A DNA stretch of 64,000 bases from Aureispira anguillae (GTDB taxonomy: Bacteria > Bacteroidota > Bacteroidia > Chitinophagales > Saprospiraceae), in contig NZ_AP026867.1 of assembly GCF_026000115.1 (NCBI RefSeq), forward strand, positions 2,325,501 through 2,389,500, written 5' to 3'. A program made the position numbers and the translations under genes. Positions 1-64,000 of the stretch are shown in pieces (position 1 is the first letter of the stretch; each line of letters begins with the position of its first letter). Below the pieces are notes generated by a model, which worked only from the letters and a program-made list of their open reading frames with translations, was not told the origin of the DNA and did not search any database.

Positions 1-467
1 CGTTTGTTGAGCACATGAATTTTGTCATTCTCAACATCAGGCTCTACAATAATTCGTTGACAGGTATCTTTTTGGAACAAAAAATCCATTACCGCAGAAA
101 AAATATGCCAAGTAAAACCACTAATTCGCTTTTCGGGTGCCTTGATTAGTATATGCATTCCCCAATCTCCCTCTAAGACGTTATAATGCGAACCAATCAA
201 TTCTGTCTTCGGATCATAAGCTTCCATCAAAAAAGTAGGTATGCCATTTATTTCACCGATATAAACCTCATAATTGGGAATGGCTAACAGATCTTCGTAG
301 ACATTGATTAGTACCTTTAAGTTGGCATCTAGCATCCCCCAATATTTTGCATGAGGACTTTTTACCCATTCCAACAACATAGCTGCATCTTGTTCTAAAT
401 CAAGCGCTCTAAAAGAGATTGGATATTGTTCTTGGAGTTTGTTCTTTGTTATAGATTCATTCATCAT
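1..467 (-). CDS. Siderophore N-acyltransferase, GNAT/AlcB type (3' end outside window)
   Basis: This gene would acylate an N-hydroxylated diamine to form the hydroxamate unit of a siderophore (DesC/AlcB/IucB logic, acyl-CoA donor). About 155 residues are visible. Near the N-terminus is the WVKSPHAKYWGM segment, followed by GEINGIPTFLMEAYDP, GDWGMHILI and RIIVEPDVENDKIHVLN. This is the order expected of the siderophore acetyltransferase (RhbD/AlcB) family. The start is fixed by an ATGA overlap: the upstream synthetase stops at TGA 466-464 and this ATG is 467-465, which indicates translational coupling. The C-terminus lies beyond base 1. The acyl group (acetyl or succinyl) cannot be read from sequence. 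Confidence 0.85.
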   Translation of the reverse strand, partial: MMNESITKNKLQEQYPISFRALDLEQDAAMLLEWVKSPHAKYWGMLDANLKVLINVYEDLLAIPNYEVYIGEINGIPTFLMEAYDPKTELIGSHYNVLEGDWGMHILIKAPEKRISGFTWHIFSAVMDFLFQKDTCQRIIVEPDVENDKIHVLNK

Positions 468-2314
468 GCTGTGGTATAGCTTTTTTCTGGTGAAGTTTTG
501 GGAGTCAATCGGTATTTAGCAATAGGATTTTCCAAACGCCCTATCAATTGTAACATCGTAGTAGGATCGTATAAATCAACCATTCGCTTATTGTTGTTCA
601 ATTGTAGACGATTCAAACAGGACAACTGAAAATCGGGAGCAAACAAATCATATTGTTCAAACTTGGCGTTTAATTCAGGAAACCTAGCTTGGTAGTCCAA
701 AATATTTTCTGCTACTAATTTCCAGAAATTGGCCTCATTATAATTAGCATGTTCCAATAAAATATGGGCTAAGTAGCGGAAAAAGCCATCAAAAACATCA
801 ATAAAAATAGAAAGCAATTTCACCTCTTCTTCTATTGGGGCATACATTCGTTCCAAGCCCTCAGGCAACACAACATCAGGATTTAAAATAACAGCTTCTT
901 CTGTAATATCTTTCAAAAATGCCTTGAATGGAATATGATCTTCTAAAACCAAAATTAAGTTCTCTCCATGAGGCATAAAAACAAGATCGTACTGATAAAA
1001 ACAATGCAAAAGAGGACTTAAATACGATTTTAAATAGTTCCTCAACCAATTATCCGTTGTTAATCCTGACGCTTTTATCAATTCAGGCAAAAAAGCAACT
1101 CCATTCTGATCCACATGTAATAATGCTGCCATGGTCATTAATTGTTGCCCTTCCTTAATCTTGCTAACAGGGCTTTCTCGCCACAACGAAGCCAGCATTC
1201 TATTGTAATCGTTTTGTGGTCCCAAATCTCCATAATAAGGATTGACATAACTAACAGAAGCAATTTCTCCTAGCATTTCAAATCCCGTTTCCAAAATGTA
1301 TTTGTCTTTCATCAACAAGTCCTCCAGCCAAACAGCCATTTGGGGAGCCGTTCCTAAGTAATAAATAGGCAAGCCTCTCATAAATCCCATGTTTAGGATA
1401 GACAACGCTGTTTTGGTATAAAACTTCTGTGGGTTACTGCTGTTAAAAAGGGTTCGAATTGACTGTTGAGCATAATATTCATCCTTTCCATAGCCCAAAC
1501 AAATCAGCTTTTCTTGTGCAATTTCTGGTGCAAAAATATTAGATAATTTGTTGAACCACTGCCAAGGATGCGCAGGAATGAAATAATAATCTTCTACATT
1601 TAAGCCTTTATTTTGAAGAATTTCACAAAAGCCATCAATTGTTTCTTGATCCAATTCGTGGCGAATTAGTTGATGATACTCCAACTCTTTCGTTCCTGCA
1701 TAAACAGTTCTGTCTTTGTGTCCCGCCAACCAAAGTAAGGGGAAAGAATGGCCAACTTCGGGAGCATAGGCTCTATAATCGCCACTATCAAAACCAATTC
1801 TACCATTGTTCGCCACAAAACCTGGATGCCCCTCCATCATTGTTTGTTCTATCGTTTGAAAATCCGCATTAACAAGTTCTTTGGACAAAGGGTTCCCTTT
1901 TAGATGTTTATAGGCACTTCCATATAAGGTACTGGTTATTTCTTCCAAGTACACCGCCAATCTTTCTTTTTCTAAGCCTAACACTGCACTAAATTCTTTG
2001 ATAAATAAAAGTGCATCCAAGTTCAATTTCTCTTCCTTTTGGAATTTGGCAATGGAATCCAATTGAATATACAGATGATTCAACTCCATTTTTTTTGCCT
2101 TAAACCTATAATAAATGTCATTTTTAGGGACGTGTAGCAGGTAGTTACTCCACCCTTTTTCGGTTCCTTCTAATTCGGGTTCTATTAAGTGTTCGTGTGC
2201 AAATTCCGTAATCGATTTTTTGATTAATAAACGATTAACCTGCTCCCATATTTGGGGTTGAATATGAGCAATTGCTTCTTGTGGCAATAATGCCTTGTCG
2301 TTAGTTGTATTCAT
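464..2314 (-). CDS. NIS siderophore synthetase, IucA/IucC family
   Basis: This ATP-dependent synthetase would condense or cyclise N-hydroxy-N-acyl-diamine units into a hydroxamate siderophore (DesD/BibC/AlcC-like). Its 616 residues match the usual family length. Visible motifs are EGHPGF (161-166) with GRIGF (171-175), HPWQW (249-253), QQSIRTLFN (283-291) and KTALSI (301-306), which form the nucleotide and substrate pocket, then a C-terminal FhuF-like domain with MPHGEN near residue 450. It is downstream of the exporter gene after a 249-bp gap and overlaps the acyltransferase by 4 bp. The gene set argues for a cadaverine- or putrescine-based product rather than aerobactin, because no citrate- or lysine-specific partner is present. 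That assignment is inference. Confidence 0.92.
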   Translation of the reverse strand: MNTTNDKALLPQEAIAHIQPQIWEQVNRLLIKKSITEFAHEHLIEPELEGTEKGWSNYLLHVPKNDIYYRFKAKKMELNHLYIQLDSIAKFQKEEKLNLDALLFIKEFSAVLGLEKERLAVYLEEITSTLYGSAYKHLKGNPLSKELVNADFQTIEQTMMEGHPGFVANNGRIGFDSGDYRAYAPEVGHSFPLLWLAGHKDRTVYAGTKELEYHQLIRHELDQETIDGFCEILQNKGLNVEDYYFIPAHPWQWFNKLSNIFAPEIAQEKLICLGYGKDEYYAQQSIRTLFNSSNPQKFYTKTALSILNMGFMRGLPIYYLGTAPQMAVWLEDLLMKDKYILETGFEMLGEIASVSYVNPYYGDLGPQNDYNRMLASLWRESPVSKIKEGQQLMTMAALLHVDQNGVAFLPELIKASGLTTDNWLRNYLKSYLSPLLHCFYQYDLVFMPHGENLILVLEDHIPFKAFLKDITEEAVILNPDVVLPEGLERMYAPIEEEVKLLSIFIDVFDGFFRYLAHILLEHANYNEANFWKLVAENILDYQARFPELNAKFEQYDLFAPDFQLSCLNRLQLNNNKRMVDLYDPTTMLQLIGRLENPIAKYRLTPKTSPEKSYTTA

Positions 2315-2563
2315 TGTATTTTTATATTTTTTCTAGGGCTTTCCTATAAAAATGTTTGCACAAAATTGTTTTCTGATTATCAAATCGGTTAATTTTTAAA
2401 TTAACGCCAAAAGTGAATCATTAAAACGCTGATTTTGAGCCGTTACGCCCCCACAGGAAAACCCTTTATTTGTTGATTAATAAGTGCAGCCCAATTAGCT
2501 GCTAAACTGCTCATTCATTGCTTGTCCTCTCTGAACGGTTTATTGATCGTTCTCCATCTTCAC
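2315..2563. other. Gap inside the siderophore locus with a small inverted repeat
   Basis: These 249 bp separate the exporter from the synthetase, while the other junctions in the cluster are about 10 bp or overlap. No coding frame is convincing here. An inverted repeat GTTAATTT-TT-AAATTAAC lies at 2388-2405. It could be an operator or part of a second promoter for the synthetase and acyltransferase. No clean TAnnTTTG box was found, so this is only a possibility. Confidence 0.3.
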
Positions 2564-3739
2564 TCAAGATTTAGCAAGTTGTTCTTTGATTTTTATTTGT
2601 GCATAAAAAACAACCACATACAAAATTAGTGTGAGAACAAAACAGCCCAAAGCGATTATAAATGGCATTTGTAAGCCCTCAGCATCTACTATAATTCCGA
2701 CAAACAAAGAAGCCAATAGGACTCCTAAATTTTGGAAAAAATGAATCTTGCTATAATCCATAGCATAGGAATCTGGGTGGCTTTTTTCGAACAATAAAAC
2801 ATCAAAGCGAACCATAGCCTGAAAAATTGCCCATCCATAAATAACCCTTCCTAAGACTAGAATCCCATCTACAGAAGAAGCCTGTAACCACAAACCAATT
2901 ATCCCTAAAAATAAGGCAGACAAAATTCCTTGGTATAGATTTTTTACCGTTCTTCTTTTGTTGATAAACAAACCAATCAAGGCGACAAACCCAGGAATGG
3001 CATACATGGTTCCCGACACCAATTTGCTGTCATAAACAGAGATCAACTCCCAATACGATGAAAAAAACGGTCGAATTAAAAAATCTCCAAAATAGAGTAC
3101 GAGCGTTAACAAGCCTACTTTTAGAATAAAGCTATTGTTGGTAGGTGCTGTAGCCCTTTTTGTCTCTTGATTGGCAATATCTGCTGAAGCGAATTGCTTG
3201 TTATTGAGTAGATAGACACTCATTAACATCTGAACAAAATCGCCCAATGCCATAATCAAAAAGATATACCTAGGGTCTAATAAATCAACTGCTAATCCTC
3301 CTATTACGGCTCCAATAATTCCTCCCAAATGAACAATGACCGATAATAAGCCTATCGTATCGGTATGTTCTTCCTTCTTAACTATTTTTAGGATAAAAGG
3401 ATAAATCAATAAATAGCTCCCCTTAAAAAGAATCATCACTAAGGAGGCAATCCAAAAATTTAAATAAGAACTTGTTTCAAAACAATACAAGGCCAACATT
3501 CCTGCAATGGTCTGCGTTACAACCAATATTTTTAGTGTTGGTATTTTTTGAGAAAGATAAGCCCAAAAGGGAAAAGCGATCATTACCATAAAACAAATTG
3601 CTGCAAAATAATAACCCACCATTTTAGGGTCGGTAACCCCAAATCTCAATTCAAAAAATTGAGGATAAAAAGGATGCAATAAATAGTCACTTAAGACAGC
3701 AACTAAAGTCATTAAGATTAAAAAAGATCTTAAATTCAT
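2564..3739 (-). CDS. MFS transporter, probable siderophore exporter
   Basis: This is a 391-residue major facilitator protein with about 12 hydrophobic segments spread along its whole length, in the inner membrane. Its position between the N-hydroxylase and the synthetase makes export of the finished siderophore the most likely role; this comes from context, not from a diagnostic motif. ATG at 3739 is chosen over an upstream TTG at 3766. The ATG lies 10 nt after the hydroxylase stop and begins MNLRSFLILMTLVAVLSDYLL, directly entering the first membrane segment, whereas the TTG would overlap the previous gene. It could instead be an importer of the loaded siderophore. Confidence 0.8.
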   Translation of the reverse strand: MNLRSFLILMTLVAVLSDYLLHPFYPQFFELRFGVTDPKMVGYYFAAICFMVMIAFPFWAYLSQKIPTLKILVVTQTIAGMLALYCFETSSYLNFWIASLVMILFKGSYLLIYPFILKIVKKEEHTDTIGLLSVIVHLGGIIGAVIGGLAVDLLDPRYIFLIMALGDFVQMLMSVYLLNNKQFASADIANQETKRATAPTNNSFILKVGLLTLVLYFGDFLIRPFFSSYWELISVYDSKLVSGTMYAIPGFVALIGLFINKRRTVKNLYQGILSALFLGIIGLWLQASSVDGILVLGRVIYGWAIFQAMVRFDVLLFEKSHPDSYAMDYSKIHFFQNLGVLLASLFVGIIVDAEGLQMPFIIALGCFVLTLILYVVVFYAQIKIKEQLAKS

Positions 3740-3749
3740 GATCGTTTTT

Positions 3750-5087
3750 TTAGATTTGATGTTCAAGGTCTGTTAAGCATAATTCCTTCTTGGCATCAAT
3801 GCCAAAATCCTGAAAGGCAATTTGTTTTTCGATGGGATAATATTCTATCCCTGTTAACTCCTTGATGATGTAAGAATTGCGATAAGCTGCCATTCCCAAA
3901 TCAGGCGTAACAAAACCATGCGTATGCAGCTCTACATTCTGAACAAATATTTCTGTGGCATTTTGATCGATTGTATAATTTCTGTTCACATCAAACCTTG
4001 CCTTATTATCCCATTTAATTCGCCCTTTGATTGGCTCCAAAAAGGCAGGCATTTTGTATTGATAGCCTGTTGCCAAGATAACTGATTCTGTTTGATGACT
4101 ATAATACTTGTCTTGCTGTTGTTGGTGAAAAACAAGGTCAAACATATCGTGGGTCGGATCTATTGCTAATTCTTTGAGTTCTGAATGTGTTCTCAAATTG
4201 ATTTTCAGAGATGGGTCGATTAATTTTTTGGTATAAATCAGATCGTAAATAGCATTAATAAGATCGCCATTTATTCCCTTATACAAATGCTTTTGGCGAT
4301 TAATGATTTCATCTCTTTTTTGAGCGGGCAAATTATAAAAATAATCCACATATTCGGGCGAAGTCATTTCTAGTGTCAACTTGGTGTATTCCAATGGAAA
4401 ATAACGAGCAGATCGAGTCATCCAATTGAGCTCATAATTTTTGGCATCGATATCTTGCAACAAATCGTAGAAAATTTCGGCTGCACTTTGACCACTACCA
4501 ATAACAGTAATGCTCTTTTTCTTCTGCAAATCTGCTTTATGATTCAAGTATTGCGCAGAGTGTATCAGTTCTTCTTTTTTATGCGCACAACACTGGGGTA
4601 TATGTGGGCTAGTTCCTGTGCCCAAAATCAGTTTTTTAGTTTGATAAACTTGTTTTTCTTGATTATTGTTGTGTACCACATGAACAGCGTAAATTCCTTC
4701 CTCCTCTTTATAATAAATCCGTTCTACTTTAGATTCAAAATAGACATTGGGCAACTGTTCAATAACCCATTGGCAATATTTATTATACTCCTGTCTAAGC
4801 AACAAAAAATTCTCTCGAATGTAAAACGAATAGATTCGTCCTTGCTGCTTAATATAATTCAAAAAACTATAGGGATTCGTTGGATCTGCCAAGCTAACCA
4901 AATCAGCAATAAAAGGTATTTGTAGTGTCGTTCCTTCAATCATCATACCTGGATGCCAGTCAAAAGAAGTTGCTTGATCTAAAAATAATCCATCCAATTC
5001 TTTAATAGGCTCTGTGAGCGCAGCCAACCCTAAATTAAAAGGCCCAACTCCTATTGCTATAAAATCATAGCTATTCATTTTTTTCAT
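3750..5087 (-). CDS. Diamine/lysine/ornithine N-monooxygenase (siderophore N-hydroxylase)
   Basis: This FAD- and NADPH-dependent flavoprotein would hydroxylate the terminal amine of cadaverine (DesB-like) or a similar diamine. Its 445 residues are normal for the family. The FAD site GVGPFNLGLA is at 13-22, the family segment WHPGMMIEGTTLQIPF follows near 44-59, the NADPH site GSGQSAAE is at 197-204, and an LATGY motif lies in the C-terminal third. The start is the ATG at 5087, 10 nt after the decarboxylase stop. An upstream in-frame extension exists but runs into the decarboxylase gene. The neighbouring decarboxylase suggests that the substrate is a diamine rather than the amino acid itself. 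Confidence 0.92.
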   Translation of the reverse strand: MKKMNSYDFIAIGVGPFNLGLAALTEPIKELDGLFLDQATSFDWHPGMMIEGTTLQIPFIADLVSLADPTNPYSFLNYIKQQGRIYSFYIRENFLLLRQEYNKYCQWVIEQLPNVYFESKVERIYYKEEEGIYAVHVVHNNNQEKQVYQTKKLILGTGTSPHIPQCCAHKKEELIHSAQYLNHKADLQKKKSITVIGSGQSAAEIFYDLLQDIDAKNYELNWMTRSARYFPLEYTKLTLEMTSPEYVDYFYNLPAQKRDEIINRQKHLYKGINGDLINAIYDLIYTKKLIDPSLKINLRTHSELKELAIDPTHDMFDLVFHQQQQDKYYSHQTESVILATGYQYKMPAFLEPIKGRIKWDNKARFDVNRNYTIDQNATEIFVQNVELHTHGFVTPDLGMAAYRNSYIIKELTGIEYYPIEKQIAFQDFGIDAKKELCLTDLEHQI

Positions 5088-5097
5088 TGTGTGTGTT

Positions 5098-6600
5098 TTA
5101 ATTTTTAGTAGAATACAGACGACCTTGCTTAACAATAAGCTCAATAATGTGCTTAAGATCTTCAATCGTTGTTTTAGGATTTAATAAGGTAAATTTCAAA
5201 TAGACAATGCCGTTCACTTTTGTACTAGCAATAGAAGCCTGTCCAGTATCAAACAGTACTTTTTTAATGTATAAATTCACAGCATCATGAATGGTATTAT
5301 CTTGAATTTGTTGGTTGATTTGGTACCGAAATACCACGGTGCTTAATTCAGGCTGATGTAGCAATTCAAAGCAATTGGCTTCTTGCAACAAACGATAAGC
5401 ATCTAAGGCTCTTTGATGGATAATCTCTAAGAAAGCAGCAATTTTTTCGACTCCTGTCATCCTAAGCGTAAACCACAATTTTAGCGCATCAAACCTTCTT
5501 GTTGTTTGGATTGACTTAACAACTAAATTAGGCGTTTCTGCATCCTTTGTCTCTATTGGGTTTAAATAATCGGCGTAATGAGAAACATATTTAAAAGAAT
5601 CGGCATCAGCAGCTAAAAAGACACTAGAACAAACGGGTTGAAAAAAGGTCTTGTGAAAGTCTATCGTAATAGAATCTGCATATTTTATAGGTTCTAACGC
5701 CTGCTTGTGTGTCTTCGTAAAAACAAAACAACCTCCATAGGCACCATCTACATGCAACCACATTTTATTTGCCTTAGCAATTTTTGAAATTGGCGCTACA
5801 GGGTCTATACTTCCAAAGTCTGTTGTTCCTGTCGTTGCAACAACTGCAATAGGAATATTACCGTTTGCCTTCTCTAAAGCAATTGCTTTCTCTAAGGCAA
5901 CCGCATCCATTCGGTAAGTAGCATCCGTTGCGACTTCTACCACAGCATTGTATCCCAAACCAAGTAGAGCAGCATTCTTTTTAATGCTATAATGTGCCTT
6001 TTCGGAACAAAAAATTCTAAAGCGATGTACTTGCTCTGTAAAGCCATCTTTTTTTAGATTCAAGCCCAAATATTTATGAGCATAATGATCTCTTGCCATT
6101 AAAAGTCCCATAAAATTAGATTGAGTGCCCCCGCTCGTAAAAACGCCATCGGTTGTATTGGGCAGTTGAAAAACAGCGGCAATCCAGTTGATTAATTCTT
6201 GCTCAATTAGAGTACCAGAGGTGCTTTGATCCCATGTTTCAACCGCCGTATTAATCGTAGATGCCAAAAGGTCACCGATAATGGCAGGAATAGCTACGGG
6301 GCAATTTAAATGGGCGATATAAGTTTTGTCATGAAACGAAATGGCATGGTCCAAATAGAGTTCTTTTATTTCATCAAGTACCGACTCTATATTTAAAGGT
6401 GCCTCTGTCTTGTTAATCACCTGTTTCATTTTTGCCTTCAAATCTGTTACAGAGGCTCCACTATAAAACTTTTCACGCTCAAAAAAGCCAATTAAATAGT
6501 TTATTGTTTTTTCTATATTAATCTTTAAATCCTGGACAGATGAAACATCTAATATGCTATTAAAATCTATTTCACTCTTAGGAAGATATTCTACAATCAT
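5098..6600 (-). CDS. PLP-dependent group II decarboxylase, lysine/diamine-forming (DesA-like)
   Basis: This would decarboxylate an amino acid, most likely lysine to cadaverine, as the first committed step of siderophore assembly. It has 500 residues of the pyridoxal-dependent decarboxylase group II fold. TSGGTQSN (155-162) is the phosphate-contact loop, HVDGAYGG (283-290) carries the PLP-ring aspartate D285, and DFHKTFFQP (314-322) carries the Schiff-base lysine K317. It is the first gene of the minus-strand operon, immediately downstream of the promoter and operator region. Diaminobutyrate or ornithine are alternative substrates; the substrate cannot be settled by eye. Confidence 0.9.
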   Translation of the reverse strand: MIVEYLPKSEIDFNSILDVSSVQDLKINIEKTINYLIGFFEREKFYSGASVTDLKAKMKQVINKTEAPLNIESVLDEIKELYLDHAISFHDKTYIAHLNCPVAIPAIIGDLLASTINTAVETWDQSTSGTLIEQELINWIAAVFQLPNTTDGVFTSGGTQSNFMGLLMARDHYAHKYLGLNLKKDGFTEQVHRFRIFCSEKAHYSIKKNAALLGLGYNAVVEVATDATYRMDAVALEKAIALEKANGNIPIAVVATTGTTDFGSIDPVAPISKIAKANKMWLHVDGAYGGCFVFTKTHKQALEPIKYADSITIDFHKTFFQPVCSSVFLAADADSFKYVSHYADYLNPIETKDAETPNLVVKSIQTTRRFDALKLWFTLRMTGVEKIAAFLEIIHQRALDAYRLLQEANCFELLHQPELSTVVFRYQINQQIQDNTIHDAVNLYIKKVLFDTGQASIASTKVNGIVYLKFTLLNPKTTIEDLKHIIELIVKQGRLYSTKN

Positions 6601-6607
6601 TTCTTAT

Positions 6608-6628
6608 TTTTATTTAGTCTAAATAAAA
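6608..6628. promoter_or_regulatory. Perfect 21-bp palindrome, probable iron-repressor operator (proximal)
   Basis: TTTTATTTAG-T-CTAAATAAAA is a perfect palindrome with 10-bp arms. It lies between the -7 box and the decarboxylase start codon, where a bound repressor would block transcription. Its core, ATTTAG-N-CTAAAT, is repeated upstream of the -33 element. The TTAG-N-CTAA core resembles DtxR/IdeR-type metalloregulator sites more than a classical Fur box; the regulator is inferred. Confidence 0.7.
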
Positions 6629-6637
6629 TCAATGCCA

Positions 6638-6669
6638 CAAAACTAAATAAGAAAAAACTTAAAAGCAAA
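6638..6669 (-). promoter_or_regulatory. Bacteroidota-type promoter of the siderophore operon
   Basis: Read on the minus strand, a TTTG (-33) at 6669-6666 is followed after exactly 20 nt by TAGTTTTG (-7) at 6645-6638. This matches the Bacteroidota consensus TTTG-N19/21-TAnnTTTG. The transcript would start around 6630 and run into the decarboxylase. Palindromes flank it on both sides. Confidence 0.7.
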
Positions 6670-6671
6670 TT

Positions 6672-6684
6672 ATTTAGACTAAAT
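6672..6684. promoter_or_regulatory. Second operator copy ATTTAG-A-CTAAAT (distal)
   Basis: This 13-bp palindrome has the same ATTTAG/CTAAAT arms as the site at 6608-6628 and sits just upstream of the -33 element. A half site, CTAAATAA (6643-6650), overlaps the upstream edge of the -7 region. Two matching sites around one promoter support cooperative repression. Confidence 0.65.
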
Positions 6685-7055
6685 CCAAATAACATTTTAA
6701 TATGTTTGTTTTTTTCTAAAAAAGCAACCCCTTTATTACCAGAACCCTATCTTCTAAAAAAGCCCTCTTAGTGCTTTGAAAAAAAATTGTCATTTTTTTT
6801 TATTCGTTAAAAGTAGATATTTAATGCTTTCAAAAAAGCAATAGAAGCATGCAAGATCTAAATAAATTGGAGCCTGATAAAAAAAATAAATAAATGGTTT
6901 ATAAACAGGGGGTTATTTTCCACCTAAGCTAGTCGGATAGTTATTTAAAGACTCAAAAAGGTTTTCTTTTAATTGACCAATGGCCTAATATTGAAATTCA
7001 GAATAGCCCAGAATGGGTTGTCCTCTTTATTTTTTCAACCTATAATATTTAAATT
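6685..7055. other. Intergenic region between divergent transcription units
   Basis: No convincing coding frame was seen in these 371 AT-rich bases. They separate the siderophore operon (minus strand) from the T9SS protein gene (plus strand). A small hairpin, GCCCA-gaa-TGGGT, near 7005-7017 is too weak to name. The AT-rich stretch just before 7056 probably holds the plus-strand promoter. Confidence 0.4.
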
Positions 7056-8099
7056 ATGACAGGTCTTAACCAATTGAGTTATTGGATACTTTTTATTGTT
7101 TTATTTTTTAACTACCAAGCGCAAGCAACCATACAGCACACAGATATTACAGATGTTGTTGTGACAGGTAGCACTACAGCAGCAATTGATTTTAATGGCG
7201 ATGGTACTGCTGAATTTAGTTTAGAAGACGGAAGTTTTGGTGGCAATGCTGAAGTCCAAACATTTTTTGACCCAGCCAAAGTCAATTTTATCACTCAAAC
7301 AGCTACTTGGGATGCTTTTGATCCAATTAGTTTGGGAACTAGAATTGATGCTTCTAGCGGCTACAATGCTCAAGGAGATTGTTATTTTAATCCTTTTTGG
7401 GCATCTACTGTCTTTACCGTTGGGACAGATCGCTATATTGGTGTAAAGTTTGACCTTGGAGGAAACGTTCATTATGGTTGGGTTCGTGTTCATCTGGCGA
7501 CAACGGGCGTTGTTACGGTAAAAGATTATGCTTATGAAGATAATGCTGGAGTGGGAATTGATGCAGGAATAACCTCTAGTGCCATTTTAGTAACAGGAAT
7601 CAATGTACAAGGACAAAGTGGTACAAGCACGCTATCTGTTGGCAACAGTTTGCAAATGGAAGCAATCGTATTGCCTGCCAATGCTAACAATAGTAATGTA
7701 ACTTGGGCGGTGACAAATCTAACAGGAACGGCAAGTATTGATTCAACTACAGGAATATTAACAGGATTGAGCCAAGGAACCGTTCGTGTTATTGCTAGTG
7801 CCCAAGATGCTTCTGGAATTAGTGGAAATACAACGATTACAATCAACCAAACAACCGCACTGAATCAAGTTGAAATCGAAACAGTTCAATGCTATCCCAA
7901 CCCCGCACAAAAATACTTTTATATCAACAGCCAAGAAGAAGGCAGCTATCAGTTGCTAGGTATTCATGGGCAAGAAGTTCTGACCAATACAATAAACAAG
8001 GGAGTAAATAAAATAGAAGTTTCCTTACCCCAAGGCTTGTATTTGATCCGTATTATATCCAAAAAGGGAGAACAAACACAACGCATTCTATTGAAGTAG
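7056..8099 (+). CDS. Secreted Ig-like (Big_2) protein with T9SS sorting domain
   Basis: This 347-residue exported protein begins with a signal peptide (hydrophobic LSYWILFIVLFFNYQAQA). The central part (about 25-170) is a beta-rich region of unassigned function ending in GWVRVHL. Residues about 178-268 form a bacterial Ig-like group 2 domain, with its usual VTWAV and GTVRVIASA segments. The end (about 275-347) is a T9SS type A sorting domain, with CYPNPA and a final GLYLIRI strand. T9SS cargo crosses the outer membrane and is released or anchored at the surface. No catalytic residues are recognisable, so an adhesive or structural role is plausible but not shown. Confidence 0.8.
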   Translation: MTGLNQLSYWILFIVLFFNYQAQATIQHTDITDVVVTGSTTAAIDFNGDGTAEFSLEDGSFGGNAEVQTFFDPAKVNFITQTATWDAFDPISLGTRIDASSGYNAQGDCYFNPFWASTVFTVGTDRYIGVKFDLGGNVHYGWVRVHLATTGVVTVKDYAYEDNAGVGIDAGITSSAILVTGINVQGQSGTSTLSVGNSLQMEAIVLPANANNSNVTWAVTNLTGTASIDSTTGILTGLSQGTVRVIASAQDASGISGNTTITINQTTALNQVEIETVQCYPNPAQKYFYINSQEEGSYQLLGIHGQEVLTNTINKGVNKIEVSLPQGLYLIRIISKKGEQTQRILLK

Positions 8100-8128
8100 T
8101 ACTCGTTATTATTTGTTCCTAACTTAGA

Positions 8129-8178
8129 TTTTCTCCCAAAGCGCCCCAATTATTTGAAGAAGAGGCTTTGGGAGAAAA
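8129..8178. repeat. 14-bp perfect inverted repeat between convergent genes
   Basis: TTTTCTCCCAAAGC (8129-8142) pairs perfectly with GCTTTGGGAGAAAA (8165-8178) across a 22-nt loop. Its place between two convergent genes suggests a bidirectional transcript end. Neither strand has the T-run expected after the stem, so it is not a textbook terminator. Confidence 0.55.
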
Positions 8179-8192
8179 ATCAAGGATAAATT

Positions 8193-9536
8193 CTAAACTA
8201 ACTCTAAGGCTTCTTTTCTAAACGAAAGAATTTTAGGTAATTCATCTTCCAATAGTTCTTTTAGAGGAGAGAAAGGCGTTCCATCAAAATACCTTGCTAT
8301 TGTGCCAGGTCCTTCAGGACTGCCATGATCTGCATTAATGGATTGACGCCACTTTTCTGCGTGATCTGCCCATTCTTCTTGATCGACCAATTCAGGTGCA
8401 GTAAACCATACATTCCAAGTCAGTACATTGCCTTCTTTTAACATATTCCCCGACGCTATATTAAAGATGTCCATAACAAATTGGTTAAACTTGTCTACCT
8501 TTTCAACGCCTGTTTTTTCGATTGCGCCAATTTCTACTCCCAAGTGACCTAATGTCCAAGCTATCCCTGTGTGTTTGGCAAAGTTAGGAATTGGGAAATC
8601 TTTGCTTGAACCTTTCATCAATGGAAAAATAATTTGCTCAGGCTGACCTGGGTTAAAGGTTCTCACCACAATTGCATTCTCTTTGGTGGAAGGGAAAGGA
8701 AGTTTATTTTTATTAAAATCCTCCATAAATTCTTTGACAAATTTGTTTTCGTGTGCACTTGGGCTAAACCAAATTTTGCCCACTACAGACATATCCGCTG
8801 CCAATTCACGATCAGACTCATTCGCCCAACCTCTATTTCCCGTTACGGTTACTTCTACATTCATAGAACCGAGATTGGGAGAACAAAACCCTTGCTGTGG
8901 GCAAATAATCGAATAAACCCGTCCTTCATCGGTGTAGCCCAATCTAGAAATATCAGGAGCAAACATCTGATAACAGCGCTTTGGGTCATTTTTGCCAGGT
9001 TCCGATTCCCAGCTAAACTCTGGCCACACTACTTTCTGTTGACGTTGTAGTTTGGGAATATTTGCCAAATTATCTAGCATTTCCAAAGAAGTAAGATTGG
9101 GTGTTGGGTAAGCAAAATCAGGATTTGATGTACTGAATCCACCTTTCCATCCTTCTACAGGCACTTCATTAATAAGCTTTCTTAATTTATCGTTTAAAAG
9201 CCCTACTTCTAGGTTAATTGGAGGAGTAGATTCATTGGCATTTTTGATCACATTATCTTCGGTATTCAGCAATTCTAGACCTGCATCATTTACAACAAAA
9301 TACAAATCTGGAGATCGATCAAACACATACAAAAATCTAAATTTGGAGGCATCAAAACTAACACTAAAGGCTCCTGTAGCATCTGTAACTCCTATTCCGA
9401 GAAAGTCATCTTCTCCTATTGAGTCTTTGTCATAAACTAAAACGTGAAGATCTATAATCCCCTTGTTATCTGCTTTGTTTTTAACTGTTCCTGTTACCGT
9501 ATAAGTGGAACCTGAAATGGTAATCGCATTACTCAT
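8193..9536 (-). CDS. Protein of unknown function with N-terminal transthyretin-like domain
   Basis: This 447-residue protein has no signal peptide. Residues about 5-90 look like a carboxypeptidase-regulatory/transthyretin-like beta-sandwich: a YTVTGTVKNK strand, then LHVLVYDKD, FLGIGVTDATGAFSVSF and PDLYFVV. The remaining 350 residues match no family I recognise. They are rich in Trp and acidic residues and include WPEFSWESEPG, MFAPDISRLGY and FTAPELVDQEEW. It is a single gene between a convergent T9SS gene and a divergent membrane-protein gene. A carbohydrate- or small-ligand-handling role would be a guess. Confidence 0.6.
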   Translation of the reverse strand: MSNAITISGSTYTVTGTVKNKADNKGIIDLHVLVYDKDSIGEDDFLGIGVTDATGAFSVSFDASKFRFLYVFDRSPDLYFVVNDAGLELLNTEDNVIKNANESTPPINLEVGLLNDKLRKLINEVPVEGWKGGFSTSNPDFAYPTPNLTSLEMLDNLANIPKLQRQQKVVWPEFSWESEPGKNDPKRCYQMFAPDISRLGYTDEGRVYSIICPQQGFCSPNLGSMNVEVTVTGNRGWANESDRELAADMSVVGKIWFSPSAHENKFVKEFMEDFNKNKLPFPSTKENAIVVRTFNPGQPEQIIFPLMKGSSKDFPIPNFAKHTGIAWTLGHLGVEIGAIEKTGVEKVDKFNQFVMDIFNIASGNMLKEGNVLTWNVWFTAPELVDQEEWADHAEKWRQSINADHGSPEGPGTIARYFDGTPFSPLKELLEDELPKILSFRKEALELV

Positions 9537-9809
9537 GATGGTTAATAATTGAGGTTAAATAATCGAGGTTGAAATATAACATTACAAGTATAACAATTAT
9601 AAGCCACATACATATTACATTTTATCAAATAAATAATAATATTTGTAAAAAAAATTGCCAACAACAACAAGAAAGATCGTTTATCTAGCGTACAAAACAG
9701 CTCTAAAACAACAGCTCCTAGAAAGGAAAAGTACTAATTTTTTCTAGTCCTTATTATATCCTTTAAAATGTTTGTATTTTGTTCTTCATTTTTCACCTCA
9801 ACAAGTAAT

Positions 9810-10820
9810 ATGGACTCACTTTCACAGGCTCTTCTTGGAGCATCAACTTTTGCCTTAGTAAAGGACAAATACATTGGCAAAAAATCGCTTATTATTGGAG
9901 CCATAGCAGGCACTATTCCTGATTTAGACGTTTTTTTAGCTCCTTTTTTTAATGAGGTAGCGTTTATAACAGTGCATAGAAGTGTCTCTCATTCTTTGAT
10001 TTTTGCTGTTATAACTAGCTTTTTTTTAGCTTTTGGGGCGCACAAAATCACAAGGTATAAATATAATTATAAAGATTGGGCCTTGGCTTTTTTCTTAGCT
10101 ATATTTACGCATTCTTTATTAGACTGGTGTACCACTTATGGCACCAAAATACTATCTCCTTTTAATGGTCATCTATTCTCACTCAATAATATTCATATTA
10201 TTGAGCCCATCTATACTTCCATCCTATTAATTGGCGTTTTATGGTTGTTCATAAAAAAAACGATTCCTGTTGCTAAAAGAACCCAAATCGCTAAGAAGAC
10301 ATTAATCTATTCAACGCTCTACCTCGGTTGGACTTTTGTTTCTAAAGGGATCGCTAATCAACATTTTATAGCACAAATTCAGGAACAAAACATTGAATAT
10401 AAAAAAATGATTATTAGCCCTACTCCACTTAATTCTTTGCTTTGGAATGCCATTATCAAAACCAATAAAGGTTACTATTTTGGCTCTTATTCTCTGCTAG
10501 ATCGGAGAGATAAAATAGAGTTTTTTTTTGTTGAAAGTAGCAATGAATTACTCCCTAAAATAAAAGCGTTTAAAAGAGGGCGACAATACCTTGAATTTAC
10601 CCAAGATTTCCCTTTGGTGCAGGTAAAAGAGGGGAAAATAAATGTTTATGCCATCAAATTTGGTCCTATGAATTATTTTGGAGAGCCTGAGTTTGTCTAT
10701 CCACTTTCGTTAAGTTTAAATGAAAGCGATGATCGTAATTTACAAATCGACCACTCTTCTAAACAAAGAGGTCCTATTAAGAATTATCGCAGTTTATTTA
10801 AGCGAATCAAAGGCATTTAA
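9810..10820 (+). CDS. YdjM-family membrane-bound metal-dependent hydrolase
   Basis: This is a 336-residue integral membrane protein of the YdjM/LexA-binding membrane family (putative metal-dependent hydrolases). The N-terminus, MDSLSQALLGAST, is the family hallmark and fixes ATG 9810 as the start, even though an in-frame ATG lies 42 nt upstream. Family motifs follow: PDLDVF near 37-42, HRSVSHS near 54-60, and HSLLDWCTTYGT with PF about 100-120. These hold the conserved His and Asp residues thought to bind metal. About four membrane segments lie in the first half, and the second half is a soluble domain. The substrate is unknown for the family. Confidence 0.8.
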   Translation: MDSLSQALLGASTFALVKDKYIGKKSLIIGAIAGTIPDLDVFLAPFFNEVAFITVHRSVSHSLIFAVITSFFLAFGAHKITRYKYNYKDWALAFFLAIFTHSLLDWCTTYGTKILSPFNGHLFSLNNIHIIEPIYTSILLIGVLWLFIKKTIPVAKRTQIAKKTLIYSTLYLGWTFVSKGIANQHFIAQIQEQNIEYKKMIISPTPLNSLLWNAIIKTNKGYYFGSYSLLDRRDKIEFFFVESSNELLPKIKAFKRGRQYLEFTQDFPLVQVKEGKINVYAIKFGPMNYFGEPEFVYPLSLSLNESDDRNLQIDHSSKQRGPIKNYRSLFKRIKGI

Positions 10821-10841
10821 ACATCATATTATTATTTTTAA

Positions 10842-10982
10842 TACTCCGCTGCTTTTTTAGTTTTTAGTTCGCTATGCTCATGAGATAGTTAACAAAAAAC
10901 ATAAAAAATCATCTTGTAGCATTCTGATCAGTGAAAAAGTATTTTGCTGATTATCAAATTGATACGATTTTGTAACGGAGTA
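10842..10982. repeat. MITE-like element bounded by TACTCCG / CGGAGTA
   Basis: Inverted ends TACTCCG (10842-10848) and CGGAGTA (10976-10982, preceded by TAA) enclose about 140 bp of non-coding DNA. The inner segment GTTCGCTATGCTCATGAGATA (about 10867-10887) matches a segment of the element at 58573-58700 (GCTCGTTACACTCGTGAGATA). The element lies directly upstream of the TPR-LuxR gene. No transposase is present, so it would be non-autonomous or a structured repeat. Confidence 0.5.
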
Positions 10983-11036
10983 ATGTATTTCTAAAATAAA
11001 AATCGATCTTTGACAACCCCTAAGCATATATTATCA

Positions 11037-12635
11037 ATGAAGTCCCTTATTATCATATTTCTTTTAATCCAAGTTGTTGCCTTTTCTCAGGGCGACTATA
11101 GAGCACATTTAGATGCTGACTTAGCCAAAAAAAGCGATAAAAAACAACAGTTAATTGACCTCAAAAAAACGGAAAAGGACAAGATTAAGCGGTCTATTAT
11201 TAGCAATAAACTAGGGCTTATTTATCAAAAAGAAGGGCAGTTAGACAGCGCCTATTTATTGCATCAACAAGCCCTAAAACTAGCCTTAGCAGATGCTAAC
11301 CATCCAGAGGAAATAGCAATTTCTTACAACAAAATCGGCATCATCCATTATTATAAAGGGAGTTACGATTCTGCTGCTCATTTTTTTGACTTGTCCATCC
11401 CCTATTATTCCACCCCAACGTTAAAAGCCAATAGCCTCAATAACTTGGCATTAATGAATAAATATAAAGAACGTCCTGATTTAGCCATCCAAAATTATTT
11501 AGCAGCATTAGGCATTTATAAACAGGAACAGTTAGCAACCCAACAAATTGTTGTCTTAAATAATATTGGTGCATTGCATTATGCGCTCAAAGAGGATTCT
11601 CTTGCTATTCTGTATCATACTCAAGCCTTAGATTTAGCCCTCAAAACCAACAACAAAGAAGATGAAATGACCAGCAAATCGAATTTGGCGAATTGTTATG
11701 ATCTTCAAAAGAAATATCAACAAGCAATTTCTATCTATAAAGAAGTACTTCAGTATTTTGAAGCCACCCACAACAACCATCTAATCGTTCCTAGCAAAAA
11801 TAATTTAGCCAATTGCTACAGTAAGTTGGGCAATCATCAAGAAGCACTAAAAAATTATTTAGAGCTGTTAGATTTCATGGGCGCTGAAAGACAATTCTCC
11901 AACAAAGAAGCTATCTTATCTAATATAGGAGATTGCTACATTCATCTAAAAAAGCCTCAGAAGGCACTCATTTATTACCAACAGGCACTAGCATTCGCCC
12001 AAGAATATCAAATTGTACTACGATACGAACCTATTTACAAAGGATTGGCAGTCGTTTATAAAAACTTAAACAACATTGATTCCTCACTCTATTTTAAAAA
12101 CAAACAACTGGAATTAAGAGATTCCTTGGATCGGGTTGAGAAAGAGAAAAAAATGATGGAATTAGAAACGAAGTACCAACATAGAGCATTGACAGCCAAC
12201 TTAACTAAAACTCAAAAAAAACTAGCCGATACCACCAAAGCCAAATCATTTTTTTCTAAGGGCTTTTTAATTGCCCTATGTTTTATTTTAATTACAATAG
12301 GCCTTGCTGCTATTCTTTACCAACGCTACCTAGACAAAAAAGAACTTACCGAAGAACTTCGCCATAACATTGCCTCTAAAAACCAAGAAATTGAACACTT
12401 AAACCATCAACAAGAAAAAGGTAAGCTGCCTTATCCCTCTATTTATAGCCCACTGACCAAAAGGGAAAAAGAAGTCTTGCAGGCAGTCCAAGAGGGCTTA
12501 AAAGATCAAGAAATTGCCGATAAGCTATTTCTATCGGTTACCACTATTCGCACACATTTGCGCAAAGCATATTCCAAAATTGGCGTAAGAAATCGTGCTG
12601 AAGCAACGCTTTTTGTCACCCAATACGAACTTTAA
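11037..12635 (+). CDS. Membrane-anchored TPR protein with C-terminal LuxR-type HTH
   Basis: This 532-residue protein starts with a signal or anchor sequence (KSLIIIFLLIQVVAFSQG). About seven tetratricopeptide repeats follow (roughly residues 45-350), with the usual LGLIYQKEGQLDSAYLLHQQAL pattern. Then come a coiled-coil stretch, one membrane segment (FLIALCFILITIGLAAILY, about 408-426) and a cytoplasmic LuxR/GerE helix-turn-helix (TKREKEVLQAVQEGLKDQEI onward, about 470-525). Such proteins in Bacteroidota sense something with periplasmic TPRs and act on DNA from the membrane. ATG 11037 is preferred to an upstream TTG at 11010 because it begins the signal sequence. The LRR gene follows after 20 bp and is probably co-transcribed. 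Confidence 0.85.
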   Translation: MKSLIIIFLLIQVVAFSQGDYRAHLDADLAKKSDKKQQLIDLKKTEKDKIKRSIISNKLGLIYQKEGQLDSAYLLHQQALKLALADANHPEEIAISYNKIGIIHYYKGSYDSAAHFFDLSIPYYSTPTLKANSLNNLALMNKYKERPDLAIQNYLAALGIYKQEQLATQQIVVLNNIGALHYALKEDSLAILYHTQALDLALKTNNKEDEMTSKSNLANCYDLQKKYQQAISIYKEVLQYFEATHNNHLIVPSKNNLANCYSKLGNHQEALKNYLELLDFMGAERQFSNKEAILSNIGDCYIHLKKPQKALIYYQQALAFAQEYQIVLRYEPIYKGLAVVYKNLNNIDSSLYFKNKQLELRDSLDRVEKEKKMMELETKYQHRALTANLTKTQKKLADTTKAKSFFSKGFLIALCFILITIGLAAILYQRYLDKKELTEELRHNIASKNQEIEHLNHQQEKGKLPYPSIYSPLTKREKEVLQAVQEGLKDQEIADKLFLSVTTIRTHLRKAYSKIGVRNRAEATLFVTQYEL

Positions 12636-12655
12636 ACTTCATCAATCCAACAAGC

Positions 12656-13894
12656 ATGAAAAAAACATTCCTTTTAATCCCCCTTCTAGTCCTTTCTTAT
12701 TCACTTTTTGCTCAAAAAGATAAATGCTACACCAATCTTAAGGAAGCACTCCAATCGGCTGATTTGGTTTATCATCTGGATTTGGCTAAAAAAGGTTTAG
12801 ATACCTTTCCTGACACCATTCTGTTGTTCAAAAATTTAGAAATACTTAATTTATATGGCAACCAAATCAGCAGTATTCCTGAAACAATTGGAACCCTTAA
12901 AGCATTAAAAAAACTACAATTAAGCAAAAATCAACTTAGCGCAGTCCCTGAATCATTGGGACAACTTAAAAAGTTAGAAACCTGCTATTTAGACCACAAT
13001 AAACTCACAACATTGCCTGAATCGGTCTGCCAACTAAAACAATTAAAATCACTCTCGCTTTCTAACAATCAAATCAAAACTCTGCCTGCTTATATTGGTC
13101 AACTACAAGCCCTCGAAACGCTTTCCGTGCAGTTAAATCCACTTGCTAGCATCCCTGAATCCATTACCAAGCTCAAAAATTTAAAAGAACTGTATCTTTG
13201 TTGCAATCAGTTTACAGCAGTTCCTGAATCGGTCTGGAAGATCAAAACATTAGAATCATTGCTGCTTTTTAGAAATCAGTTGACTTCTTTGTCCGAATCT
13301 GTTGGGCAATTAGAACAACTGCAAAAACTCATGATCGATGAAAATCAACTCACTGCATTGCCAGAGTCCATTGGCAAACTCAAAGCACTAAAAGAACTTT
13401 CTTTGGGGCACAATCCAATTACTCAACTTCCTAAATCTTTTGGGGCATTGAGTAACTTAGAAATATTAACCATTCACCATACGCCACTCCGCACTTTACC
13501 AGAGACATTTGGACAATTAAATAAATTACAAACGCTTGGAATGCGCCACAACAAACTTCGCAGACTCCCCGAATCATTTGGACAACTTAAGGCATTAGAA
13601 ATTTGCTACTTAAACCACAACAAACTTACAACATTGCCTAAGTCTTTTGGTGATTTGGGCAATTTGCGATATTTATTAATAGAAGACAATCGACTCGTTT
13701 CTCTACCTGAATCCATTGGAAATCTTAAATCCATTGAACGAATAGATTTGCATGCCAATCCACTCAAAACCTTGCCTTCCTCCTTCCAACAACTAAAAAC
13801 ACTAAGCTCTCTATCCCTAGACGAAGGACTTGAAGAAATTGGATGGAAAATATACTATGCATTACCTCATTGTCACATTACCTATGGCCACTAG
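12656..13894 (+). CDS. Secreted leucine-rich-repeat protein
   Basis: This 412-residue exported protein has a signal peptide (KKTFLLIPLLVLSYSLFAQ) followed by about 15 tandem 23-residue leucine-rich repeats of the pattern LxxLxLxxNxLxxLPExIGxLkx. They cover nearly all of residues 40-400. This regular LRR solenoid is a binding scaffold without catalytic residues. There is no T9SS sorting domain, so a periplasmic or outer-membrane location is more likely than secretion. The 20-bp distance to the TPR-LuxR gene suggests that the pair acts together, perhaps as sensor partner and regulator. The partner and ligand are unknown. Confidence 0.85.
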   Translation: MKKTFLLIPLLVLSYSLFAQKDKCYTNLKEALQSADLVYHLDLAKKGLDTFPDTILLFKNLEILNLYGNQISSIPETIGTLKALKKLQLSKNQLSAVPESLGQLKKLETCYLDHNKLTTLPESVCQLKQLKSLSLSNNQIKTLPAYIGQLQALETLSVQLNPLASIPESITKLKNLKELYLCCNQFTAVPESVWKIKTLESLLLFRNQLTSLSESVGQLEQLQKLMIDENQLTALPESIGKLKALKELSLGHNPITQLPKSFGALSNLEILTIHHTPLRTLPETFGQLNKLQTLGMRHNKLRRLPESFGQLKALEICYLNHNKLTTLPKSFGDLGNLRYLLIEDNRLVSLPESIGNLKSIERIDLHANPLKTLPSSFQQLKTLSSLSLDEGLEEIGWKIYYALPHCHITYGH

Positions 13895-13918
13895 CCAAAC
13901 TATTAAACCTTAAACTTC

Positions 13919-14220
13919 ATGAAATTTTTAGTTTTAATTCTTCTTAGCCTTATCTTAAGTAGTGTACTAAAGGGGCGATTAATTTGCTTGAAAATGGCTT
14001 AAAAGACCATCCTACCCACGAAGATATGTTCTTTACTTACTTACAAACACTTATTTTATTCGAAAATACTAACCCGTTGAGTGAAGGTTTTGTTAGCAAG
14101 CTTCAAAAAGCACTAAAAATGAACCCACAACGGTTGTGTCAATGGATTGAGTCCAATTATCAACTTCTGCATTTCACCCATTTAAAAAATCTCTATTGTA
14201 AGAATTGTCTTGCCCAATAA
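13919..14220 (+). pseudogene. Remnant of a small secreted TPR-like protein (frameshift/deletion)
   Basis: ATG 13919 opens a clean signal peptide, MKFLVLILLSLILSSVL, but that frame ends after only 27 codons. A second frame, open from 13963, continues with KGAINLLENGLKDHPTHEDM and about 60 more residues to a stop at 14220. That segment reads like one TPR helix pair plus a C-terminal tail. The two pieces look like the front and back of one gene joined after loss of the middle. It follows the LRR gene by 24 bp in the same orientation. A sequencing error alone would not explain it, because the missing TPR body is too large. Confidence 0.5.
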
Positions 14221-14340
14221 ACTAAAATACTGAATCATAGATATAAGATCAATAAATAAAGTAGAAATGCTTAGTTTTAACCAACATAAAGTTCCTAAAA
14301 TAAGTCCTAATTCAACATTACCAAACAATAAATGGATCCT

Positions 14341-15210
14341 ATGAATAAACTATTATTTGCAGTATTAGTCCTATTATTCTCTAGTTGTTCCAGTTCTAAA
14401 TTGGTTTTAATTGCTACCCAAGGTGATTTATCACAACATGAATTTAATCGACAAATAGATTTTTATTATAAAGGAGGGCATATCTTTATTGATGTTTCAT
14501 TGAACGATAGTAGTTATACCTTTCTTTTTGATACAGGCTATGAAATAACGATGATTGACCAAAGTCTAAGCCAAGCACTAGACTTCAAACCCATTAAACA
14601 ATACAAAACAGAGGGTAGTTCTTTTAAAACGCAAAGAATACAGTATGGATTTCTTTCTGCTGTAGAACTTGATGGCATTTCTTTTCAAAATATCGGCATC
14701 GGCATTCAAGATTTATCTTTTATAAAATCTCCCTTTTCGGACAAAAGAAAAATTGCTGGAATTATTGGCACCAATATTTTGAGGAAAGTTTATTGGCAAC
14801 TAAACTATAACCGTAAAACCATTCAATTTTCGGATAAGTTAGAAAATTTAACCTTCTCTTCTGATGCTTTGGTTTGCATAATGACTCCAAGAAATTCAAC
14901 GGGTTGGGGCTACAATAACATTAATGTCAATCTAAACAACATCCACGAGGAATTTATCTTTGATACAGGATTTTCTGGAAGTTTTATGGGAAATTTTGAA
15001 TTATTGGATAAACTCCAATCCAACGATTCTCGGATTAAAAGCAACGATAATTTTGTCCATATAGATCAGTTAACATTTGGGGAAGTTCGTTTAGAAAATG
15101 TTCCATTAACGATAAAAAAAGGAGTAAAAAATTTAATTGGAAATAAATTTTTGGAAGCATTTATTGTGACAATCGATTGGAAAAACAATACACTATATTT
15201 ATCATCATAA
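14341..15210 (+). CDS. Retropepsin/pepsin-like aspartic protease lipoprotein
   Basis: This 289-residue lipoprotein has a hydrophobic lead and lipobox-like LLFSSCSSS, so the mature protein is probably lipid-anchored. It carries two separate aspartic-protease signatures about 144 residues apart: FLFDTGYE (Asp at about 64) and FIFDTGFSG (Asp at about 208). Each is followed further on by the hydrophobic-Gly segment typical of the fold (IAGIIGTNIL after the first, NLIGNKFLEAFIV after the second). This is the tandem DTG/DTG layout of a two-lobed enzyme in one chain. ATG 14341 is preferred; ATG 14332, three codons earlier, is equally open. Confidence 0.7.
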   Translation: MNKLLFAVLVLLFSSCSSSKLVLIATQGDLSQHEFNRQIDFYYKGGHIFIDVSLNDSSYTFLFDTGYEITMIDQSLSQALDFKPIKQYKTEGSSFKTQRIQYGFLSAVELDGISFQNIGIGIQDLSFIKSPFSDKRKIAGIIGTNILRKVYWQLNYNRKTIQFSDKLENLTFSSDALVCIMTPRNSTGWGYNNINVNLNNIHEEFIFDTGFSGSFMGNFELLDKLQSNDSRIKSNDNFVHIDQLTFGEVRLENVPLTIKKGVKNLIGNKFLEAFIVTIDWKNNTLYLSS

Positions 15211-15273
15211 GTAACTAACTATATTTATTATTTTTAATTTACATAGCTCATTGAATACTTAATTATAACGACC

Positions 15274-15762
15274 ATGAAAACGATTCAGATAAAAAAAGGG
15301 CACATTTTGCAGTTTAAAGGAGATCTTAATAGCTCTGTCTACAAAGTTCATTCTGGTCTATTGCGTAGCTACACCATTGATAAAAAAGGAAAAGAACACA
15401 TTTTTATGTTCGCTCCAGAAGGTTGGATCATAGCGGATTCTGCGGAACCTGATACGCCCTGTGATTTTTTCATTGATGCTTTAGAAGATGCTACAATTAG
15501 CATAACTGGTAAAGATTTTAAAGCCATAAGTCCCAACATTACCCTATTAGCAAAAAGAATTGCTGTCTTACAAAAAAGGGTCATCATGTTAATGAGCTCT
15601 TCTGCTATTGAGCGCTATGAACATTTTATTGAAACATATCCTGACATCACGCAAAGAGTTTCCCAAAAAATGATCGCTTCCTACTTGGGAATTACACCAG
15701 AAGCTCTTAGCAAGGTAAAAGGAGACCAAGTAAGGCAAAAAAACGATAAATTAAATTCTTAA
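15274..15762 (+). CDS. Crp/Fnr-family transcriptional regulator (short)
   Basis: This 162-residue protein combines a cyclic-nucleotide-binding-like beta barrel (KKGHILQFKGDLNSSVYKV to FIDALEDATISI, about 7-75), a long helix, and a C-terminal helix-turn-helix (SQKMIASYLGITPEALSKVK, about 131-150). It matches the Bacteroidota Crp/Fnr class but lacks the roughly 25-30 N-terminal residues most members carry before the barrel. No in-frame start upstream restores them. The gene for a DUF1330 protein follows after 73 bp and may be a target or partner. Confidence 0.8.
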   Translation: MKTIQIKKGHILQFKGDLNSSVYKVHSGLLRSYTIDKKGKEHIFMFAPEGWIIADSAEPDTPCDFFIDALEDATISITGKDFKAISPNITLLAKRIAVLQKRVIMLMSSSAIERYEHFIETYPDITQRVSQKMIASYLGITPEALSKVKGDQVRQKNDKLNS

Positions 15763-15835
15763 TCTACATTAATGCATAGCCATTAACAAGCTCATAAATT
15801 TGCTCCTATTATTAATCATTTAAAAATTTAGTTTT

Positions 15836-16177
15836 ATGAAAGATTTAGGGGTAAAAAAAGTTAATAAAGAAGAAAAAAATCAAATACCTGCTTATATGGT
15901 TGCATTTGTACGGGTGGAAGATCAAGAAACATTCAATCGTATTTATTTAGAGAAATCTGTCAAAATTGTTGAAAAATACCAAGGGGTAACGGTTGCTGTT
16001 GCTGACAACCCTCCACCCCTAGAGGGGACACTTCCGCAAGGACGATTAGTAATTTTGCAATTTCCCTCTTTAGAACATGCGCAAGGTTTTTATAATGATC
16101 CCGATTATCAACCCTTGAAAAAGGCACGGATGCAAATAAGTCAAAGCGACTCAGCAGTATTTGAAAGGGGCTTTTAA
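15836..16177 (+). CDS. DUF1330 family protein
   Basis: This small cytoplasmic protein of 113 residues is in the DUF1330 (ferredoxin-like dimeric alpha-beta barrel) family. It is recognised by PAYMVAFVRVEDQETFNRIY at the start, the middle segment GRLVILQFPSLEHAQGFYND, and PDYQPLKKAR near the end. The biochemical role of the family is unsettled. It sits downstream of the Crp/Fnr gene and is followed by a strong terminator, so the two may form one unit. Confidence 0.8.
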   Translation: MKDLGVKKVNKEEKNQIPAYMVAFVRVEDQETFNRIYLEKSVKIVEKYQGVTVAVADNPPPLEGTLPQGRLVILQFPSLEHAQGFYNDPDYQPLKKARMQISQSDSAVFERGF

Positions 16178-16202
16178 ACATTGTATTTTCACAAAAAACA
16201 TT

Positions 16203-16235
16203 GCGGTTTAGGGTTGGTTCCTGAACCGCTTTTTT
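16203..16235 (+). terminator. Intrinsic terminator after the DUF1330 gene
   Basis: The stem GCGGTTTAGG (16203-16212) pairs with CCTGAACCGC (16220-16229) with one G-T pair and a 7-nt loop. Six Ts (16230-16235) follow directly. It lies 26 nt after the DUF1330 stop. Confidence 0.85.
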
Positions 16236-16478
16236 ATACTCTCTCTTGTCCCGTCTAAAATAACGTTACAAAAAAACTATAAGAATGAAAGAAACAGAAA
16301 AACTGTATAAAAAAGCACAGAGAGATTATATGCGAAATTTTAAGTTTTGCTTTAGCATTGGTATTTACTTTTGTATCTTCCGCTTTATAGACCTATGTCA
16401 TAGGTTGTGTACCAATAAATCTCACAACGTTTTGTTGGATATAAACAAGCTTTCTAAATTATTATAATCTTGCGTTCT

Positions 16479-16982
16479 ATGGCTATTGTAGAAATCCCTT
16501 ATTTAGACGAAAAGTTAGATTCCGAAAATTTAAAAGAAGTATACGACGGAGTATTAGAAATTGATGGAAAAAAGGTATCCTTGGATCTGTGGTTTCAGGA
16601 TTCAATGTGCAGCATTGAGGAGCTTAATAAGTCCATAAATTATCTTAATAATTTTAAAAACGTCTACCAAAATGCCGTTCATGCCATTCAAGATAGCTTT
16701 GAAAATAAGGGCGAAGTAAGAACCCTCATCGAAGACCATATTGAGCAATTCGAAGCAGCAGACAAAAAAATCCTTGGAATCGACGAAGCCATGACACCCA
16801 ACGATCAAATTCACCATACTTATAAGAAAATTCATTTATCTAGAATAGGACTCTATCCACAAACAGAAGAACAGTTTGCTATTTTAGATTTTACCATAAG
16901 CAAAGCAGTGACTCAATACGTCTTTGTTGTTAGAACAAACAGTTTGGGAAAGGTAATGGAGGAAGTCTATGTTGAAAGTTAA
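16479..16982 (+). CDS. DUF2004-like protein
   Basis: This 167-residue soluble protein has no signal peptide or membrane segment. The opening VYDGVLEIDGKKVSLDLWF strands, the helical middle, and the end (FAILDFTISKAVTQYVFVV, then a final glycine and VES) resemble the DUF2004 family, which has no established function. ATG 16479 is chosen over an upstream TTG at 16470. It stands alone behind a terminator and 104 bp before the beta-lactamase gene. The family call rests on pattern memory and should be treated as moderate. Confidence 0.55.
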   Translation: MAIVEIPYLDEKLDSENLKEVYDGVLEIDGKKVSLDLWFQDSMCSIEELNKSINYLNNFKNVYQNAVHAIQDSFENKGEVRTLIEDHIEQFEAADKKILGIDEAMTPNDQIHHTYKKIHLSRIGLYPQTEEQFAILDFTISKAVTQYVFVVRTNSLGKVMEEVYVES

Positions 16983-17085
16983 CCATTTAACGCTTAAAAA
17001 TTAACCGATTTAACATTTTTACAGGAAAGCCTAATTAAAAATATAACTACACGATCAATAATAACAAATTCCCAAGGCATATAAC

Positions 17086-18003
17086 ATGACCAATAAACTC
17101 CTAATTTTACTTCTACTATCCTCCTTGACTTTTAGCTGTTCTAAAAAAAGATCAATGGATACCTTAAGGCAAAAAATTCATACTCTATTAGCCGATAAAG
17201 ATGCTACTGTTGGTCTTGCAATCATAGGCAGTACTCCTAGTGATACACTTTCTATCAATGGCGACCAACCGCTCCCCTTGCAAAGTGTGTTTAAATATCA
17301 TATTGCTTTAGCGGTATTAAATCAAGTTGATAAAGGAGCACTTCATCTAAAAGAAAAAATCCCCATTAGCAAAGCCGATTTGGATAATAATTTGTGGAGC
17401 CCAATACGCAAAAAATATCCTACAGGTATTGATTTACCGCTAGAAGAAATTCTAAAATATACCGTTATTTATAGTGATAACGTAGGTTGTGATTTGTTGC
17501 TAAAACTTATTGGAGGTCCCAAAGTCGTGGAACAGTATCTCCACCAAGCTGGCATCACAGATTTAGCCATTAAATATGATGAGGTCACTCAACAAAGTGT
17601 TTGGGAGCGACAATATGAGAATTGGACAACAGCAAAAGCTGCGAATAAAGCCTTAAAAGTGTTTTTTGACAATGCCAATCAGCAGTTATCTCCTGAAAGT
17701 CACCATTTTTTATGGGAGGTAATGAAAGGTTCAAAAACAGGAAAAAACTGCATTAGGGGCTACCTGCCTGAAGATGTTGTGGTTGCTCACAAAACTGGAC
17801 ATTCAGGAAAAAATGAACAGGGACTAACTGGCGCTCAAAATGATATTGGGATTATTTTTTTACCAGATGGCAGGCACTTTTATTTAAGTGTTCTGGTGAG
17901 CAATTCTAATGAAACGCCTAGTGTAAACAAAAAAATCATAGCGGATATAGCCAAACTCACTTGGGACTACTTTAATAAAAATAGCCGTTCTTTGACCAAA
18001 TAA
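17086..18003 (+). CDS. Class A beta-lactamase, lipoprotein form (subclass A2-like)
   Basis: This 305-residue serine beta-lactamase would hydrolyse beta-lactams in the periplasm. All the class A signatures are present: S67-V-F-K70 (nucleophile and general base), S130-D131-N132, an omega loop with E166, and K236-T237-G238. The long omega-loop region ending in ENWTTAKAA resembles the PER/VEB/CfxA branch found in Bacteroidota. The N-terminus (LLLLSSLTFSCSKK) has a lipobox-like cysteine, so the enzyme is probably membrane-anchored. It starts the unit with the next membrane-protein gene 12 bp downstream. The actual spectrum cannot be read from sequence. Confidence 0.9.
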   Translation: MTNKLLILLLLSSLTFSCSKKRSMDTLRQKIHTLLADKDATVGLAIIGSTPSDTLSINGDQPLPLQSVFKYHIALAVLNQVDKGALHLKEKIPISKADLDNNLWSPIRKKYPTGIDLPLEEILKYTVIYSDNVGCDLLLKLIGGPKVVEQYLHQAGITDLAIKYDEVTQQSVWERQYENWTTAKAANKALKVFFDNANQQLSPESHHFLWEVMKGSKTGKNCIRGYLPEDVVVAHKTGHSGKNEQGLTGAQNDIGIIFLPDGRHFYLSVLVSNSNETPSVNKKIIADIAKLTWDYFNKNSRSLTK

Positions 18004-18015
18004 TTAGATACAACC

Positions 18016-19485
18016 ATGCAGCAAATTATTTCCAAACGCTCCTTCTATATTCTACTCCTTTTTATTATAGGTTTAGATTTAATTAGTAGCTATTTTTGTT
18101 ACCTACAAACCCCACTGTTAGGAGATCTTGGCAATATTGTGCTTCCTTCGCCGAGTTATAGTCATGTATTAAACGATCCCTTAGGTTTTCGAGCATTATT
18201 AACAGGCGAAAAATATGTTGGTCCCAATCGTTTTTTTGCCCATTGGTTGCCTTATACTTATTTTAATACCGTTCCCTTTTTTTTTCAACGATTCACCAAT
18301 CCAGTCGATAGTCTGTATATCAGTGCTGCTATTCTTAAGCTTTTCACACAATTGGGAATAACAGCGCTTTTAAGCCATTGGATTGTTGGAAAAACGAGTT
18401 TATTAAACAGTCGTTATTTACTGATATTTACTTTGCTCAGTGCCCTGTTTTTAGCCTCTCCACGTGGCTATTTCTTTCCAATGCGGGTCGTAGATCACTC
18501 GATTATCTATACCTTTGCTTATCCATTTTCTTTCTTTTTTGTTTTGTTGTATTTACATCCCTTTGTTGGTATGTATCAAGGAATGCGCTCCACCGTCTTG
18601 CGTTGGTGGGAACATATTGTTTTGTTTTTGCTTTCTTTTCTAGTGGTTTTCCACGGTCCTATTAATGCTCCAAGTGCCATTCTCATTTCAGGTTTAATTT
18701 TGTTGGTCTTGTGGTGGAAACAATTTCAAGCCTCTAACTTGGACTATAGCATCAAGCGATTTTTTAGTGCGATTCAAGCCATTCCATTTGCTTTTCTTTT
18801 TCATTTTATAGGACTAATTTTATTGGGGCTCTATTCCTTTTATTTGGGGCTATTTAATGCAGAAAATCCTACCACCATTCCAAGTTTAGGAGAACGTTAT
18901 GTCTATCTAGGGCAAGGTGTTTTAAAAGTTTTATTTCAAATTAAGGCCACTCCACTTCCCTTAATTGCCTTAACCGCTATTTTCTATTTTAGTATTGCTA
19001 AAAATTCTCCATCCAAAGAAGCACAAAAGTTATTAAAATCCATTCAATACATTGCATTATTTTCTCTTATTTATACCCTTTTATTACCCTTGGGAGGGCA
19101 TCGTTCCTATCGCTCGCTTATCTTCCGTTTTGACACCATGCTTCCAATCACTTGCGGACTTTTTGTACTCTTTGGAGCAACCACCAATTTATTAGTCCAA
19201 ACGCTAACTGGCAAAAGAAAACAACAATTACAGCTATTTCTTAGCATGCTCGCATTGGTTATTGTTCTAATTGATATGAACTCTTTATATCCTGCCCGTT
19301 ATGATTGTGAACGTTCTACATTTTTTCAACTTTCTAAGGCAACCGAAGAACCTGTTTTGATCCCCGACTGTACGATAATGTCTTGGGAAACAATTTCAGC
19401 AAGCCCAACACCCAGCAACCAAGCAAAACTCTTACACCGTTGGAATATTACACAACGACCTTTATTGTATTATCATAAAAAATAA
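18016..19485 (+). CDS. Polytopic membrane protein of unknown function
   Basis: This 489-residue protein has about ten strongly hydrophobic segments spread from residue 8 to about 420, with a short hydrophilic C-terminal tail. The first loop (FRALLTGEKYVGPNRFFAHW) follows the first membrane helix, in the place where GT-C glycosyltransferases carry their extracytoplasmic loop. No diagnostic DD/DE motif could be confirmed, so this is only a suggestion. It follows the beta-lactamase gene by 12 bp and is probably co-transcribed. I do not recognise the family. Confidence 0.65.
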   Translation: MQQIISKRSFYILLLFIIGLDLISSYFCYLQTPLLGDLGNIVLPSPSYSHVLNDPLGFRALLTGEKYVGPNRFFAHWLPYTYFNTVPFFFQRFTNPVDSLYISAAILKLFTQLGITALLSHWIVGKTSLLNSRYLLIFTLLSALFLASPRGYFFPMRVVDHSIIYTFAYPFSFFFVLLYLHPFVGMYQGMRSTVLRWWEHIVLFLLSFLVVFHGPINAPSAILISGLILLVLWWKQFQASNLDYSIKRFFSAIQAIPFAFLFHFIGLILLGLYSFYLGLFNAENPTTIPSLGERYVYLGQGVLKVLFQIKATPLPLIALTAIFYFSIAKNSPSKEAQKLLKSIQYIALFSLIYTLLLPLGGHRSYRSLIFRFDTMLPITCGLFVLFGATTNLLVQTLTGKRKQQLQLFLSMLALVIVLIDMNSLYPARYDCERSTFFQLSKATEEPVLIPDCTIMSWETISASPTPSNQAKLLHRWNITQRPLLYYHKK

Positions 19486-19550
19486 AAATCCCCAAGAATA
19501 AATTCTCAGGGACTCAACTAAAGTGTACAAAAGGAATTTAGTTTTTAACG

Positions 19551-19596
19551 CTTTGCCTAGTTGTCTGCCTACCCCAACAAGCAGACAACGACAAAG
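19551..19596 (-). terminator. Hairpin directly after the FGE-like T9SS gene
   Basis: GTTGTCTGC (19560-19568) pairs with GCAGACAAC (19581-19589). An outer CTTTG/CAAAG pair (19551-19555, 19592-19596) extends the stem across an internal loop. It sits immediately beyond the minus-strand stop codon at 19598. No long T-run follows, so termination efficiency is uncertain. Confidence 0.5.
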
Positions 19597-19597
19597 G

Positions 19598-20845
19598 CTA
19601 TTGCATCACTATTTTTTGTCGATAAGTCTTAGACTTAGCGGTAACCAAAACCACATAATTACCCGACGACAAGGCACTTAACAAAAGTGTATCGTTATTC
19701 ATAATCGATTTAGACAATACCAATTGCCCCCAGTAGTTATATATAGATACTTCCAAAGGAATTGATCCTTCTTTCTCCAAAACAATTTGAATTGTTCCAC
19801 TAGCAGGATTAGGAAAGACTTGTAAGGACTCGGAAGTAGCAACTTTTGTAATGCTTGTGTTGGTTGCTCTACGCACCACCCGAAATCCCATATGATCCGT
19901 GGTAACAAAAGGAGGGGTATCAAAACGGTGACTACTCATTGCAAAAGGATCAGGATAAGTATGATTTCCTCCTCTGATTACTTTTACTTTCATGCTGTCT
20001 GGCTCAACCTCATTAATGGGGTTACAACAATAAGCACTATCTATACACGTCTGATAAAAATCCTCCCTATACCAATCCAAACACCACTCTGAAACATTAC
20101 CTGCCATATTATATAAACCAAATGGATTAGCAGGAAACAGTGTTCCTACAGGAGCAGGATAAGGTAAAAAGTTTGGGTCACTAGTTGGGGTAAAACTTCC
20201 ATAATTAGCTTGCCCAAAACTAAGCATTCCATCATCCGTTGGATAGAGCAATTGTTGGTTGGCTCTTGCAGCATACTCCCATTCGGCTTCTGTAGGAAGC
20301 GAAAGACCATAATAATCAACATACATCATTGCTCCGTACCAACTCACCCAAGTCGCAGGCCAGTTTTCGTAGCCCGACACCACGGAATAAACATTAGAAG
20401 AGGAATCCCACTCAATCCAACACCTGTTCAACGAATCCTGCCCGCCTCCTGCAATGTTACTCAACTCAATTAATACTTGTCCAGCCCATTCACCTACCAA
20501 AGTGCTATCCGCCATAATATTCCAAGAATGCCCATTGGCAATATCTACCGAATCGCTAGACCAATCTCCAGGAACCCCCTCTTCTGCAAACAGATTTCCT
20601 TGTTGAGCCATTTCATTTAAGAAGGTCACATATTGAGCATTCGAAACCTCTGTTTCGCCGATTCCAAAAGAATCTATTGTAACCGTATGCTCAGGAGCTT
20701 GGTCATTAAACATAGCGGGAGCGTTATTGTTGCCCATTGTAAAAGAGCCCGCTGGTATACCGATTATATTACCAGAATAGACTTGGCAAAAAGCTGCTGT
20801 TGTCATAAACTGGAATAGCAAAAGCTTCAATACTTTTTTTTTCAT
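19598..20845 (-). CDS. FGE-sulfatase-fold protein with T9SS sorting domain
   Basis: This 415-residue exported protein starts at ATG 20845 with the signal peptide KKKVLKLLLFQFMTTAAFCQ. Residues about 25-330 are a formylglycine-generating-enzyme-like (SUMF1) domain: IPAGSFTMGNN, GIGETEVSNAQYVTFLNEM, LPTEAEWEYAAR, NPFGLYNMAGNVSEWCLDW, RGGN and the terminal GFRVVRR. The cysteine pair that makes FGE catalytic, expected between RGG and GFR, is absent, so formylglycine formation is unlikely. A T9SS type A sorting domain (VFPNPASG to the end) sends it to the surface. It is one of three tandem relatives. Confidence 0.85.
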   Translation of the reverse strand: MKKKVLKLLLFQFMTTAAFCQVYSGNIIGIPAGSFTMGNNNAPAMFNDQAPEHTVTIDSFGIGETEVSNAQYVTFLNEMAQQGNLFAEEGVPGDWSSDSVDIANGHSWNIMADSTLVGEWAGQVLIELSNIAGGGQDSLNRCWIEWDSSSNVYSVVSGYENWPATWVSWYGAMMYVDYYGLSLPTEAEWEYAARANQQLLYPTDDGMLSFGQANYGSFTPTSDPNFLPYPAPVGTLFPANPFGLYNMAGNVSEWCLDWYREDFYQTCIDSAYCCNPINEVEPDSMKVKVIRGGNHTYPDPFAMSSHRFDTPPFVTTDHMGFRVVRRATNTSITKVATSESLQVFPNPASGTIQIVLEKEGSIPLEVSIYNYWGQLVLSKSIMNNDTLLLSALSSGNYVVLVTAKSKTYRQKIVMQ

Positions 20846-20935
20846 CGTTTTTTGTTTGAGTACGGGGCAAAGCTCAACCATAGAGTCGATTTATTATTTC
20901 TAAGCTTTGCCCTGTACGCTTTTTTATTTAGTCAA

Positions 20936-21985
20936 TTAGTTTTTTACTACTCTAAAACCAAAGTGATCGTTTCCTGTGTTTGGTTTTGCTGCATGGTTCC
21001 AAGTTATTTTCATAGTCATTGGAAAGTAATTGAACGATCCCCCAAACAAACCTTTTAAATGATTTGGATCTTCTGGCTCATCGGCAATATAATAATCTTC
21101 ATCTTGCTTGCCCATAGAGAAAACGTCTGTACCTCTGTACCAATCCTTTGTCCATTCCCATACATTTCCACCCAAATTATAAACTCCTAGTGGATTTGGA
21201 GATAATGAATTAACAGGTTGTACATGTCCTTTGTGAATTGGAAATGGAGGACTTGTAGCATCTACATTGTACCAAGCAGCACTAGGATTTACGGTTCCAT
21301 CAGCGGTAGCATAAGCAAAATCTTGCCCTCCTTTTCCCGCTAGTTTCCATTGTGTAAAGGTAGGTAGGTCGCAATTGTAGAATTTTGCAAACGCTTCTGC
21401 CCCATAGTATCTTACAAAATTAGCTGGCCAAGTTTTTACTTCTTCTAAGGTTGGCATCAAACCATCGGTATCCCCTGCACCATAAAAACCATTAGCATTG
21501 CCACTCAGCTCATACCAATCGTTTTTTGAGTCAACTACATTAGCGTATATGTTAGGATCAAAATAAGGGTCCCAATCTATTGTTGCAGGATCTTTAATCT
21601 CAAACGTTTGCGTTGTTTCATCAAAATAGATAAAACAGATATTGAGCGGATTTTCCATTTCATCCAAGGTATAAACACCATCGCTATTATGGTCTTTTAC
21701 TACTCGACTTCCCCCTAGATAAATCAATTCTTTTCCATCCAAATCATACACCTTTTCCGTAGTAGCATCAAAGGTAATTTTATCTTCTGCAAAAGCTCTA
21801 TTTAGAAAAAGAGCATACTCTTCATTAGAAACCTCTGTTGCCGCTATTTCGAAGCTAGCAATTGTTCCATCCGTTGGGACGGTTACAAATTCTATATCCA
21901 ATTCAGGACTTGTTGCAATTGGTTCTTCTTTAGCACAAGAAGAGATTAACAAAACTGTAAACAAAGCAAAAGCTATTTTAAACAT
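20936..21985 (-). CDS. FGE-sulfatase-fold lipoprotein
   Basis: This 349-residue lipoprotein has a lipobox at LLISSCAKEE. Its SUMF1-like domain runs from about residue 45 to the end: ATEVSNEEYALFLNRAF, LPTFTQWKLAGKGGQ, NPLGVYNLGGNVWEWTKDWY, then GGSFNYF and GFRVVKN. No catalytic cysteine pair is present near the C-terminus. Its layout, a lipoprotein with a single FGE-like domain, resembles the gliding lipoproteins GldJ and GldK in general terms, but no specific orthology can be claimed. It lies 90 bp upstream of the T9SS relative and 95 bp downstream of the third copy. Confidence 0.82.
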   Translation of the reverse strand: MFKIAFALFTVLLISSCAKEEPIATSPELDIEFVTVPTDGTIASFEIAATEVSNEEYALFLNRAFAEDKITFDATTEKVYDLDGKELIYLGGSRVVKDHNSDGVYTLDEMENPLNICFIYFDETTQTFEIKDPATIDWDPYFDPNIYANVVDSKNDWYELSGNANGFYGAGDTDGLMPTLEEVKTWPANFVRYYGAEAFAKFYNCDLPTFTQWKLAGKGGQDFAYATADGTVNPSAAWYNVDATSPPFPIHKGHVQPVNSLSPNPLGVYNLGGNVWEWTKDWYRGTDVFSMGKQDEDYYIADEPEDPNHLKGLFGGSFNYFPMTMKITWNHAAKPNTGNDHFGFRVVKN

Positions 21986-22080
21986 ACGATATTATAATTT
22001 TTAGTAGTTCGCTAATTACCTCTATGAATTTGGTACGATTGTATGGTTTTTAGCGAACGATTGAGTTGATATTATTATAT

Positions 22081-23052
22081 TTAATTCTTTACTACTCTAA
22101 AACCAAAGTGATTATTCCCTCTATTTTCAAAATCAGCCGCCCTAGCATACGTCAGCAAGGTGCTAGCATGATAATTCCATGATCCTCCTCTTCTTACCCG
22201 TTTAGCATCGGTTCCAGGAGTAGTATTAAGCGGGTCTGTTGCTCCATCTTGGTAAAAAGAAGCACTATAATAATCTTGGCACCACTCCCATACATTTCCT
22301 CCCATATCATACAAACCGTATGGGTTGGCTGCATAAGTACCTACTTCCACAGAATGACCATTGGCATTGTAAACTCCAGGAAGGTCTCCATTGTAATTTG
22401 CTTTGGTCAAAGAAAGCGTTCCATCATCCGTTGGGTACTCCAATTGTTGTCCACCTCGTGCTGCACATTCCCACTGAGCCTCTGTTGGCAGACTAATCCC
22501 ATAGTATTCTGCAAAAGCAAAAGCACCAAACCATTTCACCCAATTGACTGGCCAATCTGCTTTGGTAGCATCCAACAATTCAAATTGATTATTCGTTGTA
22601 TTAAATGCAATCCAACTTTTATTGTCCAAATGCTCAGGATCACCGTGGCTCGTACAGCCCCCTGTTTCGCCTAATTGCAAAAACACCTCGCCTGCATTGG
22701 GCGCATCTCCTGCACCAATGACTACTTTTTCGGTATAACTTCCACAAGGATCTTGCAGTTGTTGTTCTATCACTGTAATCCAGGCATCTTGATAAGCCGC
22801 ATTCAAAAAGTCAATATACTCCTGATTGGTAATTTCTTTTTCAGACATTTGAAATGCAGATAGACTTATCGTTACCGCAGGCGCATCATTCTGGATGGTG
22901 GTTCCCCCCATTTGGAAGGTTCCTGCTGGAATTTCTTTAAAAATTATACTTGAGGGTAAGCTTGTACTTACTGTCGTTGTTGTTGGTACCTCTGTTTCTT
23001 TACAAGAACACAACATCAATAAAACTGCAAAAAAGACACTACTAGACTTCAT
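22081..23052 (-). CDS. FGE-sulfatase-fold lipoprotein
   Basis: This 323-residue lipoprotein starts at ATG 23052 (MKSSSVFFAVLLMLCSCKE, lipobox LCSC) rather than at an upstream in-frame ATG at 23079, which only adds hydrophilic residues. The SUMF1-like domain covers about 35-323, with IPAGTFQMGG, EKEITNQEYIDFLNAAY, LPTEAQWECAARGGQ, NPYGLYDMGGNVWEWCQDYY, RRGGSWNYHAS and GFRVVKN. As in its two neighbours, the catalytic cysteines are missing. It is the most canonical of the three and the first in the direction of transcription. Confidence 0.84.
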   Translation of the reverse strand: MKSSSVFFAVLLMLCSCKETEVPTTTTVSTSLPSSIIFKEIPAGTFQMGGTTIQNDAPAVTISLSAFQMSEKEITNQEYIDFLNAAYQDAWITVIEQQLQDPCGSYTEKVVIGAGDAPNAGEVFLQLGETGGCTSHGDPEHLDNKSWIAFNTTNNQFELLDATKADWPVNWVKWFGAFAFAEYYGISLPTEAQWECAARGGQQLEYPTDDGTLSLTKANYNGDLPGVYNANGHSVEVGTYAANPYGLYDMGGNVWEWCQDYYSASFYQDGATDPLNTTPGTDAKRVRRGGSWNYHASTLLTYARAADFENRGNNHFGFRVVKN

Positions 23053-23180
23053 TTTATTATTTTTATTTATAAATAACATGGAACTTCCACTTTTATCTGA
23101 AATAAAAATACGACATAAAATCAGCCTTAGATAAGATTATTGGTTAACGACTGGATTCCAAGGGTAAGCGATTGTTTGGA

Positions 23181-23894
23181 TTATAATTTTGCTATTTTTT
23201 TTCTAAACTTTTGTAGAAATGTTCTGCCAATTGGAATGTTCTGCCCTTGGATGGCAATGGATTTATAAGAAAAATGGTCAACTTTTGACAAGGCAACAAT
23301 ATAAGATTTGTGAACCCGACAAAAGTTATCTTCTGGCAAACTTTGTAAGGTAAACTTCATGCTTTGTTGTGTCAAATAATATTTCTCAGCTGTGTGAATT
23401 TTGACATAATTATCCATTGCCTCTACATATAAAATATCAGCCAATAAGATTTGTACATTTTTATATTCTACTTTAACAACAATAGAAGCTCGTTTCTCTT
23501 CTTCTTGCTCCATAAAAGTCGATCGAGCCAAATGCTTTTCAACTTTTTGAACTGCTTTGTAAAACCGTTCAAAATCAAATGGTTTTAGCAAATAATCTAG
23601 GGCGTTAAGATTATAACTCTCAACAGCATATTTGCTATGAGCGGTTGTAAATATTAGGGCAGGAAATTCGGGAATTTGCTGGATTAGTTGGATGCCAGAT
23701 ATTTCAGGCATTTTAATATCCATGAACACCGCATCTGGCTTATGATGCCTCAAATAATCCAAGGCTTCAAAAGGATTGTCAAACAAATCAATTAATTCAA
23801 GCTGTGGAATTTTTGCACAAAAATCTTCGATTAGCGCCAGCGCAAAAGGCTCATCATCAACAGCAATGCAGGTTATTTTTTGCTTATTTCCCAT
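23181..23894 (-). CDS. LytTR-family response regulator
   Basis: This 237-residue response regulator has an N-terminal receiver with phospho-acceptor D59 (AVFMDIKMPEISG) and the conserved KPF loop (LLKPFDFERF). The C-terminal LytTR DNA-binding domain covers about 135-237 (ILYVEAMDNYVKIHTAEKYY, CRVHKSYIVAL). Its start overlaps the end of the upstream sensor-kinase gene by 11 bp, so the two are co-translated. It is predicted to bind DNA when phosphorylated by that kinase. The tandem FGE-like genes lie directly downstream and are candidate targets by position only. Confidence 0.92.
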   Translation of the reverse strand: MGNKQKITCIAVDDEPFALALIEDFCAKIPQLELIDLFDNPFEALDYLRHHKPDAVFMDIKMPEISGIQLIQQIPEFPALIFTTAHSKYAVESYNLNALDYLLKPFDFERFYKAVQKVEKHLARSTFMEQEEEKRASIVVKVEYKNVQILLADILYVEAMDNYVKIHTAEKYYLTQQSMKFTLQSLPEDNFCRVHKSYIVALSKVDHFSYKSIAIQGQNIPIGRTFLQKFRKKIAKL

Positions 23895-24963
23895 TGTTTT
23901 TTTGATTGTTAATCTTAAGTTTCACTTCAAATACATTTCCATCGTTATTAATCGATAAAGTATGTCGATTGGGATAAATAAGCTCTAACTGTCGTTTCAC
24001 ATTGTCGATCCCTGTCCCCGTTTTAGTCTCTATTTCTTCTTGCTCTGTTGCAATAATTGTATTCAAAACTTTCATTGACAGTTGGTCTGCATCTGCTGTT
24101 ATTTGAAGATAAATTGTTGTTGCTTTGCGAGTACTGACCCCATACTTAAATGCATTTTCAATAAAAGGAATCAGTAATAAAGGAGCAATCATCAAGGTTT
24201 CTTCTTGAACGCTAATTTCGCTTTTCACCTCGGTATGTTTAGGCAATCGCAATCGCTGTAGATCAATATATTTAGTAATATAATCTATTTCCCTCAAAAG
24301 AGGAACAGAATCATTGCTTGCCTCTGTAAATACATAACGCATCATATCAGAGAGCGCAATAATTGCTTTTGGTGCCTCATCTGCTTTTTTGATGGCTAAA
24401 TAATAAATGCTGTTCAGAGAGTTAAATAAAAAATGTGGGTTCACTTGCGACTTTAGCAAAGCTAATTCTGCTATGTTTTTTTCGCTTTTTAAGCGTTGAT
24501 TTAATTGTTGTGCGTCCTTTAAACTTTCTATAATAGAAATGACTAAGGTAATGACAAAATACATAAATAGCGCTCCAAGTCGCATCTTTGCTTTTAGTTC
24601 CTCTTCCAAGCCAAAAGGGTCTTGCGTCCACGGATGCTCTGGCAATAACCGACACACCACTTTGGGAAAATGTCGATAAATCATAAAACAAACGACAATT
24701 AACCCTAAGTAGATAAAGATTCTATCGTTTAATAAGTATTGAGGTGTGAATTTGAGATAAAAAGCATAAAATACAACTATTAATACTAAAAAAGCCGCTA
24801 TGTAATAAACGGGAGCATAAGTGAAAATCAGTCCTATGTTTTCTAGCAAAAAAATAGGCGCAACAAAGAGCAACAACCAAAGTATTAGATGCTTCAAATA
24901 AGTTAGCTCTTTACCATTTTCTTTTGTAATTATTTTTGTTCTTAGGCTCATTTTTAATTTCAT
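23884..24963 (-). CDS. LytS-type sensor histidine kinase
   Basis: This 359-residue membrane kinase has about four N-terminal transmembrane helices (roughly residues 22-145), then a His_kinase (PF06580-type) domain with the phospho-histidine in VNPHFLFNSLNSI (H177). An HATPase domain follows, with the N-box segment LLIPFIENAFKYG and a terminal GTGIDNVKRQLELIY. ATG 24963 is used; a TTG 21 nt upstream is the only longer option. It forms a typical Bacteroidota LytS/LytR pair with the next gene. Confidence 0.9.
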   Translation of the reverse strand: MKLKMSLRTKIITKENGKELTYLKHLILWLLLFVAPIFLLENIGLIFTYAPVYYIAAFLVLIVVFYAFYLKFTPQYLLNDRIFIYLGLIVVCFMIYRHFPKVVCRLLPEHPWTQDPFGLEEELKAKMRLGALFMYFVITLVISIIESLKDAQQLNQRLKSEKNIAELALLKSQVNPHFLFNSLNSIYYLAIKKADEAPKAIIALSDMMRYVFTEASNDSVPLLREIDYITKYIDLQRLRLPKHTEVKSEISVQEETLMIAPLLLIPFIENAFKYGVSTRKATTIYLQITADADQLSMKVLNTIIATEQEEIETKTGTGIDNVKRQLELIYPNRHTLSINNDGNVFEVKLKINNQKNNGK

Positions 24964-25125
24964 TTGTAACTCCTTCTCTTGCAAGGAATAAAAAAAATGT
25001 GACTTTTATTAATTTGCAATCGAAAGATATTCCCCCAGTTCCTTTAAAATTGGCAAACGTCCAAAATATATCGGTCAACAACACTACCTTATTCGTATCT
25101 TCAAAAACTCTTCAAAATTTATAGC

Positions 25126-25155
25126 TTGTTTTATTTTTCAAAATCATTACCTTAG
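25126..25155 (+). promoter_or_regulatory. Bacteroidota-type promoter of the OmpR-type regulator
   Basis: TTG (25126-25128) and TACCTTAG (25148-25155) are separated by 19 nt, close to the TTTG-N19/21-TAnnTTTG consensus. The predicted start of transcription is at or next to the ATG at 25160, so the message would be leaderless or nearly so. Confidence 0.5.
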
Positions 25156-25159
25156 TTCA

Positions 25160-25852
25160 ATGATCAAAATATTATTAGTAGAAGACAACAAAGAGCTTAG
25201 GCAAAACACCCTTGACTTTTTAACTCAAGAAGCCTATATTATAGAAGTAGCTGAAAACTACAAAACGGCTCATCAAAAACTCCAACAACATCGTTATGAT
25301 ATTCTTTTGTTAGACCTCATGCTCCCCGATGGGAATGGAATAGAATTGCTAAGGCAACACATAAAAAGCAAACAGTCTAGTGGAGTCCTTATCATCTCCG
25401 CAAAGGGTGCTCTAAATGATAGAATTGAAGGACTAGATTTGGGGGCTGATGACTATCTTCCCAAACCCTTCCATTTATCGGAACTCAATGCGAGAATAAA
25501 AGCTATTTATCGTCGAAAAATGCAACAAGGGCAACAAGAAATCAGTTTTGGTCAACTCAGAATAGATACACAAGCCCAAAAAGTCTATGCCAAAAACAAA
25601 GAACTTGTCCTTACCAAAAAAGAATACGCTCTTTTAATCTACTTTGTGAACAATCGAGATCGAATGCTAAGCAAACAAGCCATTGCTGAACATGTATGGG
25701 GAGATTATGTCCACGATTTGTTAAATTGTGATTTTGTATACCAACATATCAAAAATTTGCGCAAAAAATTGGCAAAAGAAATAGGAGAAGATTATATTCA
25801 AACTGTTTATGGAGTTGGTTACAAGATGAAAAAAACACCCAACATCACTTAA
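25160..25852 (+). CDS. OmpR/PhoB-family response regulator
   Basis: This 230-residue regulator has a receiver domain with VEDN at the start, phospho-acceptor D52 (LLLDLMLPDGNG) and LPKPF. An OmpR-type winged helix follows (about 130-225: LTKKEYALLIYFVNN, LNCDFVYQHIKNLRKKL, IQTVYGVGYKM). The cognate kinase gene starts 26 bp downstream. The pair is divergent from the LytS/LytR pair with about 200 bp between them, so the two regulatory systems share one control region. Confidence 0.92.
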   Translation: MIKILLVEDNKELRQNTLDFLTQEAYIIEVAENYKTAHQKLQQHRYDILLLDLMLPDGNGIELLRQHIKSKQSSGVLIISAKGALNDRIEGLDLGADDYLPKPFHLSELNARIKAIYRRKMQQGQQEISFGQLRIDTQAQKVYAKNKELVLTKKEYALLIYFVNNRDRMLSKQAIAEHVWGDYVHDLLNCDFVYQHIKNLRKKLAKEIGEDYIQTVYGVGYKMKKTPNIT

Positions 25853-25854
25853 TT

Positions 25855-25871
25855 TAATACTCCGTTAATTA
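25855..25871. repeat. Solo copy of the TAATACTCCGTTAATTA repeat end
   Basis: This 17-nt stretch is identical to 58570-58586, the left end of a MITE-like element, and shares TAATACTCCG with 10839-10848. It fills most of the short gap between the response-regulator stop and the kinase start. No matching right end was found nearby. Confidence 0.5.
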
Positions 25872-25878
25872 TATCCTT

Positions 25879-27165
25879 ATGAAACTGGTTACCAAACTTA
25901 CTTCTTCTTATCTATTAATAGCTGGTTTTGTATTTATTTTGGGAGGGTTTATTACGTTTGAGATTATAGAATCTGAAATAAAATCTGAACAAATGTGGGA
26001 ATTAAGAAAGGCTACCACTTATATTAGTGATCGAATAAAACTTGGGATTAATCCCGCCTTATTGGTTTCTAGCAAAATACAAATTGTAGCACTTCCTCAA
26101 AATGCAGTAGAACAGCCCATACACTTTAGGGATACTTTAGTTTGGGTGGAAAATCTCCAAAAGTTGGAGCCTCATGAAAAAGCTATTAGCCAAAAAAGAA
26201 TTAATGGGCAGGTCTATCAAATCTCTGTCTACAATGTACTTTTGGAAGAAGATGAAATCTCCAAAACGGCTATCTCTTCACTTAGTCTTACTTTTCTTAT
26301 TTTATTAACGCTATTTGGGCTAACCAGCTTAATTTTATCTCGTATTTTTTTAAAGCCACTTCACCAAACACTAAAAACAATTGAAGAATTTGACCTGACC
26401 CAAGTTGGTGTCCCCTTCGCTTCTAGCAATACCAAAGAGTTTGATCAACTCAACCAATTTTTGAACAACATGTCCCAAAAGGCAAAACAGGAATATCAAT
26501 CCCTTAAATCCTTTAGTGAAAATGCTTCTCACGAAATGCAAACGCCCTTAGCCATTGCCAAGGGAAAATTAGAGCTCTTGTTAAACACAACACTCAATGA
26601 AAATCAAACGGAATTGATTCAAAGCTCCTATCTCGCTATTGATAGATTATCCCGTCTAAACAAAACATTGTTATTGCTTACTAAATTGGACAACCACGAA
26701 TTCCAAACGGCTAAAAAAATCAACTTTAGTAAGTTGCTTAATGAAACCCTATTAGACTACAAAGAAATTATCGATTTTAAAAACATTCAATTAACTGCAA
26801 ACATTCAAGGAGACATTGAGTTTCCGATTGATCCCTCCTTGGCTTACATTCTTATTACCAACTTATTAAACAATGCCATCAAACACAACCTCCCTGAAAG
26901 CGGTCAAATTGCCATAGAATTGACCGCAGCATCGTTAAAAATAAAGAATACAGGGCTTGAATTGACGGTTCCGCCCCAAGAGTTGTTCAAAAGATTTAAA
27001 AAAGCCAACCAAAGCTCCTCGTCCATTGGTCTTGGGCTATCCATTATCAAAAGTATTTGCAACAAAAATTCAATGGCCGTCGCTTATACTCTAGACCAAA
27101 ATTGGCATCAGATAGAAATAAGCTTCCTCAATAAGTCTTCAAATTTTCTTCAAATTTCCAATTAG
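25879..27165 (+). CDS. Sensor histidine kinase (HisKA type)
   Basis: This 428-residue membrane kinase has transmembrane helices at about 10-30 and 133-155 that flank a roughly 100-residue periplasmic sensor. A linker leads to the HisKA dimerisation helix with H218 (FSENASHEMQTP). The ATPase domain has the N box NLLNNAIKHN, a G1 region reduced to IKNTG, the F box LFKRF, and the G2 box IGLGLSI. It partners the OmpR-type regulator. The next gene encodes a His-rich lipoprotein, which makes a metal or periplasmic signal conceivable, though the sensor domain itself shows no metal-binding signature. Confidence 0.9.
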   Translation: MKLVTKLTSSYLLIAGFVFILGGFITFEIIESEIKSEQMWELRKATTYISDRIKLGINPALLVSSKIQIVALPQNAVEQPIHFRDTLVWVENLQKLEPHEKAISQKRINGQVYQISVYNVLLEEDEISKTAISSLSLTFLILLTLFGLTSLILSRIFLKPLHQTLKTIEEFDLTQVGVPFASSNTKEFDQLNQFLNNMSQKAKQEYQSLKSFSENASHEMQTPLAIAKGKLELLLNTTLNENQTELIQSSYLAIDRLSRLNKTLLLLTKLDNHEFQTAKKINFSKLLNETLLDYKEIIDFKNIQLTANIQGDIEFPIDPSLAYILITNLLNNAIKHNLPESGQIAIELTAASLKIKNTGLELTVPPQELFKRFKKANQSSSSIGLGLSIIKSICNKNSMAVAYTLDQNWHQIEISFLNKSSNFLQISN

Positions 27166-27226
27166 TTTATCCATTAACTATGATTTATTTTTGCAGAATT
27201 ATCAATATTATAATCTAAATCAAGTT

Positions 27227-28390
27227 ATGTATAAATATATTTTTATCGGTCTAACCTTATGTTTTTATTGCAGTTGCCGTACAGCAAAAAAGCAGCACCA
27301 TCACCACCATCATCATTCACATCAACATTCTACCCATCATCACCACCATGCCCATGATGTACCCGATCATTCCCAAACAGGGCAGCAAATGACGAACACT
27401 GGGAAAGAATTTATAGCTAGCCTTAGCAAAGAACAACAAACAGCCTTGATTTACGATTTTGAAAACGATAGTATGAGAACATACTGGACCAATGCACCAA
27501 CCCACAGCCAAAGTAGAAATGGCTTAGCAATCGGGAGGCTGAGTATCGCACAACGAAATCTATTTCACAAGCTACTAATCGCTTCTACGAGTTCTCAAGG
27601 TTATTATAAGATTTGGGCAGCTATACAAGGCGATGATGAATTAAAACGAGAAGGAGAAAATAGAGAACTCCCCAGTGAGAAATTCTTTGGTAAAAATCAA
27701 AGCTTGGGTGCTATTGGCTATTATATTTCTTTTTATGGAAATCCTATTCAAGATAAAAGTTGGGGATATATGATTACAGGACATCATTTAGCAGCTAATT
27801 TTACGGTTGTAGATGGTAAAGCAACCTTTGTTCCAATGTTCTATGGCTCTGACCCTGCTTCTATTAGTCATGGAAAACACGCTGGGTATACTTTTTTGCC
27901 TAATGAACGAAATAGAGGTTATGAGTTATTACAAAGCTTAACAAAAAAACAACTGGCTAAAGCCGTCATTGCTCCAAAATATCCTGAAAATAAGTTTGGT
28001 CCAATTGACTTTCAGGGACCAGGGGCAAAAGATAAAAAAATTACCAATAGAGGAATTCGTGGCGATGAGTTAAACTCGGCTCAACAAAAATTACTTTGGG
28101 CATTGGTAGAAGAATATGTTAGAAATGCTGATTTTGATGTCGCTGAAGCTTGGCTCGATAAAATTCAAAAAGACGGTTTGCAACAACTTTACTTTATGTG
28201 GATGGGACCTACCAATGGCAACGAAAAAATATTCTTTAGAGTTAATGGTCCCTCCATTCTTATTGATTTTGCCGATCAGAGAACAGGCTTTGATTGGAAT
28301 ACACACCCTCATACGATTATACGAGACCCCTCTAACGATTATGGTGAAAATTGGCTAGAAAGACACATTGAAGAATACCACAAACACTAG
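27227..28390 (+). CDS. DUF3500 lipoprotein with N-terminal polyhistidine tract
   Basis: This 387-residue exported protein begins with a short hydrophobic leader ending in a cysteine pair (FYCSCRTAKK). Residues 24-44, coded by 27296-27358, contain 15 histidines in 21 positions. The body (about 60-387) fits DUF3500: GYYKIWAAIQGD, SWGYMITGHHLAANFTVV, FMWMGPTNGNEKIFFRVNGPS, and a C-terminal THPHTIIRDPSNDYGENWL. The family has no settled function. ATG 27227 is used; an upstream TTG at 27191 would only add residues ahead of the leader. It follows the two-component kinase by 61 bp. The His tract suggests metal binding. Confidence 0.75.
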   Translation: MYKYIFIGLTLCFYCSCRTAKKQHHHHHHHSHQHSTHHHHHAHDVPDHSQTGQQMTNTGKEFIASLSKEQQTALIYDFENDSMRTYWTNAPTHSQSRNGLAIGRLSIAQRNLFHKLLIASTSSQGYYKIWAAIQGDDELKREGENRELPSEKFFGKNQSLGAIGYYISFYGNPIQDKSWGYMITGHHLAANFTVVDGKATFVPMFYGSDPASISHGKHAGYTFLPNERNRGYELLQSLTKKQLAKAVIAPKYPENKFGPIDFQGPGAKDKKITNRGIRGDELNSAQQKLLWALVEEYVRNADFDVAEAWLDKIQKDGLQQLYFMWMGPTNGNEKIFFRVNGPSILIDFADQRTGFDWNTHPHTIIRDPSNDYGENWLERHIEEYHKH

Positions 28391-28409
28391 GTTCAATTTA
28401 TTCCTTAAT

Positions 28410-28445
28410 GCAATAGCATTGCCCCTCTAAAATCAATGCTATTGC
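28410..28445. repeat. 12-bp perfect inverted repeat after the DUF3500 gene
   Basis: GCAATAGCATTG (28410-28421) pairs with CAATGCTATTGC (28434-28445) across a 12-nt loop, 20 nt after the DUF3500 stop. An A-run rather than a T-run follows on the plus strand. It probably stabilises or ends the transcript without being a standard intrinsic terminator. Confidence 0.5.
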
Positions 28446-28478
28446 GTAAAAAAAAGACACTGGATCAAACGCTTAAAA

Positions 28479-29039
28479 ATGAAACATCAAATCTATTGGC
28501 TCACCAACTCTGAACTAGAAGAAATCGACTTGTATGATACTAGTTATAAAGAAGTTATTGCGCCTCAATATTCGGTTTTCAACAAATTTAAAACCTTGTT
28601 TAGAGCTAATCAAGACATATCTTTCGACACAAAGGTAGAACCTGTTGTTTTGAAACCGATCAATCAAAACACCTATGAAGTGGTCAACGAAGGACATTTA
28701 CCCTTTTTGATTTACATCTTTAAGTACTATTTATTTGAAAAAAAGATTGCCGCTAAAATAACGGCATTGTCTCAAAATAAAATCAAATTTGAAGCTGTAA
28801 AAATCGTAAAAAATGGGCTTCCCTATGGCCACAAAGAATATTTTAGACTAAAAGGGAAAATGGACTACCTAGCGGCTGACTATTGCGCTGAAACATCAAC
28901 CAGCAAGGATGCCATCTTTTTGGCCTTTGGCAGTTGTTTATATTTTTCTGAATCGCTAAAAAATAAACTAGAACCCTTTGTTCAGAAGAATTATAAAGGC
29001 TATCGTTTTGTGCCAGGCATACCAGCTTTAGTTTGCTAA
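28479..29039 (+). CDS. Unrecognised soluble protein
   Basis: This 186-residue protein has no signal peptide and no recognised domain. It is a mixed alpha/beta sequence with many Lys, Phe and Tyr residues and a Cys-containing end (FAFGSCLYFSES, then PGIPALVC). The codon pattern matches its neighbours. It stands alone between the DUF3500 hairpin and a roughly 200-bp gap. No function can be proposed. Confidence 0.5.
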   Translation: MKHQIYWLTNSELEEIDLYDTSYKEVIAPQYSVFNKFKTLFRANQDISFDTKVEPVVLKPINQNTYEVVNEGHLPFLIYIFKYYLFEKKIAAKITALSQNKIKFEAVKIVKNGLPYGHKEYFRLKGKMDYLAADYCAETSTSKDAIFLAFGSCLYFSESLKNKLEPFVQKNYKGYRFVPGIPALVC

Positions 29040-29270
29040 AACAACCCATCAAACACCATAATAGAAGGTATTTTTTCTTCTTGCCAGTTAATATTTTGCC
29101 ATAGATAAATGGAGCTAAAATAGACCGTAAAAAAATAGCCTTCCAGCAAAAATAAAATTCACATTTTTAGTTTTCCTTTAAAGAAAAAGATCACATTTTC
29201 TTTTGTTAAGTCAGCTTGTATATATATATTCTATATGAAGATATTTTCGTTAAACTTAATTCAAAAGACA

Positions 29271-29804
29271 ATGAAAGCATTTGATTCTAATGTCGAGTTA
29301 ATAGGAGCATCTGTGTTTCCTCCTATTTTTTCGAGATCTGATTTTGTAAAAAAAAGCTTATTAGAAATATTAACTAAGGAGGGCATTCCTGATCCTCAAT
29401 TAACAGAGTGGTATCCTGTTCAAAAAGTGTCCAATTTTTATAAAACAGTAGCCAAAGAATTTGGACCGAACACTCTTTTTGATATTGGGAAAGCTGCCTT
29501 TAATAATATATCCCTTCCTGAAGGATTAACTACACTAGAAGAATTTCTAGAGGTTTTAAATATTATTTATAATACAGGATATAGAAATGGCTACATTGGT
29601 TTCATCAAGATGGTTAGTCACAATCGAGCAAAAAAGGAAGTTGTGATTCAATCGTATACACCTTATGTCAATGAGCTAATAAGAGGCTCTCTTACGGCTT
29701 TCATTCGCAAATATAAAATGAGTGTCCGAGTAATTAGAGATGAAGAAAAATCTACTATAGAAAGAGGATTTGAGAACAACTGGTATACCGTTACTTATCG
29801 CTAA
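29271..29804 (+). CDS. Unrecognised protein, possibly V4R/heme-NO-binding-like
   Basis: This soluble protein has 177 residues from ATG 29271; an alternative start at 29235 would give 189. The sequence has a YPVQKVSNFYKTVAKEFG helix, FDIGKAAFNN, and TGYRNGYIGFIKMVSH near the middle, a spacing faintly like V4R or DUF2378-type sensor domains. That resemblance is weak, and I would not name a family. A very strong terminator follows, so the gene is its own transcription unit. Confidence 0.5.
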   Translation: MKAFDSNVELIGASVFPPIFSRSDFVKKSLLEILTKEGIPDPQLTEWYPVQKVSNFYKTVAKEFGPNTLFDIGKAAFNNISLPEGLTTLEEFLEVLNIIYNTGYRNGYIGFIKMVSHNRAKKEVVIQSYTPYVNELIRGSLTAFIRKYKMSVRVIRDEEKSTIERGFENNWYTVTYR

Positions 29805-29841
29805 AATTTAATAATTATAATAGGGAAAAAACATTATTCAC

Positions 29842-29887
29842 ATACGTTCAAAGTGCAATGAGGTGCACTTTGAACGTATTTATTTTT
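29842..29887 (+). terminator. Strong intrinsic terminator, 16-bp perfect stem
   Basis: ATACGTTCAAAGTGCA (29842-29857) and TGCACTTTGAACGTAT (29864-29879) form a perfect 16-bp stem with a 6-nt loop, followed by TTATTTTT. It ends the gene at 29271-29804. Confidence 0.88.
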
Positions 29888-29934
29888 AGGGGAGTGCTAG
29901 TTCTCTTTAGTCCTCTTATTGATTCTATTTTTGC

Positions 29935-29942
29935 TACCTTTA
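29935..29942 (+). promoter_or_regulatory. Probable -7 box (TACCTTTA)
   Basis: TACCTTTA closely matches the Bacteroidota -7 consensus TAnnTTTG. It lies 18 nt before ATG 29961, just after a terminator, where a new promoter is expected. A TTTAG at 29906-29910 is a possible but imperfect upstream element. Confidence 0.4.
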
Positions 29943-29960
29943 ACCATCAAAAATAAAACC

Positions 29961-30344
29961 ATGAAAACACAGAAAGAATTTGACTTATCCTCTGGGAATA
30001 AATACCAATTGATTCAAATCAAAAAAAGCCTTATTCCCAATTATTACCTACTGACATTTCCTAAAAATCAAGGACAACCAACAAGCGAGGAGGTAACAGA
30101 AATGCTCCAACTAGGAATCAACCACGCCCAAAGTATCGCTTACGATTTACTGAACGATAAAGAAGCTTTTAGTATTTTATACAGTGGCTATAGTGCTAGG
30201 CGTGAAAAGGGTTGGCATGTTCACATTGTCTTATTAGGGAATAGATGGAAAAAAGCATGGCTTTATATCGTTTTATCAGCTAAAAACTTACTGCAAGCGC
30301 TAAGACTTAGAAAGGACGATGCCCCTAGGTTAAATGCAAAATAA
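29961..30344 (+). CDS. Small unrecognised protein
   Basis: This 127-residue soluble protein starts at ATG 29961 (MKTQKEFDLSSGNKYQLIQI) in preference to an upstream in-frame codon at 29919, which falls inside the probable promoter. It contains GWHVHIVLLGNRWKKAW, a His-x-His patch next to a basic aromatic stretch. The histidine spacing is not that of a HIT hydrolase. No family is recognised. The flanking terminator and gap suggest a single-gene unit. Confidence 0.5.
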   Translation: MKTQKEFDLSSGNKYQLIQIKKSLIPNYYLLTFPKNQGQPTSEEVTEMLQLGINHAQSIAYDLLNDKEAFSILYSGYSARREKGWHVHIVLLGNRWKKAWLYIVLSAKNLLQALRLRKDDAPRLNAK

Positions 30345-30440
30345 AGCTCGTTCTAAAAAAAATAACTCTTCAGGAACAGAATCTCATTGAAATATGTTAG
30401 AGAGTCACCAAGTATTTTATCCACAACTTAAACCGCTCCA

Positions 30441-31139
30441 ATGAATCTCAAAGCTCCCTTGTTCTCTTTTTTGCTCTTCTGTTCTCTCATTCAATGCACA
30501 GCCCCCACTTATAGAACCAAAAAGATCAAACAACCTTCAGCGGCCACAGAACAACTTATAAAAACCACTTACCAAGAGGCAAAACTAACCTCAACGCTTC
30601 CTTTTGATCTTTTTAGAACGGCAATGATTGGTTTTTATAATATAGAACAAAAAAAACAATCGGACAAAATCGCAATTATTGACTTTTCAAAACCATCTAC
30701 TAAAGAACGATTTTATGTCATTGATCTTGATAAAAAAAAACTTTTGCATAGCTGTTTAGTTGCTCACGGAAAAAATTCTGGCAACAAAATTCCTTCTGAT
30801 TTTTCAAATACGCTCAACTCCAAAAAATCAAGCCTAGGCTTTTTCCTTACGGCTGAAACGTATCAAGGAAAACATGGCTTTTCGCTGCGATTAGATGGAA
30901 TCGAAAAAGGGATCAATCACAACGCTAGAAAACGATCCATCGTCATTCATGGTGCCGATTATGTCAGTACTAATTATATTAAAAAGCAAGGTAGATTGGG
31001 CAGAAGTTGGGGCTGCCCTGCACTTCCTCTAGCACTTTCTGAAGAAATTATCCAATCTATTTCTAATGGCACTTGTCTCTTTATTTATGGAAAGAATGCC
31101 TCTTATTTTAAGCATTCTAACTATATTCTACCAATATAA
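30441..31139 (+). CDS. Murein L,D-transpeptidase catalytic-domain lipoprotein (YkuD_2-like)
   Basis: This 232-residue lipoprotein (lipobox CSLIQCTAP) has a catalytic domain of the L,D-transpeptidase type that acts on peptidoglycan stem peptides or their attached proteins. The signature is SIVIHGADYVS followed by LGRSWGCPALP, which supplies the catalytic His and Cys of the H-x(15-24)-S/G-x-G-C-P-A pattern. The middle segment SLGFFLTAETYQGKHGFSLR is typical of this Bacteroidota subgroup. It heads a tight group with a small membrane protein (10-bp gap) and an erythromycin-esterase-like protein. Confidence 0.85.
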   Translation: MNLKAPLFSFLLFCSLIQCTAPTYRTKKIKQPSAATEQLIKTTYQEAKLTSTLPFDLFRTAMIGFYNIEQKKQSDKIAIIDFSKPSTKERFYVIDLDKKKLLHSCLVAHGKNSGNKIPSDFSNTLNSKKSSLGFFLTAETYQGKHGFSLRLDGIEKGINHNARKRSIVIHGADYVSTNYIKKQGRLGRSWGCPALPLALSEEIIQSISNGTCLFIYGKNASYFKHSNYILPI

Positions 31140-31149
31140 AAAGTCGCCT

Positions 31150-31689
31150 ATGAAAAGTTTTTTCGGTAGTTTAAAACATGAATACTTATTAGAAAAACCA
31201 CTCAAAGAAATAATCCCTAATCTTGAATTATTAATAAAGGGAACAGATAAATTTGAAGGTAAACTGGAAGAAATTACAGAGAAAAATAATCCTACACAAA
31301 AAATCTATAAACTCTCCTTATTCTCAGAGGATACCTTTCGCTATCGACAAAGCATATCGCACTCCCATAAATACACTTGTGATGGGATTATAGTTAATGA
31401 GAATAATTTCACTAGAATAGTTATTAATATATACTCCCATGATCAATTAGAATTTGCTAATATTCTTGCTTTTATTTTCATTCTTCTTTTTTCTATCATT
31501 TCCTTTTTGAATCGAATAAATCCTTTTCTTTCAATAAAAAGTAATAATTTTGAATTCACACTAATATTTGCTTTTGTTCTAAATTGTCTTTCCATAAGAC
31601 AGGCTTTTTTATATAAAAAACAAGGTCTAAAAGACGTTGACGAACTGATCGGTAATTTAAAATCAAAAAATCATTGCAACCAACTCTAA
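31150..31689 (+). CDS. Small membrane protein of unknown function
   Basis: This 179-residue protein starts at ATG 31150, 10 bp after the transpeptidase stop. The first 95 residues are hydrophilic. Two membrane helices follow (about 98-118, FANILAFIFILLFSIISFL, and about 132-148), with a short Lys-rich tail. No family is recognised. It overlaps the next gene by 16 bp, so the three genes from 30441 to 32747 probably share one message. Confidence 0.55.
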   Translation: MKSFFGSLKHEYLLEKPLKEIIPNLELLIKGTDKFEGKLEEITEKNNPTQKIYKLSLFSEDTFRYRQSISHSHKYTCDGIIVNENNFTRIVINIYSHDQLEFANILAFIFILLFSIISFLNRINPFLSIKSNNFEFTLIFAFVLNCLSIRQAFLYKKQGLKDVDELIGNLKSKNHCNQL

Positions 31690-32747
31690 TTTTAATACTA
31701 AGCCTATTCCTAAGTTTTAACTTAGTTAGTCAGCATAAAAATTTCCTAAAAAAACCAGTTGTTATACACAAGGAATTAGACCACAAAGAGCAATGGCGTT
31801 TTCTTACAACAGCTATTGGAGATAAAAAAATTGTGTGCTTAGGCGAAAGCCTGCATGGCATCAAAGACCACAATGCCTGCAAACTAGAACTCATTAAATA
31901 CCTGCATGAAGAAATGGGCTTTAATGTATTGGCAATTGAGTCAGATTTGGCAAAGAGTTACATTGGAAATCTCTATAGAGATCAAATACCAGATCTTCTT
32001 TTTTTAGAAAAGGTATTCAGTCCTGTTTGGCATACCGAAAAACATTTGGAGTTGGTGCGTTATATCAAATCACACCCCAAGCTCCAATTAATTGGTTTTG
32101 ATATCGAAGGGAAAGTGCCTATTGCTACTATTTTTGAAGATTTTGGAATTCCTTTAGATACAACCACTCCTCCAATTCAAAACTTTCTTAAACACTATGC
32201 AGATTTTAGAGATCCCTATGGAACAGCTCAGCCTTTTATAGACTATTATCGAGATTCTGTTATGGCGCAAATTGCACAATGGATTATTAAAGATGAATAT
32301 AGCGGCGAAAAAGTGATTCTATCTGGTGCCAATGCTCATATTTCGAAAGTGGAGGTTCCTGAGTCGATGGCCTATATGGGAGAAATGTTGTTCCATGAAT
32401 TTAAAGAAGATTATTATGCAATAGGACTTTATCATTCATTGGGAAATCCAACCCATCTATTTCGTGATCTCTACTATGTTAACCAAGAAGCATTGCTACC
32501 AAAAAAAAGTTTACAATTTCAGTTGCTTAAATTAAAAAAAGATTACCTTTTTTTAGAGCTTCACCTGCTCGCTAAAAAGAACAAATTCAAATGGGTAAAG
32601 GATGAAGTGCTAGATGTTATGCAAACCCAGAAATATCAACAAAAGGTAAATTTAAAACAATCTTTTGATGCTGTGATTTGGATCAAAGAAGTTACCCACC
32701 CTATTTATGTAATAGACAGTAAATACCATTATAAAAATCGCCGCTAA
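31674..32747 (+). CDS. Erythromycin-esterase-family protein
   Basis: This 357-residue exported protein of the erythromycin-esterase superfamily carries the family motif VCLGESLHGIKDHNACKLEL near residues 54-73, with its Glu and His residues, then GFNVLAIESDLAKSY and IGFDIEG. The frame begins at a TTG (31674) that gives a good signal peptide (QPTLILILSLFLSFNLVSQ); no in-frame ATG could serve without losing that signal. Family members hydrolyse macrolide lactones or act on unknown esters. Resistance cannot be inferred, because most chromosomal members are uncharacterised. Confidence 0.8.
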   Translation: MQPTLILILSLFLSFNLVSQHKNFLKKPVVIHKELDHKEQWRFLTTAIGDKKIVCLGESLHGIKDHNACKLELIKYLHEEMGFNVLAIESDLAKSYIGNLYRDQIPDLLFLEKVFSPVWHTEKHLELVRYIKSHPKLQLIGFDIEGKVPIATIFEDFGIPLDTTTPPIQNFLKHYADFRDPYGTAQPFIDYYRDSVMAQIAQWIIKDEYSGEKVILSGANAHISKVEVPESMAYMGEMLFHEFKEDYYAIGLYHSLGNPTHLFRDLYYVNQEALLPKKSLQFQLLKLKKDYLFLELHLLAKKNKFKWVKDEVLDVMQTQKYQQKVNLKQSFDAVIWIKEVTHPIYVIDSKYHYKNRR

Positions 32748-32776
32748 CAGCATCAAAAAAAGAACAACCAAAACCA

Positions 32777-33133
32777 ATGAAAAACAACATACTAGACTAT
32801 TCACAACCTCAAGAAGCAAACATCTATACCCAAAAAGCCTTTAAATACTTTGGCTATTCTGGTTTACTATTCAGTATTGCTCTATTGGGAATTATTGGTC
32901 AAATCACCCTAGTTCTTGGGTCTGAAATAATGATTTTTATAGTTGGTCTTCCCTTGCTTTCTATTTCAATTACAAGCACAATAGGCTTAAAAAATGCGCT
33001 GACCAGTTTCTTAAAAAAAGAACCCCCTCAATCCAAAAAGTACATTGGACTTATTGGGAATTTTATTTTTTTCTTTTTCTTCTTGTTTTTAATCTTCGCC
33101 AATTTAGTAGATGTTTTTCATTTTGCTAATTAA
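32777..33133 (+). CDS. Small three-helix membrane protein
   Basis: This 118-residue protein has three hydrophobic segments (about 28-48, 50-70 and 92-115) and a hydrophilic N-terminus (NNILDYSQPQEANIYTQKAF). It lies 29 bp after the esterase-like gene and is probably part of the same unit. No family is recognised. Confidence 0.5.
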   Translation: MKNNILDYSQPQEANIYTQKAFKYFGYSGLLFSIALLGIIGQITLVLGSEIMIFIVGLPLLSISITSTIGLKNALTSFLKKEPPQSKKYIGLIGNFIFFFFFLFLIFANLVDVFHFAN

Positions 33134-33362
33134 TGCGGTAAAAGGATCGGACGAATCCCTCTCTTTCGACAAAACAACAAACAGCTCCACCTAGCCACAA
33201 ACAATTCATTTACAAGCAACTAATATTCTTTGTAATTATTGCAATAGTCTATCCTTTTTACAATCTTAGCATAAAATTTGAACAACACTTCTATAGAAAA
33301 ACAATAATTACTGGCTATATCCTATAACATTCCCCTATTATATACCTTAAAAATTATTGACT

Positions 33363-34286
33363 ATGCGCTACAAAAGATGGCTAACCCAACGTATACATGA
33401 ACTTGAATCTAATGCTAACATTATTGAGACAAAACAAGGAATAGTTGAATATCAAATAAGAGGCAATGCCCCCTTTTTGCTATTTTTTCATCCAGGAAAT
33501 GGCGGTTACGATCAAAGTTTCTTAAATAACCATTTGCTAGAAGCAGGCTTTGGTTGCATCAGCTTTTCAAGACCAGGCTACCTCAGAACGCCCCTTTCTA
33601 CTGGCAAAACCTTTGCAGAACAAGCCGATGTTGCAGCAGCATTATTAGAACAACTAAACATTCCAACAGTAGCTGTTCATGGAGCATCAATGGGCGGAGC
33701 CGCTGCGATTCAGTTTGCTGCTCGACATCCTGAACGAACGACAGCACTCTTATTAACCAGTGCTATATCCACCATATATCCCTACGTTTTTCCATTTTGG
33801 GCACGCTTTATGACAGGATCGGACTTCGGTTCGTGGCTCTCGCTCCTATTGCTTAAAAAATTTCCTCAAGTCGTACTAAAAGAAGCGTTGAAACTATCTA
33901 GCACCTACAGCAAAGCAGAAGTACAGCAAGAAATAGAAAAAACAATCGATCAGTCCGAAAAATTAGATTTTTTTTATAAAATGACACACAGTACGACTCC
34001 TGCAAAATTACGTAAAGCTGGAATTTTTAACGATTTGAAACAGTGTGATCACATAAAAAAAGTACCACTACCACTGCATAAAATTACGTGCCCTACACTA
34101 ATTGTTCATGGGGATTCAGATGGAGATGTAACTTTTTCACATGCTGAATATTCAAAGCAGCAAATAGCCAACTCAGAACTGCTTACCCTTAAAGACGCTT
34201 ACCACTTGGTTTGGCTAAGTGATTGGGCTCCTAAAATGAATCAGGCTCAAATTGAGTTTTTACAAAAGTATCATATCGAACAATAA
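33363..34286 (+). CDS. Alpha/beta hydrolase
   Basis: This 307-residue hydrolase of the alpha/beta fold has a complete catalytic triad: the nucleophile elbow GASMGG, an acid in VHGDSDGDVTF, and a histidine in LKDAYHLVW near the C-terminus. The oxyanion region is FFHPGNGGY. No signal peptide is present, so it is cytoplasmic. ATG 33363 is used; a TTG two codons upstream is the only other start. It is monocistronic between two gaps, and the substrate is unknown. Confidence 0.85.
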   Translation: MRYKRWLTQRIHELESNANIIETKQGIVEYQIRGNAPFLLFFHPGNGGYDQSFLNNHLLEAGFGCISFSRPGYLRTPLSTGKTFAEQADVAAALLEQLNIPTVAVHGASMGGAAAIQFAARHPERTTALLLTSAISTIYPYVFPFWARFMTGSDFGSWLSLLLLKKFPQVVLKEALKLSSTYSKAEVQQEIEKTIDQSEKLDFFYKMTHSTTPAKLRKAGIFNDLKQCDHIKKVPLPLHKITCPTLIVHGDSDGDVTFSHAEYSKQQIANSELLTLKDAYHLVWLSDWAPKMNQAQIEFLQKYHIEQ

Positions 34287-34297
34287 GATACGGTAAC

Positions 34298-34327
34298 AAA
34301 AAATAGCCCCAGAAAATTTTGGGGCTA
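34298..34327 (-). terminator. Intrinsic terminator of the OmpA-type gene
   Basis: TAGCCCCA (34304-34311) pairs with TGGGGCTA (34320-34327). Read on the minus strand, the stem is followed by a run of six Ts (34303-34298). It ends the OmpA gene and may also stop plus-strand transcription from the hydrolase. Confidence 0.75.
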
Positions 34328-34393
34328 CCTATAAATGCCATAAAAGCATCTTATTGCTTGCAAAACTTAGGATCGAAGTCCTTGCTCTTATTT

Positions 34394-35617
34394 TTAGTCA
34401 TGATCCGTATACGGTTTAACCTCATTGCTATGTTCTATCGTAGTATTTTCCGCCTCAATATGCGTCACTACAAATTCAACGCGTCGATTCAGTTGGCGAC
34501 CATCTGCATATTTATTGTTGGCAATTGGTTTGGTTTCTCCATAACCTATATACTTCATTCGTCCAGCATCAATTCCCTGTTCTACTAGATATTCGTAAAC
34601 CGATTTGGTGCGATTTTCTGACAAATTCTGATTGTAAGCATTATCTCCTCTACTATCGGTATGCCCATGAATTTCGATCTCCATAGATGGATATTCATTC
34701 ATCAAGTTAACCAACTCATTCAATTGCTCATGAGATTCAGATAACAAAGCCCACTTAGCCGTCTCAAAAAAGACACGATCTAATTTGATTACAGCTCCAA
34801 CTTCTGGTGCAGGAGCCATTGGCTCTGGCTCTGGTTCTGGTTCTGGCTCAGGTTCGGGTTCGGGCAATTCAACTGTTCGGCACAACATGACATCATCAAT
34901 AAGATAATAAGCATTATTAAAAGCCTTTTCATCTACTGTTGCTTGAATAGGGTCTTTGACCTCAACCATTTTGGTATCTTCATTCCCAAAGAAATTACCA
35001 ATACAGATATACTCTGATCGATTGGGTGAAATAAAGGTAAATGAAATTCGCTGCCATTCTCGTTTATCCTGATTGATTAGTTCGCCATAATTAAAATCTG
35101 GTTTAATGCTCGTTAATGGCTTCCATCCTTCTTCGCTCAAACGAGTTGGTGACAAAGCCACCCCAATATTATTAGAAACAAATTTGGATAACCTAGCTCG
35201 GCAGACCCAAAACTCACAATAATATTCATCTCCTTTTTTTAAAGCGCTTTTTAGCTTTATTTGAATATACTCCCGATAAGTATCATCTCGTTCCGACTCT
35301 GGATTATGCGTTAAAATACCCACCATTTTATAGCCAGAACGAGGTTTATCCAAGTCGATGCCATCTCTTTTGGCTCGTTTAATTTCTGAAGGAAGTGCTA
35401 TTTTTAGATCGGGTGTTGTTTGAGTAGGGCTTTTCCACCCAACGACATTATAGCGAAAAATCCCAGAGCCGTCAACATCTGATTCAGGCCGCCTCCCAAT
35501 CAATGCTTCAAAATCAGGATTGGGAATTAAATTCTCACCATGCCCTTCTGGTGGTTGAGCACTAAGATTAGTTCCTTGTAAAGCAAAAAAAACGAATAGT
35601 AATACAATTTTTTTCAT
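34394..35617 (-). CDS. OmpA-family outer-membrane protein with PEP-repeat linker
   Basis: This 407-residue protein has a signal peptide (KKIVLLFVFFALQGTNLSAQ). The N-terminal half (about 25-255) is a beta-rich, jelly-roll-like domain beginning NLIPNPDFEAL, common in Bacteroidota outer-membrane proteins. A linker of alternating Pro-Glu (coded by 34821-34865, six-base tandem units) leads to a C-terminal OmpA peptidoglycan-binding domain (about 275-395, GHTDSRGDNAYNQNLSENR and RRVEFVV). It would tether the outer membrane to the cell wall. The repeat tract may vary in length between strains. Confidence 0.88.
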   Translation of the reverse strand: MKKIVLLFVFFALQGTNLSAQPPEGHGENLIPNPDFEALIGRRPESDVDGSGIFRYNVVGWKSPTQTTPDLKIALPSEIKRAKRDGIDLDKPRSGYKMVGILTHNPESERDDTYREYIQIKLKSALKKGDEYYCEFWVCRARLSKFVSNNIGVALSPTRLSEEGWKPLTSIKPDFNYGELINQDKREWQRISFTFISPNRSEYICIGNFFGNEDTKMVEVKDPIQATVDEKAFNNAYYLIDDVMLCRTVELPEPEPEPEPEPEPEPMAPAPEVGAVIKLDRVFFETAKWALLSESHEQLNELVNLMNEYPSMEIEIHGHTDSRGDNAYNQNLSENRTKSVYEYLVEQGIDAGRMKYIGYGETKPIANNKYADGRQLNRRVEFVVTHIEAENTTIEHSNEVKPYTDHD

Positions 35618-35835
35618 ACTTAAGGTTGATAGTTTACAAAAATATGTGTTTCGATTTTAGCAGCTTATTGATTAACTCAATAATTTTCAACAAACTACAT
35701 AATGAAGTGTAATATCAAATACATTGCCATTCTTTTACCATAAATTTTATCCAGAAAGAACACTCCAGAGAGAAAAGATAGGTTTTCTACTACAAACATT
35801 CATTTGAGATAAAATTTACTATTTAAGGTACAATA

Positions 35836-36858
35836 TTAGTCGCAATTTTTAATACACTTTCCAGCTTTATTTATCGTGTACCACTTATTATTCTTAAAAA
35901 CTCTTGCTTCCCCATTTTTAAAAGGTTCTGTAAACAAAAAATCGCCTGCAATAACACGATTTCCCTTCGTATCAATATAATTCCACTTATCATTTTCTAC
36001 CTGTACATTTGCCAAGCCCTCACTAAATGCCTGACGGGTAGGATCTGGCTTAAAAAAGTTAACATTCGTATATTTAGGCTCAATCGCTATCTCTAATTCT
36101 AGGTTTAAAAAACCCCATTTTCCTTCTTCGCTCAAAAAAGCAGCTAGCCCATTGCTATAAGCCATTAATTCGATGTATTTGGGTTCTAACAATACATTGC
36201 CATTAACATCCATGATGCCCCTTAAACCAAGGTATTCATCATAAAACGTAATCCGTCCTTCTCGAACAATACCTATATCTCTAAATGCCAAAGGAATGGT
36301 CAATACCCCCGCTTCATTTATCAATCCAAATTTCCCATTTTTAGAAACTACAGCATATCCTTCAAAATATTCACCAAAACTATCGTATAGCGTTGTATCT
36401 GAATTTTCATGTTGATGGCAATAGGTTCTTCGAAAGCTATAATCGCCTTCTAAGTTTTTAATTTTTCGATTTTTTGCCACTAAAACATCTTCGTTTATTT
36501 CCCAAGTTTCTATATGCGTAAACGTTTCTTTTGAATCCCTTGAATTTGTTGCTACAATTCTCATTTCAGCTTGATTTCCTTCTAGAATTCCTTCTGCTAT
36601 AAGATTATAGACGGCTTGATTAGCTCTATATATTCTGACTCCCTCCCCCTTTATTTTATTGTTGTAAATACCAAGTTCTATGGCTTCTTCTACCCCATCT
36701 TTCGAGAGCTGAAAACAATACCCTACCGCAGTATCTAGCGTATGAGTAATTGGTCCTCCTCCATCATTTTGGGTAGCCCCCCCTGAACCTGTGTCGCTTG
36801 TACAGCTCCAAGAGGTCAAAAAAATAAGCGCATAGAATATATAGCAATTTGACTTCAT
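35836..36858 (-). CDS. WG-repeat lipoprotein
   Basis: This 340-residue lipoprotein (lipobox LTSWSCTSD) has about four WG beta-repeats in its C-terminal half: GKFGLINEAGVLTIP, RGIMDVNGNVLLEPKY, GKWGFLNLELEIAIEPKY and DKWNYIDTKGNRVI. The N-terminal part (about 40-150) is a separate beta-rich domain of unknown family. WG repeats are thought to be protein- or surface-binding. It lies upstream of the OmpA-type gene on the same strand but is separated by 218 bp. Confidence 0.8.
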   Translation of the reverse strand: MKSNCYIFYALIFLTSWSCTSDTGSGGATQNDGGGPITHTLDTAVGYCFQLSKDGVEEAIELGIYNNKIKGEGVRIYRANQAVYNLIAEGILEGNQAEMRIVATNSRDSKETFTHIETWEINEDVLVAKNRKIKNLEGDYSFRRTYCHQHENSDTTLYDSFGEYFEGYAVVSKNGKFGLINEAGVLTIPLAFRDIGIVREGRITFYDEYLGLRGIMDVNGNVLLEPKYIELMAYSNGLAAFLSEEGKWGFLNLELEIAIEPKYTNVNFFKPDPTRQAFSEGLANVQVENDKWNYIDTKGNRVIAGDFLFTEPFKNGEARVFKNNKWYTINKAGKCIKNCD

Positions 36859-37169
36859 TAAACGATTGTTTTAAGAATTAAAAAATAATAGCTAATTTGT
36901 GAATTATTATCTATATAAATAAGTTAATAAGAAGTAACCCTTTAAGGGTCTATTAAAAATAGACTTACTTATCCACTAAACTTTTCAACGATTTGAAGTT
37001 TTTTTGTCCCAATACTTCTAGACATTGGAACATCTTTAAGTTTTGATCTTAGACAACAAATAGAAGTGTTCTTCTCATCAAGATTCCTTCTTCGTTTCCG
37101 AGCTCAAAATGGGTCTTTTTATGACAAAAAAAAAATTAATTTAGGGTTAACTCACCCAATTTATTTAAG
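36859..37169. other. Intergenic region, no gene seen
   Basis: These AT-rich bases lie between the divergent WG-repeat and DUF4836 genes. I see no coding frame and no convincing RNA gene. A palindromic repeat element follows from 37170. Confidence 0.4.
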
Positions 37170-37329
37170 GAAGTTGTTTAAAAATGGAATTTTGTTGATA
37201 ATGAGTACTAATTTTTAGATAAACAAGGCAAAAATTTTCTTCATAGCAGCGCTATGGAGCAAATTTTTAACGCCGAGTAGCTAAAAATTAGCTTTCATTA
37301 GCGATGTAAGGCTATTCTTAAACAACTTC
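37170..37329. repeat. 160-bp concentric palindrome (MITE-like or structured RNA)
   Basis: Nested inverted repeats share one centre at about 37249.5. The outer ends GAAGTTGTTTAA (37170-37181) and TTAAACAACTTC (37318-37329) are perfect. An inner pair, CTAATTTTTAG and CTAAAAATTAG (37208-37218, 37281-37291), has the same centre. AAAAATTT/AAATTTTT and CATAGC/GCTATG lie further in, offset by one base. The whole unit could fold into one long hairpin. It carries no coding frame and sits 36 bp before the DUF4836 gene. Confidence 0.65.
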
Positions 37330-37365
37330 AAGATTATTAATACTAACCATAAATCTTAACAACTA

Positions 37366-39039
37366 ATGTTAAAAACAACCAAATTTCTTTCTGCAATTTT
37401 TGCATTTATTATTCTCTTTTCAATGAGTTCTTGTGGCGACAGTGCAAAAGTTGCAGGATCTTCGGACATATCCCAATCTATTCCCGCAGATGCAACAGCT
37501 GTTTTTTTGATGAATGCCAAACAACTCATGCAAAAAGCGGATTATGCAACCGTAAAAGAAACGGACTTTTTCAAAGATTGGATACAAGAAGTTGAAAAAC
37601 AATCGCCTGAAATGGTTCCATTTCTCAATGATCCTGAAGCAGCAGGTATTAGCTTGGCTGGCAACATGGGTTTTTATTTTTCTGTTCCTGAAGACTTTAT
37701 GAACAGTAGAAATATTGAGGTTGCTTTTATTCTTCCTGTTGCAGACAAAGCAAAAATGGATAAAGCTGTAAAAGTCGCACTTAAAGACAATAAAGAAGCT
37801 ACACCTGAAACAAAGGATGGTTACACGATTACCAAATTGAACAAACAAATGAGTATGGTGCAAAGCGACCATATTCTAGCATTTACGACGCTTAAAGATG
37901 AAACAAAAATCAATAATCTTGTCCACCCTTCTGGCGATAACATCCATACTAATGCCAGTTTTGCTAAGCACATGAAAGCAAACAAAGATGTTATGTTTTG
38001 GATGGGTGTAGATCCTCTTGTAACAGCAGCTTTGAATAGCCCATTTACCGCAATGACAATCCGAGGAGGCTTGGCAGGTGCACAGATTCCTGAAGAGGGC
38101 TTAAAAGGAAACTCTATGTCGCTTTTCTACGATTTTAAGCAAGGCGAAATGGAAATGGGAACTGCCTTTGATTTCAACGATATTCTAAAAGAAGAATTGG
38201 GCGATTTATTTCCGAACAAATTGAATATTGATTATTCTAATTATATCCCTTCTGATAATTTAGCAGCAGCGGCTACTTTTGGTGTGAACTCTGCTGGAGT
38301 ATTAAACTTTTTGACCAAACGTGGTTGGGATTTATATGCAGATTCATATTTATCAAAAGCTGGTTTGGACTTGGGCAAAATCAGAGATGGTATTACAGGT
38401 GATCTAGCAGTAGGCATCTATCCTCCTGCATCGCAAGCAACAGACCCAGGTTTGGTTGTTGCCATGGGTATCAAAGACAAAAAGTTTGTTGAAGGCTTAT
38501 TTGCACAAGCAGGTCCTTTCCTAAAAAAAGACGGAGACAAATATACATTTACGGGTGGTAGCAATATGATGGATCCTTCCGCTGCTCCAATGCAACTTTT
38601 TGCAGTCGTAAAAGATGATATTTTAGTGGTTTCCAACTCTAATGAGCAACTTGAAAAAGCACAAGCAGGAAATAGCAATAAAATTGTAAATGAAATTCAA
38701 GATGGTTGGATGGGTATTTATATGGATTATAATTTAATTAACGAAAATTATGATGTTATTGCCAACTACTTGCCAATAGACCCCAATAGCCTAGCCTTTT
38801 CAAAAATGATGAATGAGTACCAAAACGTTAGCACAGCAACGTTATTGGCAAAAGGAGATGTTATCAATGGTACAACTACTCTTAAAAACAAAAACGTTAA
38901 CAGTTTAAAAAGCTTGATTGAATCGTTTGATAAAATGTACAAGGATAGAGCAAAAATTCAGGAACAAATGGATCAACAAATGAAAGATGAATTTGAAGGT
39001 TTTGACGAAGAATTTGCTACCGAAAAAGAAAATACCTAG
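37366..39039 (+). CDS. DUF4836-family lipoprotein
   Basis: This 557-residue lipoprotein has a lipobox at FSMSSCGDS. It fits the DUF4836 family of Bacteroidota: DISQSIPADATAVFLMNAKQL at the start, repeated beta-alpha units such as DGYTITKLNKQMSMVQSDH, and a C-terminal ATLLAKGDVINGTTTL before an acidic, Gln/Glu-rich tail. The family is of unknown function and is presumed to sit in the outer membrane or periplasm. It is monocistronic, and a perfect 15-bp terminator follows. Confidence 0.8.
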   Translation: MLKTTKFLSAIFAFIILFSMSSCGDSAKVAGSSDISQSIPADATAVFLMNAKQLMQKADYATVKETDFFKDWIQEVEKQSPEMVPFLNDPEAAGISLAGNMGFYFSVPEDFMNSRNIEVAFILPVADKAKMDKAVKVALKDNKEATPETKDGYTITKLNKQMSMVQSDHILAFTTLKDETKINNLVHPSGDNIHTNASFAKHMKANKDVMFWMGVDPLVTAALNSPFTAMTIRGGLAGAQIPEEGLKGNSMSLFYDFKQGEMEMGTAFDFNDILKEELGDLFPNKLNIDYSNYIPSDNLAAAATFGVNSAGVLNFLTKRGWDLYADSYLSKAGLDLGKIRDGITGDLAVGIYPPASQATDPGLVVAMGIKDKKFVEGLFAQAGPFLKKDGDKYTFTGGSNMMDPSAAPMQLFAVVKDDILVVSNSNEQLEKAQAGNSNKIVNEIQDGWMGIYMDYNLINENYDVIANYLPIDPNSLAFSKMMNEYQNVSTATLLAKGDVINGTTTLKNKNVNSLKSLIESFDKMYKDRAKIQEQMDQQMKDEFEGFDEEFATEKENT

Positions 39040-39058
39040 AAAGTAATTAGCTTAGTAC

Positions 39059-39100
39059 AAAAGATGAGTTATCTTGGCAATCAGGATAACTCATCTTTTT
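39059..39100 (+). terminator. Intrinsic terminator after the DUF4836 gene
   Basis: AAAAGATGAGTTATC (39059-39073) pairs perfectly with GATAACTCATCTTTT (39085-39099) across an 11-nt loop, with a T-run at the 3' side of the stem. It lies 20 nt after the stop. Confidence 0.85.
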
Positions 39101-39130
39101 GTTAAAAACAAGTCTTTGGATTACAATTGC

Positions 39131-40246
39131 ATGAAAAAAATATACCTTACTGTTACCAATGATTTAACCTATGACCAACGAATGATTCGCATCGGAACTA
39201 GCCTTGCAACAGCAGGTTATGAGGTTTGGTTAATTGGTCGTCACCGTTCCAACTCCAAAGCCTTAAAACAGCAAGCGTTTCAACAAAAACGACTATCTTG
39301 TTTCTTTAACAAGGGAAAATTCTTTTATTTGGAGTACAATATTCGCCTTTTTTTCTTTTTGTTATGGAATCGTTTTGATGCTGTTTGCAGCATAGATTTA
39401 GATACAATTTTGGCGGGTTATTATGCAAGTAAACTCAAACGTAAAATCTGCATTTACGATGCTCATGAATATTTTACAGAAGTTCCTGAAGTAGTTCAAC
39501 GCCCAACTACCAAACGGATCTGGGAATGGGTCGCTCAACACACCATTCCTAAATTAGAACATGCCTATACTGTTTGTGAGAGTCTACAAAAAGTCTTTAA
39601 GGAACGATACCATACTAACTTTGAGGTCATTCGAAATGTTCCCTTCCAACAAAACAACAGTCCCCAACCACTTCCTTTTCAACAGCCGTTTATTTTATTG
39701 TATCAGGGCGTTCTAAATGACGGCCGTGGTTTAGAAGAGATGATTGCTGCCATGCAAGACCTTGAAGGGGTAGAATTTTGGCTGGCAGGAGAAGGAGATT
39801 GTTCCCAAGCACTTCGAGCACTCACCCAACAACTAGGGCTGAATAATCGGGTAAAGTTTTTGGGGTATGTCCAGCCACATGAATTAACTGAAATTACTAA
39901 AAAAGTACACCTTGGAATTAACTTATTGCAAAACAAAGGGCTTAATTATTATTACTCATTAGCCAATAAGTTTTTTGATTACATTCAAGCTCAAAAACCT
40001 TCTTTGAACATGAATTTTCCTGAGTATGCAACGATTATTCAGCGCTTTCCTGTTGGCTTACTCTTAGACAACTTAGAGCGTAAAACCATTGTTGAGTGTA
40101 TTCAGAACCTTGTTAATTCTCCAGATTTGTATTATGACTTGCAAGAACATTGCAAAATTGCCGCCCAAGAATTCATCTGGGAAAAAGAAGAACTAAAACT
40201 GATTCAGTTTTATCATAATATCTGGGCTTCAAATTCGCTAACCTAG
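39131..40246 (+). CDS. Glycosyltransferase, GT4/GT1-like (GT-B fold)
   Basis: This 371-residue cytoplasmic glycosyltransferase has an N-terminal donor/acceptor domain (YLTVTNDLTYDQRMIRIG, DAHEYFTEVPEV) and a C-terminal nucleotide-sugar domain (FILLYQGVLNDGRGLEEMI, EFWLAGEGDC, NNRVKFLGYVQPHEL, and LGINLLQNKGLNYYYSLANK with the usual Glu-box region modified). ATG 39131 follows the preceding terminator, so the upstream in-frame codon is rejected. The sugar and acceptor are not evident. It is a single gene, not part of a polysaccharide cluster here. Confidence 0.82.
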   Translation: MKKIYLTVTNDLTYDQRMIRIGTSLATAGYEVWLIGRHRSNSKALKQQAFQQKRLSCFFNKGKFFYLEYNIRLFFFLLWNRFDAVCSIDLDTILAGYYASKLKRKICIYDAHEYFTEVPEVVQRPTTKRIWEWVAQHTIPKLEHAYTVCESLQKVFKERYHTNFEVIRNVPFQQNNSPQPLPFQQPFILLYQGVLNDGRGLEEMIAAMQDLEGVEFWLAGEGDCSQALRALTQQLGLNNRVKFLGYVQPHELTEITKKVHLGINLLQNKGLNYYYSLANKFFDYIQAQKPSLNMNFPEYATIIQRFPVGLLLDNLERKTIVECIQNLVNSPDLYYDLQEHCKIAAQEFIWEKEELKLIQFYHNIWASNSLT

Positions 40247-40248
40247 AA

Positions 40249-40292
40249 AAAAAAATTGAAGATGATTCATTTGTTTCATCTTCAATTTTTTT
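40249..40292. terminator. Bidirectional intrinsic terminator, 17-bp perfect stem
   Basis: AAAAAAATTGAAGATGA (40249-40265) pairs perfectly with TCATCTTCAATTTTTTT (40276-40292). The A-run on one side and T-run on the other make it work in both directions between convergent genes. Confidence 0.88.
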
Positions 40293-40312
40293 AATCCGTA
40301 AAGTAGGTTTTA

Positions 40313-41932
40313 TCAACGCTTTTGTATTCTTTTACTACTTGTTTTTGTTTTTATATAATAAATACCTCTCCCTAAATTGGATAAATCCAAAATCGCTTTG
40401 GTTTTATTTTGTTCCAATAGGCTCACCAAAATCGTTACATCTTGCCCCAAAGCATTAAATAGTCTAATCTGACTTAGTTCCTCTACTTCTTTTGCCTTTA
40501 AAATCACTTGATCCGTAACTGGATTAGGATAAATACTTAATGCGCTTTTTTGTGCTTTCCCTGTTGTTACTGCTCTTATTTCAGAATAAGAGAACTCGCC
40601 ATCCAAATCAACTTGTTTCAATCGATAATAAGAGATTGGCAAAAGAGCTTGATAATCAAAAATTTTATAGTGTTGCAATTCCGTAGAATTTCCAGCACCA
40701 TCAACTTTCCCCAATACTTCCCAATCCAATCCATTTGGGGAACGCTCAATCATAAAATAATCAATATTAGTCTCTGAAACTGTTTCCCACTCAATTTGAA
40801 TGGTTTGATCAGCTATCTTTGTACAATCAAAATCACGTAATTCAGTCGGTAATAAAATACAAAGATCGTTTGCCATCATTTCGGTAGAAACCGTATAAAA
40901 AGTTGATGGAGCATTTTGGTTGTTGTATTCTGTGGCAATCCAATCTGCGGTTTCTTCTCTATTGGTAATTTTTACTTCATCAATATTCCCTATAAAATAA
41001 CTTCCTACTGCTCCGTTTCCGCCTCTCGCTCCAATTCTCAAATCTTGATCGTTTAACGTTAAGGGATTAGAACAATCTACAAAACTCTCTATAAACACAC
41101 CATTAACATAATGCTTTTGAAGACCACCAGCAAAGACAATAGTTACTTTGCTCCAAGTAGATAGCGGAACAATTCTAGTGCCAGCCCAACGCCAACAACT
41201 GGGTCGAGCTGCGGCTTGAAATGCTCCAGTATTATCTTGTAAGCCCATTTCGTAGGTGCTCTCCTTATTCAGAATCATTCCTCGGTCAGCTACCACATTA
41301 TAATTGGTGGGAAAAATCCACGCACTCATCGTTAACTCTACCAAATCCAAACTCGTTGTTCCAGATTCAGCAACATTTAAATATTGCCCCGAACCGCTAA
41401 AATTTCGAGCATCTCCTATTTTCCCTGCAACATTCGTTGTCAGATGGTTCGTGGCATCCATTCCATTAGAAGTTGCATCATCAAAATCGTTATTGGATAG
41501 ATGATATACTGCTGCAACATTTGCGCCCCAAATCGATTTGGTAGATGGATTGCTAGTAACGGCATTATTTCCATAATACATGTGAATTTCTGTATTCGCA
41601 CTTGCACTTAACGAAGGAATATTTACCCATGCAATATACTCCCCTGTTGCAGGATCATATTTTTCTATTTGATGATGAAGGCTTGTATTACAATCATCTA
41701 AAGTAAATGTTATGTCATATCCATTGGCATTTTCTACTTTTCCTCCATTGGCAACCAACCTCAAATCGGGGTCTGTAAAACTAACTAACAAAGGAAAGTT
41801 TGAGAGCGTAGAAGTTCCTGAAACTTGCGAAGATTGAATTTCTATTTGCTTGCCAAATCCATAATTGGTCGGTTGGGCTAAGGCAATAACGGTAAGGTGC
41901 ATCAAGCTAATGATGCCAATAAGTGGTTTCAT
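40313..41932 (-). CDS. DUF2341/LamG-like secreted protein with T9SS sorting domain
   Basis: This 539-residue secreted protein starts at ATG 41932 with a signal peptide (KPLIGIISLMHLTVIALAQ). A DUF2341 domain (about 30-130; FPLLVSFTDPDLRLVANGGK, ITFTLDDCNTSLHHQIEKYD) is followed by a concanavalin A/LamG-like domain (about 145-330; AVYHLSNNDFDDAT, LTMSAWIFPTNYNV, IGNIDEVKIT). Then come a fibronectin-like segment (IQIEWETVSETNIDYFMIER) and a T9SS type A sorting domain (SIYPNPVTDQ to the end). The layout fits a surface carbohydrate-binding or adhesive protein; no catalytic site is seen. Confidence 0.87.
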   Translation of the reverse strand: MKPLIGIISLMHLTVIALAQPTNYGFGKQIEIQSSQVSGTSTLSNFPLLVSFTDPDLRLVANGGKVENANGYDITFTLDDCNTSLHHQIEKYDPATGEYIAWVNIPSLSASANTEIHMYYGNNAVTSNPSTKSIWGANVAAVYHLSNNDFDDATSNGMDATNHLTTNVAGKIGDARNFSGSGQYLNVAESGTTSLDLVELTMSAWIFPTNYNVVADRGMILNKESTYEMGLQDNTGAFQAAARPSCWRWAGTRIVPLSTWSKVTIVFAGGLQKHYVNGVFIESFVDCSNPLTLNDQDLRIGARGGNGAVGSYFIGNIDEVKITNREETADWIATEYNNQNAPSTFYTVSTEMMANDLCILLPTELRDFDCTKIADQTIQIEWETVSETNIDYFMIERSPNGLDWEVLGKVDGAGNSTELQHYKIFDYQALLPISYYRLKQVDLDGEFSYSEIRAVTTGKAQKSALSIYPNPVTDQVILKAKEVEELSQIRLFNALGQDVTILVSLLEQNKTKAILDLSNLGRGIYYIKTKTSSKRIQKR

Positions 41933-41963
41933 TTTTAATTTATTTTCTATCAAAATTTGCTAA

Positions 41964-42001
41964 AAATCAATAATTTTTGTTTGGGGAAAAATTATTGATT
42001 T
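41964..42001. repeat. 15-bp perfect inverted repeat upstream of the DUF2341 gene
   Basis: AAATCAATAATTTTT (41964-41978) pairs perfectly with AAAAATTATTGATTT (41987-42001) across 8 nt. It lies 32 nt upstream of the minus-strand start codon, probably in the 5' leader, where it could act as a hairpin or operator. It is entirely AT-rich apart from one base pair and the loop. Confidence 0.5.
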
Positions 42002-42487
42002 ATGTATTAACTCAATAATAGGGCACAAAGGTAATAAAAGATTAACTATTTCACCAAACAGAAAAGTTATTTCAATAACAACTAAATATTTGGTTCCCAA
42101 GAATGTTATATACATAAAAAAAACAAACCATTCCCTTTCAGCCTTTATTCATTCTTTATCAAGCTTAAATAGTTTATGTTTTATTATAATATATTTTCAC
42201 TTTGTATAATCAACTCTTAATCAATAATAAAGTTTAACCATTTAGTTGCTTGTTTTTTATCTCTAAAAACCCATAAATCTGGTCTTAACTTTCCTCTTCC
42301 AGATACTTTCCTCTTGATAACAAACAACTCCATACTCCTTATAGTAAAACCTAATACACGCAGCCATACCTTGCTTTTTCATGAAAAAAGAAAAAAATTA
42401 GCAGACTACTCTTATCTTTATACCAAGTAACCATTGAACCATACGGCATAACTATTGCTCATCCTATATGAAAAAAACCTTAACGGT
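42002..42487. other. Intergenic region with a probable promoter for the first subtilase
   Basis: These 486 bases between divergent genes contain no convincing coding frame. TATCTTTA at 42413-42420 resembles the Bacteroidota -7 box and lies 68 nt before ATG 42488. No good -33 element was found at the expected spacing. Confidence 0.35.
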
Positions 42488-44146
42488 ATGAATCACATCA
42501 ATTGCCTTTTACTCCTTTTATTCAGCAATTTGACTTTTGCTCAACCCCAAGGTGACAAAGCCTCTTATAGCTTGCACTTGGTAGAATTAGTTGATAAAAA
42601 AGGGAGCTTATACAGTGTTTTTCATCCAGAAGAATACCTAACAGCAAAGGCTTTGGATCGGCGATTGAACCAAGGTATTTTAATTGATCAGTTAGACCTT
42701 CCCATTTCTCCAAATTATATTCAAAAAATTGTTCAGCTAGGAGCTCCTATTCAGGGAAAATCAAAATGGTTGAACGCTCTAGCCGTCCATACGGAAAGCA
42801 TCAAAACACTGAATAAAATTAAGAACTTGCCCTTTGTAAAATCTGTTCAACCGCTTGGTAAATTTCGCAATGCAAAACAAGGTAAACTGTACAGTAAACG
42901 CCCCCCTATAGATAGTTCCAACCATCAGGCGAATTATTATGGTCTTGCCGACCGTCAAATTGATATGCTCAAAGGAAAAGCCTTACATCAATTGGGATAT
43001 ACAGGCAAGGGGGTTCATGTTGCTATTGTGGATGGAGGTTTTAGAAATACCTATAGGATGACTGTATTTGATAGCTTATACCTAAAGGATAAGCTTTTGG
43101 GCACGCAAGATTTTGTAGATGGAGATGATTTTGTCTATGAGAGCAGTGTTCACGGTACCAATGTATTGTCTATTATGGCAGCTAATCGCCCCCATTTGAT
43201 GGTCGGAACAGCTCCTGATGCTTCTTATTATCTATTTAAAACAGAAGATGTAAGAGGAGAATACAAAGCCGAAGAATTTAATTGGGTCGTGGCTTTAGAG
43301 CATGCCGATAGTCTTGGAGTAGATGTGGTCAATTCATCCATGGGGTACAACCGCTTTAGAGATACGGCCATGTCTTACCAATACCATGATTTAGACGGAA
43401 AAACAACACTCATTACTCAAGGCGCTAACATTGCCACTGCCAAAGGAATTTTTATTGTTAATGCAGCAGGGAATCAAGGGCACAAGGATTGGCATTATTT
43501 AGCAGCTCCTGCTGATGCGCCAAATGTTTTTACGGTGGCTGCTGTTGATGAGCATCAAAAACGAGCGAACTTTAGTTCTTGGGGTCCTACTTATGATGGA
43601 CGGATTAAACCTGATGTTGCGGCACAAGGAAGTAATACCGCTTATGCTTCTATGATAAAATATGATGTAGGCTATGGGGACGGCACTTCTTATGCTTGTC
43701 CTGTAATAGCAGGGATGGTTGCCTCTTTAAAACAAGCATTTCCCACCTTAAACAATGCTATTATCCAACAGGCTATTCGAAACAATAGCCACCAAGCCAC
43801 TCGTCCAGACTCTTCTTTAGGTTATGGCATTCCCAATTTCTGGGACACTTATCTATCTCTATCTGATTCTAGCATCTTTATCCAAAAAACAGGTGCCCTA
43901 AATTGTTCAAAAAAAATCATCCGCACTGCTGCTCATGTTTATGTTGAAACAACCGAACAAGCAACCGTTCTAGAACTAACCCTTTACAATCTTTGGGGGC
44001 AGCAATTACACCAACACCACAAAGAACTTCCTGCTAATACGATTAATAAAGTATCTATTTCTAATTTTCAACAATATGGATCAGGAGTATATGCACTCAA
44101 AATAAAAATAGGCGACCAGACTCAATGGATTGAATTGGTTCGTTAG
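42488..44146 (+). CDS. Subtilisin-family (S8) serine protease, secreted
   Basis: This 552-residue secreted protease has a signal peptide (NHINCLLLLLFSNLTFAQ) and a roughly 130-residue propeptide-like N-terminal region (LVELVDKKGSLYSVFHPEEY). The S8 catalytic domain has an intact triad: D182 (VAIVDGGF), H222 (SSVHGTNV) and S401 (GTSYACPV), with an oxyanion NAAGN. The C-terminal 80 residues (TVLELTLYNLWGQQLHQ to the end) resemble a T9SS sorting domain. ATG 42488 is preferred over an ATG 33 nt upstream because it starts the signal peptide. A close paralogue follows 206 bp downstream. Confidence 0.88.
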   Translation: MNHINCLLLLLFSNLTFAQPQGDKASYSLHLVELVDKKGSLYSVFHPEEYLTAKALDRRLNQGILIDQLDLPISPNYIQKIVQLGAPIQGKSKWLNALAVHTESIKTLNKIKNLPFVKSVQPLGKFRNAKQGKLYSKRPPIDSSNHQANYYGLADRQIDMLKGKALHQLGYTGKGVHVAIVDGGFRNTYRMTVFDSLYLKDKLLGTQDFVDGDDFVYESSVHGTNVLSIMAANRPHLMVGTAPDASYYLFKTEDVRGEYKAEEFNWVVALEHADSLGVDVVNSSMGYNRFRDTAMSYQYHDLDGKTTLITQGANIATAKGIFIVNAAGNQGHKDWHYLAAPADAPNVFTVAAVDEHQKRANFSSWGPTYDGRIKPDVAAQGSNTAYASMIKYDVGYGDGTSYACPVIAGMVASLKQAFPTLNNAIIQQAIRNNSHQATRPDSSLGYGIPNFWDTYLSLSDSSIFIQKTGALNCSKKIIRTAAHVYVETTEQATVLELTLYNLWGQQLHQHHKELPANTINKVSISNFQQYGSGVYALKIKIGDQTQWIELVR

Positions 44147-44352
44147 TTGATTCGTCGAGCCAACGATACTATATTTCTAAATATTTGTTACTTTGGGAGA
44201 TTTCATCTTATAATCATAAAAAGTCATGTTCAAAAAGTTATATTTGTAAGGTAGCTTGCAATTCTCTCCCATAAAATTTTAGCGCACTCTTTAGCTGTAA
44301 TTTGGGGTATTTCCCTACAAGATTATCTACAAAAACTTTCAAAAATAACGGA

Positions 44353-46020
44353 ATGAAACTATTAACATTGCTATTTATTATAATTGTTTTTACAAGCAGT
44401 CCTAATCTTGCTCAAAAAGTAGATTACAACCATCACAACCATAGCTTGCATTGGGTCGAATTGACGGACAAAAACAAGACTCCTTATAGCATTTTTCGCC
44501 CGCAAGATTTTTTGTCTGCCAAAGCAATACTGCGCAGGGAGACAATGGGGATTCCGCTAGAAGAAAATGATCTTCCAATTACGCCTGCCTACATTCAAAA
44601 AATTAAATCGATGGGGGCTCCTATTCACGCCAAATCAAAATGGCTAAATTCATTAGCCATCCATACCAGAGATGAAGCACTATTAGAAGCCATTCGCAAA
44701 TTACCTTTTGTTAAGTCGGTAAAACCATTGGGCAAATATAGAAAAGTAAGTAAACCCATACTCAAAAAAAATCGTCCAGCAGTGGATCCTTCCAAACACG
44801 AAATTGATTATTATGGTCAAGCAGATAATCAAATCAAAATGCTAGGAGGCGATGTCTTGCACAATTATGGTTATACGGGCAAAGGGATTCATGTTGCCAT
44901 TTTTGATGGTGGTTTTTTAAATGTATATCGAATGCCAGTTTTTGATAGCATTTATGCCAACAATCGCTTATTGGGGACGCATGATTTTGTAGAAGGCGAT
45001 GATTTTGTCTACGAAGGTAGTTCTCACGGTACTAATGTATTGGCTTGTATGGGTTCCAAAGCTCCTCATTTAATTGTCGGAACGGCTCCCGATGCTTCTT
45101 ATTATTTATTTAAAACGGAAGATGTTAAAGGAGAATTTAGAGTGGAAGAGTTTAACTGGGTGGCTGCACTAGAGCATGCCGATAGTATTGGGGTTGATGT
45201 TATTAATTCATCCTTGGGATATACTGGCTTTAATGACTCTACCATGTCTTATAAATACCATCAATTAGATGGCAAAACAGCCTTGTGTAGTAGAGGTGCT
45301 GAAATTGGCGCATCTAAAGGGCTCTTGATTGTAAATAGTGCAGGAAACGAAGGGGATGGCAAATGGCATTACATTGGTACGCCTGCTGATGCCAAAGGCG
45401 TTTTGAGTGTTGCTGCGGTTCGCCCCAATGGAACAAGAGCCAGTTTTAGCTCTTGGGGTCCAACCGTAGATGGACGCATTAAACCCGATGTAGCCGCTCA
45501 GGGACGCTATACAGTTGTTGCTTCTATGGACAAGTACAATATCACTCGCACCAACGGAACTTCTTTTTCCTCTCCTGTTATGGCTGGGATGGTCGCTTCT
45601 CTAAAACAGGCCTTTCCAAACAAAACTAGTGAAGAAATCAAAGATGCCATTCGATTGAGCGGTAGCATTTCTTACCAACCCGATTCTTCCTTGGGTTATG
45701 GTATTCCCAATTTCTTTTTTGCCTACATGACAATGTTGGAGGCGAGTATCATTATTGATCATAAGGGGGGAATGTATTACACGCCCAAGCCCATCCAAGA
45801 GCAATTGCACTTATTTATAGAACAACGCAAACCTGCTTCCTTAAAAGTGACCATTTACGACAAAATGATGCAGGAGAAGTTCCAATATACAGGAGCAACA
45901 AAGGGCAAAGAAATTAAAGAAATTCGTCTTCCCAATGTTCGAGAATATCCTTCAGGGCTCTATATTATCAAAATAGAAGTAGATGCCTATCCTTATTGGG
46001 TAGAAATGGTAAAAGAGTGA
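44353..46020 (+). CDS. Subtilisin-family (S8) serine protease, paralogue
   Basis: This 555-residue secreted protease starts at ATG 44353 with a signal peptide (KLLTLLFIIIVFTSSPNLAQ). It is colinear with the preceding gene throughout, including the propeptide (LHWVELTDKNKTPYSIFRPQ) and the triad D185 (VAIFDGGF), H225 (SSHGTNV) and S404 (GTSFSSPVMAG). The C-terminus (KVTIYDKMMQEKFQYTGATK to the end) is a diverged T9SS-type sorting domain. Long identical stretches such as GTAPDASYYLFKTEDV show a tandem duplication. The two probably cleave different substrates after divergence. Confidence 0.88.
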   Translation: MKLLTLLFIIIVFTSSPNLAQKVDYNHHNHSLHWVELTDKNKTPYSIFRPQDFLSAKAILRRETMGIPLEENDLPITPAYIQKIKSMGAPIHAKSKWLNSLAIHTRDEALLEAIRKLPFVKSVKPLGKYRKVSKPILKKNRPAVDPSKHEIDYYGQADNQIKMLGGDVLHNYGYTGKGIHVAIFDGGFLNVYRMPVFDSIYANNRLLGTHDFVEGDDFVYEGSSHGTNVLACMGSKAPHLIVGTAPDASYYLFKTEDVKGEFRVEEFNWVAALEHADSIGVDVINSSLGYTGFNDSTMSYKYHQLDGKTALCSRGAEIGASKGLLIVNSAGNEGDGKWHYIGTPADAKGVLSVAAVRPNGTRASFSSWGPTVDGRIKPDVAAQGRYTVVASMDKYNITRTNGTSFSSPVMAGMVASLKQAFPNKTSEEIKDAIRLSGSISYQPDSSLGYGIPNFFFAYMTMLEASIIIDHKGGMYYTPKPIQEQLHLFIEQRKPASLKVTIYDKMMQEKFQYTGATKGKEIKEIRLPNVREYPSGLYIIKIEVDAYPYWVEMVKE

Positions 46021-46290
46021 TTAGAAATGGGTACTATGAGTGGTGTTCTTTATTAATCTGTAGCGACAAACCTCATTGTTTCTTTTTATTGAAGTGAACA
46101 TTGGAAGTTTTAATCTAACATCCCCATTTTAGAGACAAAATCGCAAAAACGGGATAATCAACACCTCTTGTTCTTTTTGCATTAGCTTCGCTGCTACTCC
46201 GTGGTGTTATTTTAAAACTTTTTATTGCAAATAATAGCATCAAAAACACTTGGAACAATACATTTATTTTACCACTAAAACCCCCTATTT

Positions 46291-47175
46291 ATGTATCTAA
46301 ATAAAGCAAAAACAATCCTAAAGGAAATAAATCCTATCTTAGAAAAACAATTACTTCCTTGTTCTATTGATGAAGTCCTACAACTGGAAAAAATTATCCA
46401 GACCAAACTACCACTTGCTCTTAAAGAATTTCTCTTGTGGATGGGTAAAGGTCCTTCTGATATTTTATGTGGGAGTGATTTTTTCTATAACTGTTGGATG
46501 AATAATGACTTTTTAGATTGGGCGCAAGAATTGCTTGAAGAAAATAAAACTTCAACAGATGTCATCCAAGAATCTTTTATTCTATTATTCCACCAAGGCT
46601 ATTATTTTCAATTTATTCCATTGAACCAAGGAGATAACCCTCCTGTTTTTGAGTATTTGGAAGGGAAAAAAATAAGAAAACTACATGCTTCATTTTCTAC
46701 ATACATTGAAGAGTCTATAGTAAAAGAAAATTGCCAGCTCCCTACTTCTCTATGGATTGATTTAGAAGAAGACTTAACTAATCATAATTCATTAGATGAA
46801 AAAATAGAATCAATAAGCTTCAACACCTTCCAAACCTCTAGTTTACCAAAGAAAATTTTTGATTTTATCAACCTAAAAGAATTAGACTTAAGGGGCTTAG
46901 GGTTAAAACTTCTATCCCCCAAAATAGAAAACTTAGTCCATCTAAAATTACTAAATATCAATTCCAACCATTTAGAAAACCTTCCTAAAGAGCTTTTTGC
47001 CTTATCAAACCTAGAACAGCTTTATTTATCTTCCAATCGCTTAAAAAAAATACCGCCAGAAATCAAAGAGTTAAAAAAACTTAAGAGCTTAAGTATAAAT
47101 GGAAATTTACTGAACAAAAAACAGATCGATGAATTACAGACAATGCTAAAAGGAGTAGACATTTATCACGGATAA
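46291..47175 (+). CDS. SMI1/KNR4-like domain plus leucine-rich repeats
   Basis: This 294-residue cytoplasmic protein has an N-terminal SMI1/KNR4 (SUKH superfamily) domain (about 15-155): IDEVLQLEKIIQTKLPLALKEFL, an aromatic-rich middle, then FQFIPLNQGDNPPVFEYLEG. Four or five leucine-rich repeats follow (about 190-290: LKELDLRGLGLKLLSPKIENL, LEQLYLSSNRLKKIPPEI). SUKH domains are common as immunity proteins against polymorphic toxins, and LRRs add a binding surface. No toxin gene is adjacent, so an immunity role is only a possibility. A weakly hairpinned 270-bp gap precedes it. Confidence 0.75.
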   Translation: MYLNKAKTILKEINPILEKQLLPCSIDEVLQLEKIIQTKLPLALKEFLLWMGKGPSDILCGSDFFYNCWMNNDFLDWAQELLEENKTSTDVIQESFILLFHQGYYFQFIPLNQGDNPPVFEYLEGKKIRKLHASFSTYIEESIVKENCQLPTSLWIDLEEDLTNHNSLDEKIESISFNTFQTSSLPKKIFDFINLKELDLRGLGLKLLSPKIENLVHLKLLNINSNHLENLPKELFALSNLEQLYLSSNRLKKIPPEIKELKKLKSLSINGNLLNKKQIDELQTMLKGVDIYHG

Positions 47176-47300
47176 CTATTAGTAATAATATTCATGACCA
47201 TCATATTTCATAAACCTACATTAACATAAAATTCTTCTTTTTCTATAAAAAAAGCACTATTTTATGCTTCTATTTTTCACCTTCTAAAGGCATGCTATAC

Positions 47301-48635
47301 ATGAAAAAAGTTCCGATTATCCCAGCCGATCATTGGTTTATGAGAAACTCCTTGGTCATTCTAAAAGATCCGCTTGCTTTTTTTATAAAAATGTTTGCTG
47401 AATATGGTGATATTTACGATGTCAATTCCAATTTTTTCACCATTTATGTCGTTGCCAATCCTGCTTATATTCAAGAAATTATGGTCAGCAACAAGAAGGA
47501 TTATGCCAAGAGTGATGATTATAAAATTCTAAAATATTCTTTGGGAAATGGCTTATTAACCAGTGAAGGGGATTTTTGGAAAAAACAGCGGCGCATTGCT
47601 CAACCTGCCTTTTATAGAGACAGTATGAAGCTGCTGTTGGATACCATGATTGCTTCTACCCAAGCTACCATCCAAACATGGAAATCCAAAAAACAAGTAC
47701 AATTAACCGACGAAATGCATTTTTTGACGCTTGATATTGTCACCAAATGCTTGTTTGGAACCACCTTAGAAAGTGATTATAGCAAAATTCAAGAATCCAT
47801 TACCATTGGCAATGAATATTTGGCTGAAAAAATCATGAAGCCGTTTACGCCTCCCATTTGGTTGCCCACTGCCAAAACTAAGCGTTACAAAAAATCTAGA
47901 AAATACAGCAGTGATGTTATCTTAGACATTATCAAAAAGCGAGAAAAAGACAGCACAGAACATCACGATTTGTTGAGTATGTTAATGAATGCTCAGGATC
48001 AGGATACGGGAGAAAAAATGAGCCCTCAACAGCTAAAAGATGAGTCCATGACCATTTTTGTAGCTGGTCATGAGACGACTGCCAATGCACTCAGTTGGAC
48101 TTTTTATTTATTGGTTCAACATCCCGACAAGCTACAATTGCTTTTGGATGAAATTGAGACGGTACTTCAAGGAGAAGTTCCCAATTTTCAAAGCTTAAAA
48201 GAGCTTAGCTATACTCAAATGGTTATCGAAGAAGCCATGCGTATCTATCCGCCAGCTTGGTCTATTGGTCGCAAAGTAGCCCAAGATACCACCTTAGATG
48301 GCTATCCTCTAAAAAAAGACATCCGCCTAATTTTAGATGTTTATACCTTACACAGACATCCCGACTACTGGGAAAACCCCAATAATTTTGAGCCCGAACG
48401 CTTCTCCCCAGAGCGAAAAAAACAACGCCATAAATATGCTTATATTCCATTTGGCGCAGGGCAGCGGATGTGTATTGGGAATAACTTTGCACTCATGGAA
48501 ATGAAAGTTGTTTTGGTGCTGTTGTTGCAACATTTTGAGCTAAAATTGGCTAAAAATGCTCCTGAAGTAGTCCCTGAACCGCTCATTACCTTACGCCCTA
48601 AAAATGGTATCTTAATGGATATTGCCCCTCGCTAA
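47301..48635 (+). CDS. Cytochrome P450
   Basis: This 444-residue haem monooxygenase is soluble, with no membrane anchor. It has the I-helix motif FVAGHETTANA, the K-helix ExxR in EEAMRIYPP, the PERF segment (FEPERFSPER), and the haem loop PFGAGQRMCIGNNFA with the axial cysteine at about 391. The overall pattern is of the CYP4/CYP102-like bacterial fatty-acid or terpene hydroxylase group. No reductase or ferredoxin gene is adjacent. ATG 47301 is used; an ATG three codons earlier at 47292 is equally open. Confidence 0.92.
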   Translation: MKKVPIIPADHWFMRNSLVILKDPLAFFIKMFAEYGDIYDVNSNFFTIYVVANPAYIQEIMVSNKKDYAKSDDYKILKYSLGNGLLTSEGDFWKKQRRIAQPAFYRDSMKLLLDTMIASTQATIQTWKSKKQVQLTDEMHFLTLDIVTKCLFGTTLESDYSKIQESITIGNEYLAEKIMKPFTPPIWLPTAKTKRYKKSRKYSSDVILDIIKKREKDSTEHHDLLSMLMNAQDQDTGEKMSPQQLKDESMTIFVAGHETTANALSWTFYLLVQHPDKLQLLLDEIETVLQGEVPNFQSLKELSYTQMVIEEAMRIYPPAWSIGRKVAQDTTLDGYPLKKDIRLILDVYTLHRHPDYWENPNNFEPERFSPERKKQRHKYAYIPFGAGQRMCIGNNFALMEMKVVLVLLLQHFELKLAKNAPEVVPEPLITLRPKNGILMDIAPR

Positions 48636-48639
48636 AATA

Positions 48640-48655
48640 GGGGGATTAATCCCCC
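48640..48655. terminator. Short GC hairpin between convergent genes
   Basis: GGGGGATTAATCCCCC is a perfect palindrome spanning the junction of the P450 gene and the convergent minus-strand gene, whose stop codon (48646-48648) lies within it. It has no T-run. It may act as a bidirectional transcript end. Confidence 0.45.
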
Positions 48656-49404
48656 AGAATTGGCGCAAAAATATCTTCGTCCCAACCGCCTTCTTGCCAA
48701 GTTTGATAACTTTTGATATTGGTAATTGCAATATCGGCAATGCCTGCATTATGATTTTGAGCAATTTTAGCTCCTGAAGCTAAGGTTTTCCAGTTTTCCC
48801 AAGATACCTCAATTCCCCCAATAGGAATGATTCCAACCCACATTCGCCAAGCCTTAGGCAAACCGTCCTCATTCAGCATCCAAAGATAAGAATCTCCTGG
48901 CGTTACTCCCCCTGTAGGATACGTAACCAACAAGCCCTTTGTGCCATCTTCTAAATCAACTGCTCTTAATTCAGGATTTCCATTTCGAATTTGTACATAG
49001 CCGTTCATCCAAAAAGCATCGTTGGTAAAATAAGAATAAGCGGTTTCTAGAATGCTTGGGTCTTCGGCTTGTTCCTGTCCATCTCTATAGATTTTTCCTT
49101 TCATGGTATTGGGATTTAATAAAACACTATAATCTTTCCAAGACACCTTTACTAAATGGCGTTTTTTGTCCCATACAAAGTCGTGCATTCCTACAAATGT
49201 CCATTCTACGTAATTGGTAGAATCCCAAGCTTCCTGATTAACGGCTTGCAACATTTTATTGGCCAATGCTTCTGCTTCCGCTCCTTGTTTTCCTTCTGGA
49301 AGGGGTTGGTTGTAAACTAAATAAAGTACAGCAAAAGCAACCAATAATAAAGCAATAACAATCCCTAATGCTTTTAATAATCTTTTTCCTATTTTCTTAA
49401 TCAT
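48646..49404 (-). CDS. Membrane-anchored protein of unknown function
   Basis: This 252-residue protein starts at ATG 49404, whose product begins with a basic stretch and one membrane helix (about 14-32, IVIALLLVAFAVLYLVYN). The rest is a soluble beta-rich domain with many Trp residues: YVEWTFVGMHDFVWDKKRHL, VSWKDYSVLLNPNTMKG, and SWENWKTLASGAKIAQNHN. I have seen similar uncharacterised Bacteroidota proteins but cannot name a family. A long N-terminal extension that would start at 49500 is rejected because it adds a second, unrelated hydrophobic segment. Confidence 0.6.
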   Translation of the reverse strand: MIKKIGKRLLKALGIVIALLLVAFAVLYLVYNQPLPEGKQGAEAEALANKMLQAVNQEAWDSTNYVEWTFVGMHDFVWDKKRHLVKVSWKDYSVLLNPNTMKGKIYRDGQEQAEDPSILETAYSYFTNDAFWMNGYVQIRNGNPELRAVDLEDGTKGLLVTYPTGGVTPGDSYLWMLNEDGLPKAWRMWVGIIPIGGIEVSWENWKTLASGAKIAQNHNAGIADIAITNIKSYQTWQEGGWDEDIFAPILGD

Positions 49405-49576
49405 AATTGATTTTTGGTGAGGTGAATGTGTTTTTATATTTTTAGCATACAAATAAAATACTATTATACAACCAAAACAGATAAAACAGTACAGCACCAT
49501 AAAAGTTTAATCCTAGATCTACTTTTTTTGGTAGAAAAAAATAGTTATTGGAAGCCCCTAGGCTGCAACCTAGAAT

Positions 49577-50029
49577 CTAAGCTTCTTTTTTTATCATATT
49601 GTCTTTGCTTCGGTATACCACAACCATCATAAAAACACATAAAAAACCGATTAGTAAAAGCATGCCGCCAATAAATAGAGCCGAAGTGTCATTAATTGTT
49701 ACTTCTTGGGGAGCATTGGGATTATACACCACCTCTATTTTTTTGCCCATTACACAGTAAGAATCGTAAGCAGCAACAACTGTCGTTCTATACGCATCAT
49801 AACTCAACATCAAATGGCAATCTCCATCATTGTATGCCGTTGATTCTTTTACAAAGTCAACCACTGTTGCCACTGTTTTTACCCCATTGCTTAAAAAACG
49901 TTGTGTCGTCACATAGTGCTGAGCTCCTGTTATCATCAAAAACAGTCCGATTAACAACAATGCTATTTCTAATTTGTGTTGTTTCCAATTGAACAGACAT
50001 TCTCTAACTGTATTTCCAATGCCTTGCAT
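49577..50029 (-). CDS. DUF3592-family membrane protein
   Basis: This 150-residue protein has two membrane helices (about 20-38 and 117-139) around a soluble domain of the DUF3592 type: GVKTVATVVDFVKESTA, a strand-rich middle, and GKKIEVVYNPNAPQEVTI. The family is of unknown function. It starts 24 bp after the apolipoprotein N-acyltransferase stop and is probably the last gene of that operon. Confidence 0.8.
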   Translation of the reverse strand: MQGIGNTVRECLFNWKQHKLEIALLLIGLFLMITGAQHYVTTQRFLSNGVKTVATVVDFVKESTAYNDGDCHLMLSYDAYRTTVVAAYDSYCVMGKKIEVVYNPNAPQEVTINDTSALFIGGMLLLIGFLCVFMMVVVYRSKDNMIKKEA

Positions 50030-50053
50030 AAGTGGTGGTTTTTGTAGTTTACA

Positions 50054-51856
50054 TTATTGTTCTTTGCCTCTCAAACCATTTGACAACATAGAAACCAACA
50101 ACCAAATTGAAACCAAAATAGAAACTCGTCCTATCAAGTCACCATAACGTGTATAAAAAGTGGTTTTGTCATTGAGGTAAATATCATCTCGAATAGCAAT
50201 AGGCTCATCATAGTTAGAAGCACGATAAACATCGCCTCTACTATTGATAAAACAAGAGATTCCTGTATTGGCAGAACGAACCACATAACGCCTATTTTCT
50301 ATGGCCCGCAAAGAAGATAAGTATAAGTGTTGTCGATGTCCTATGCTATTGTCCCACCAACCATCATTGGTAATGACAAATAAGGCTTCTGCTCCTTCTT
50401 TTACATAATCCGTTACATAATCGCCATAAATTGATTCATAACAAATCAAAGGTCCTACTTTGCCATATTTAGAGGAAAATACAGCTCGCTGATCTTGGGT
50501 TCCTAAACTTAGCCCAGGTGCGCCTCCCAAATCTAAGATAAGGCTCTTAAAAAAGGAAATATTCCCAATATAAGGCATACTCTCTGCTCCAGGTACTAAT
50601 TTTGATTTTTTGTAATAAGGAATAGATTGGCTTTCTGTATTCAACTGAATCGCTGCGTTGTGGGAATCGAAATATTCACAAGAATTCTGTTTACCACCAC
50701 AATAAGTATAAACATGAGGTGGGTGCTTCTCTCCCTTTTTGTAGTAAATATAAGCGCTTAGACCTGTTATAATATTTAAATGATCGTATTTAGCATTAAA
50801 TGCTTTTAGTTTTTGGATGATGGGAGAAGCCTCTAGTTTGTTTGCCTCAAGCCTTCTGAAAGAAGTTTCAGGGAATAATACATAGGCGGTTTTATTCGTC
50901 ACTCCTTCCTCTGTTAGCTTAATAAACTGTTTCAGTTGTTCTTCTTGTGGAATGTTAAATTTTTCGTAATGTGGTTCATAATTAGGCTGCACACTAAGCA
51001 CTTCAACAGATTTGGCAGTTGTTACCTCATAATTGTAATAGATTCCCAAAGAAATAATAAGGGGCAATAATACAACAATAAGCGGGCGAATTAGAGCAGT
51101 CCCCCATGAAAAATTGTCTTCTTTTTTTAGGTAAGAAAACAAAATATTTGCCAGCCAAATATTAAGGACTAAAATCCATAAAGAGCCACCAAAAACACCT
51201 GTAAATTCATACCATTGAACCAAAGAAGGTAGATGGGCAAAACTATTTCCCAAGGTCAACCAAGGCCAAGAAATGTCCCAAGTCATGTGCCCAATCTCAA
51301 AGGTCATCCAATAACTAACAAAGCCTAAGTTAGCGGCCCGTTGCCCCATATTTTTTTTCGTAACGTGATAGAACACGAAGGGAATGCACATAAAAATAGC
51401 ATTGAGCGTATTGCCCAACATCCCTGCAATAAAAGAACTATTTTGAATCCACCAAGTGCTTAATAAGTTCCAAATTAGAAAACTATTAAAGGCAAATTTA
51501 AACACCGTCCATTTGGAATGCTTCACCTTGGCTTCCGTTATAATATGCTCAACCCAAAGCAAGGGAACAAAACCAACAAACATCAAAAAGAAAGTAGGCA
51601 TGGGCATAAAACCTCCTGCCAGTAAAACACCTGAGGCACAACTGGCCAATAACAATTGGTTCGCCTGAGGCAACGGAGTTCTCATACCTCCAAACAACGC
51701 TAAAATTCCTCCCCACAAAAACAACCAAAACCACAATACTCGTTGTCCCCACAACTGTTTTTGGTGGTATAAATTCATTAAATCATAACCCAAATAAGCA
51801 GCAATTAATAAGCAGACAACTCCTATTATTAACCTTGCTTGTCTTTCTTTTTTCAT
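50054..51856 (-). CDS. lnt: Apolipoprotein N-acyltransferase
   Basis: This 600-residue inner-membrane enzyme transfers a third acyl chain to the N-terminal cysteine of lipoproteins in the periplasm. About six N-terminal helices precede a nitrilase-like catalytic domain with the Glu-Lys-Cys triad: E330 (LFPETSFRR), K419 (KKSKLVPGAES) and C472 (GPLICYESIYGDY). This fits the many lipoproteins in the window. It lies 20 bp downstream of the FecCD-type permease gene and is probably co-transcribed with the uptake pair. Confidence 0.9.
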   Translation of the reverse strand: MKKERQARLIIGVVCLLIAAYLGYDLMNLYHQKQLWGQRVLWFWLFLWGGILALFGGMRTPLPQANQLLLASCASGVLLAGGFMPMPTFFLMFVGFVPLLWVEHIITEAKVKHSKWTVFKFAFNSFLIWNLLSTWWIQNSSFIAGMLGNTLNAIFMCIPFVFYHVTKKNMGQRAANLGFVSYWMTFEIGHMTWDISWPWLTLGNSFAHLPSLVQWYEFTGVFGGSLWILVLNIWLANILFSYLKKEDNFSWGTALIRPLIVVLLPLIISLGIYYNYEVTTAKSVEVLSVQPNYEPHYEKFNIPQEEQLKQFIKLTEEGVTNKTAYVLFPETSFRRLEANKLEASPIIQKLKAFNAKYDHLNIITGLSAYIYYKKGEKHPPHVYTYCGGKQNSCEYFDSHNAAIQLNTESQSIPYYKKSKLVPGAESMPYIGNISFFKSLILDLGGAPGLSLGTQDQRAVFSSKYGKVGPLICYESIYGDYVTDYVKEGAEALFVITNDGWWDNSIGHRQHLYLSSLRAIENRRYVVRSANTGISCFINSRGDVYRASNYDEPIAIRDDIYLNDKTTFYTRYGDLIGRVSILVSIWLLVSMLSNGLRGKEQ

Positions 51857-51876
51857 TCTATTTTTTTAGTTGTGTA

Positions 51877-52893
51877 TTATACTGTTTGTTTGGATAATAC
51901 AATATAAATAACCATTGGCGCTCCCAAAAAGGAAGTGACAACATTTATTGGTAGCATCTGATCACTTCCTGGTAATTGTGCAATGAATTGGCAAAATAAC
52001 AAAGTTATCATTCCCAGCAAAATTGTTCCGATTAATAAGGTCAAATGCTGATGGGTTTGAAAAAGCATTCTAGCCAAATGAGGCACTGCAATACCAACAA
52101 AGGCTATGGGGCCACAAAAGGCGGTTATTCCTCCTGCCAAAATTGCGGTAACTAAAATGATTTTTTGCTGCGCTTGTCTTACATGAACGCCCATGCTCAA
52201 AGCATACTGCTCTCCTAGCAAAAGGGCATCCAAGGACTTTGTCAAACCAAAAGTCAACCCCAATACAGCCATGCAAATTGGCAGCAATAGCTTTAATTCT
52301 TCCCAAGTTACTCCTGTTAAGCTCCCCATTGACCAAAGAACAAATTGCTGCAAAGCCTGTTGACTACTAAAGTATTGCAATAAGGAAACAATAGCGCTAG
52401 TAGCACTCCCAAACATTAAACCTAAAATAAGTAAGGTATTAATGTCTGAAATTCGCCAAGAGACCAACATCAACAAAAAAAGCACCAAGCCTGCGCCCAA
52501 CATTGCCATTATAATAAGCATCCAATTGCTAGTCCCTAAATTCGCAAACAAAGCAAAGGAACTTAACCAACCTGTTGCCAAAATGAACAAAGCTACTCCT
52601 AGCGATGCACCAGAACTAATTCCTAACACAAACGGTCCAGCAATAGGATTTCTAAAAAAAGTTTGCATCAGCAAGCCACTGACGCCTAAACTTGCACCAC
52701 TAATCAAAGCAGCCAAAATTTTTGGCATTCTAAAATCCCACACGATTGTAACATCACTCTTCTGCGAAGAATTGCCCAGCAAAACATCCAAAATTCGATG
52801 GAGTGGAATCTCTACAGATCCCCAAATTAGGTTTAGCCAAAAAAACAGCAGCAAAACAAAAAAAAGAAAACCTATTTTTAACGTTGTAGACAC
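51877..52893 (-). CDS. FecCD/BtuC-family ABC permease
   Basis: This 338-residue permease has about nine or ten membrane helices and the family motifs of iron-siderophore, haem or cobalamin importers: DFRMPKILAALISGASLGVSG, GPFVLGISSGASLGV, and GGITAFCGPIAFVGIAVPHL. It works with the substrate-binding lipoprotein upstream (14-bp gap). No ATP-binding subunit gene lies in the operon, where apolipoprotein N-acyltransferase comes next instead. The ATPase may be elsewhere or shared. Confidence 0.88.
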   Translation of the reverse strand: MSTTLKIGFLFFVLLLFFWLNLIWGSVEIPLHRILDVLLGNSSQKSDVTIVWDFRMPKILAALISGASLGVSGLLMQTFFRNPIAGPFVLGISSGASLGVALFILATGWLSSFALFANLGTSNWMLIIMAMLGAGLVLFLLMLVSWRISDINTLLILGLMFGSATSAIVSLLQYFSSQQALQQFVLWSMGSLTGVTWEELKLLLPICMAVLGLTFGLTKSLDALLLGEQYALSMGVHVRQAQQKIILVTAILAGGITAFCGPIAFVGIAVPHLARMLFQTHQHLTLLIGTILLGMITLLFCQFIAQLPGSDQMLPINVVTSFLGAPMVIYIVLSKQTV

Positions 52894-52907
52894 TCTATTT
52901 TATTAGT

Positions 52908-54044
52908 TTAAAGCTGTTTGTAATAAAATAAGCTATCGGCAGATACCACTTCATCATGAAAAATATGGATCATGTCTTTTAGAACCCGATGGGGTTGAAC
53001 AATCGCTGATTCAAAAATATCTGAGCCGCCATTATCGCTCGCTCGTTTATAATAATTATAGAGCCTCCCTTCTTGAAAAGCCTTAAAATCTTGATACTTT
53101 TGTTCTGCTTTCCCTAAGGCTTCCTTAGTCGATATATGAGACATATTGATCCAATAATCAACCTCCAAAGCTTTGGCATAAACTGCTTCAAAATCTAATG
53201 GAACTCCGCTAACCGTTTGGTCTTGTTCCCATAGGTATTTTGCCCCAGCATCTTTAATAAAAGTAGCCATTAGGCTCTTTCCTCCTGCAACGTACCAAGT
53301 TCCTTTGTATACAGCCCCTGTCAAAACAGTTGGTTGTTTGGCGCATCCTGCTGCCTTTTCTTTGAGGGTTTGATATTGCTGGGCAATCTTTTCAAATTTA
53401 GATTGAGCGAGTTCTTCTTTGCCCAAAAGGTAGGCGACAAACAAAGCCCATTCTGCTCGTCCCAAAGGCGTTGTTTCCATAAAATCGGATAGCATTACAG
53501 GGGGAATATCCATCTCTTTAAACTTTTTGTACATTTCTTGATCTCCGATGCTATAGACCAAAGCGATATCGGCATTTGTTGTCAGTGCTTTTTCATAGTC
53601 AATTGTATTCGTCCCTCCTATTTCTACAATTGTTTTGTCCTCTATTTTTTTTCGAATCAATGGGTTATAAATATACCCCCCATTTGCCACAGCAACAATT
53701 TTATCACCAGCTTCCAAAAAGTCCAAATAAGCTATATCGACCGTACTGCTGCAAATTATTCGCTCTACAGGAACTGGAATTTTTAAGGCATTAGGATGGG
53801 TCGTTGGCGCTGCCTCATTTTTGGGATAAAGCAGGTATTGAAATTGTTCTTTTGAGTTTTTCCAAGCAGACTTTATCGTTAAAATTGTATGCTTCCCCTC
53901 TTTTTCTATTTCAAAATTAGTAGCATGGCTCAACAAAACTGCTTTTTTATCCAACTGATTATCAGACACAGGTGGCAACTCAGGAGTAGAATTGGTACAG
54001 CTTATTAAAAAAAACAGGCAAAAAGCAAAAAAGTAAATTGGCAT
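52908..54044 (-). CDS. FecB/BtuF-type substrate-binding lipoprotein
   Basis: This 378-residue lipoprotein starts at ATG 54044 (MPIYFFAFCLFFLISCTNS, lipobox LISC). The upstream in-frame extension is rejected because it precedes a good lipoprotein signal. The periplasmic binding fold of iron-siderophore/cobalamin type is seen in RIICSSTVDIAYLDFLEAGD, GGTNTIDYEKALTTNADIAL and SDFMETTPLGRAEWALFVAYL. It delivers substrate to the FecCD-type permease. A role in taking up the siderophore of region 1 is possible but not shown; no cobalamin riboswitch was seen upstream. Confidence 0.85.
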   Translation of the reverse strand: MPIYFFAFCLFFLISCTNSTPELPPVSDNQLDKKAVLLSHATNFEIEKEGKHTILTIKSAWKNSKEQFQYLLYPKNEAAPTTHPNALKIPVPVERIICSSTVDIAYLDFLEAGDKIVAVANGGYIYNPLIRKKIEDKTIVEIGGTNTIDYEKALTTNADIALVYSIGDQEMYKKFKEMDIPPVMLSDFMETTPLGRAEWALFVAYLLGKEELAQSKFEKIAQQYQTLKEKAAGCAKQPTVLTGAVYKGTWYVAGGKSLMATFIKDAGAKYLWEQDQTVSGVPLDFEAVYAKALEVDYWINMSHISTKEALGKAEQKYQDFKAFQEGRLYNYYKRASDNGGSDIFESAIVQPHRVLKDMIHIFHDEVVSADSLFYYKQL

Positions 54045-54065
54045 AAGTTGATATTTTTTGTGGCA

Positions 54066-54073
54066 CAAAAATA
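54066..54073 (-). promoter_or_regulatory. Probable -7 box of the uptake operon
   Basis: Read on the minus strand, TATTTTTG matches the TAnnTTTG consensus and ends 21 nt before ATG 54044. No good -33 TTTG was found at the expected distance. No copy of the ATTTAG-N-CTAAAT palindrome is seen here, unlike the siderophore operon. Confidence 0.4.
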
Positions 54074-54283
54074 CAAAAAACGTTAAGCTTTTTATTCCTA
54101 TTCTTCCTTTCATTAAAATCACTCGATATTTCACATTTTTTTTTGTAACTTATGAGTTTATCACAGATATTACTTTAATTTATTCAAACCTGATTGTCAA
54201 TCACATAAACCCCAGAATCATCTTTATAAAATGTAGCCCCTAATTTCCTTTTTTGTATTTTTTATAGTTTAAATTTATTAAAT

Positions 54284-55861
54284 ATGATTTGTCCTGACAA
54301 AAAACCAACTATTATAAGCTCTAAATTTACACAGAAACATTTATTCATAGGGCTTAACTTTTTATTCTTTTCTACCCTCTCTTATTCCCAAAATGTAGGT
54401 ATTGGTACAGCAAGTCCAACAGAAAAACTCCATGTTGTTGGAAATGCTCGTATTACGGCTTTATCTAATCCTGGTACAATTGGTGATCGAATGGTAACAG
54501 TAGATGCCAATGGAGTACTGGGAACACAAGCACTCCCTGCTACAGTAACTGCTGGCAACGGTCTAATAAGCACCATTACGGCTCCTCCATTTACACTAGA
54601 ATTAGATGTTGTTGCAGAAAATGGACTGACCACTAATCCAGATAATATTCGTCTTGGAGGTTCTTTGCTAGAAGACACTAGAATTACGCATGACATTTAT
54701 AATTTAATACACGAATTAAACAGTTCTGGAGATTTTCATATTGCTACTGGCGGTAGCAATAGGTTTTCGGTCTTGGACAATGGGCGTACTACCGTAGGAA
54801 GTACCGCCAATGCAGGGCGCTTTAATGTAACAGGCGATTCCTATTTTTCAGACGATCTATTCCTAAGAGATGGAGCTGTTGACAATGGAGATATTTTGGT
54901 TAGAATTTATGATTCTTCTGATGACGGAATTATTGATATTTATGAAAATAATGCCTACAACATTCGATTACATGGAAATGGTCCTAGTATTTTTAATGAG
55001 CAGGGAATCAACACCAATGACTTTAGAATAGAAACCTCAGGGCAAGCCAATATGTTTTTTATAGATGCTGGAACCAATAGAATTGGCATAAGAACCAACA
55101 CCCCTGCAAGCATGCTAGAAATGAGCAATGGAGGAGTTGCTGTTGGGGCTAATGCTATGGCAGACTATGAAAATGCTGGAGCCGATGGTGTTGCACTTTC
55201 AGGGCATAATCAAGGAGCCACCAATCCATACAATGCGGTAGAAGGTATTAGCAATTATGGTGGTACCGCTTTTATTACAGCTGGCGTTTTTGGCTTAGCT
55301 ATTAATGCGAGTCAAACGCATAGAGCGATAGGTGTTCGAGGAGCAGCCAATGGAAGGGATGGTGTTGGCGTTCGTGGTTCTAGGCAAAATACAGGTGGTA
55401 CAGTAGGTTGGGGAGGCATTTTTTATAACGATTTAGGGTATACGGGCTTTTTTGGTGCTGCTTCTGACGAAAAAGCAAAGAAAAATATCCAACCCATACA
55501 AAAAGCCCTGACAATTGTTCATCAACTCAATCCTGTCACCTACTATTTTGATTTAGAAACCTATCCTAATATGGGCTTAAATACAGAAATGGAATATGGG
55601 TTCATTGCTCAAGAGGTCCAAGCTATCTTGCCTGAGATTGTACGCAAAAAAAACTTAAGTACTGATGCCTGTCAAAAAATTAACAACCAACAAGCAACAA
55701 AAGAAAACCATGAATCTTTTGTTGTTATGGACTATACCCGCATTATTCCAATTTTAACAAAGGCTATAAAAGAACAGCAAAGTATTATTGATAATCAAAA
55801 TCAACGCATCCTAAAATTGGAAGCAATAACGAAGCAAATCCAACATAGCCAAACAAAATAA
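54284..55861 (+). CDS. Secreted protein with C-terminal S74 (endosialidase chaperone) domain
   Basis: This 525-residue protein has an N-terminal signal region (HLFIGLNFLFFSTLSYSQ) after a short basic lead. The body is made of beta-rich repeats like those of tail-spike proteins: VGIGTASPTEKLHVVGNARI and MLEMSNGGVAVGANAMADYE. The end (about 400-525) is an S74 intramolecular chaperone domain: SDEKAKKNIQPIQKALTIVH, EYGFIAQEVQAILPEIV, then a coiled coil. In this family the chaperone trimerises the fibre and may be cleaved off. It stands alone, far from any phage gene, so it is more likely a host surface fibre. Confidence 0.82.
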   Translation: MICPDKKPTIISSKFTQKHLFIGLNFLFFSTLSYSQNVGIGTASPTEKLHVVGNARITALSNPGTIGDRMVTVDANGVLGTQALPATVTAGNGLISTITAPPFTLELDVVAENGLTTNPDNIRLGGSLLEDTRITHDIYNLIHELNSSGDFHIATGGSNRFSVLDNGRTTVGSTANAGRFNVTGDSYFSDDLFLRDGAVDNGDILVRIYDSSDDGIIDIYENNAYNIRLHGNGPSIFNEQGINTNDFRIETSGQANMFFIDAGTNRIGIRTNTPASMLEMSNGGVAVGANAMADYENAGADGVALSGHNQGATNPYNAVEGISNYGGTAFITAGVFGLAINASQTHRAIGVRGAANGRDGVGVRGSRQNTGGTVGWGGIFYNDLGYTGFFGAASDEKAKKNIQPIQKALTIVHQLNPVTYYFDLETYPNMGLNTEMEYGFIAQEVQAILPEIVRKKNLSTDACQKINNQQATKENHESFVVMDYTRIIPILTKAIKEQQSIIDNQNQRILKLEAITKQIQHSQTK

Positions 55862-56037
55862 GCTTTATTGCAGTCTGTTTAATAGAACCTTAAGACATTG
55901 TTTATCTTTAGATGCATTTACCCTTTTTGTGAATGCATCTCTTTTTTTGAATAGCAAATGTATTGGTTTATCAACAAAAATAATTACTTTTGTTTTACTA
56001 GAAACAAAACTGTGCACATATTTGTTCTTTTTAAATT

Positions 56038-57186
56038 ATGACTAGTATGGCAAAATCAATATACTATCCAACCCCAAAAAACGAATTGGAAGTTCGTTCT
56101 AATATTGTTCTAAAATACTTTTCCAAATGGTCTAGTTCGTTAATTACCAATATAAAAACGGAGCAGTTGGAAGAAAAATTTGCTGTGGTAGATCTCGCTG
56201 CTGGATGGGAATTAGAAGAACATAATGATGCCATCATCACTAAACTTTTGGATTGGGCAACCTCTCAGCCTCAATTGAGAAATATGCTGTCCACTATTAT
56301 TAATGACCGAGACGAACAGCAAATTGCAACGATTACCAAACACTTAACGACAATCCATCATATCGAGTTATTAAGATTTTCGCCTCACATTCATTTTTCG
56401 GAAGTGGACAACAAACTACAGGCAGCTATCTCCTCGATAAAAACATTACCAACTTTAGTCTTAGCCAATTGGGGTACCTATAAAGGATTAAGTTTTGAAT
56501 TCCTTTACAACTTAGTCCACCAAAGTAAAAGTGATTGTTTACTCTTGTTTGATTATAAAAAGATGAGTAGTTTTATCCATAAAAAAAACAAACAAGAAGA
56601 GTTAGCTCGACTTTTGGGAGCCAAAACCAGTACTGAATTACAACAAGTATTAAAAAAACGATGTTCTGCCTTAAAAAAAGAAGAACTCATCACCAAGGCA
56701 TTCGAAAAGAAGTTAAAAAGTACGATGGGCAAAGGGCTTCTCAATCCTTTAAAGTTCAAATTTTATGACCATAAAAATAAAGCAAGTCACTTTTTATATT
56801 TTCTAACCCAAAACCAAGAGGCTTACACCTTGATGAGAGAGATTTTCTGCTCAGAAAGCCAAATTATAGAAGATGGCATTGGCAACTTAGCCTATAACCC
56901 CAACAAAGGAGCTCAACAAAAAATAACAAGCCCAACGCTTTTTGGTTCTATGTTTGAATTGGAGCAAGAATTGCTAAAAACCTACCAATCTCAGACCTTG
57001 CAAATAATAGATATTTATGAAAATCATCATTTGGGGCGATCATTGATTAAAAAAAATTATATTGATGCATTGCTCAACCTAGAAAAAAAGAATAAGATTA
57101 CCGTTACTCGCAAACGTCGTCCACGCATTGGTCTAAACAATCCGCTCCATCTCGGCGACAAAGTTTTTGTATCCTTTAATAAGTAA
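56038..57186 (+). CDS. TcmP-like (three-Cys-motif partner) protein, tentative
   Basis: This 382-residue cytoplasmic protein opens with VRSNIVLKYFSKWSSSL and FAVVDLAAGWELEEHNDAII, which resembles the start of three-Cys-motif partner (TcmP) proteins. It has a central TLVLANWGTYKGL and DCLLLFDYKKMSSF. A C-terminal winged-helix-like end (IIDIYENHHLGRSLIKKNYI, then NLEKKNKITVTRKRRP) also fits. TcmP proteins usually sit beside a three-Cys-motif partner and are linked to defence-like loci. No partner is present here. The family call comes from pattern memory and is moderate. Confidence 0.5.
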   Translation: MTSMAKSIYYPTPKNELEVRSNIVLKYFSKWSSSLITNIKTEQLEEKFAVVDLAAGWELEEHNDAIITKLLDWATSQPQLRNMLSTIINDRDEQQIATITKHLTTIHHIELLRFSPHIHFSEVDNKLQAAISSIKTLPTLVLANWGTYKGLSFEFLYNLVHQSKSDCLLLFDYKKMSSFIHKKNKQEELARLLGAKTSTELQQVLKKRCSALKKEELITKAFEKKLKSTMGKGLLNPLKFKFYDHKNKASHFLYFLTQNQEAYTLMREIFCSESQIIEDGIGNLAYNPNKGAQQKITSPTLFGSMFELEQELLKTYQSQTLQIIDIYENHHLGRSLIKKNYIDALLNLEKKNKITVTRKRRPRIGLNNPLHLGDKVFVSFNK

Positions 57187-57322
57187 GCAAAATTAACACA
57201 ACTCATTAATGATTAATCCATTTGTACCAATCGTTATGCATTAAACTGCTGAATATTTTTTGATTTTTACAAAAAAATAGCCGACTACTACTTGAAAAAA
57301 TGCTTTAATTATTGTTTTTTGG

Positions 57323-58249
57323 GTGGGTGATTCTATTTTTTCTAACAAAAGAATTTTAGCTATTTCTTTTCTCGTTTATATAGCCTTTCGTTTGCTTGTT
57401 TTGTTGTTTCGTATAATGCCTTTTTGGTTATTATACCGACTTTCTGATTTTACCTACTTATTGTTATATAAAATTATTGGGTATAGAAAAAAAGTCGTTC
57501 GCAAAAATCTCAAAAATGCGTTTCCTCAAAAAACAGCTAAAGAACTAAAAACAATAGAAAAGAAATTCTACCAGCACCTTTTTGATATTTTACTAGAAGG
57601 CATCAAAGGTTTTTCCTTATCTAAAGAAACCTTACTAAAACGACAAAAGTATCTCACTCCTGACTTGCCCCAAAGTATCATAGACAAAGGAAAATCTGCC
57701 TTGATTGTAGGCGGCCATTATGGCAATTGGGAATGGGGAGGCATGAGTGCTTCTTTTCATGTTAGCACCGATGTTGTTGTTCTCTTTTCCCCTATAAAAA
57801 ACCCATACATTGACCGATACATCAAAGCTTCTCGTGGAAGTTATGATACGTTTTTCTGGGCTAGCCCACAGGCTCCTAGAGCGTTTAAGGCGTACAAAGA
57901 CAAAAAAGCAACCTTTGTGCTAATTGCCGACCAGTCTCCAAGCAATCCAAAACGTGCACATTGGCTTCCCTTTTTAAATCAGGATACTGCTGTTTTGCGT
58001 GGTCCTGCCTCTTATGCTCACAATTATAACATTCCTTTATTGTTCATTGATATACAACGGGTAAAAAGAGGCTATTACACCATGGCCGTTTCAGTCATAA
58101 CAGAACATCCGCAAGACCATAGCCCTCAAGAACTATCAGCCATGTATATGCAAAAACTAGAAGGGCTTATTCTTAAACGTCCCGAATTGTGGCTTTGGTC
58201 GCATCGACGTTGGAAACATAGCAGATCAAATGAATCAACAGTAAACTAA
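57323..58249 (+). CDS. LpxL/HtrB-type lysophospholipid acyltransferase
   Basis: This 308-residue inner-membrane acyltransferase belongs to the lipid A late-acyltransferase family. A membrane helix (about 12-35) precedes the catalytic motif VGGHYGNWEWGG (His and Glu of the H-x4-D/E type, about residue 131-142), and DQSPSNPKRAHW and LWSHRRWKH follow. It would add an acyl chain to lipid A or a related lipid. The frame starts at a GTG (57323); no in-frame ATG precedes it, and the first internal ATG would remove the helix. Confidence 0.85.
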   Translation: MGDSIFSNKRILAISFLVYIAFRLLVLLFRIMPFWLLYRLSDFTYLLLYKIIGYRKKVVRKNLKNAFPQKTAKELKTIEKKFYQHLFDILLEGIKGFSLSKETLLKRQKYLTPDLPQSIIDKGKSALIVGGHYGNWEWGGMSASFHVSTDVVVLFSPIKNPYIDRYIKASRGSYDTFFWASPQAPRAFKAYKDKKATFVLIADQSPSNPKRAHWLPFLNQDTAVLRGPASYAHNYNIPLLFIDIQRVKRGYYTMAVSVITEHPQDHSPQELSAMYMQKLEGLILKRPELWLWSHRRWKHSRSNESTVN

Positions 58250-58572
58250 GATTTAGACCATCTTTTTTCAACACTCTGCTAAAAAAACATACAATAACAG
58301 CTTGCGATGCACCAACAGGTGCTCCATAAGTTAACAAACGAAGTATTATTTTTCATAAAATGAATAAAACTCGTTATATTTAGAGCAACTCAAAACTCCT
58401 TGATGCTTTATTTAAAAGCAAATCGATTGTCCTTCAATCCATTAATCGTGTGCTAGAAAGCCTCCCCCCCCTTACAGTTTGATTTTTATTCTTACTAATT
58501 CATAAGTTTTTAATAAAAAATAGCTCTTTTTTTCTCTTTAAGGCAGAAAAAACCAAGCTATTATTAAAGTAA
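58250..58572. other. Intergenic region, no gene seen
   Basis: These 323 AT-rich bases hold no convincing coding frame. They include a run of eight Cs at 58464-58471 and a tiny hairpin GCACC-aaca-GGTGC (58309-58322). Neither is supported as a functional site. A repeat element follows at 58573. Confidence 0.4.
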
Positions 58573-58700
58573 TACTCCGTTAATTAGCTCGTTACACTCG
58601 TGAGATATTTTTTTGCATAGCTTTAGCTACAAACTAGCGCAGTTAGTACGCTAACGCTTATGGTTTGCTTTGCTCATGTATTCGATTGATTAACGGAGGA
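58573..58700. repeat. MITE-like element with CTCCGTTAAT ends
   Basis: CTCCGTTAAT (58575-58584) pairs perfectly with ATTAACGGAG (58689-58698). The interior holds smaller inverted repeats, for example GTTAG-tacg-CTAAC, and a GCTCGTTACACTCGTGAGATA segment like the one in the element at 10842-10982. It lies 30 bp before the giant subtilase gene and carries no open reading frame. Confidence 0.6.
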
Positions 58701-58730
58701 ATATAGAACAGAACACACAAAAAAACAAGT

Positions 58731-61700
58731 ATGAAATACTTCTTAACACTGCTATTTACCTATAGTTTTCTCTTTTTAACTGCCCAAAAGGATTATACAA
58801 TTCTACTTTCTAAGGGTAATATTTTGCTCTCTAAAGATGTACAAACCGAATGGGAACGATTAAAAAACAATCCTCAATTTGTGGTCAACAATCAATTGTA
58901 TGTCTTAATCCAATTGGACGACATTCCCAATACCGAAGAAAAAAGAAATCTACAACAACAAGGAATTCAACTTTTGCACTATATTCCTAATTATGCGTGG
59001 ATAGCAAGCATTTCTAAAGGGCTTACAAGCTCAGCCATTCAAAATGCCAAGATTCGAGGAATTTCTGAATTTAAAAGCACTTGGAAAATGTCTTCTCAGT
59101 TAGAAAATGCAATCATCCCTTCTTATGCTGGCAATATAGAGTTGCTTTCTACTCGGATTTTGTTTTGGAAAGGTGCTAATGGTTCTAATTATACCTCTTT
59201 GTGTGAAGCAGCTGATTTAAAGGTTGAAAACAGTAGTTCAAAATGGTCTTGGGTTGAGGTCAATAGCGACTGGAAAAGCCTGATGGAATTTGCCAAACAT
59301 CCCTTGGTTCAATATATTGAATTCCCCGACCCTCCACAAGAAAATGAGTTCCAAAATGAAATAACTTTAATCCAAAGCAACTACATTTCTAATAATCCCG
59401 CACAAGGACTATTTTTTGATGGAACAGGAGTTCAGATTGCCGTCAACGAAGGTGGGATTATAGATTCTGCCCATCAAGCTAATTTTAAAGGTCGATTGGA
59501 TCGAAGCTTAGAATCAGGGAATGCTTCTGGGCACAAAACGGGTGTTGGAAGGCGCATGGCTAGTGCAGGAAACATCAACCCTGATTTGCGAGGTACTGCC
59601 TTTGGTGCCCACTTACATTCTGGGGGAATCAACTTCAGCAATGCCGCTTCTAATGGAATCAACATTATCAACAACTCTTTTGGATGGGGCTGTATTGGCG
59701 CAGGAACGACAAGTACTTATAATTCTGGAGCAGCCAACAATGACAATTTAGTCCGAACCCATCCTTCTTTTATGATTACTTATTCTGCTGGAAATATGGG
59801 CGGCAGTGATTGTGGATATGGCAATGGAACAGCAGGCGCTGGCTGGGCAAATATTACAGGCTTAACCAAATCGGGAAAAAATATATTTGCAGTGGGTGCC
59901 TTGGGAACCAATGGCAATTTAACAGGATTTAGTAGCCGAGGCCCTGCTTGGGATGGGCGAATTTTACCCGATATTTGTGCGACGGGTCCTGGTGGGACAT
60001 CTCATGCTTCACCCAACCTTGCAGGTGTTTTTGCTCAATTGATGCACGCCTACAAAAGTCACCATTCTGGCTTAATGCCCAAATCAGGGTTGCTCAAAGC
60101 CATTCTAATGAATAGTGCCGACGATATGCTTAAACCTGGTCCTGATTTTAAGTCTGGATATGGGAAAATTAACGCTAGAAAAGCTTATCATACCATCGCC
60201 CAGAATCATTTTTTGACAGACAGTATTACACAAGGAGCGACGAATACTCATTCTATCACTGTTCCTCCAAATGTAAAAGAGGTTAGAGTAATGGTTTATT
60301 GGACCGATTATGAAGCCGTTGCAGGTATTACAAGTCGTGCTTTAGTCAATAATTTGGACATGCAGCTAGAAGATCCCAATGCCGTCCAATGGCAACCTTG
60401 GGTACTAAATCCTAGCCCTGACTCAGCCCTGTTAGAACTACCAGCCGTTCGAGCGGTTGATTCACTGAATAATGTCGAACAGGTAAGTTTGTTCAATCCG
60501 ATTACAGGCAATTATACACTACGAGTAAACGGAAGCATGGTACCACAAGGGCCACAAGAATATTTTGTAGTTTATGAGTATATTTTTGATGAATTATGGG
60601 TTACTTATCCCTTGGGAGGGGAACATTTTACCCCCAATACCAACCAACGCATCCGATGGGATAGCCAAGGAGACAGCTCCAATACCTTTGATTTATTTTA
60701 TTCTATTGACAATGGCGTTAATTGGTCAACAATTGTTACAGGGTTGGCAGCCAATAATAGGTTTTACGATTGGACCGTTCCAGATAGCTGTTCATCCCAA
60801 GCATTAATTCGAGTAGATCGTGGAGCTTTGACAGCCGTTAGTGACACCACTTTCCATATTTTAGCATCTCCTCAGAATCTAGCCATTATTTGGTCTTGTG
60901 GCGATTCTAGCCTACTCACTTGGGATAGCATCCCCAACGCAGATGGTTACATCCTTTATAAATTGGGAGCACAGTATATGGATTCTATTGCCTATACCTC
61001 CGCTACTTCAATCATTTTAAACAACCTATCTTTATTAGAAGCTGATTATTTGGCGATTGCTGCTGTCAAAAACAACGCACTCAGCCAAAGAAGTATTGCT
61101 ATAGAACGCAGCCCAACCAACTTTAATTGCATGCCCAATGACATTGCCTTAACGCATATCCTTGCCCCTGGTGGTTCTGCACTTCCTTCTTGCCTTTCTA
61201 ACCAACTAACCATCAAAGTAAATGTGCGTAATTTGGGTGTAAATGCCCTTCATAATATTCCCATCGCTTACAGTTTGGACGGAGCTGCACCTATATTCGA
61301 TACCATTACAAGTTATTTGCCAACAGGAGCCACCGCTCAACTTGCTTTTAGCAGCCCAATTAATCTATCGCTAGGTCATCACTCGTTGGACGTTTGGACA
61401 CATTACCCTGCTGATGGAAATCTGCTGAATGATAGTTTGAGCGATAGCTTAGTTGTTTATAATAATAGTCCTGCCACCCTGCCTCTAATGGAATCTTTTG
61501 ATTCATTTATAACTTGTAGTACTGCTTGGGGCTGTGAAATGGACACCTGTAATTTAACACAAGGCTGGTACAACCTGTCTAATCTGCAAGACGATGATAT
61601 TGATTGGCGAACCGATGCCAATGGAACCGCTACAGGAGGTACAGGACCTAGTGGCGACCACAGTTCTTCTACTGGAAATTATCTGTACTTAGAAGGCTCT

Positions 61701-62309
61701 GGTAATAGTGGCTCTGGTTGTATCAATAAAGAAGCTATTTTGCATTCCCCTTGTATAGACCTAAGCAATAGCAGTCAGGCAAGTGCTTCTTTTTGGTATC
61801 ATGCTTATGGATCAAGTATCGGTGCCTTGCATGTAGATGTTGTTGCTGATGGGCATTTGCACAAAGACGTTATCGCTCCCATTGTCGGAAATCAGGGAGA
61901 TCAATGGGATTCACTTTTTGTAGATTTATCTGCTTTTGTAGGACAACAAATTATTATAGTAATTAGAGGCTATACGGGGAATGGTTATCGTTCCGATTTA
62001 GCCATTGATGACATCAATATTTCCGCACAGCAAGTTATTACCCATCATCCTACGACAACAAAAAAACAGACATTAATTAATGTATTTCCCAATCCCAATA
62101 ATGGGCAACTAAACATTGATTTAGGGAACAGCACGAACAAAGCAACTGTTCAAACTTTTAATACGCTAGGAAAAAACATACACCAACAAATCTATCAAAA
62201 TCAACAACTTATTTCGCTAACAATAAACCAGCCTGCTGGAATGTATATGGTCTGTATAAAAACAGACGATGGTGAAACGCATATTTTTAAAATTATAAAA
62301 AGATCATAA
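58731..62309 (+). CDS. Giant S8-family protease-like protein with T9SS sorting domain
   Basis: This 1192-residue secreted protein has a signal peptide (KYFLTLLFTYSFLFLTAQ), a roughly 190-residue propeptide-like region, and an S8 domain (about 228-490). The His (SGHKTGVG, H268), the oxyanion Asn (INNSFG) and the Ser (GGTSHASP, S424) are present. The catalytic Asp position reads VNEGG, with Glu at 240, in place of the usual Asp. After the protease come fibronectin/Ig-like beta domains (about 500-920), a MAM/jelly-roll-like domain (about 930-1100; SFWYHAYGSSIGALHVDVV) and a T9SS type A sorting domain (NVFPNPNNGQ to the end). Activity is therefore uncertain. Confidence 0.88.
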   Translation: MKYFLTLLFTYSFLFLTAQKDYTILLSKGNILLSKDVQTEWERLKNNPQFVVNNQLYVLIQLDDIPNTEEKRNLQQQGIQLLHYIPNYAWIASISKGLTSSAIQNAKIRGISEFKSTWKMSSQLENAIIPSYAGNIELLSTRILFWKGANGSNYTSLCEAADLKVENSSSKWSWVEVNSDWKSLMEFAKHPLVQYIEFPDPPQENEFQNEITLIQSNYISNNPAQGLFFDGTGVQIAVNEGGIIDSAHQANFKGRLDRSLESGNASGHKTGVGRRMASAGNINPDLRGTAFGAHLHSGGINFSNAASNGINIINNSFGWGCIGAGTTSTYNSGAANNDNLVRTHPSFMITYSAGNMGGSDCGYGNGTAGAGWANITGLTKSGKNIFAVGALGTNGNLTGFSSRGPAWDGRILPDICATGPGGTSHASPNLAGVFAQLMHAYKSHHSGLMPKSGLLKAILMNSADDMLKPGPDFKSGYGKINARKAYHTIAQNHFLTDSITQGATNTHSITVPPNVKEVRVMVYWTDYEAVAGITSRALVNNLDMQLEDPNAVQWQPWVLNPSPDSALLELPAVRAVDSLNNVEQVSLFNPITGNYTLRVNGSMVPQGPQEYFVVYEYIFDELWVTYPLGGEHFTPNTNQRIRWDSQGDSSNTFDLFYSIDNGVNWSTIVTGLAANNRFYDWTVPDSCSSQALIRVDRGALTAVSDTTFHILASPQNLAIIWSCGDSSLLTWDSIPNADGYILYKLGAQYMDSIAYTSATSIILNNLSLLEADYLAIAAVKNNALSQRSIAIERSPTNFNCMPNDIALTHILAPGGSALPSCLSNQLTIKVNVRNLGVNALHNIPIAYSLDGAAPIFDTITSYLPTGATAQLAFSSPINLSLGHHSLDVWTHYPADGNLLNDSLSDSLVVYNNSPATLPLMESFDSFITCSTAWGCEMDTCNLTQGWYNLSNLQDDDIDWRTDANGTATGGTGPSGDHSSSTGNYLYLEGSGNSGSGCINKEAILHSPCIDLSNSSQASASFWYHAYGSSIGALHVDVVADGHLHKDVIAPIVGNQGDQWDSLFVDLSAFVGQQIIIVIRGYTGNGYRSDLAIDDINISAQQVITHHPTTTKKQTLINVFPNPNNGQLNIDLGNSTNKATVQTFNTLGKNIHQQIYQNQQLISLTINQPAGMYMVCIKTDDGETHIFKIIKRS

Positions 62310-62310
62310 A

Positions 62311-63306
62311 ATGTCCAAGATTTTAATTTTAGGTGGAGCTAATTTTGTTGGGCGAAATTTATTAAATGAGCTGCAAAAAAGCAAGAAACACCAAATTACC
62401 TTATTCAATAGAGGAAGGACAAATTCTGAACTTTTTCCAGAATTTGAACGCATTGTAGGAGACAGAAACAGTCAAGACGTACAACAACTCGCTCAACAAG
62501 ATTGGGATTACATCATTGATATATCCTGTTATTATCCTGCTTCTTTGGCTGCTATCTTAAAAACGATTTCATTCAAACAACTAAAACGATATATTTTTGT
62601 ATCTACTTGTTCGGTATACAATCATAAACAATATCCCTCTGACCAACCTACGTTAGAAGATGACCCTATTCTATCCTGTACCAAAGAACAAGAAACTTCA
62701 GAACTTCCTGCCGCTTATGGCGAAAAGAAAGTTGCTTGTGAACAACTTTTGGCTGCTGCTGGAATAGATTATATCAGCCTGCGCCCTGGGCTTATCTATG
62801 GTGCTTATGATTATACCGATCGATTTTATTATTGGCTTTATCAAGTTCAAAAAAAGGATTGCCTCCTCCTTCCCAACAATGGAGCTTCCCTTTTTTCAGT
62901 TACTTATATTGACGATTTGGTTCAGGCAATTCTAGAAGCACTAAGCCACCCCAAACCTTCCAAGCTATACAATGTCATTAGCCAAACGCAAATTTCTATT
63001 CAAAAAATTGTCGATACCGCTTGCTCATTGTTGGATAAAGCCCCCAAAAGGGTCAATGCGCCAGCAACTTTTTTGCAGGAACAGAAGATAAGCGAGTGGA
63101 TAGAAATGCCAATTTGGGTAGATGGAAATTACTTTACCTTTTCCAATCAAAAATTAGTGACCGATTTTTCTTTTAAGTTGAGTGATTGGACAGCGAGTGT
63201 AGCTGCTACGATAGCCTATTATCAAGCACTAGATTGGCCAGTTCCTACTTATGGCATTAGCGAAGAACAGCGATTAGACTTGTTAGACTTATTAACGACT
63301 GCCTAA
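62311..63306 (+). CDS. NAD-dependent epimerase/dehydratase (SDR family)
   Basis: This 331-residue Rossmann-fold enzyme of the extended SDR type has the nucleotide motif GGANFVGRNLL (8-18), ISCYYPASL, FVSTCSVYN, the catalytic YGEKK (Tyr-x3-Lys) and RPGLIYGAYDYTDRFYYW. The exact substrate, often a nucleotide sugar, cannot be read. Its ATG is 1 bp after the stop of the giant S8 gene, so the two are in one operon despite unrelated roles. Confidence 0.85.
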   Translation: MSKILILGGANFVGRNLLNELQKSKKHQITLFNRGRTNSELFPEFERIVGDRNSQDVQQLAQQDWDYIIDISCYYPASLAAILKTISFKQLKRYIFVSTCSVYNHKQYPSDQPTLEDDPILSCTKEQETSELPAAYGEKKVACEQLLAAAGIDYISLRPGLIYGAYDYTDRFYYWLYQVQKKDCLLLPNNGASLFSVTYIDDLVQAILEALSHPKPSKLYNVISQTQISIQKIVDTACSLLDKAPKRVNAPATFLQEQKISEWIEMPIWVDGNYFTFSNQKLVTDFSFKLSDWTASVAATIAYYQALDWPVPTYGISEEQRLDLLDLLTTA

Positions 63307-63315
63307 TGAATACGG

Positions 63316-63347
63316 CCCATTTGAAAACAAACCTATTTTCAAATGGG
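63316..63347. terminator. Bidirectional hairpin between convergent genes
   Basis: CCCATTTGAAAA (63316-63327) pairs perfectly with TTTTCAAATGGG (63336-63347) across an 8-nt loop. It lies 10 nt after the epimerase stop and 7 nt before the end of the convergent minus-strand gene. A T-rich tract follows on the plus strand. Confidence 0.7.
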
Positions 63348-63353
63348 TCTAAT

Positions 63354-63992
63354 TTAATTTTTAATTTCTTCTTTGATTTTAGTAGAAGACTTTTGGTAGG
63401 TCTGTCTCATTACTTTATACGCAAATTCTTCAATAGCTTCTTGCTGCTGTTTAGGGTTTTTCATCTCTACAATTTCCAATATCTTCCGTTGACCACTGGG
63501 TGAGCTAATAATTCCCCTAGCATAGCCAGAAGAATAATTTTCATATTTTTCTATTGTTGATTCTACCAAAGAGTTATAATTTGAAAAACTTCGTCTCACC
63601 GTCGCCAATTGCCGACTTAATGTTTTTTTCTTTGCTTCCGCCAATTCCTTTTCGTGCTTTATTTCCATCAATTCTTGATTGATGATTTCCTTCTCTATTT
63701 TTGCACTATCTCTCCCCATCTTCAACTGAGCTAATTCAAAGGCCAAGGTCGCCTTTTCAGTTTTATATTGCTGAATTTCATTTTTTGTCAAAGCCTTCTC
63801 TAATGCTTCAATTTTATCCACATTATCTTGATTTACTTTAGCAAAATACTGGTAAAATCCTACCGCAGTAGTAATGACAATCGTCAGGGCAGAGACTAGA
63901 ATTGTTAAATAGGCTGGTTTTAACCAATCTGGTTTGCTCAATTGCTTCACCTCTTGCCTTAGTTTTTCTAATTTTAATTCTTCTTCTGTCAT
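63354..63992 (-). CDS. Membrane-anchored coiled-coil protein of unknown function
   Basis: This 212-residue protein has a hydrophilic N-terminus, one membrane helix (about 28-48, AYLTILVSALTIVITTAVGF), then a long coiled coil (about 55-135, Lys/Glu-rich heptads) and a helical C-terminus. No family is recognised. Such single-pass coiled-coil proteins often hold assemblies at the membrane. The gene starts at ATG 63992, close to the window edge, so its upstream neighbours are not visible. Confidence 0.6.
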   Translation of the reverse strand: MTEEELKLEKLRQEVKQLSKPDWLKPAYLTILVSALTIVITTAVGFYQYFAKVNQDNVDKIEALEKALTKNEIQQYKTEKATLAFELAQLKMGRDSAKIEKEIINQELMEIKHEKELAEAKKKTLSRQLATVRRSFSNYNSLVESTIEKYENYSSGYARGIISSPSGQRKILEIVEMKNPKQQQEAIEEFAYKVMRQTYQKSSTKIKEEIKN

Positions 63993-64000
63993 CGTCTAAT

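Follow-up and report, generated by a model that had tools for sequence, protein, structure and literature searches.

Two palindromes flanking the predicted promoter of a siderophore operon in Aureispira anguillae are probable Fur boxes of the Bacteroidota type

The two palindromes ahead of the siderophore operon in the window, which is the whole stretch of 64,000 nucleotides of contig NZ_AP026867.1 analysed here, are most probably Fur boxes of the Bacteroidota type that would switch the operon off when iron is plentiful (probability roughly 0.85). The sites themselves, the genome-wide family to which they belong, the adjacent genes, the layout shared by three promoters and the agreement of the motif with a published Fur box were observed directly. 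The pair is a fresh example of a Fur-box type that is already known and represents mostly ordinary iron control. The analysis provides a sequence definition of the predicted Fur regulon in a little-studied Bacteroidota genome (7.79 Mb) and reassigns the palindromes from DtxR/IdeR to Fur. In an earlier sequence-only reading of the window, the proposal of operators and of a connection with iron was right, as far as predicted sites are concerned, but the assignment to DtxR/IdeR was wrong.

Direct reading confirmed the perfect 21-bp palindrome claimed at 6608-6628 (TTTT-ATTTAG-T-CTAAAT-AAAA, 10-1-10), and the core ATTTAG-N-CTAAAT was found twice as described, as ATTTAGTCTAAAT at 6612-6624 and as ATTTAGACTAAAT at 6672-6684. 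The minus-strand TTTG (6669-6666) and TAGTTTTG (6645-6638) with a gap of 20 nt, both said to lie between the palindromes, were also confirmed. The Bacteroidota promoter consensus consists of TTTG, about 17-23 nt, and TAnnTTTG, and TTTG-20-TAGTTTTG agrees with it by sequence, forming a predicted promoter; -7 and -33 elements are mentioned in the available text of PMC5609570. The features of the region, in which mismatches are counted against the 23-bp palindrome TTATTTRGAYTNARTCYAAATAA (the 23-mer), are as follows.

6670-6692, no strand assigned: predicted distal Fur box, TTATTTGGATTTAGTCTAAATAA on the minus strand, 0 mismatches, abutting the -33 element
6666-6669, minus strand: predicted -33 element TTTG, sequence match to the Bacteroidota consensus
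6638-6645, minus strand: predicted -7 element TAGTTTTG, sequence match
6604-6626, no strand assigned: predicted proximal Fur box, TTATTTAGACTAAATAAAAATAA on the minus strand, 2 mismatches
5098-6600, minus strand: PLP-dependent decarboxylase, operon gene 1 (PF00282, E 6.1e-61)
3750-5165, minus strand: lysine/ornithine N-monooxygenase (PF13434, E 2.8e-126)
2564-3766, minus strand: MFS transporter (PF07690, E 3.1e-22)
464-2314, minus strand: IucA/IucC siderophore synthetase (PF04183, E 1.3e-75)

The proximal box, whose right half is degenerate, overlaps the 21-bp palindrome and sits directly ahead of the ATG of the decarboxylase gene, which ends at 6600 and starts the minus-strand gene run. Beyond the left edge of the window the run is followed by a GNAT acetyltransferase gene and, further along, a TonB receptor gene, between which one ORF resembling a second IucA/IucC and one resembling a nitroreductase were recognised by eye. 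The gene run is a siderophore operon, and its gene content points to an NRPS-independent siderophore of the hydroxamate class. The window also encodes a type IX sorting domain, which together with the promoter type indicates a Bacteroidota genome. Among 298 genomes of the order, a similar decarboxylase was found in only one genome besides the host; in that genome, the 20-kb stretch of the siderophore locus (L041) lacked any match to the 23-mer with 6 or fewer mismatches, and the 8 kb beyond it contained one 6-mismatch match. Footprinting via orthologous operons was dropped, with this siteless stretch from the one comparable genome in the order.

The unit of the motif is the 23-mer and not the 13-mer core. 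The two cores were the only exact 13-mers in the window, and at up to two mismatches the window held 6 where 10.97 were expected, which means no enrichment of the relaxed 13-mer there. One two-mismatch copy, TTTTAGACTAAAA, lies at 28841-28853. In the whole genome the exact 13-mer occurred at 5 places versus 2 for the reversed pattern, which is hardly an enrichment, and with one mismatch at 79 versus 67 for the reversed control; on these counts it was rejected as the operator unit. Contexts were read for the three exact sites outside the window and for about ten of the 79 one-mismatch places. One of the three exact sites was at the 3' end of a TonB-like CDS and two were intergenic, with no iron gene recognised alongside these two. 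By comparison, when up to 3 mismatches were allowed, the 23-mer was found at 28 places and its reversed pattern at 5, so that about five of the 28 matches are expected by chance, and a wider form of it at 35 places versus 7 in the control. Judged by the contexts of its three exact copies outside the window, the literal 13-mer would nearly have failed the genome search for ATTTAG-N-CTAAAT that had been proposed as a check on the iron connection. The 13-mer core is off-centre in the 23-mer, with the two centres 3 bp apart, and is one of the overlapping side dyads inside the box. Pairing across the 28 sites was 0.68 at the middle axis, 0.64 at 3 bp to one side, 0.55 at 3 bp to the other side (axis 15) and 0.54 at axis 7, a symmetry that is partly by construction because the sites were chosen with a palindromic pattern, which favours the middle axis. 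Baichoo and Helmann reportedly described a two-dimer model of the Fur box.

The 28 places in the host correspond to 25 loci, three of them pairs, and genes related to iron, haem or Fe-S were recognised by Pfam or plain sequence at 16 of the 25, with 23-mer to gene distances of about 10 to about 220 bp. The 16 are HmuY followed by ORFs resembling a haem ABC set; imelysin; DUF4856 with imelysin; the window operon; the TonB receptor of that operon; a lipoprotein with a TonB receptor; a lipoprotein with a globin; an FbpA-like binding protein; FeoAB; flavodoxin; aconitase; NqrA; CtaA; two cytochrome c genes; and CcmE with a protein of cytochrome c assembly. No iron link was recognised at 9 of the 25 loci; of these, the site at 1517871 was inside a CDS, that at 6918207 was ahead of the gene for a 128-aa protein with a ZIP gene next, and the others adjoined either genes whose role is unknown or no recognised gene. 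A one-mismatch box at C1:128146-128168 (L068) lies 12 bp ahead of a DUF6686 gene, whose product is possibly an unrecognised iron-regulated protein. NqrA was preceded by a Fur-type box in the host (L076) and at four outside loci (L154, L156, L165, L168), so iron may also control Na+-NQR in this group.

The assignment to Fur came from comparison with published boxes and from other genomes. According to the available text of PMC5609570, the Fur box of Riemerella anatipestifer is ATTTAGAATTATTCTAAAT, supported by EMSA on four promoters, and PMC10986502, as far as its text was available, reports Mn-dependent Fur binding to the rhuB box ATTTAGAATTATCCTAAAT. The Riemerella-type pattern ATTTAGA-N5-TCTAAAT was found at both window sites, with 0 mismatches to the containing 23-mer at the distal site and 2 at the proximal one. 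The enterobacterial box quoted for Riemerella in the available part of PMC7976709 counts against the Fur-box match. So do the lack of a box at the host fur gene, the low number of 23-mers at fur in genomes not selected for one, the Ignavibacteria records behind four of the seven exact sites next to fur, the siteless siderophore locus of the other genome of the order, and the nine host loci with no recognised iron link. According to the available text of PMC6613475, the E. coli box was not bound by P. gingivalis Fur, so a single motif may not hold for all of the phylum.

An exact scan of named genomes with the 23-mer gave at least 119 stretches, 80 of which were listed; by hand count, 68 of the 80 listed titles name Bacteroidota taxa and 5 Ignavibacteria. 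Among the families listed for the 99 genes starting within 250 bp of the listed exact sites (the best 25 of 99 families), Pfam identified 11 TonB plug, 7 Fur, 6 SufB/D, 5 FeoA, 4 NqrA, 3 imelysin, 3 Fe-S assembly and 2 HmuY, together with 2 FbpA-like extracellular binding proteins and 2 periplasmic binding proteins. No dtxR was seen by eye among the gene starts listed near exact 23-mers. In 7 of the 80 listed loci (L108, L109, L133, L135, L140, L159, L170) the exact 23-mer was located directly ahead of fur, 4 of them in Ignavibacteria records and 3 in Bacteroidota. The host encodes one Fur (E 1.3e-29), which is similar to solved Fur proteins and contains ATVYNTL, presumably the core of the Fur recognition helix, which is identical in all seven Fur proteins whose genes adjoin the motif.

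The sequence-only reading had held that the core is closer to DtxR/IdeR sites than to a Fur box, in which case both sites would be DtxR/IdeR-family operators and a DtxR-like host protein, together with Fe or Mn, would be the repressor of the operon. The TTAG-N-CTAA core does resemble the middle of the IdeR consensus TTAGGTTAGSCTAACCTAA in the available text of PMC8464063, and one DtxR-family gene was present in the host and above the cut-off in 42 of the 46 motif-bearing genomes. However, the IdeR one-dimer site given in that text is TTAGG-N4-CCTAA (TTAGGNNNNCCTAA) and the box here is TTTAGA-N5-TCYAAA, so that the spacing is wrong (5, not 4, in both window sites). The extended motif instead shares the register of the Riemerella Fur box and stands at fur genes elsewhere, its neighbours in other genomes being iron, Fe-S and fur genes. 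In addition, the best match of the 23-mer in 37 DtxR-family upstream regions had at least 6 mismatches, and these regions carried an N4 palindrome in its place. With the wrong spacing and no 23-mer at dtxR genes, operators of the DtxR/IdeR family were rejected and appear quite unlikely.

The N4 palindrome was characterized by comparing upstream regions of about 500 bp for the top fur match (40 genomes) and the top dtxR match (37 genomes) in the genomes of 46 of the 80 listed loci, with six genomes that have an exact site at fur excluded and 3 of the 40 lacking a DtxR match above the cut-off. TTTAGA-N4-TCTAAA was exact in 17 of the 37 dtxR regions (L251-L287) and present at up to one mismatch in 25, compared with 0 and 1 for reversed halves, and none of the 17 exact sites was more than about 130 bp from where the DtxR domain match begins. 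In the fur regions it was exact in 0 of 40 (p 3e-7 against 17 of 37) and present at one mismatch in 1 of 40. The N5 form at up to one mismatch was found in 0 of the 37 dtxR regions and, at one mismatch, in 5 of the 40 fur regions (3 inside the gene start, 2 upstream); at two mismatches it was found in 10 of 40 fur regions, compared with 3 for reversed halves, and in 4 of 37 dtxR regions, compared with 11 for reversed halves. With as many as 4 mismatches allowed, the wider form of the 23-mer matched 4 of 40 fur versus 0 of 37 dtxR upstream regions (p 0.12), so fur autoregulation is not general. In the host the best match to the 23-mer had 6 mismatches both in the fur gene region, which has no box, and near dtxR, where no N4 match with one mismatch or less was present either; sites at the fur and dtxR genes of the host were rejected.

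Enrichment of the N4 16-mer in the host at up to 2 mismatches was not clear (334 versus 282). Its three exact host sites were at C1:6918879-6918894, directly ahead of a ZIP transporter gene, at C1:7272494-7272509, between a TonB-receptor-like gene and a divergent NUDIX-like gene, and inside a CDS. A Fur-type N5 box at C1:6918207-6918229 lies about 670 bp from the N4 box of the ZIP gene, with the gene for the 128-aa protein between them. The N4 20-mer was sparse, with 19 sites in 17 of 395 genomes and 7 sites for the reversed pattern. By eye, 3 of its 16 loci outside the host were at dtxR, 1 at an ABC-type metal permease and 3 at TonB receptors (L321, L322, L325; one shared with a dtxR locus); the rest comprised 3 at other genes and 7 in reading frames without a listed neighbour. 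The TonB receptors at N4 boxes are perhaps outer-membrane manganese receptors.

Taken with the N5 spacing of the Fur box, the N4 sites at dtxR genes suggest that Fur (iron) and DtxR/MntR (probably manganese), two unrelated families, may share the half-site TTTAGA in Bacteroidota and be separated mainly by one base of spacing, N5 for Fur and N4 for DtxR/MntR; we consider the odds of this rule to be about even. Outer bases may help the discrimination. Binding of DtxR-family proteins to the N4 sites and their sensing of manganese are what the position of these sites leads us to infer. Titles and abstract openings in the literature, with RegPrecise and most subscription journals outside the scope, revealed no Bacteroidota MntR motif or shared half-site. 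The suggested spacing difference is a more unusual result than the Fur-box pair itself. If the rule is true, a single insertion or deletion could shift a gene from iron to manganese control, and N5 versus N4 would be a simple, testable means, for this phylum, of separating predicted iron sites from predicted manganese ones, which look alike by eye.

The proposed operator-promoter-operator layout ahead of an iron-acquisition operon was supported and recurred, with predicted operators, at two more iron or haem promoters, those of hmuY and imelysin. At the siderophore operon, hmuY and imelysin, respectively, the centres of the paired boxes were 66, 69 and 69 bp apart, and the start of the distal box preceded the -7 element by 47, 48 and 48 bp; no TTTG was found 17-23 nt ahead of the -7 element of hmuY. 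In this paired geometry the distal box would lie where the promoter begins on its upstream side and the proximal box shortly past the expected start, as suits a repressor, and looping between the boxes is possible. Outside the host, second sites at up to 5 mismatches and 20-100 bp away were found at 10 of the 80 listed loci versus 17 of 705 control windows (p 1e-4). The spacing was 39-45 bp in 6 of these 10 pairs and 66-69 bp in none, and the paired geometry was rejected as a rule of the phylum.

With enough iron, metal-loaded Fur dimers would occupy both boxes, the distal one adjoining the -33 element and the proximal one located after the expected start and ahead of the ATG. RNA polymerase would then be excluded or trapped between the two, and the siderophore operon would be silent. 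When iron is scarce, Fur would be demetallated and depart, and the operon would be expressed together with its TonB receptor and the other box-bearing genes (hmuY, imelysin, feoAB and the fbpA-like gene). Fur occupancy, the iron response and repression at the operon are in this way predicted from the sites and their surroundings.

The proximal palindrome, lying between the expected start and the ATG and able to pair, might instead act as a leader RNA hairpin that masks the start codon. However, the predicted fold of the leader was -2.6 kcal/mol, with a z of -0.29 versus shuffles, on which the hairpin was rejected; moreover, at the other two paired promoters the box did not fold consistently into a hairpin (z -1.09 and 0.77), and the distal copy is outside the expected transcript, which makes this function very improbable. 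Slighter still is the probability that the palindromes are chance AT-rich sequence, as the unenriched relaxed 13-mer of the window and its lack of clear enrichment in the genome might suggest, since the 23-mer is enriched, iron genes adjoin it in the host and in other genomes, and the geometry repeats.

Compared with known systems, the Fur boxes predicted here resemble the IdeR/DtxR site described in the available text of PMC8464063 in their TTAG...CTAA halves but differ from it in spacing, which is 4 there and 5 in the window sites, and the dtxR-family promoters of the phylum carry N4. With the classical Fur box GATAATGATAATCATTATC, as quoted in the available text of PMC5609570, they have in common an odd-centred, AT-rich palindrome whose inner dyads overlap and are 6 bp apart, whereas the half-site sequence is different. 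With the Riemerella box, a 19-bp 9-1-9 palindrome in the published text available, they share the half-site TTTAGA, the N5 spacing and the register, as well as a position within 100 bp of the starts of iron-uptake genes, and there purified Fur shifts such promoters. Unlike the Riemerella box as given in that text, which has A at one position per half, the host box usually has C/T at this position, and the host shows 23 conserved bp and three promoters with a box on either side.
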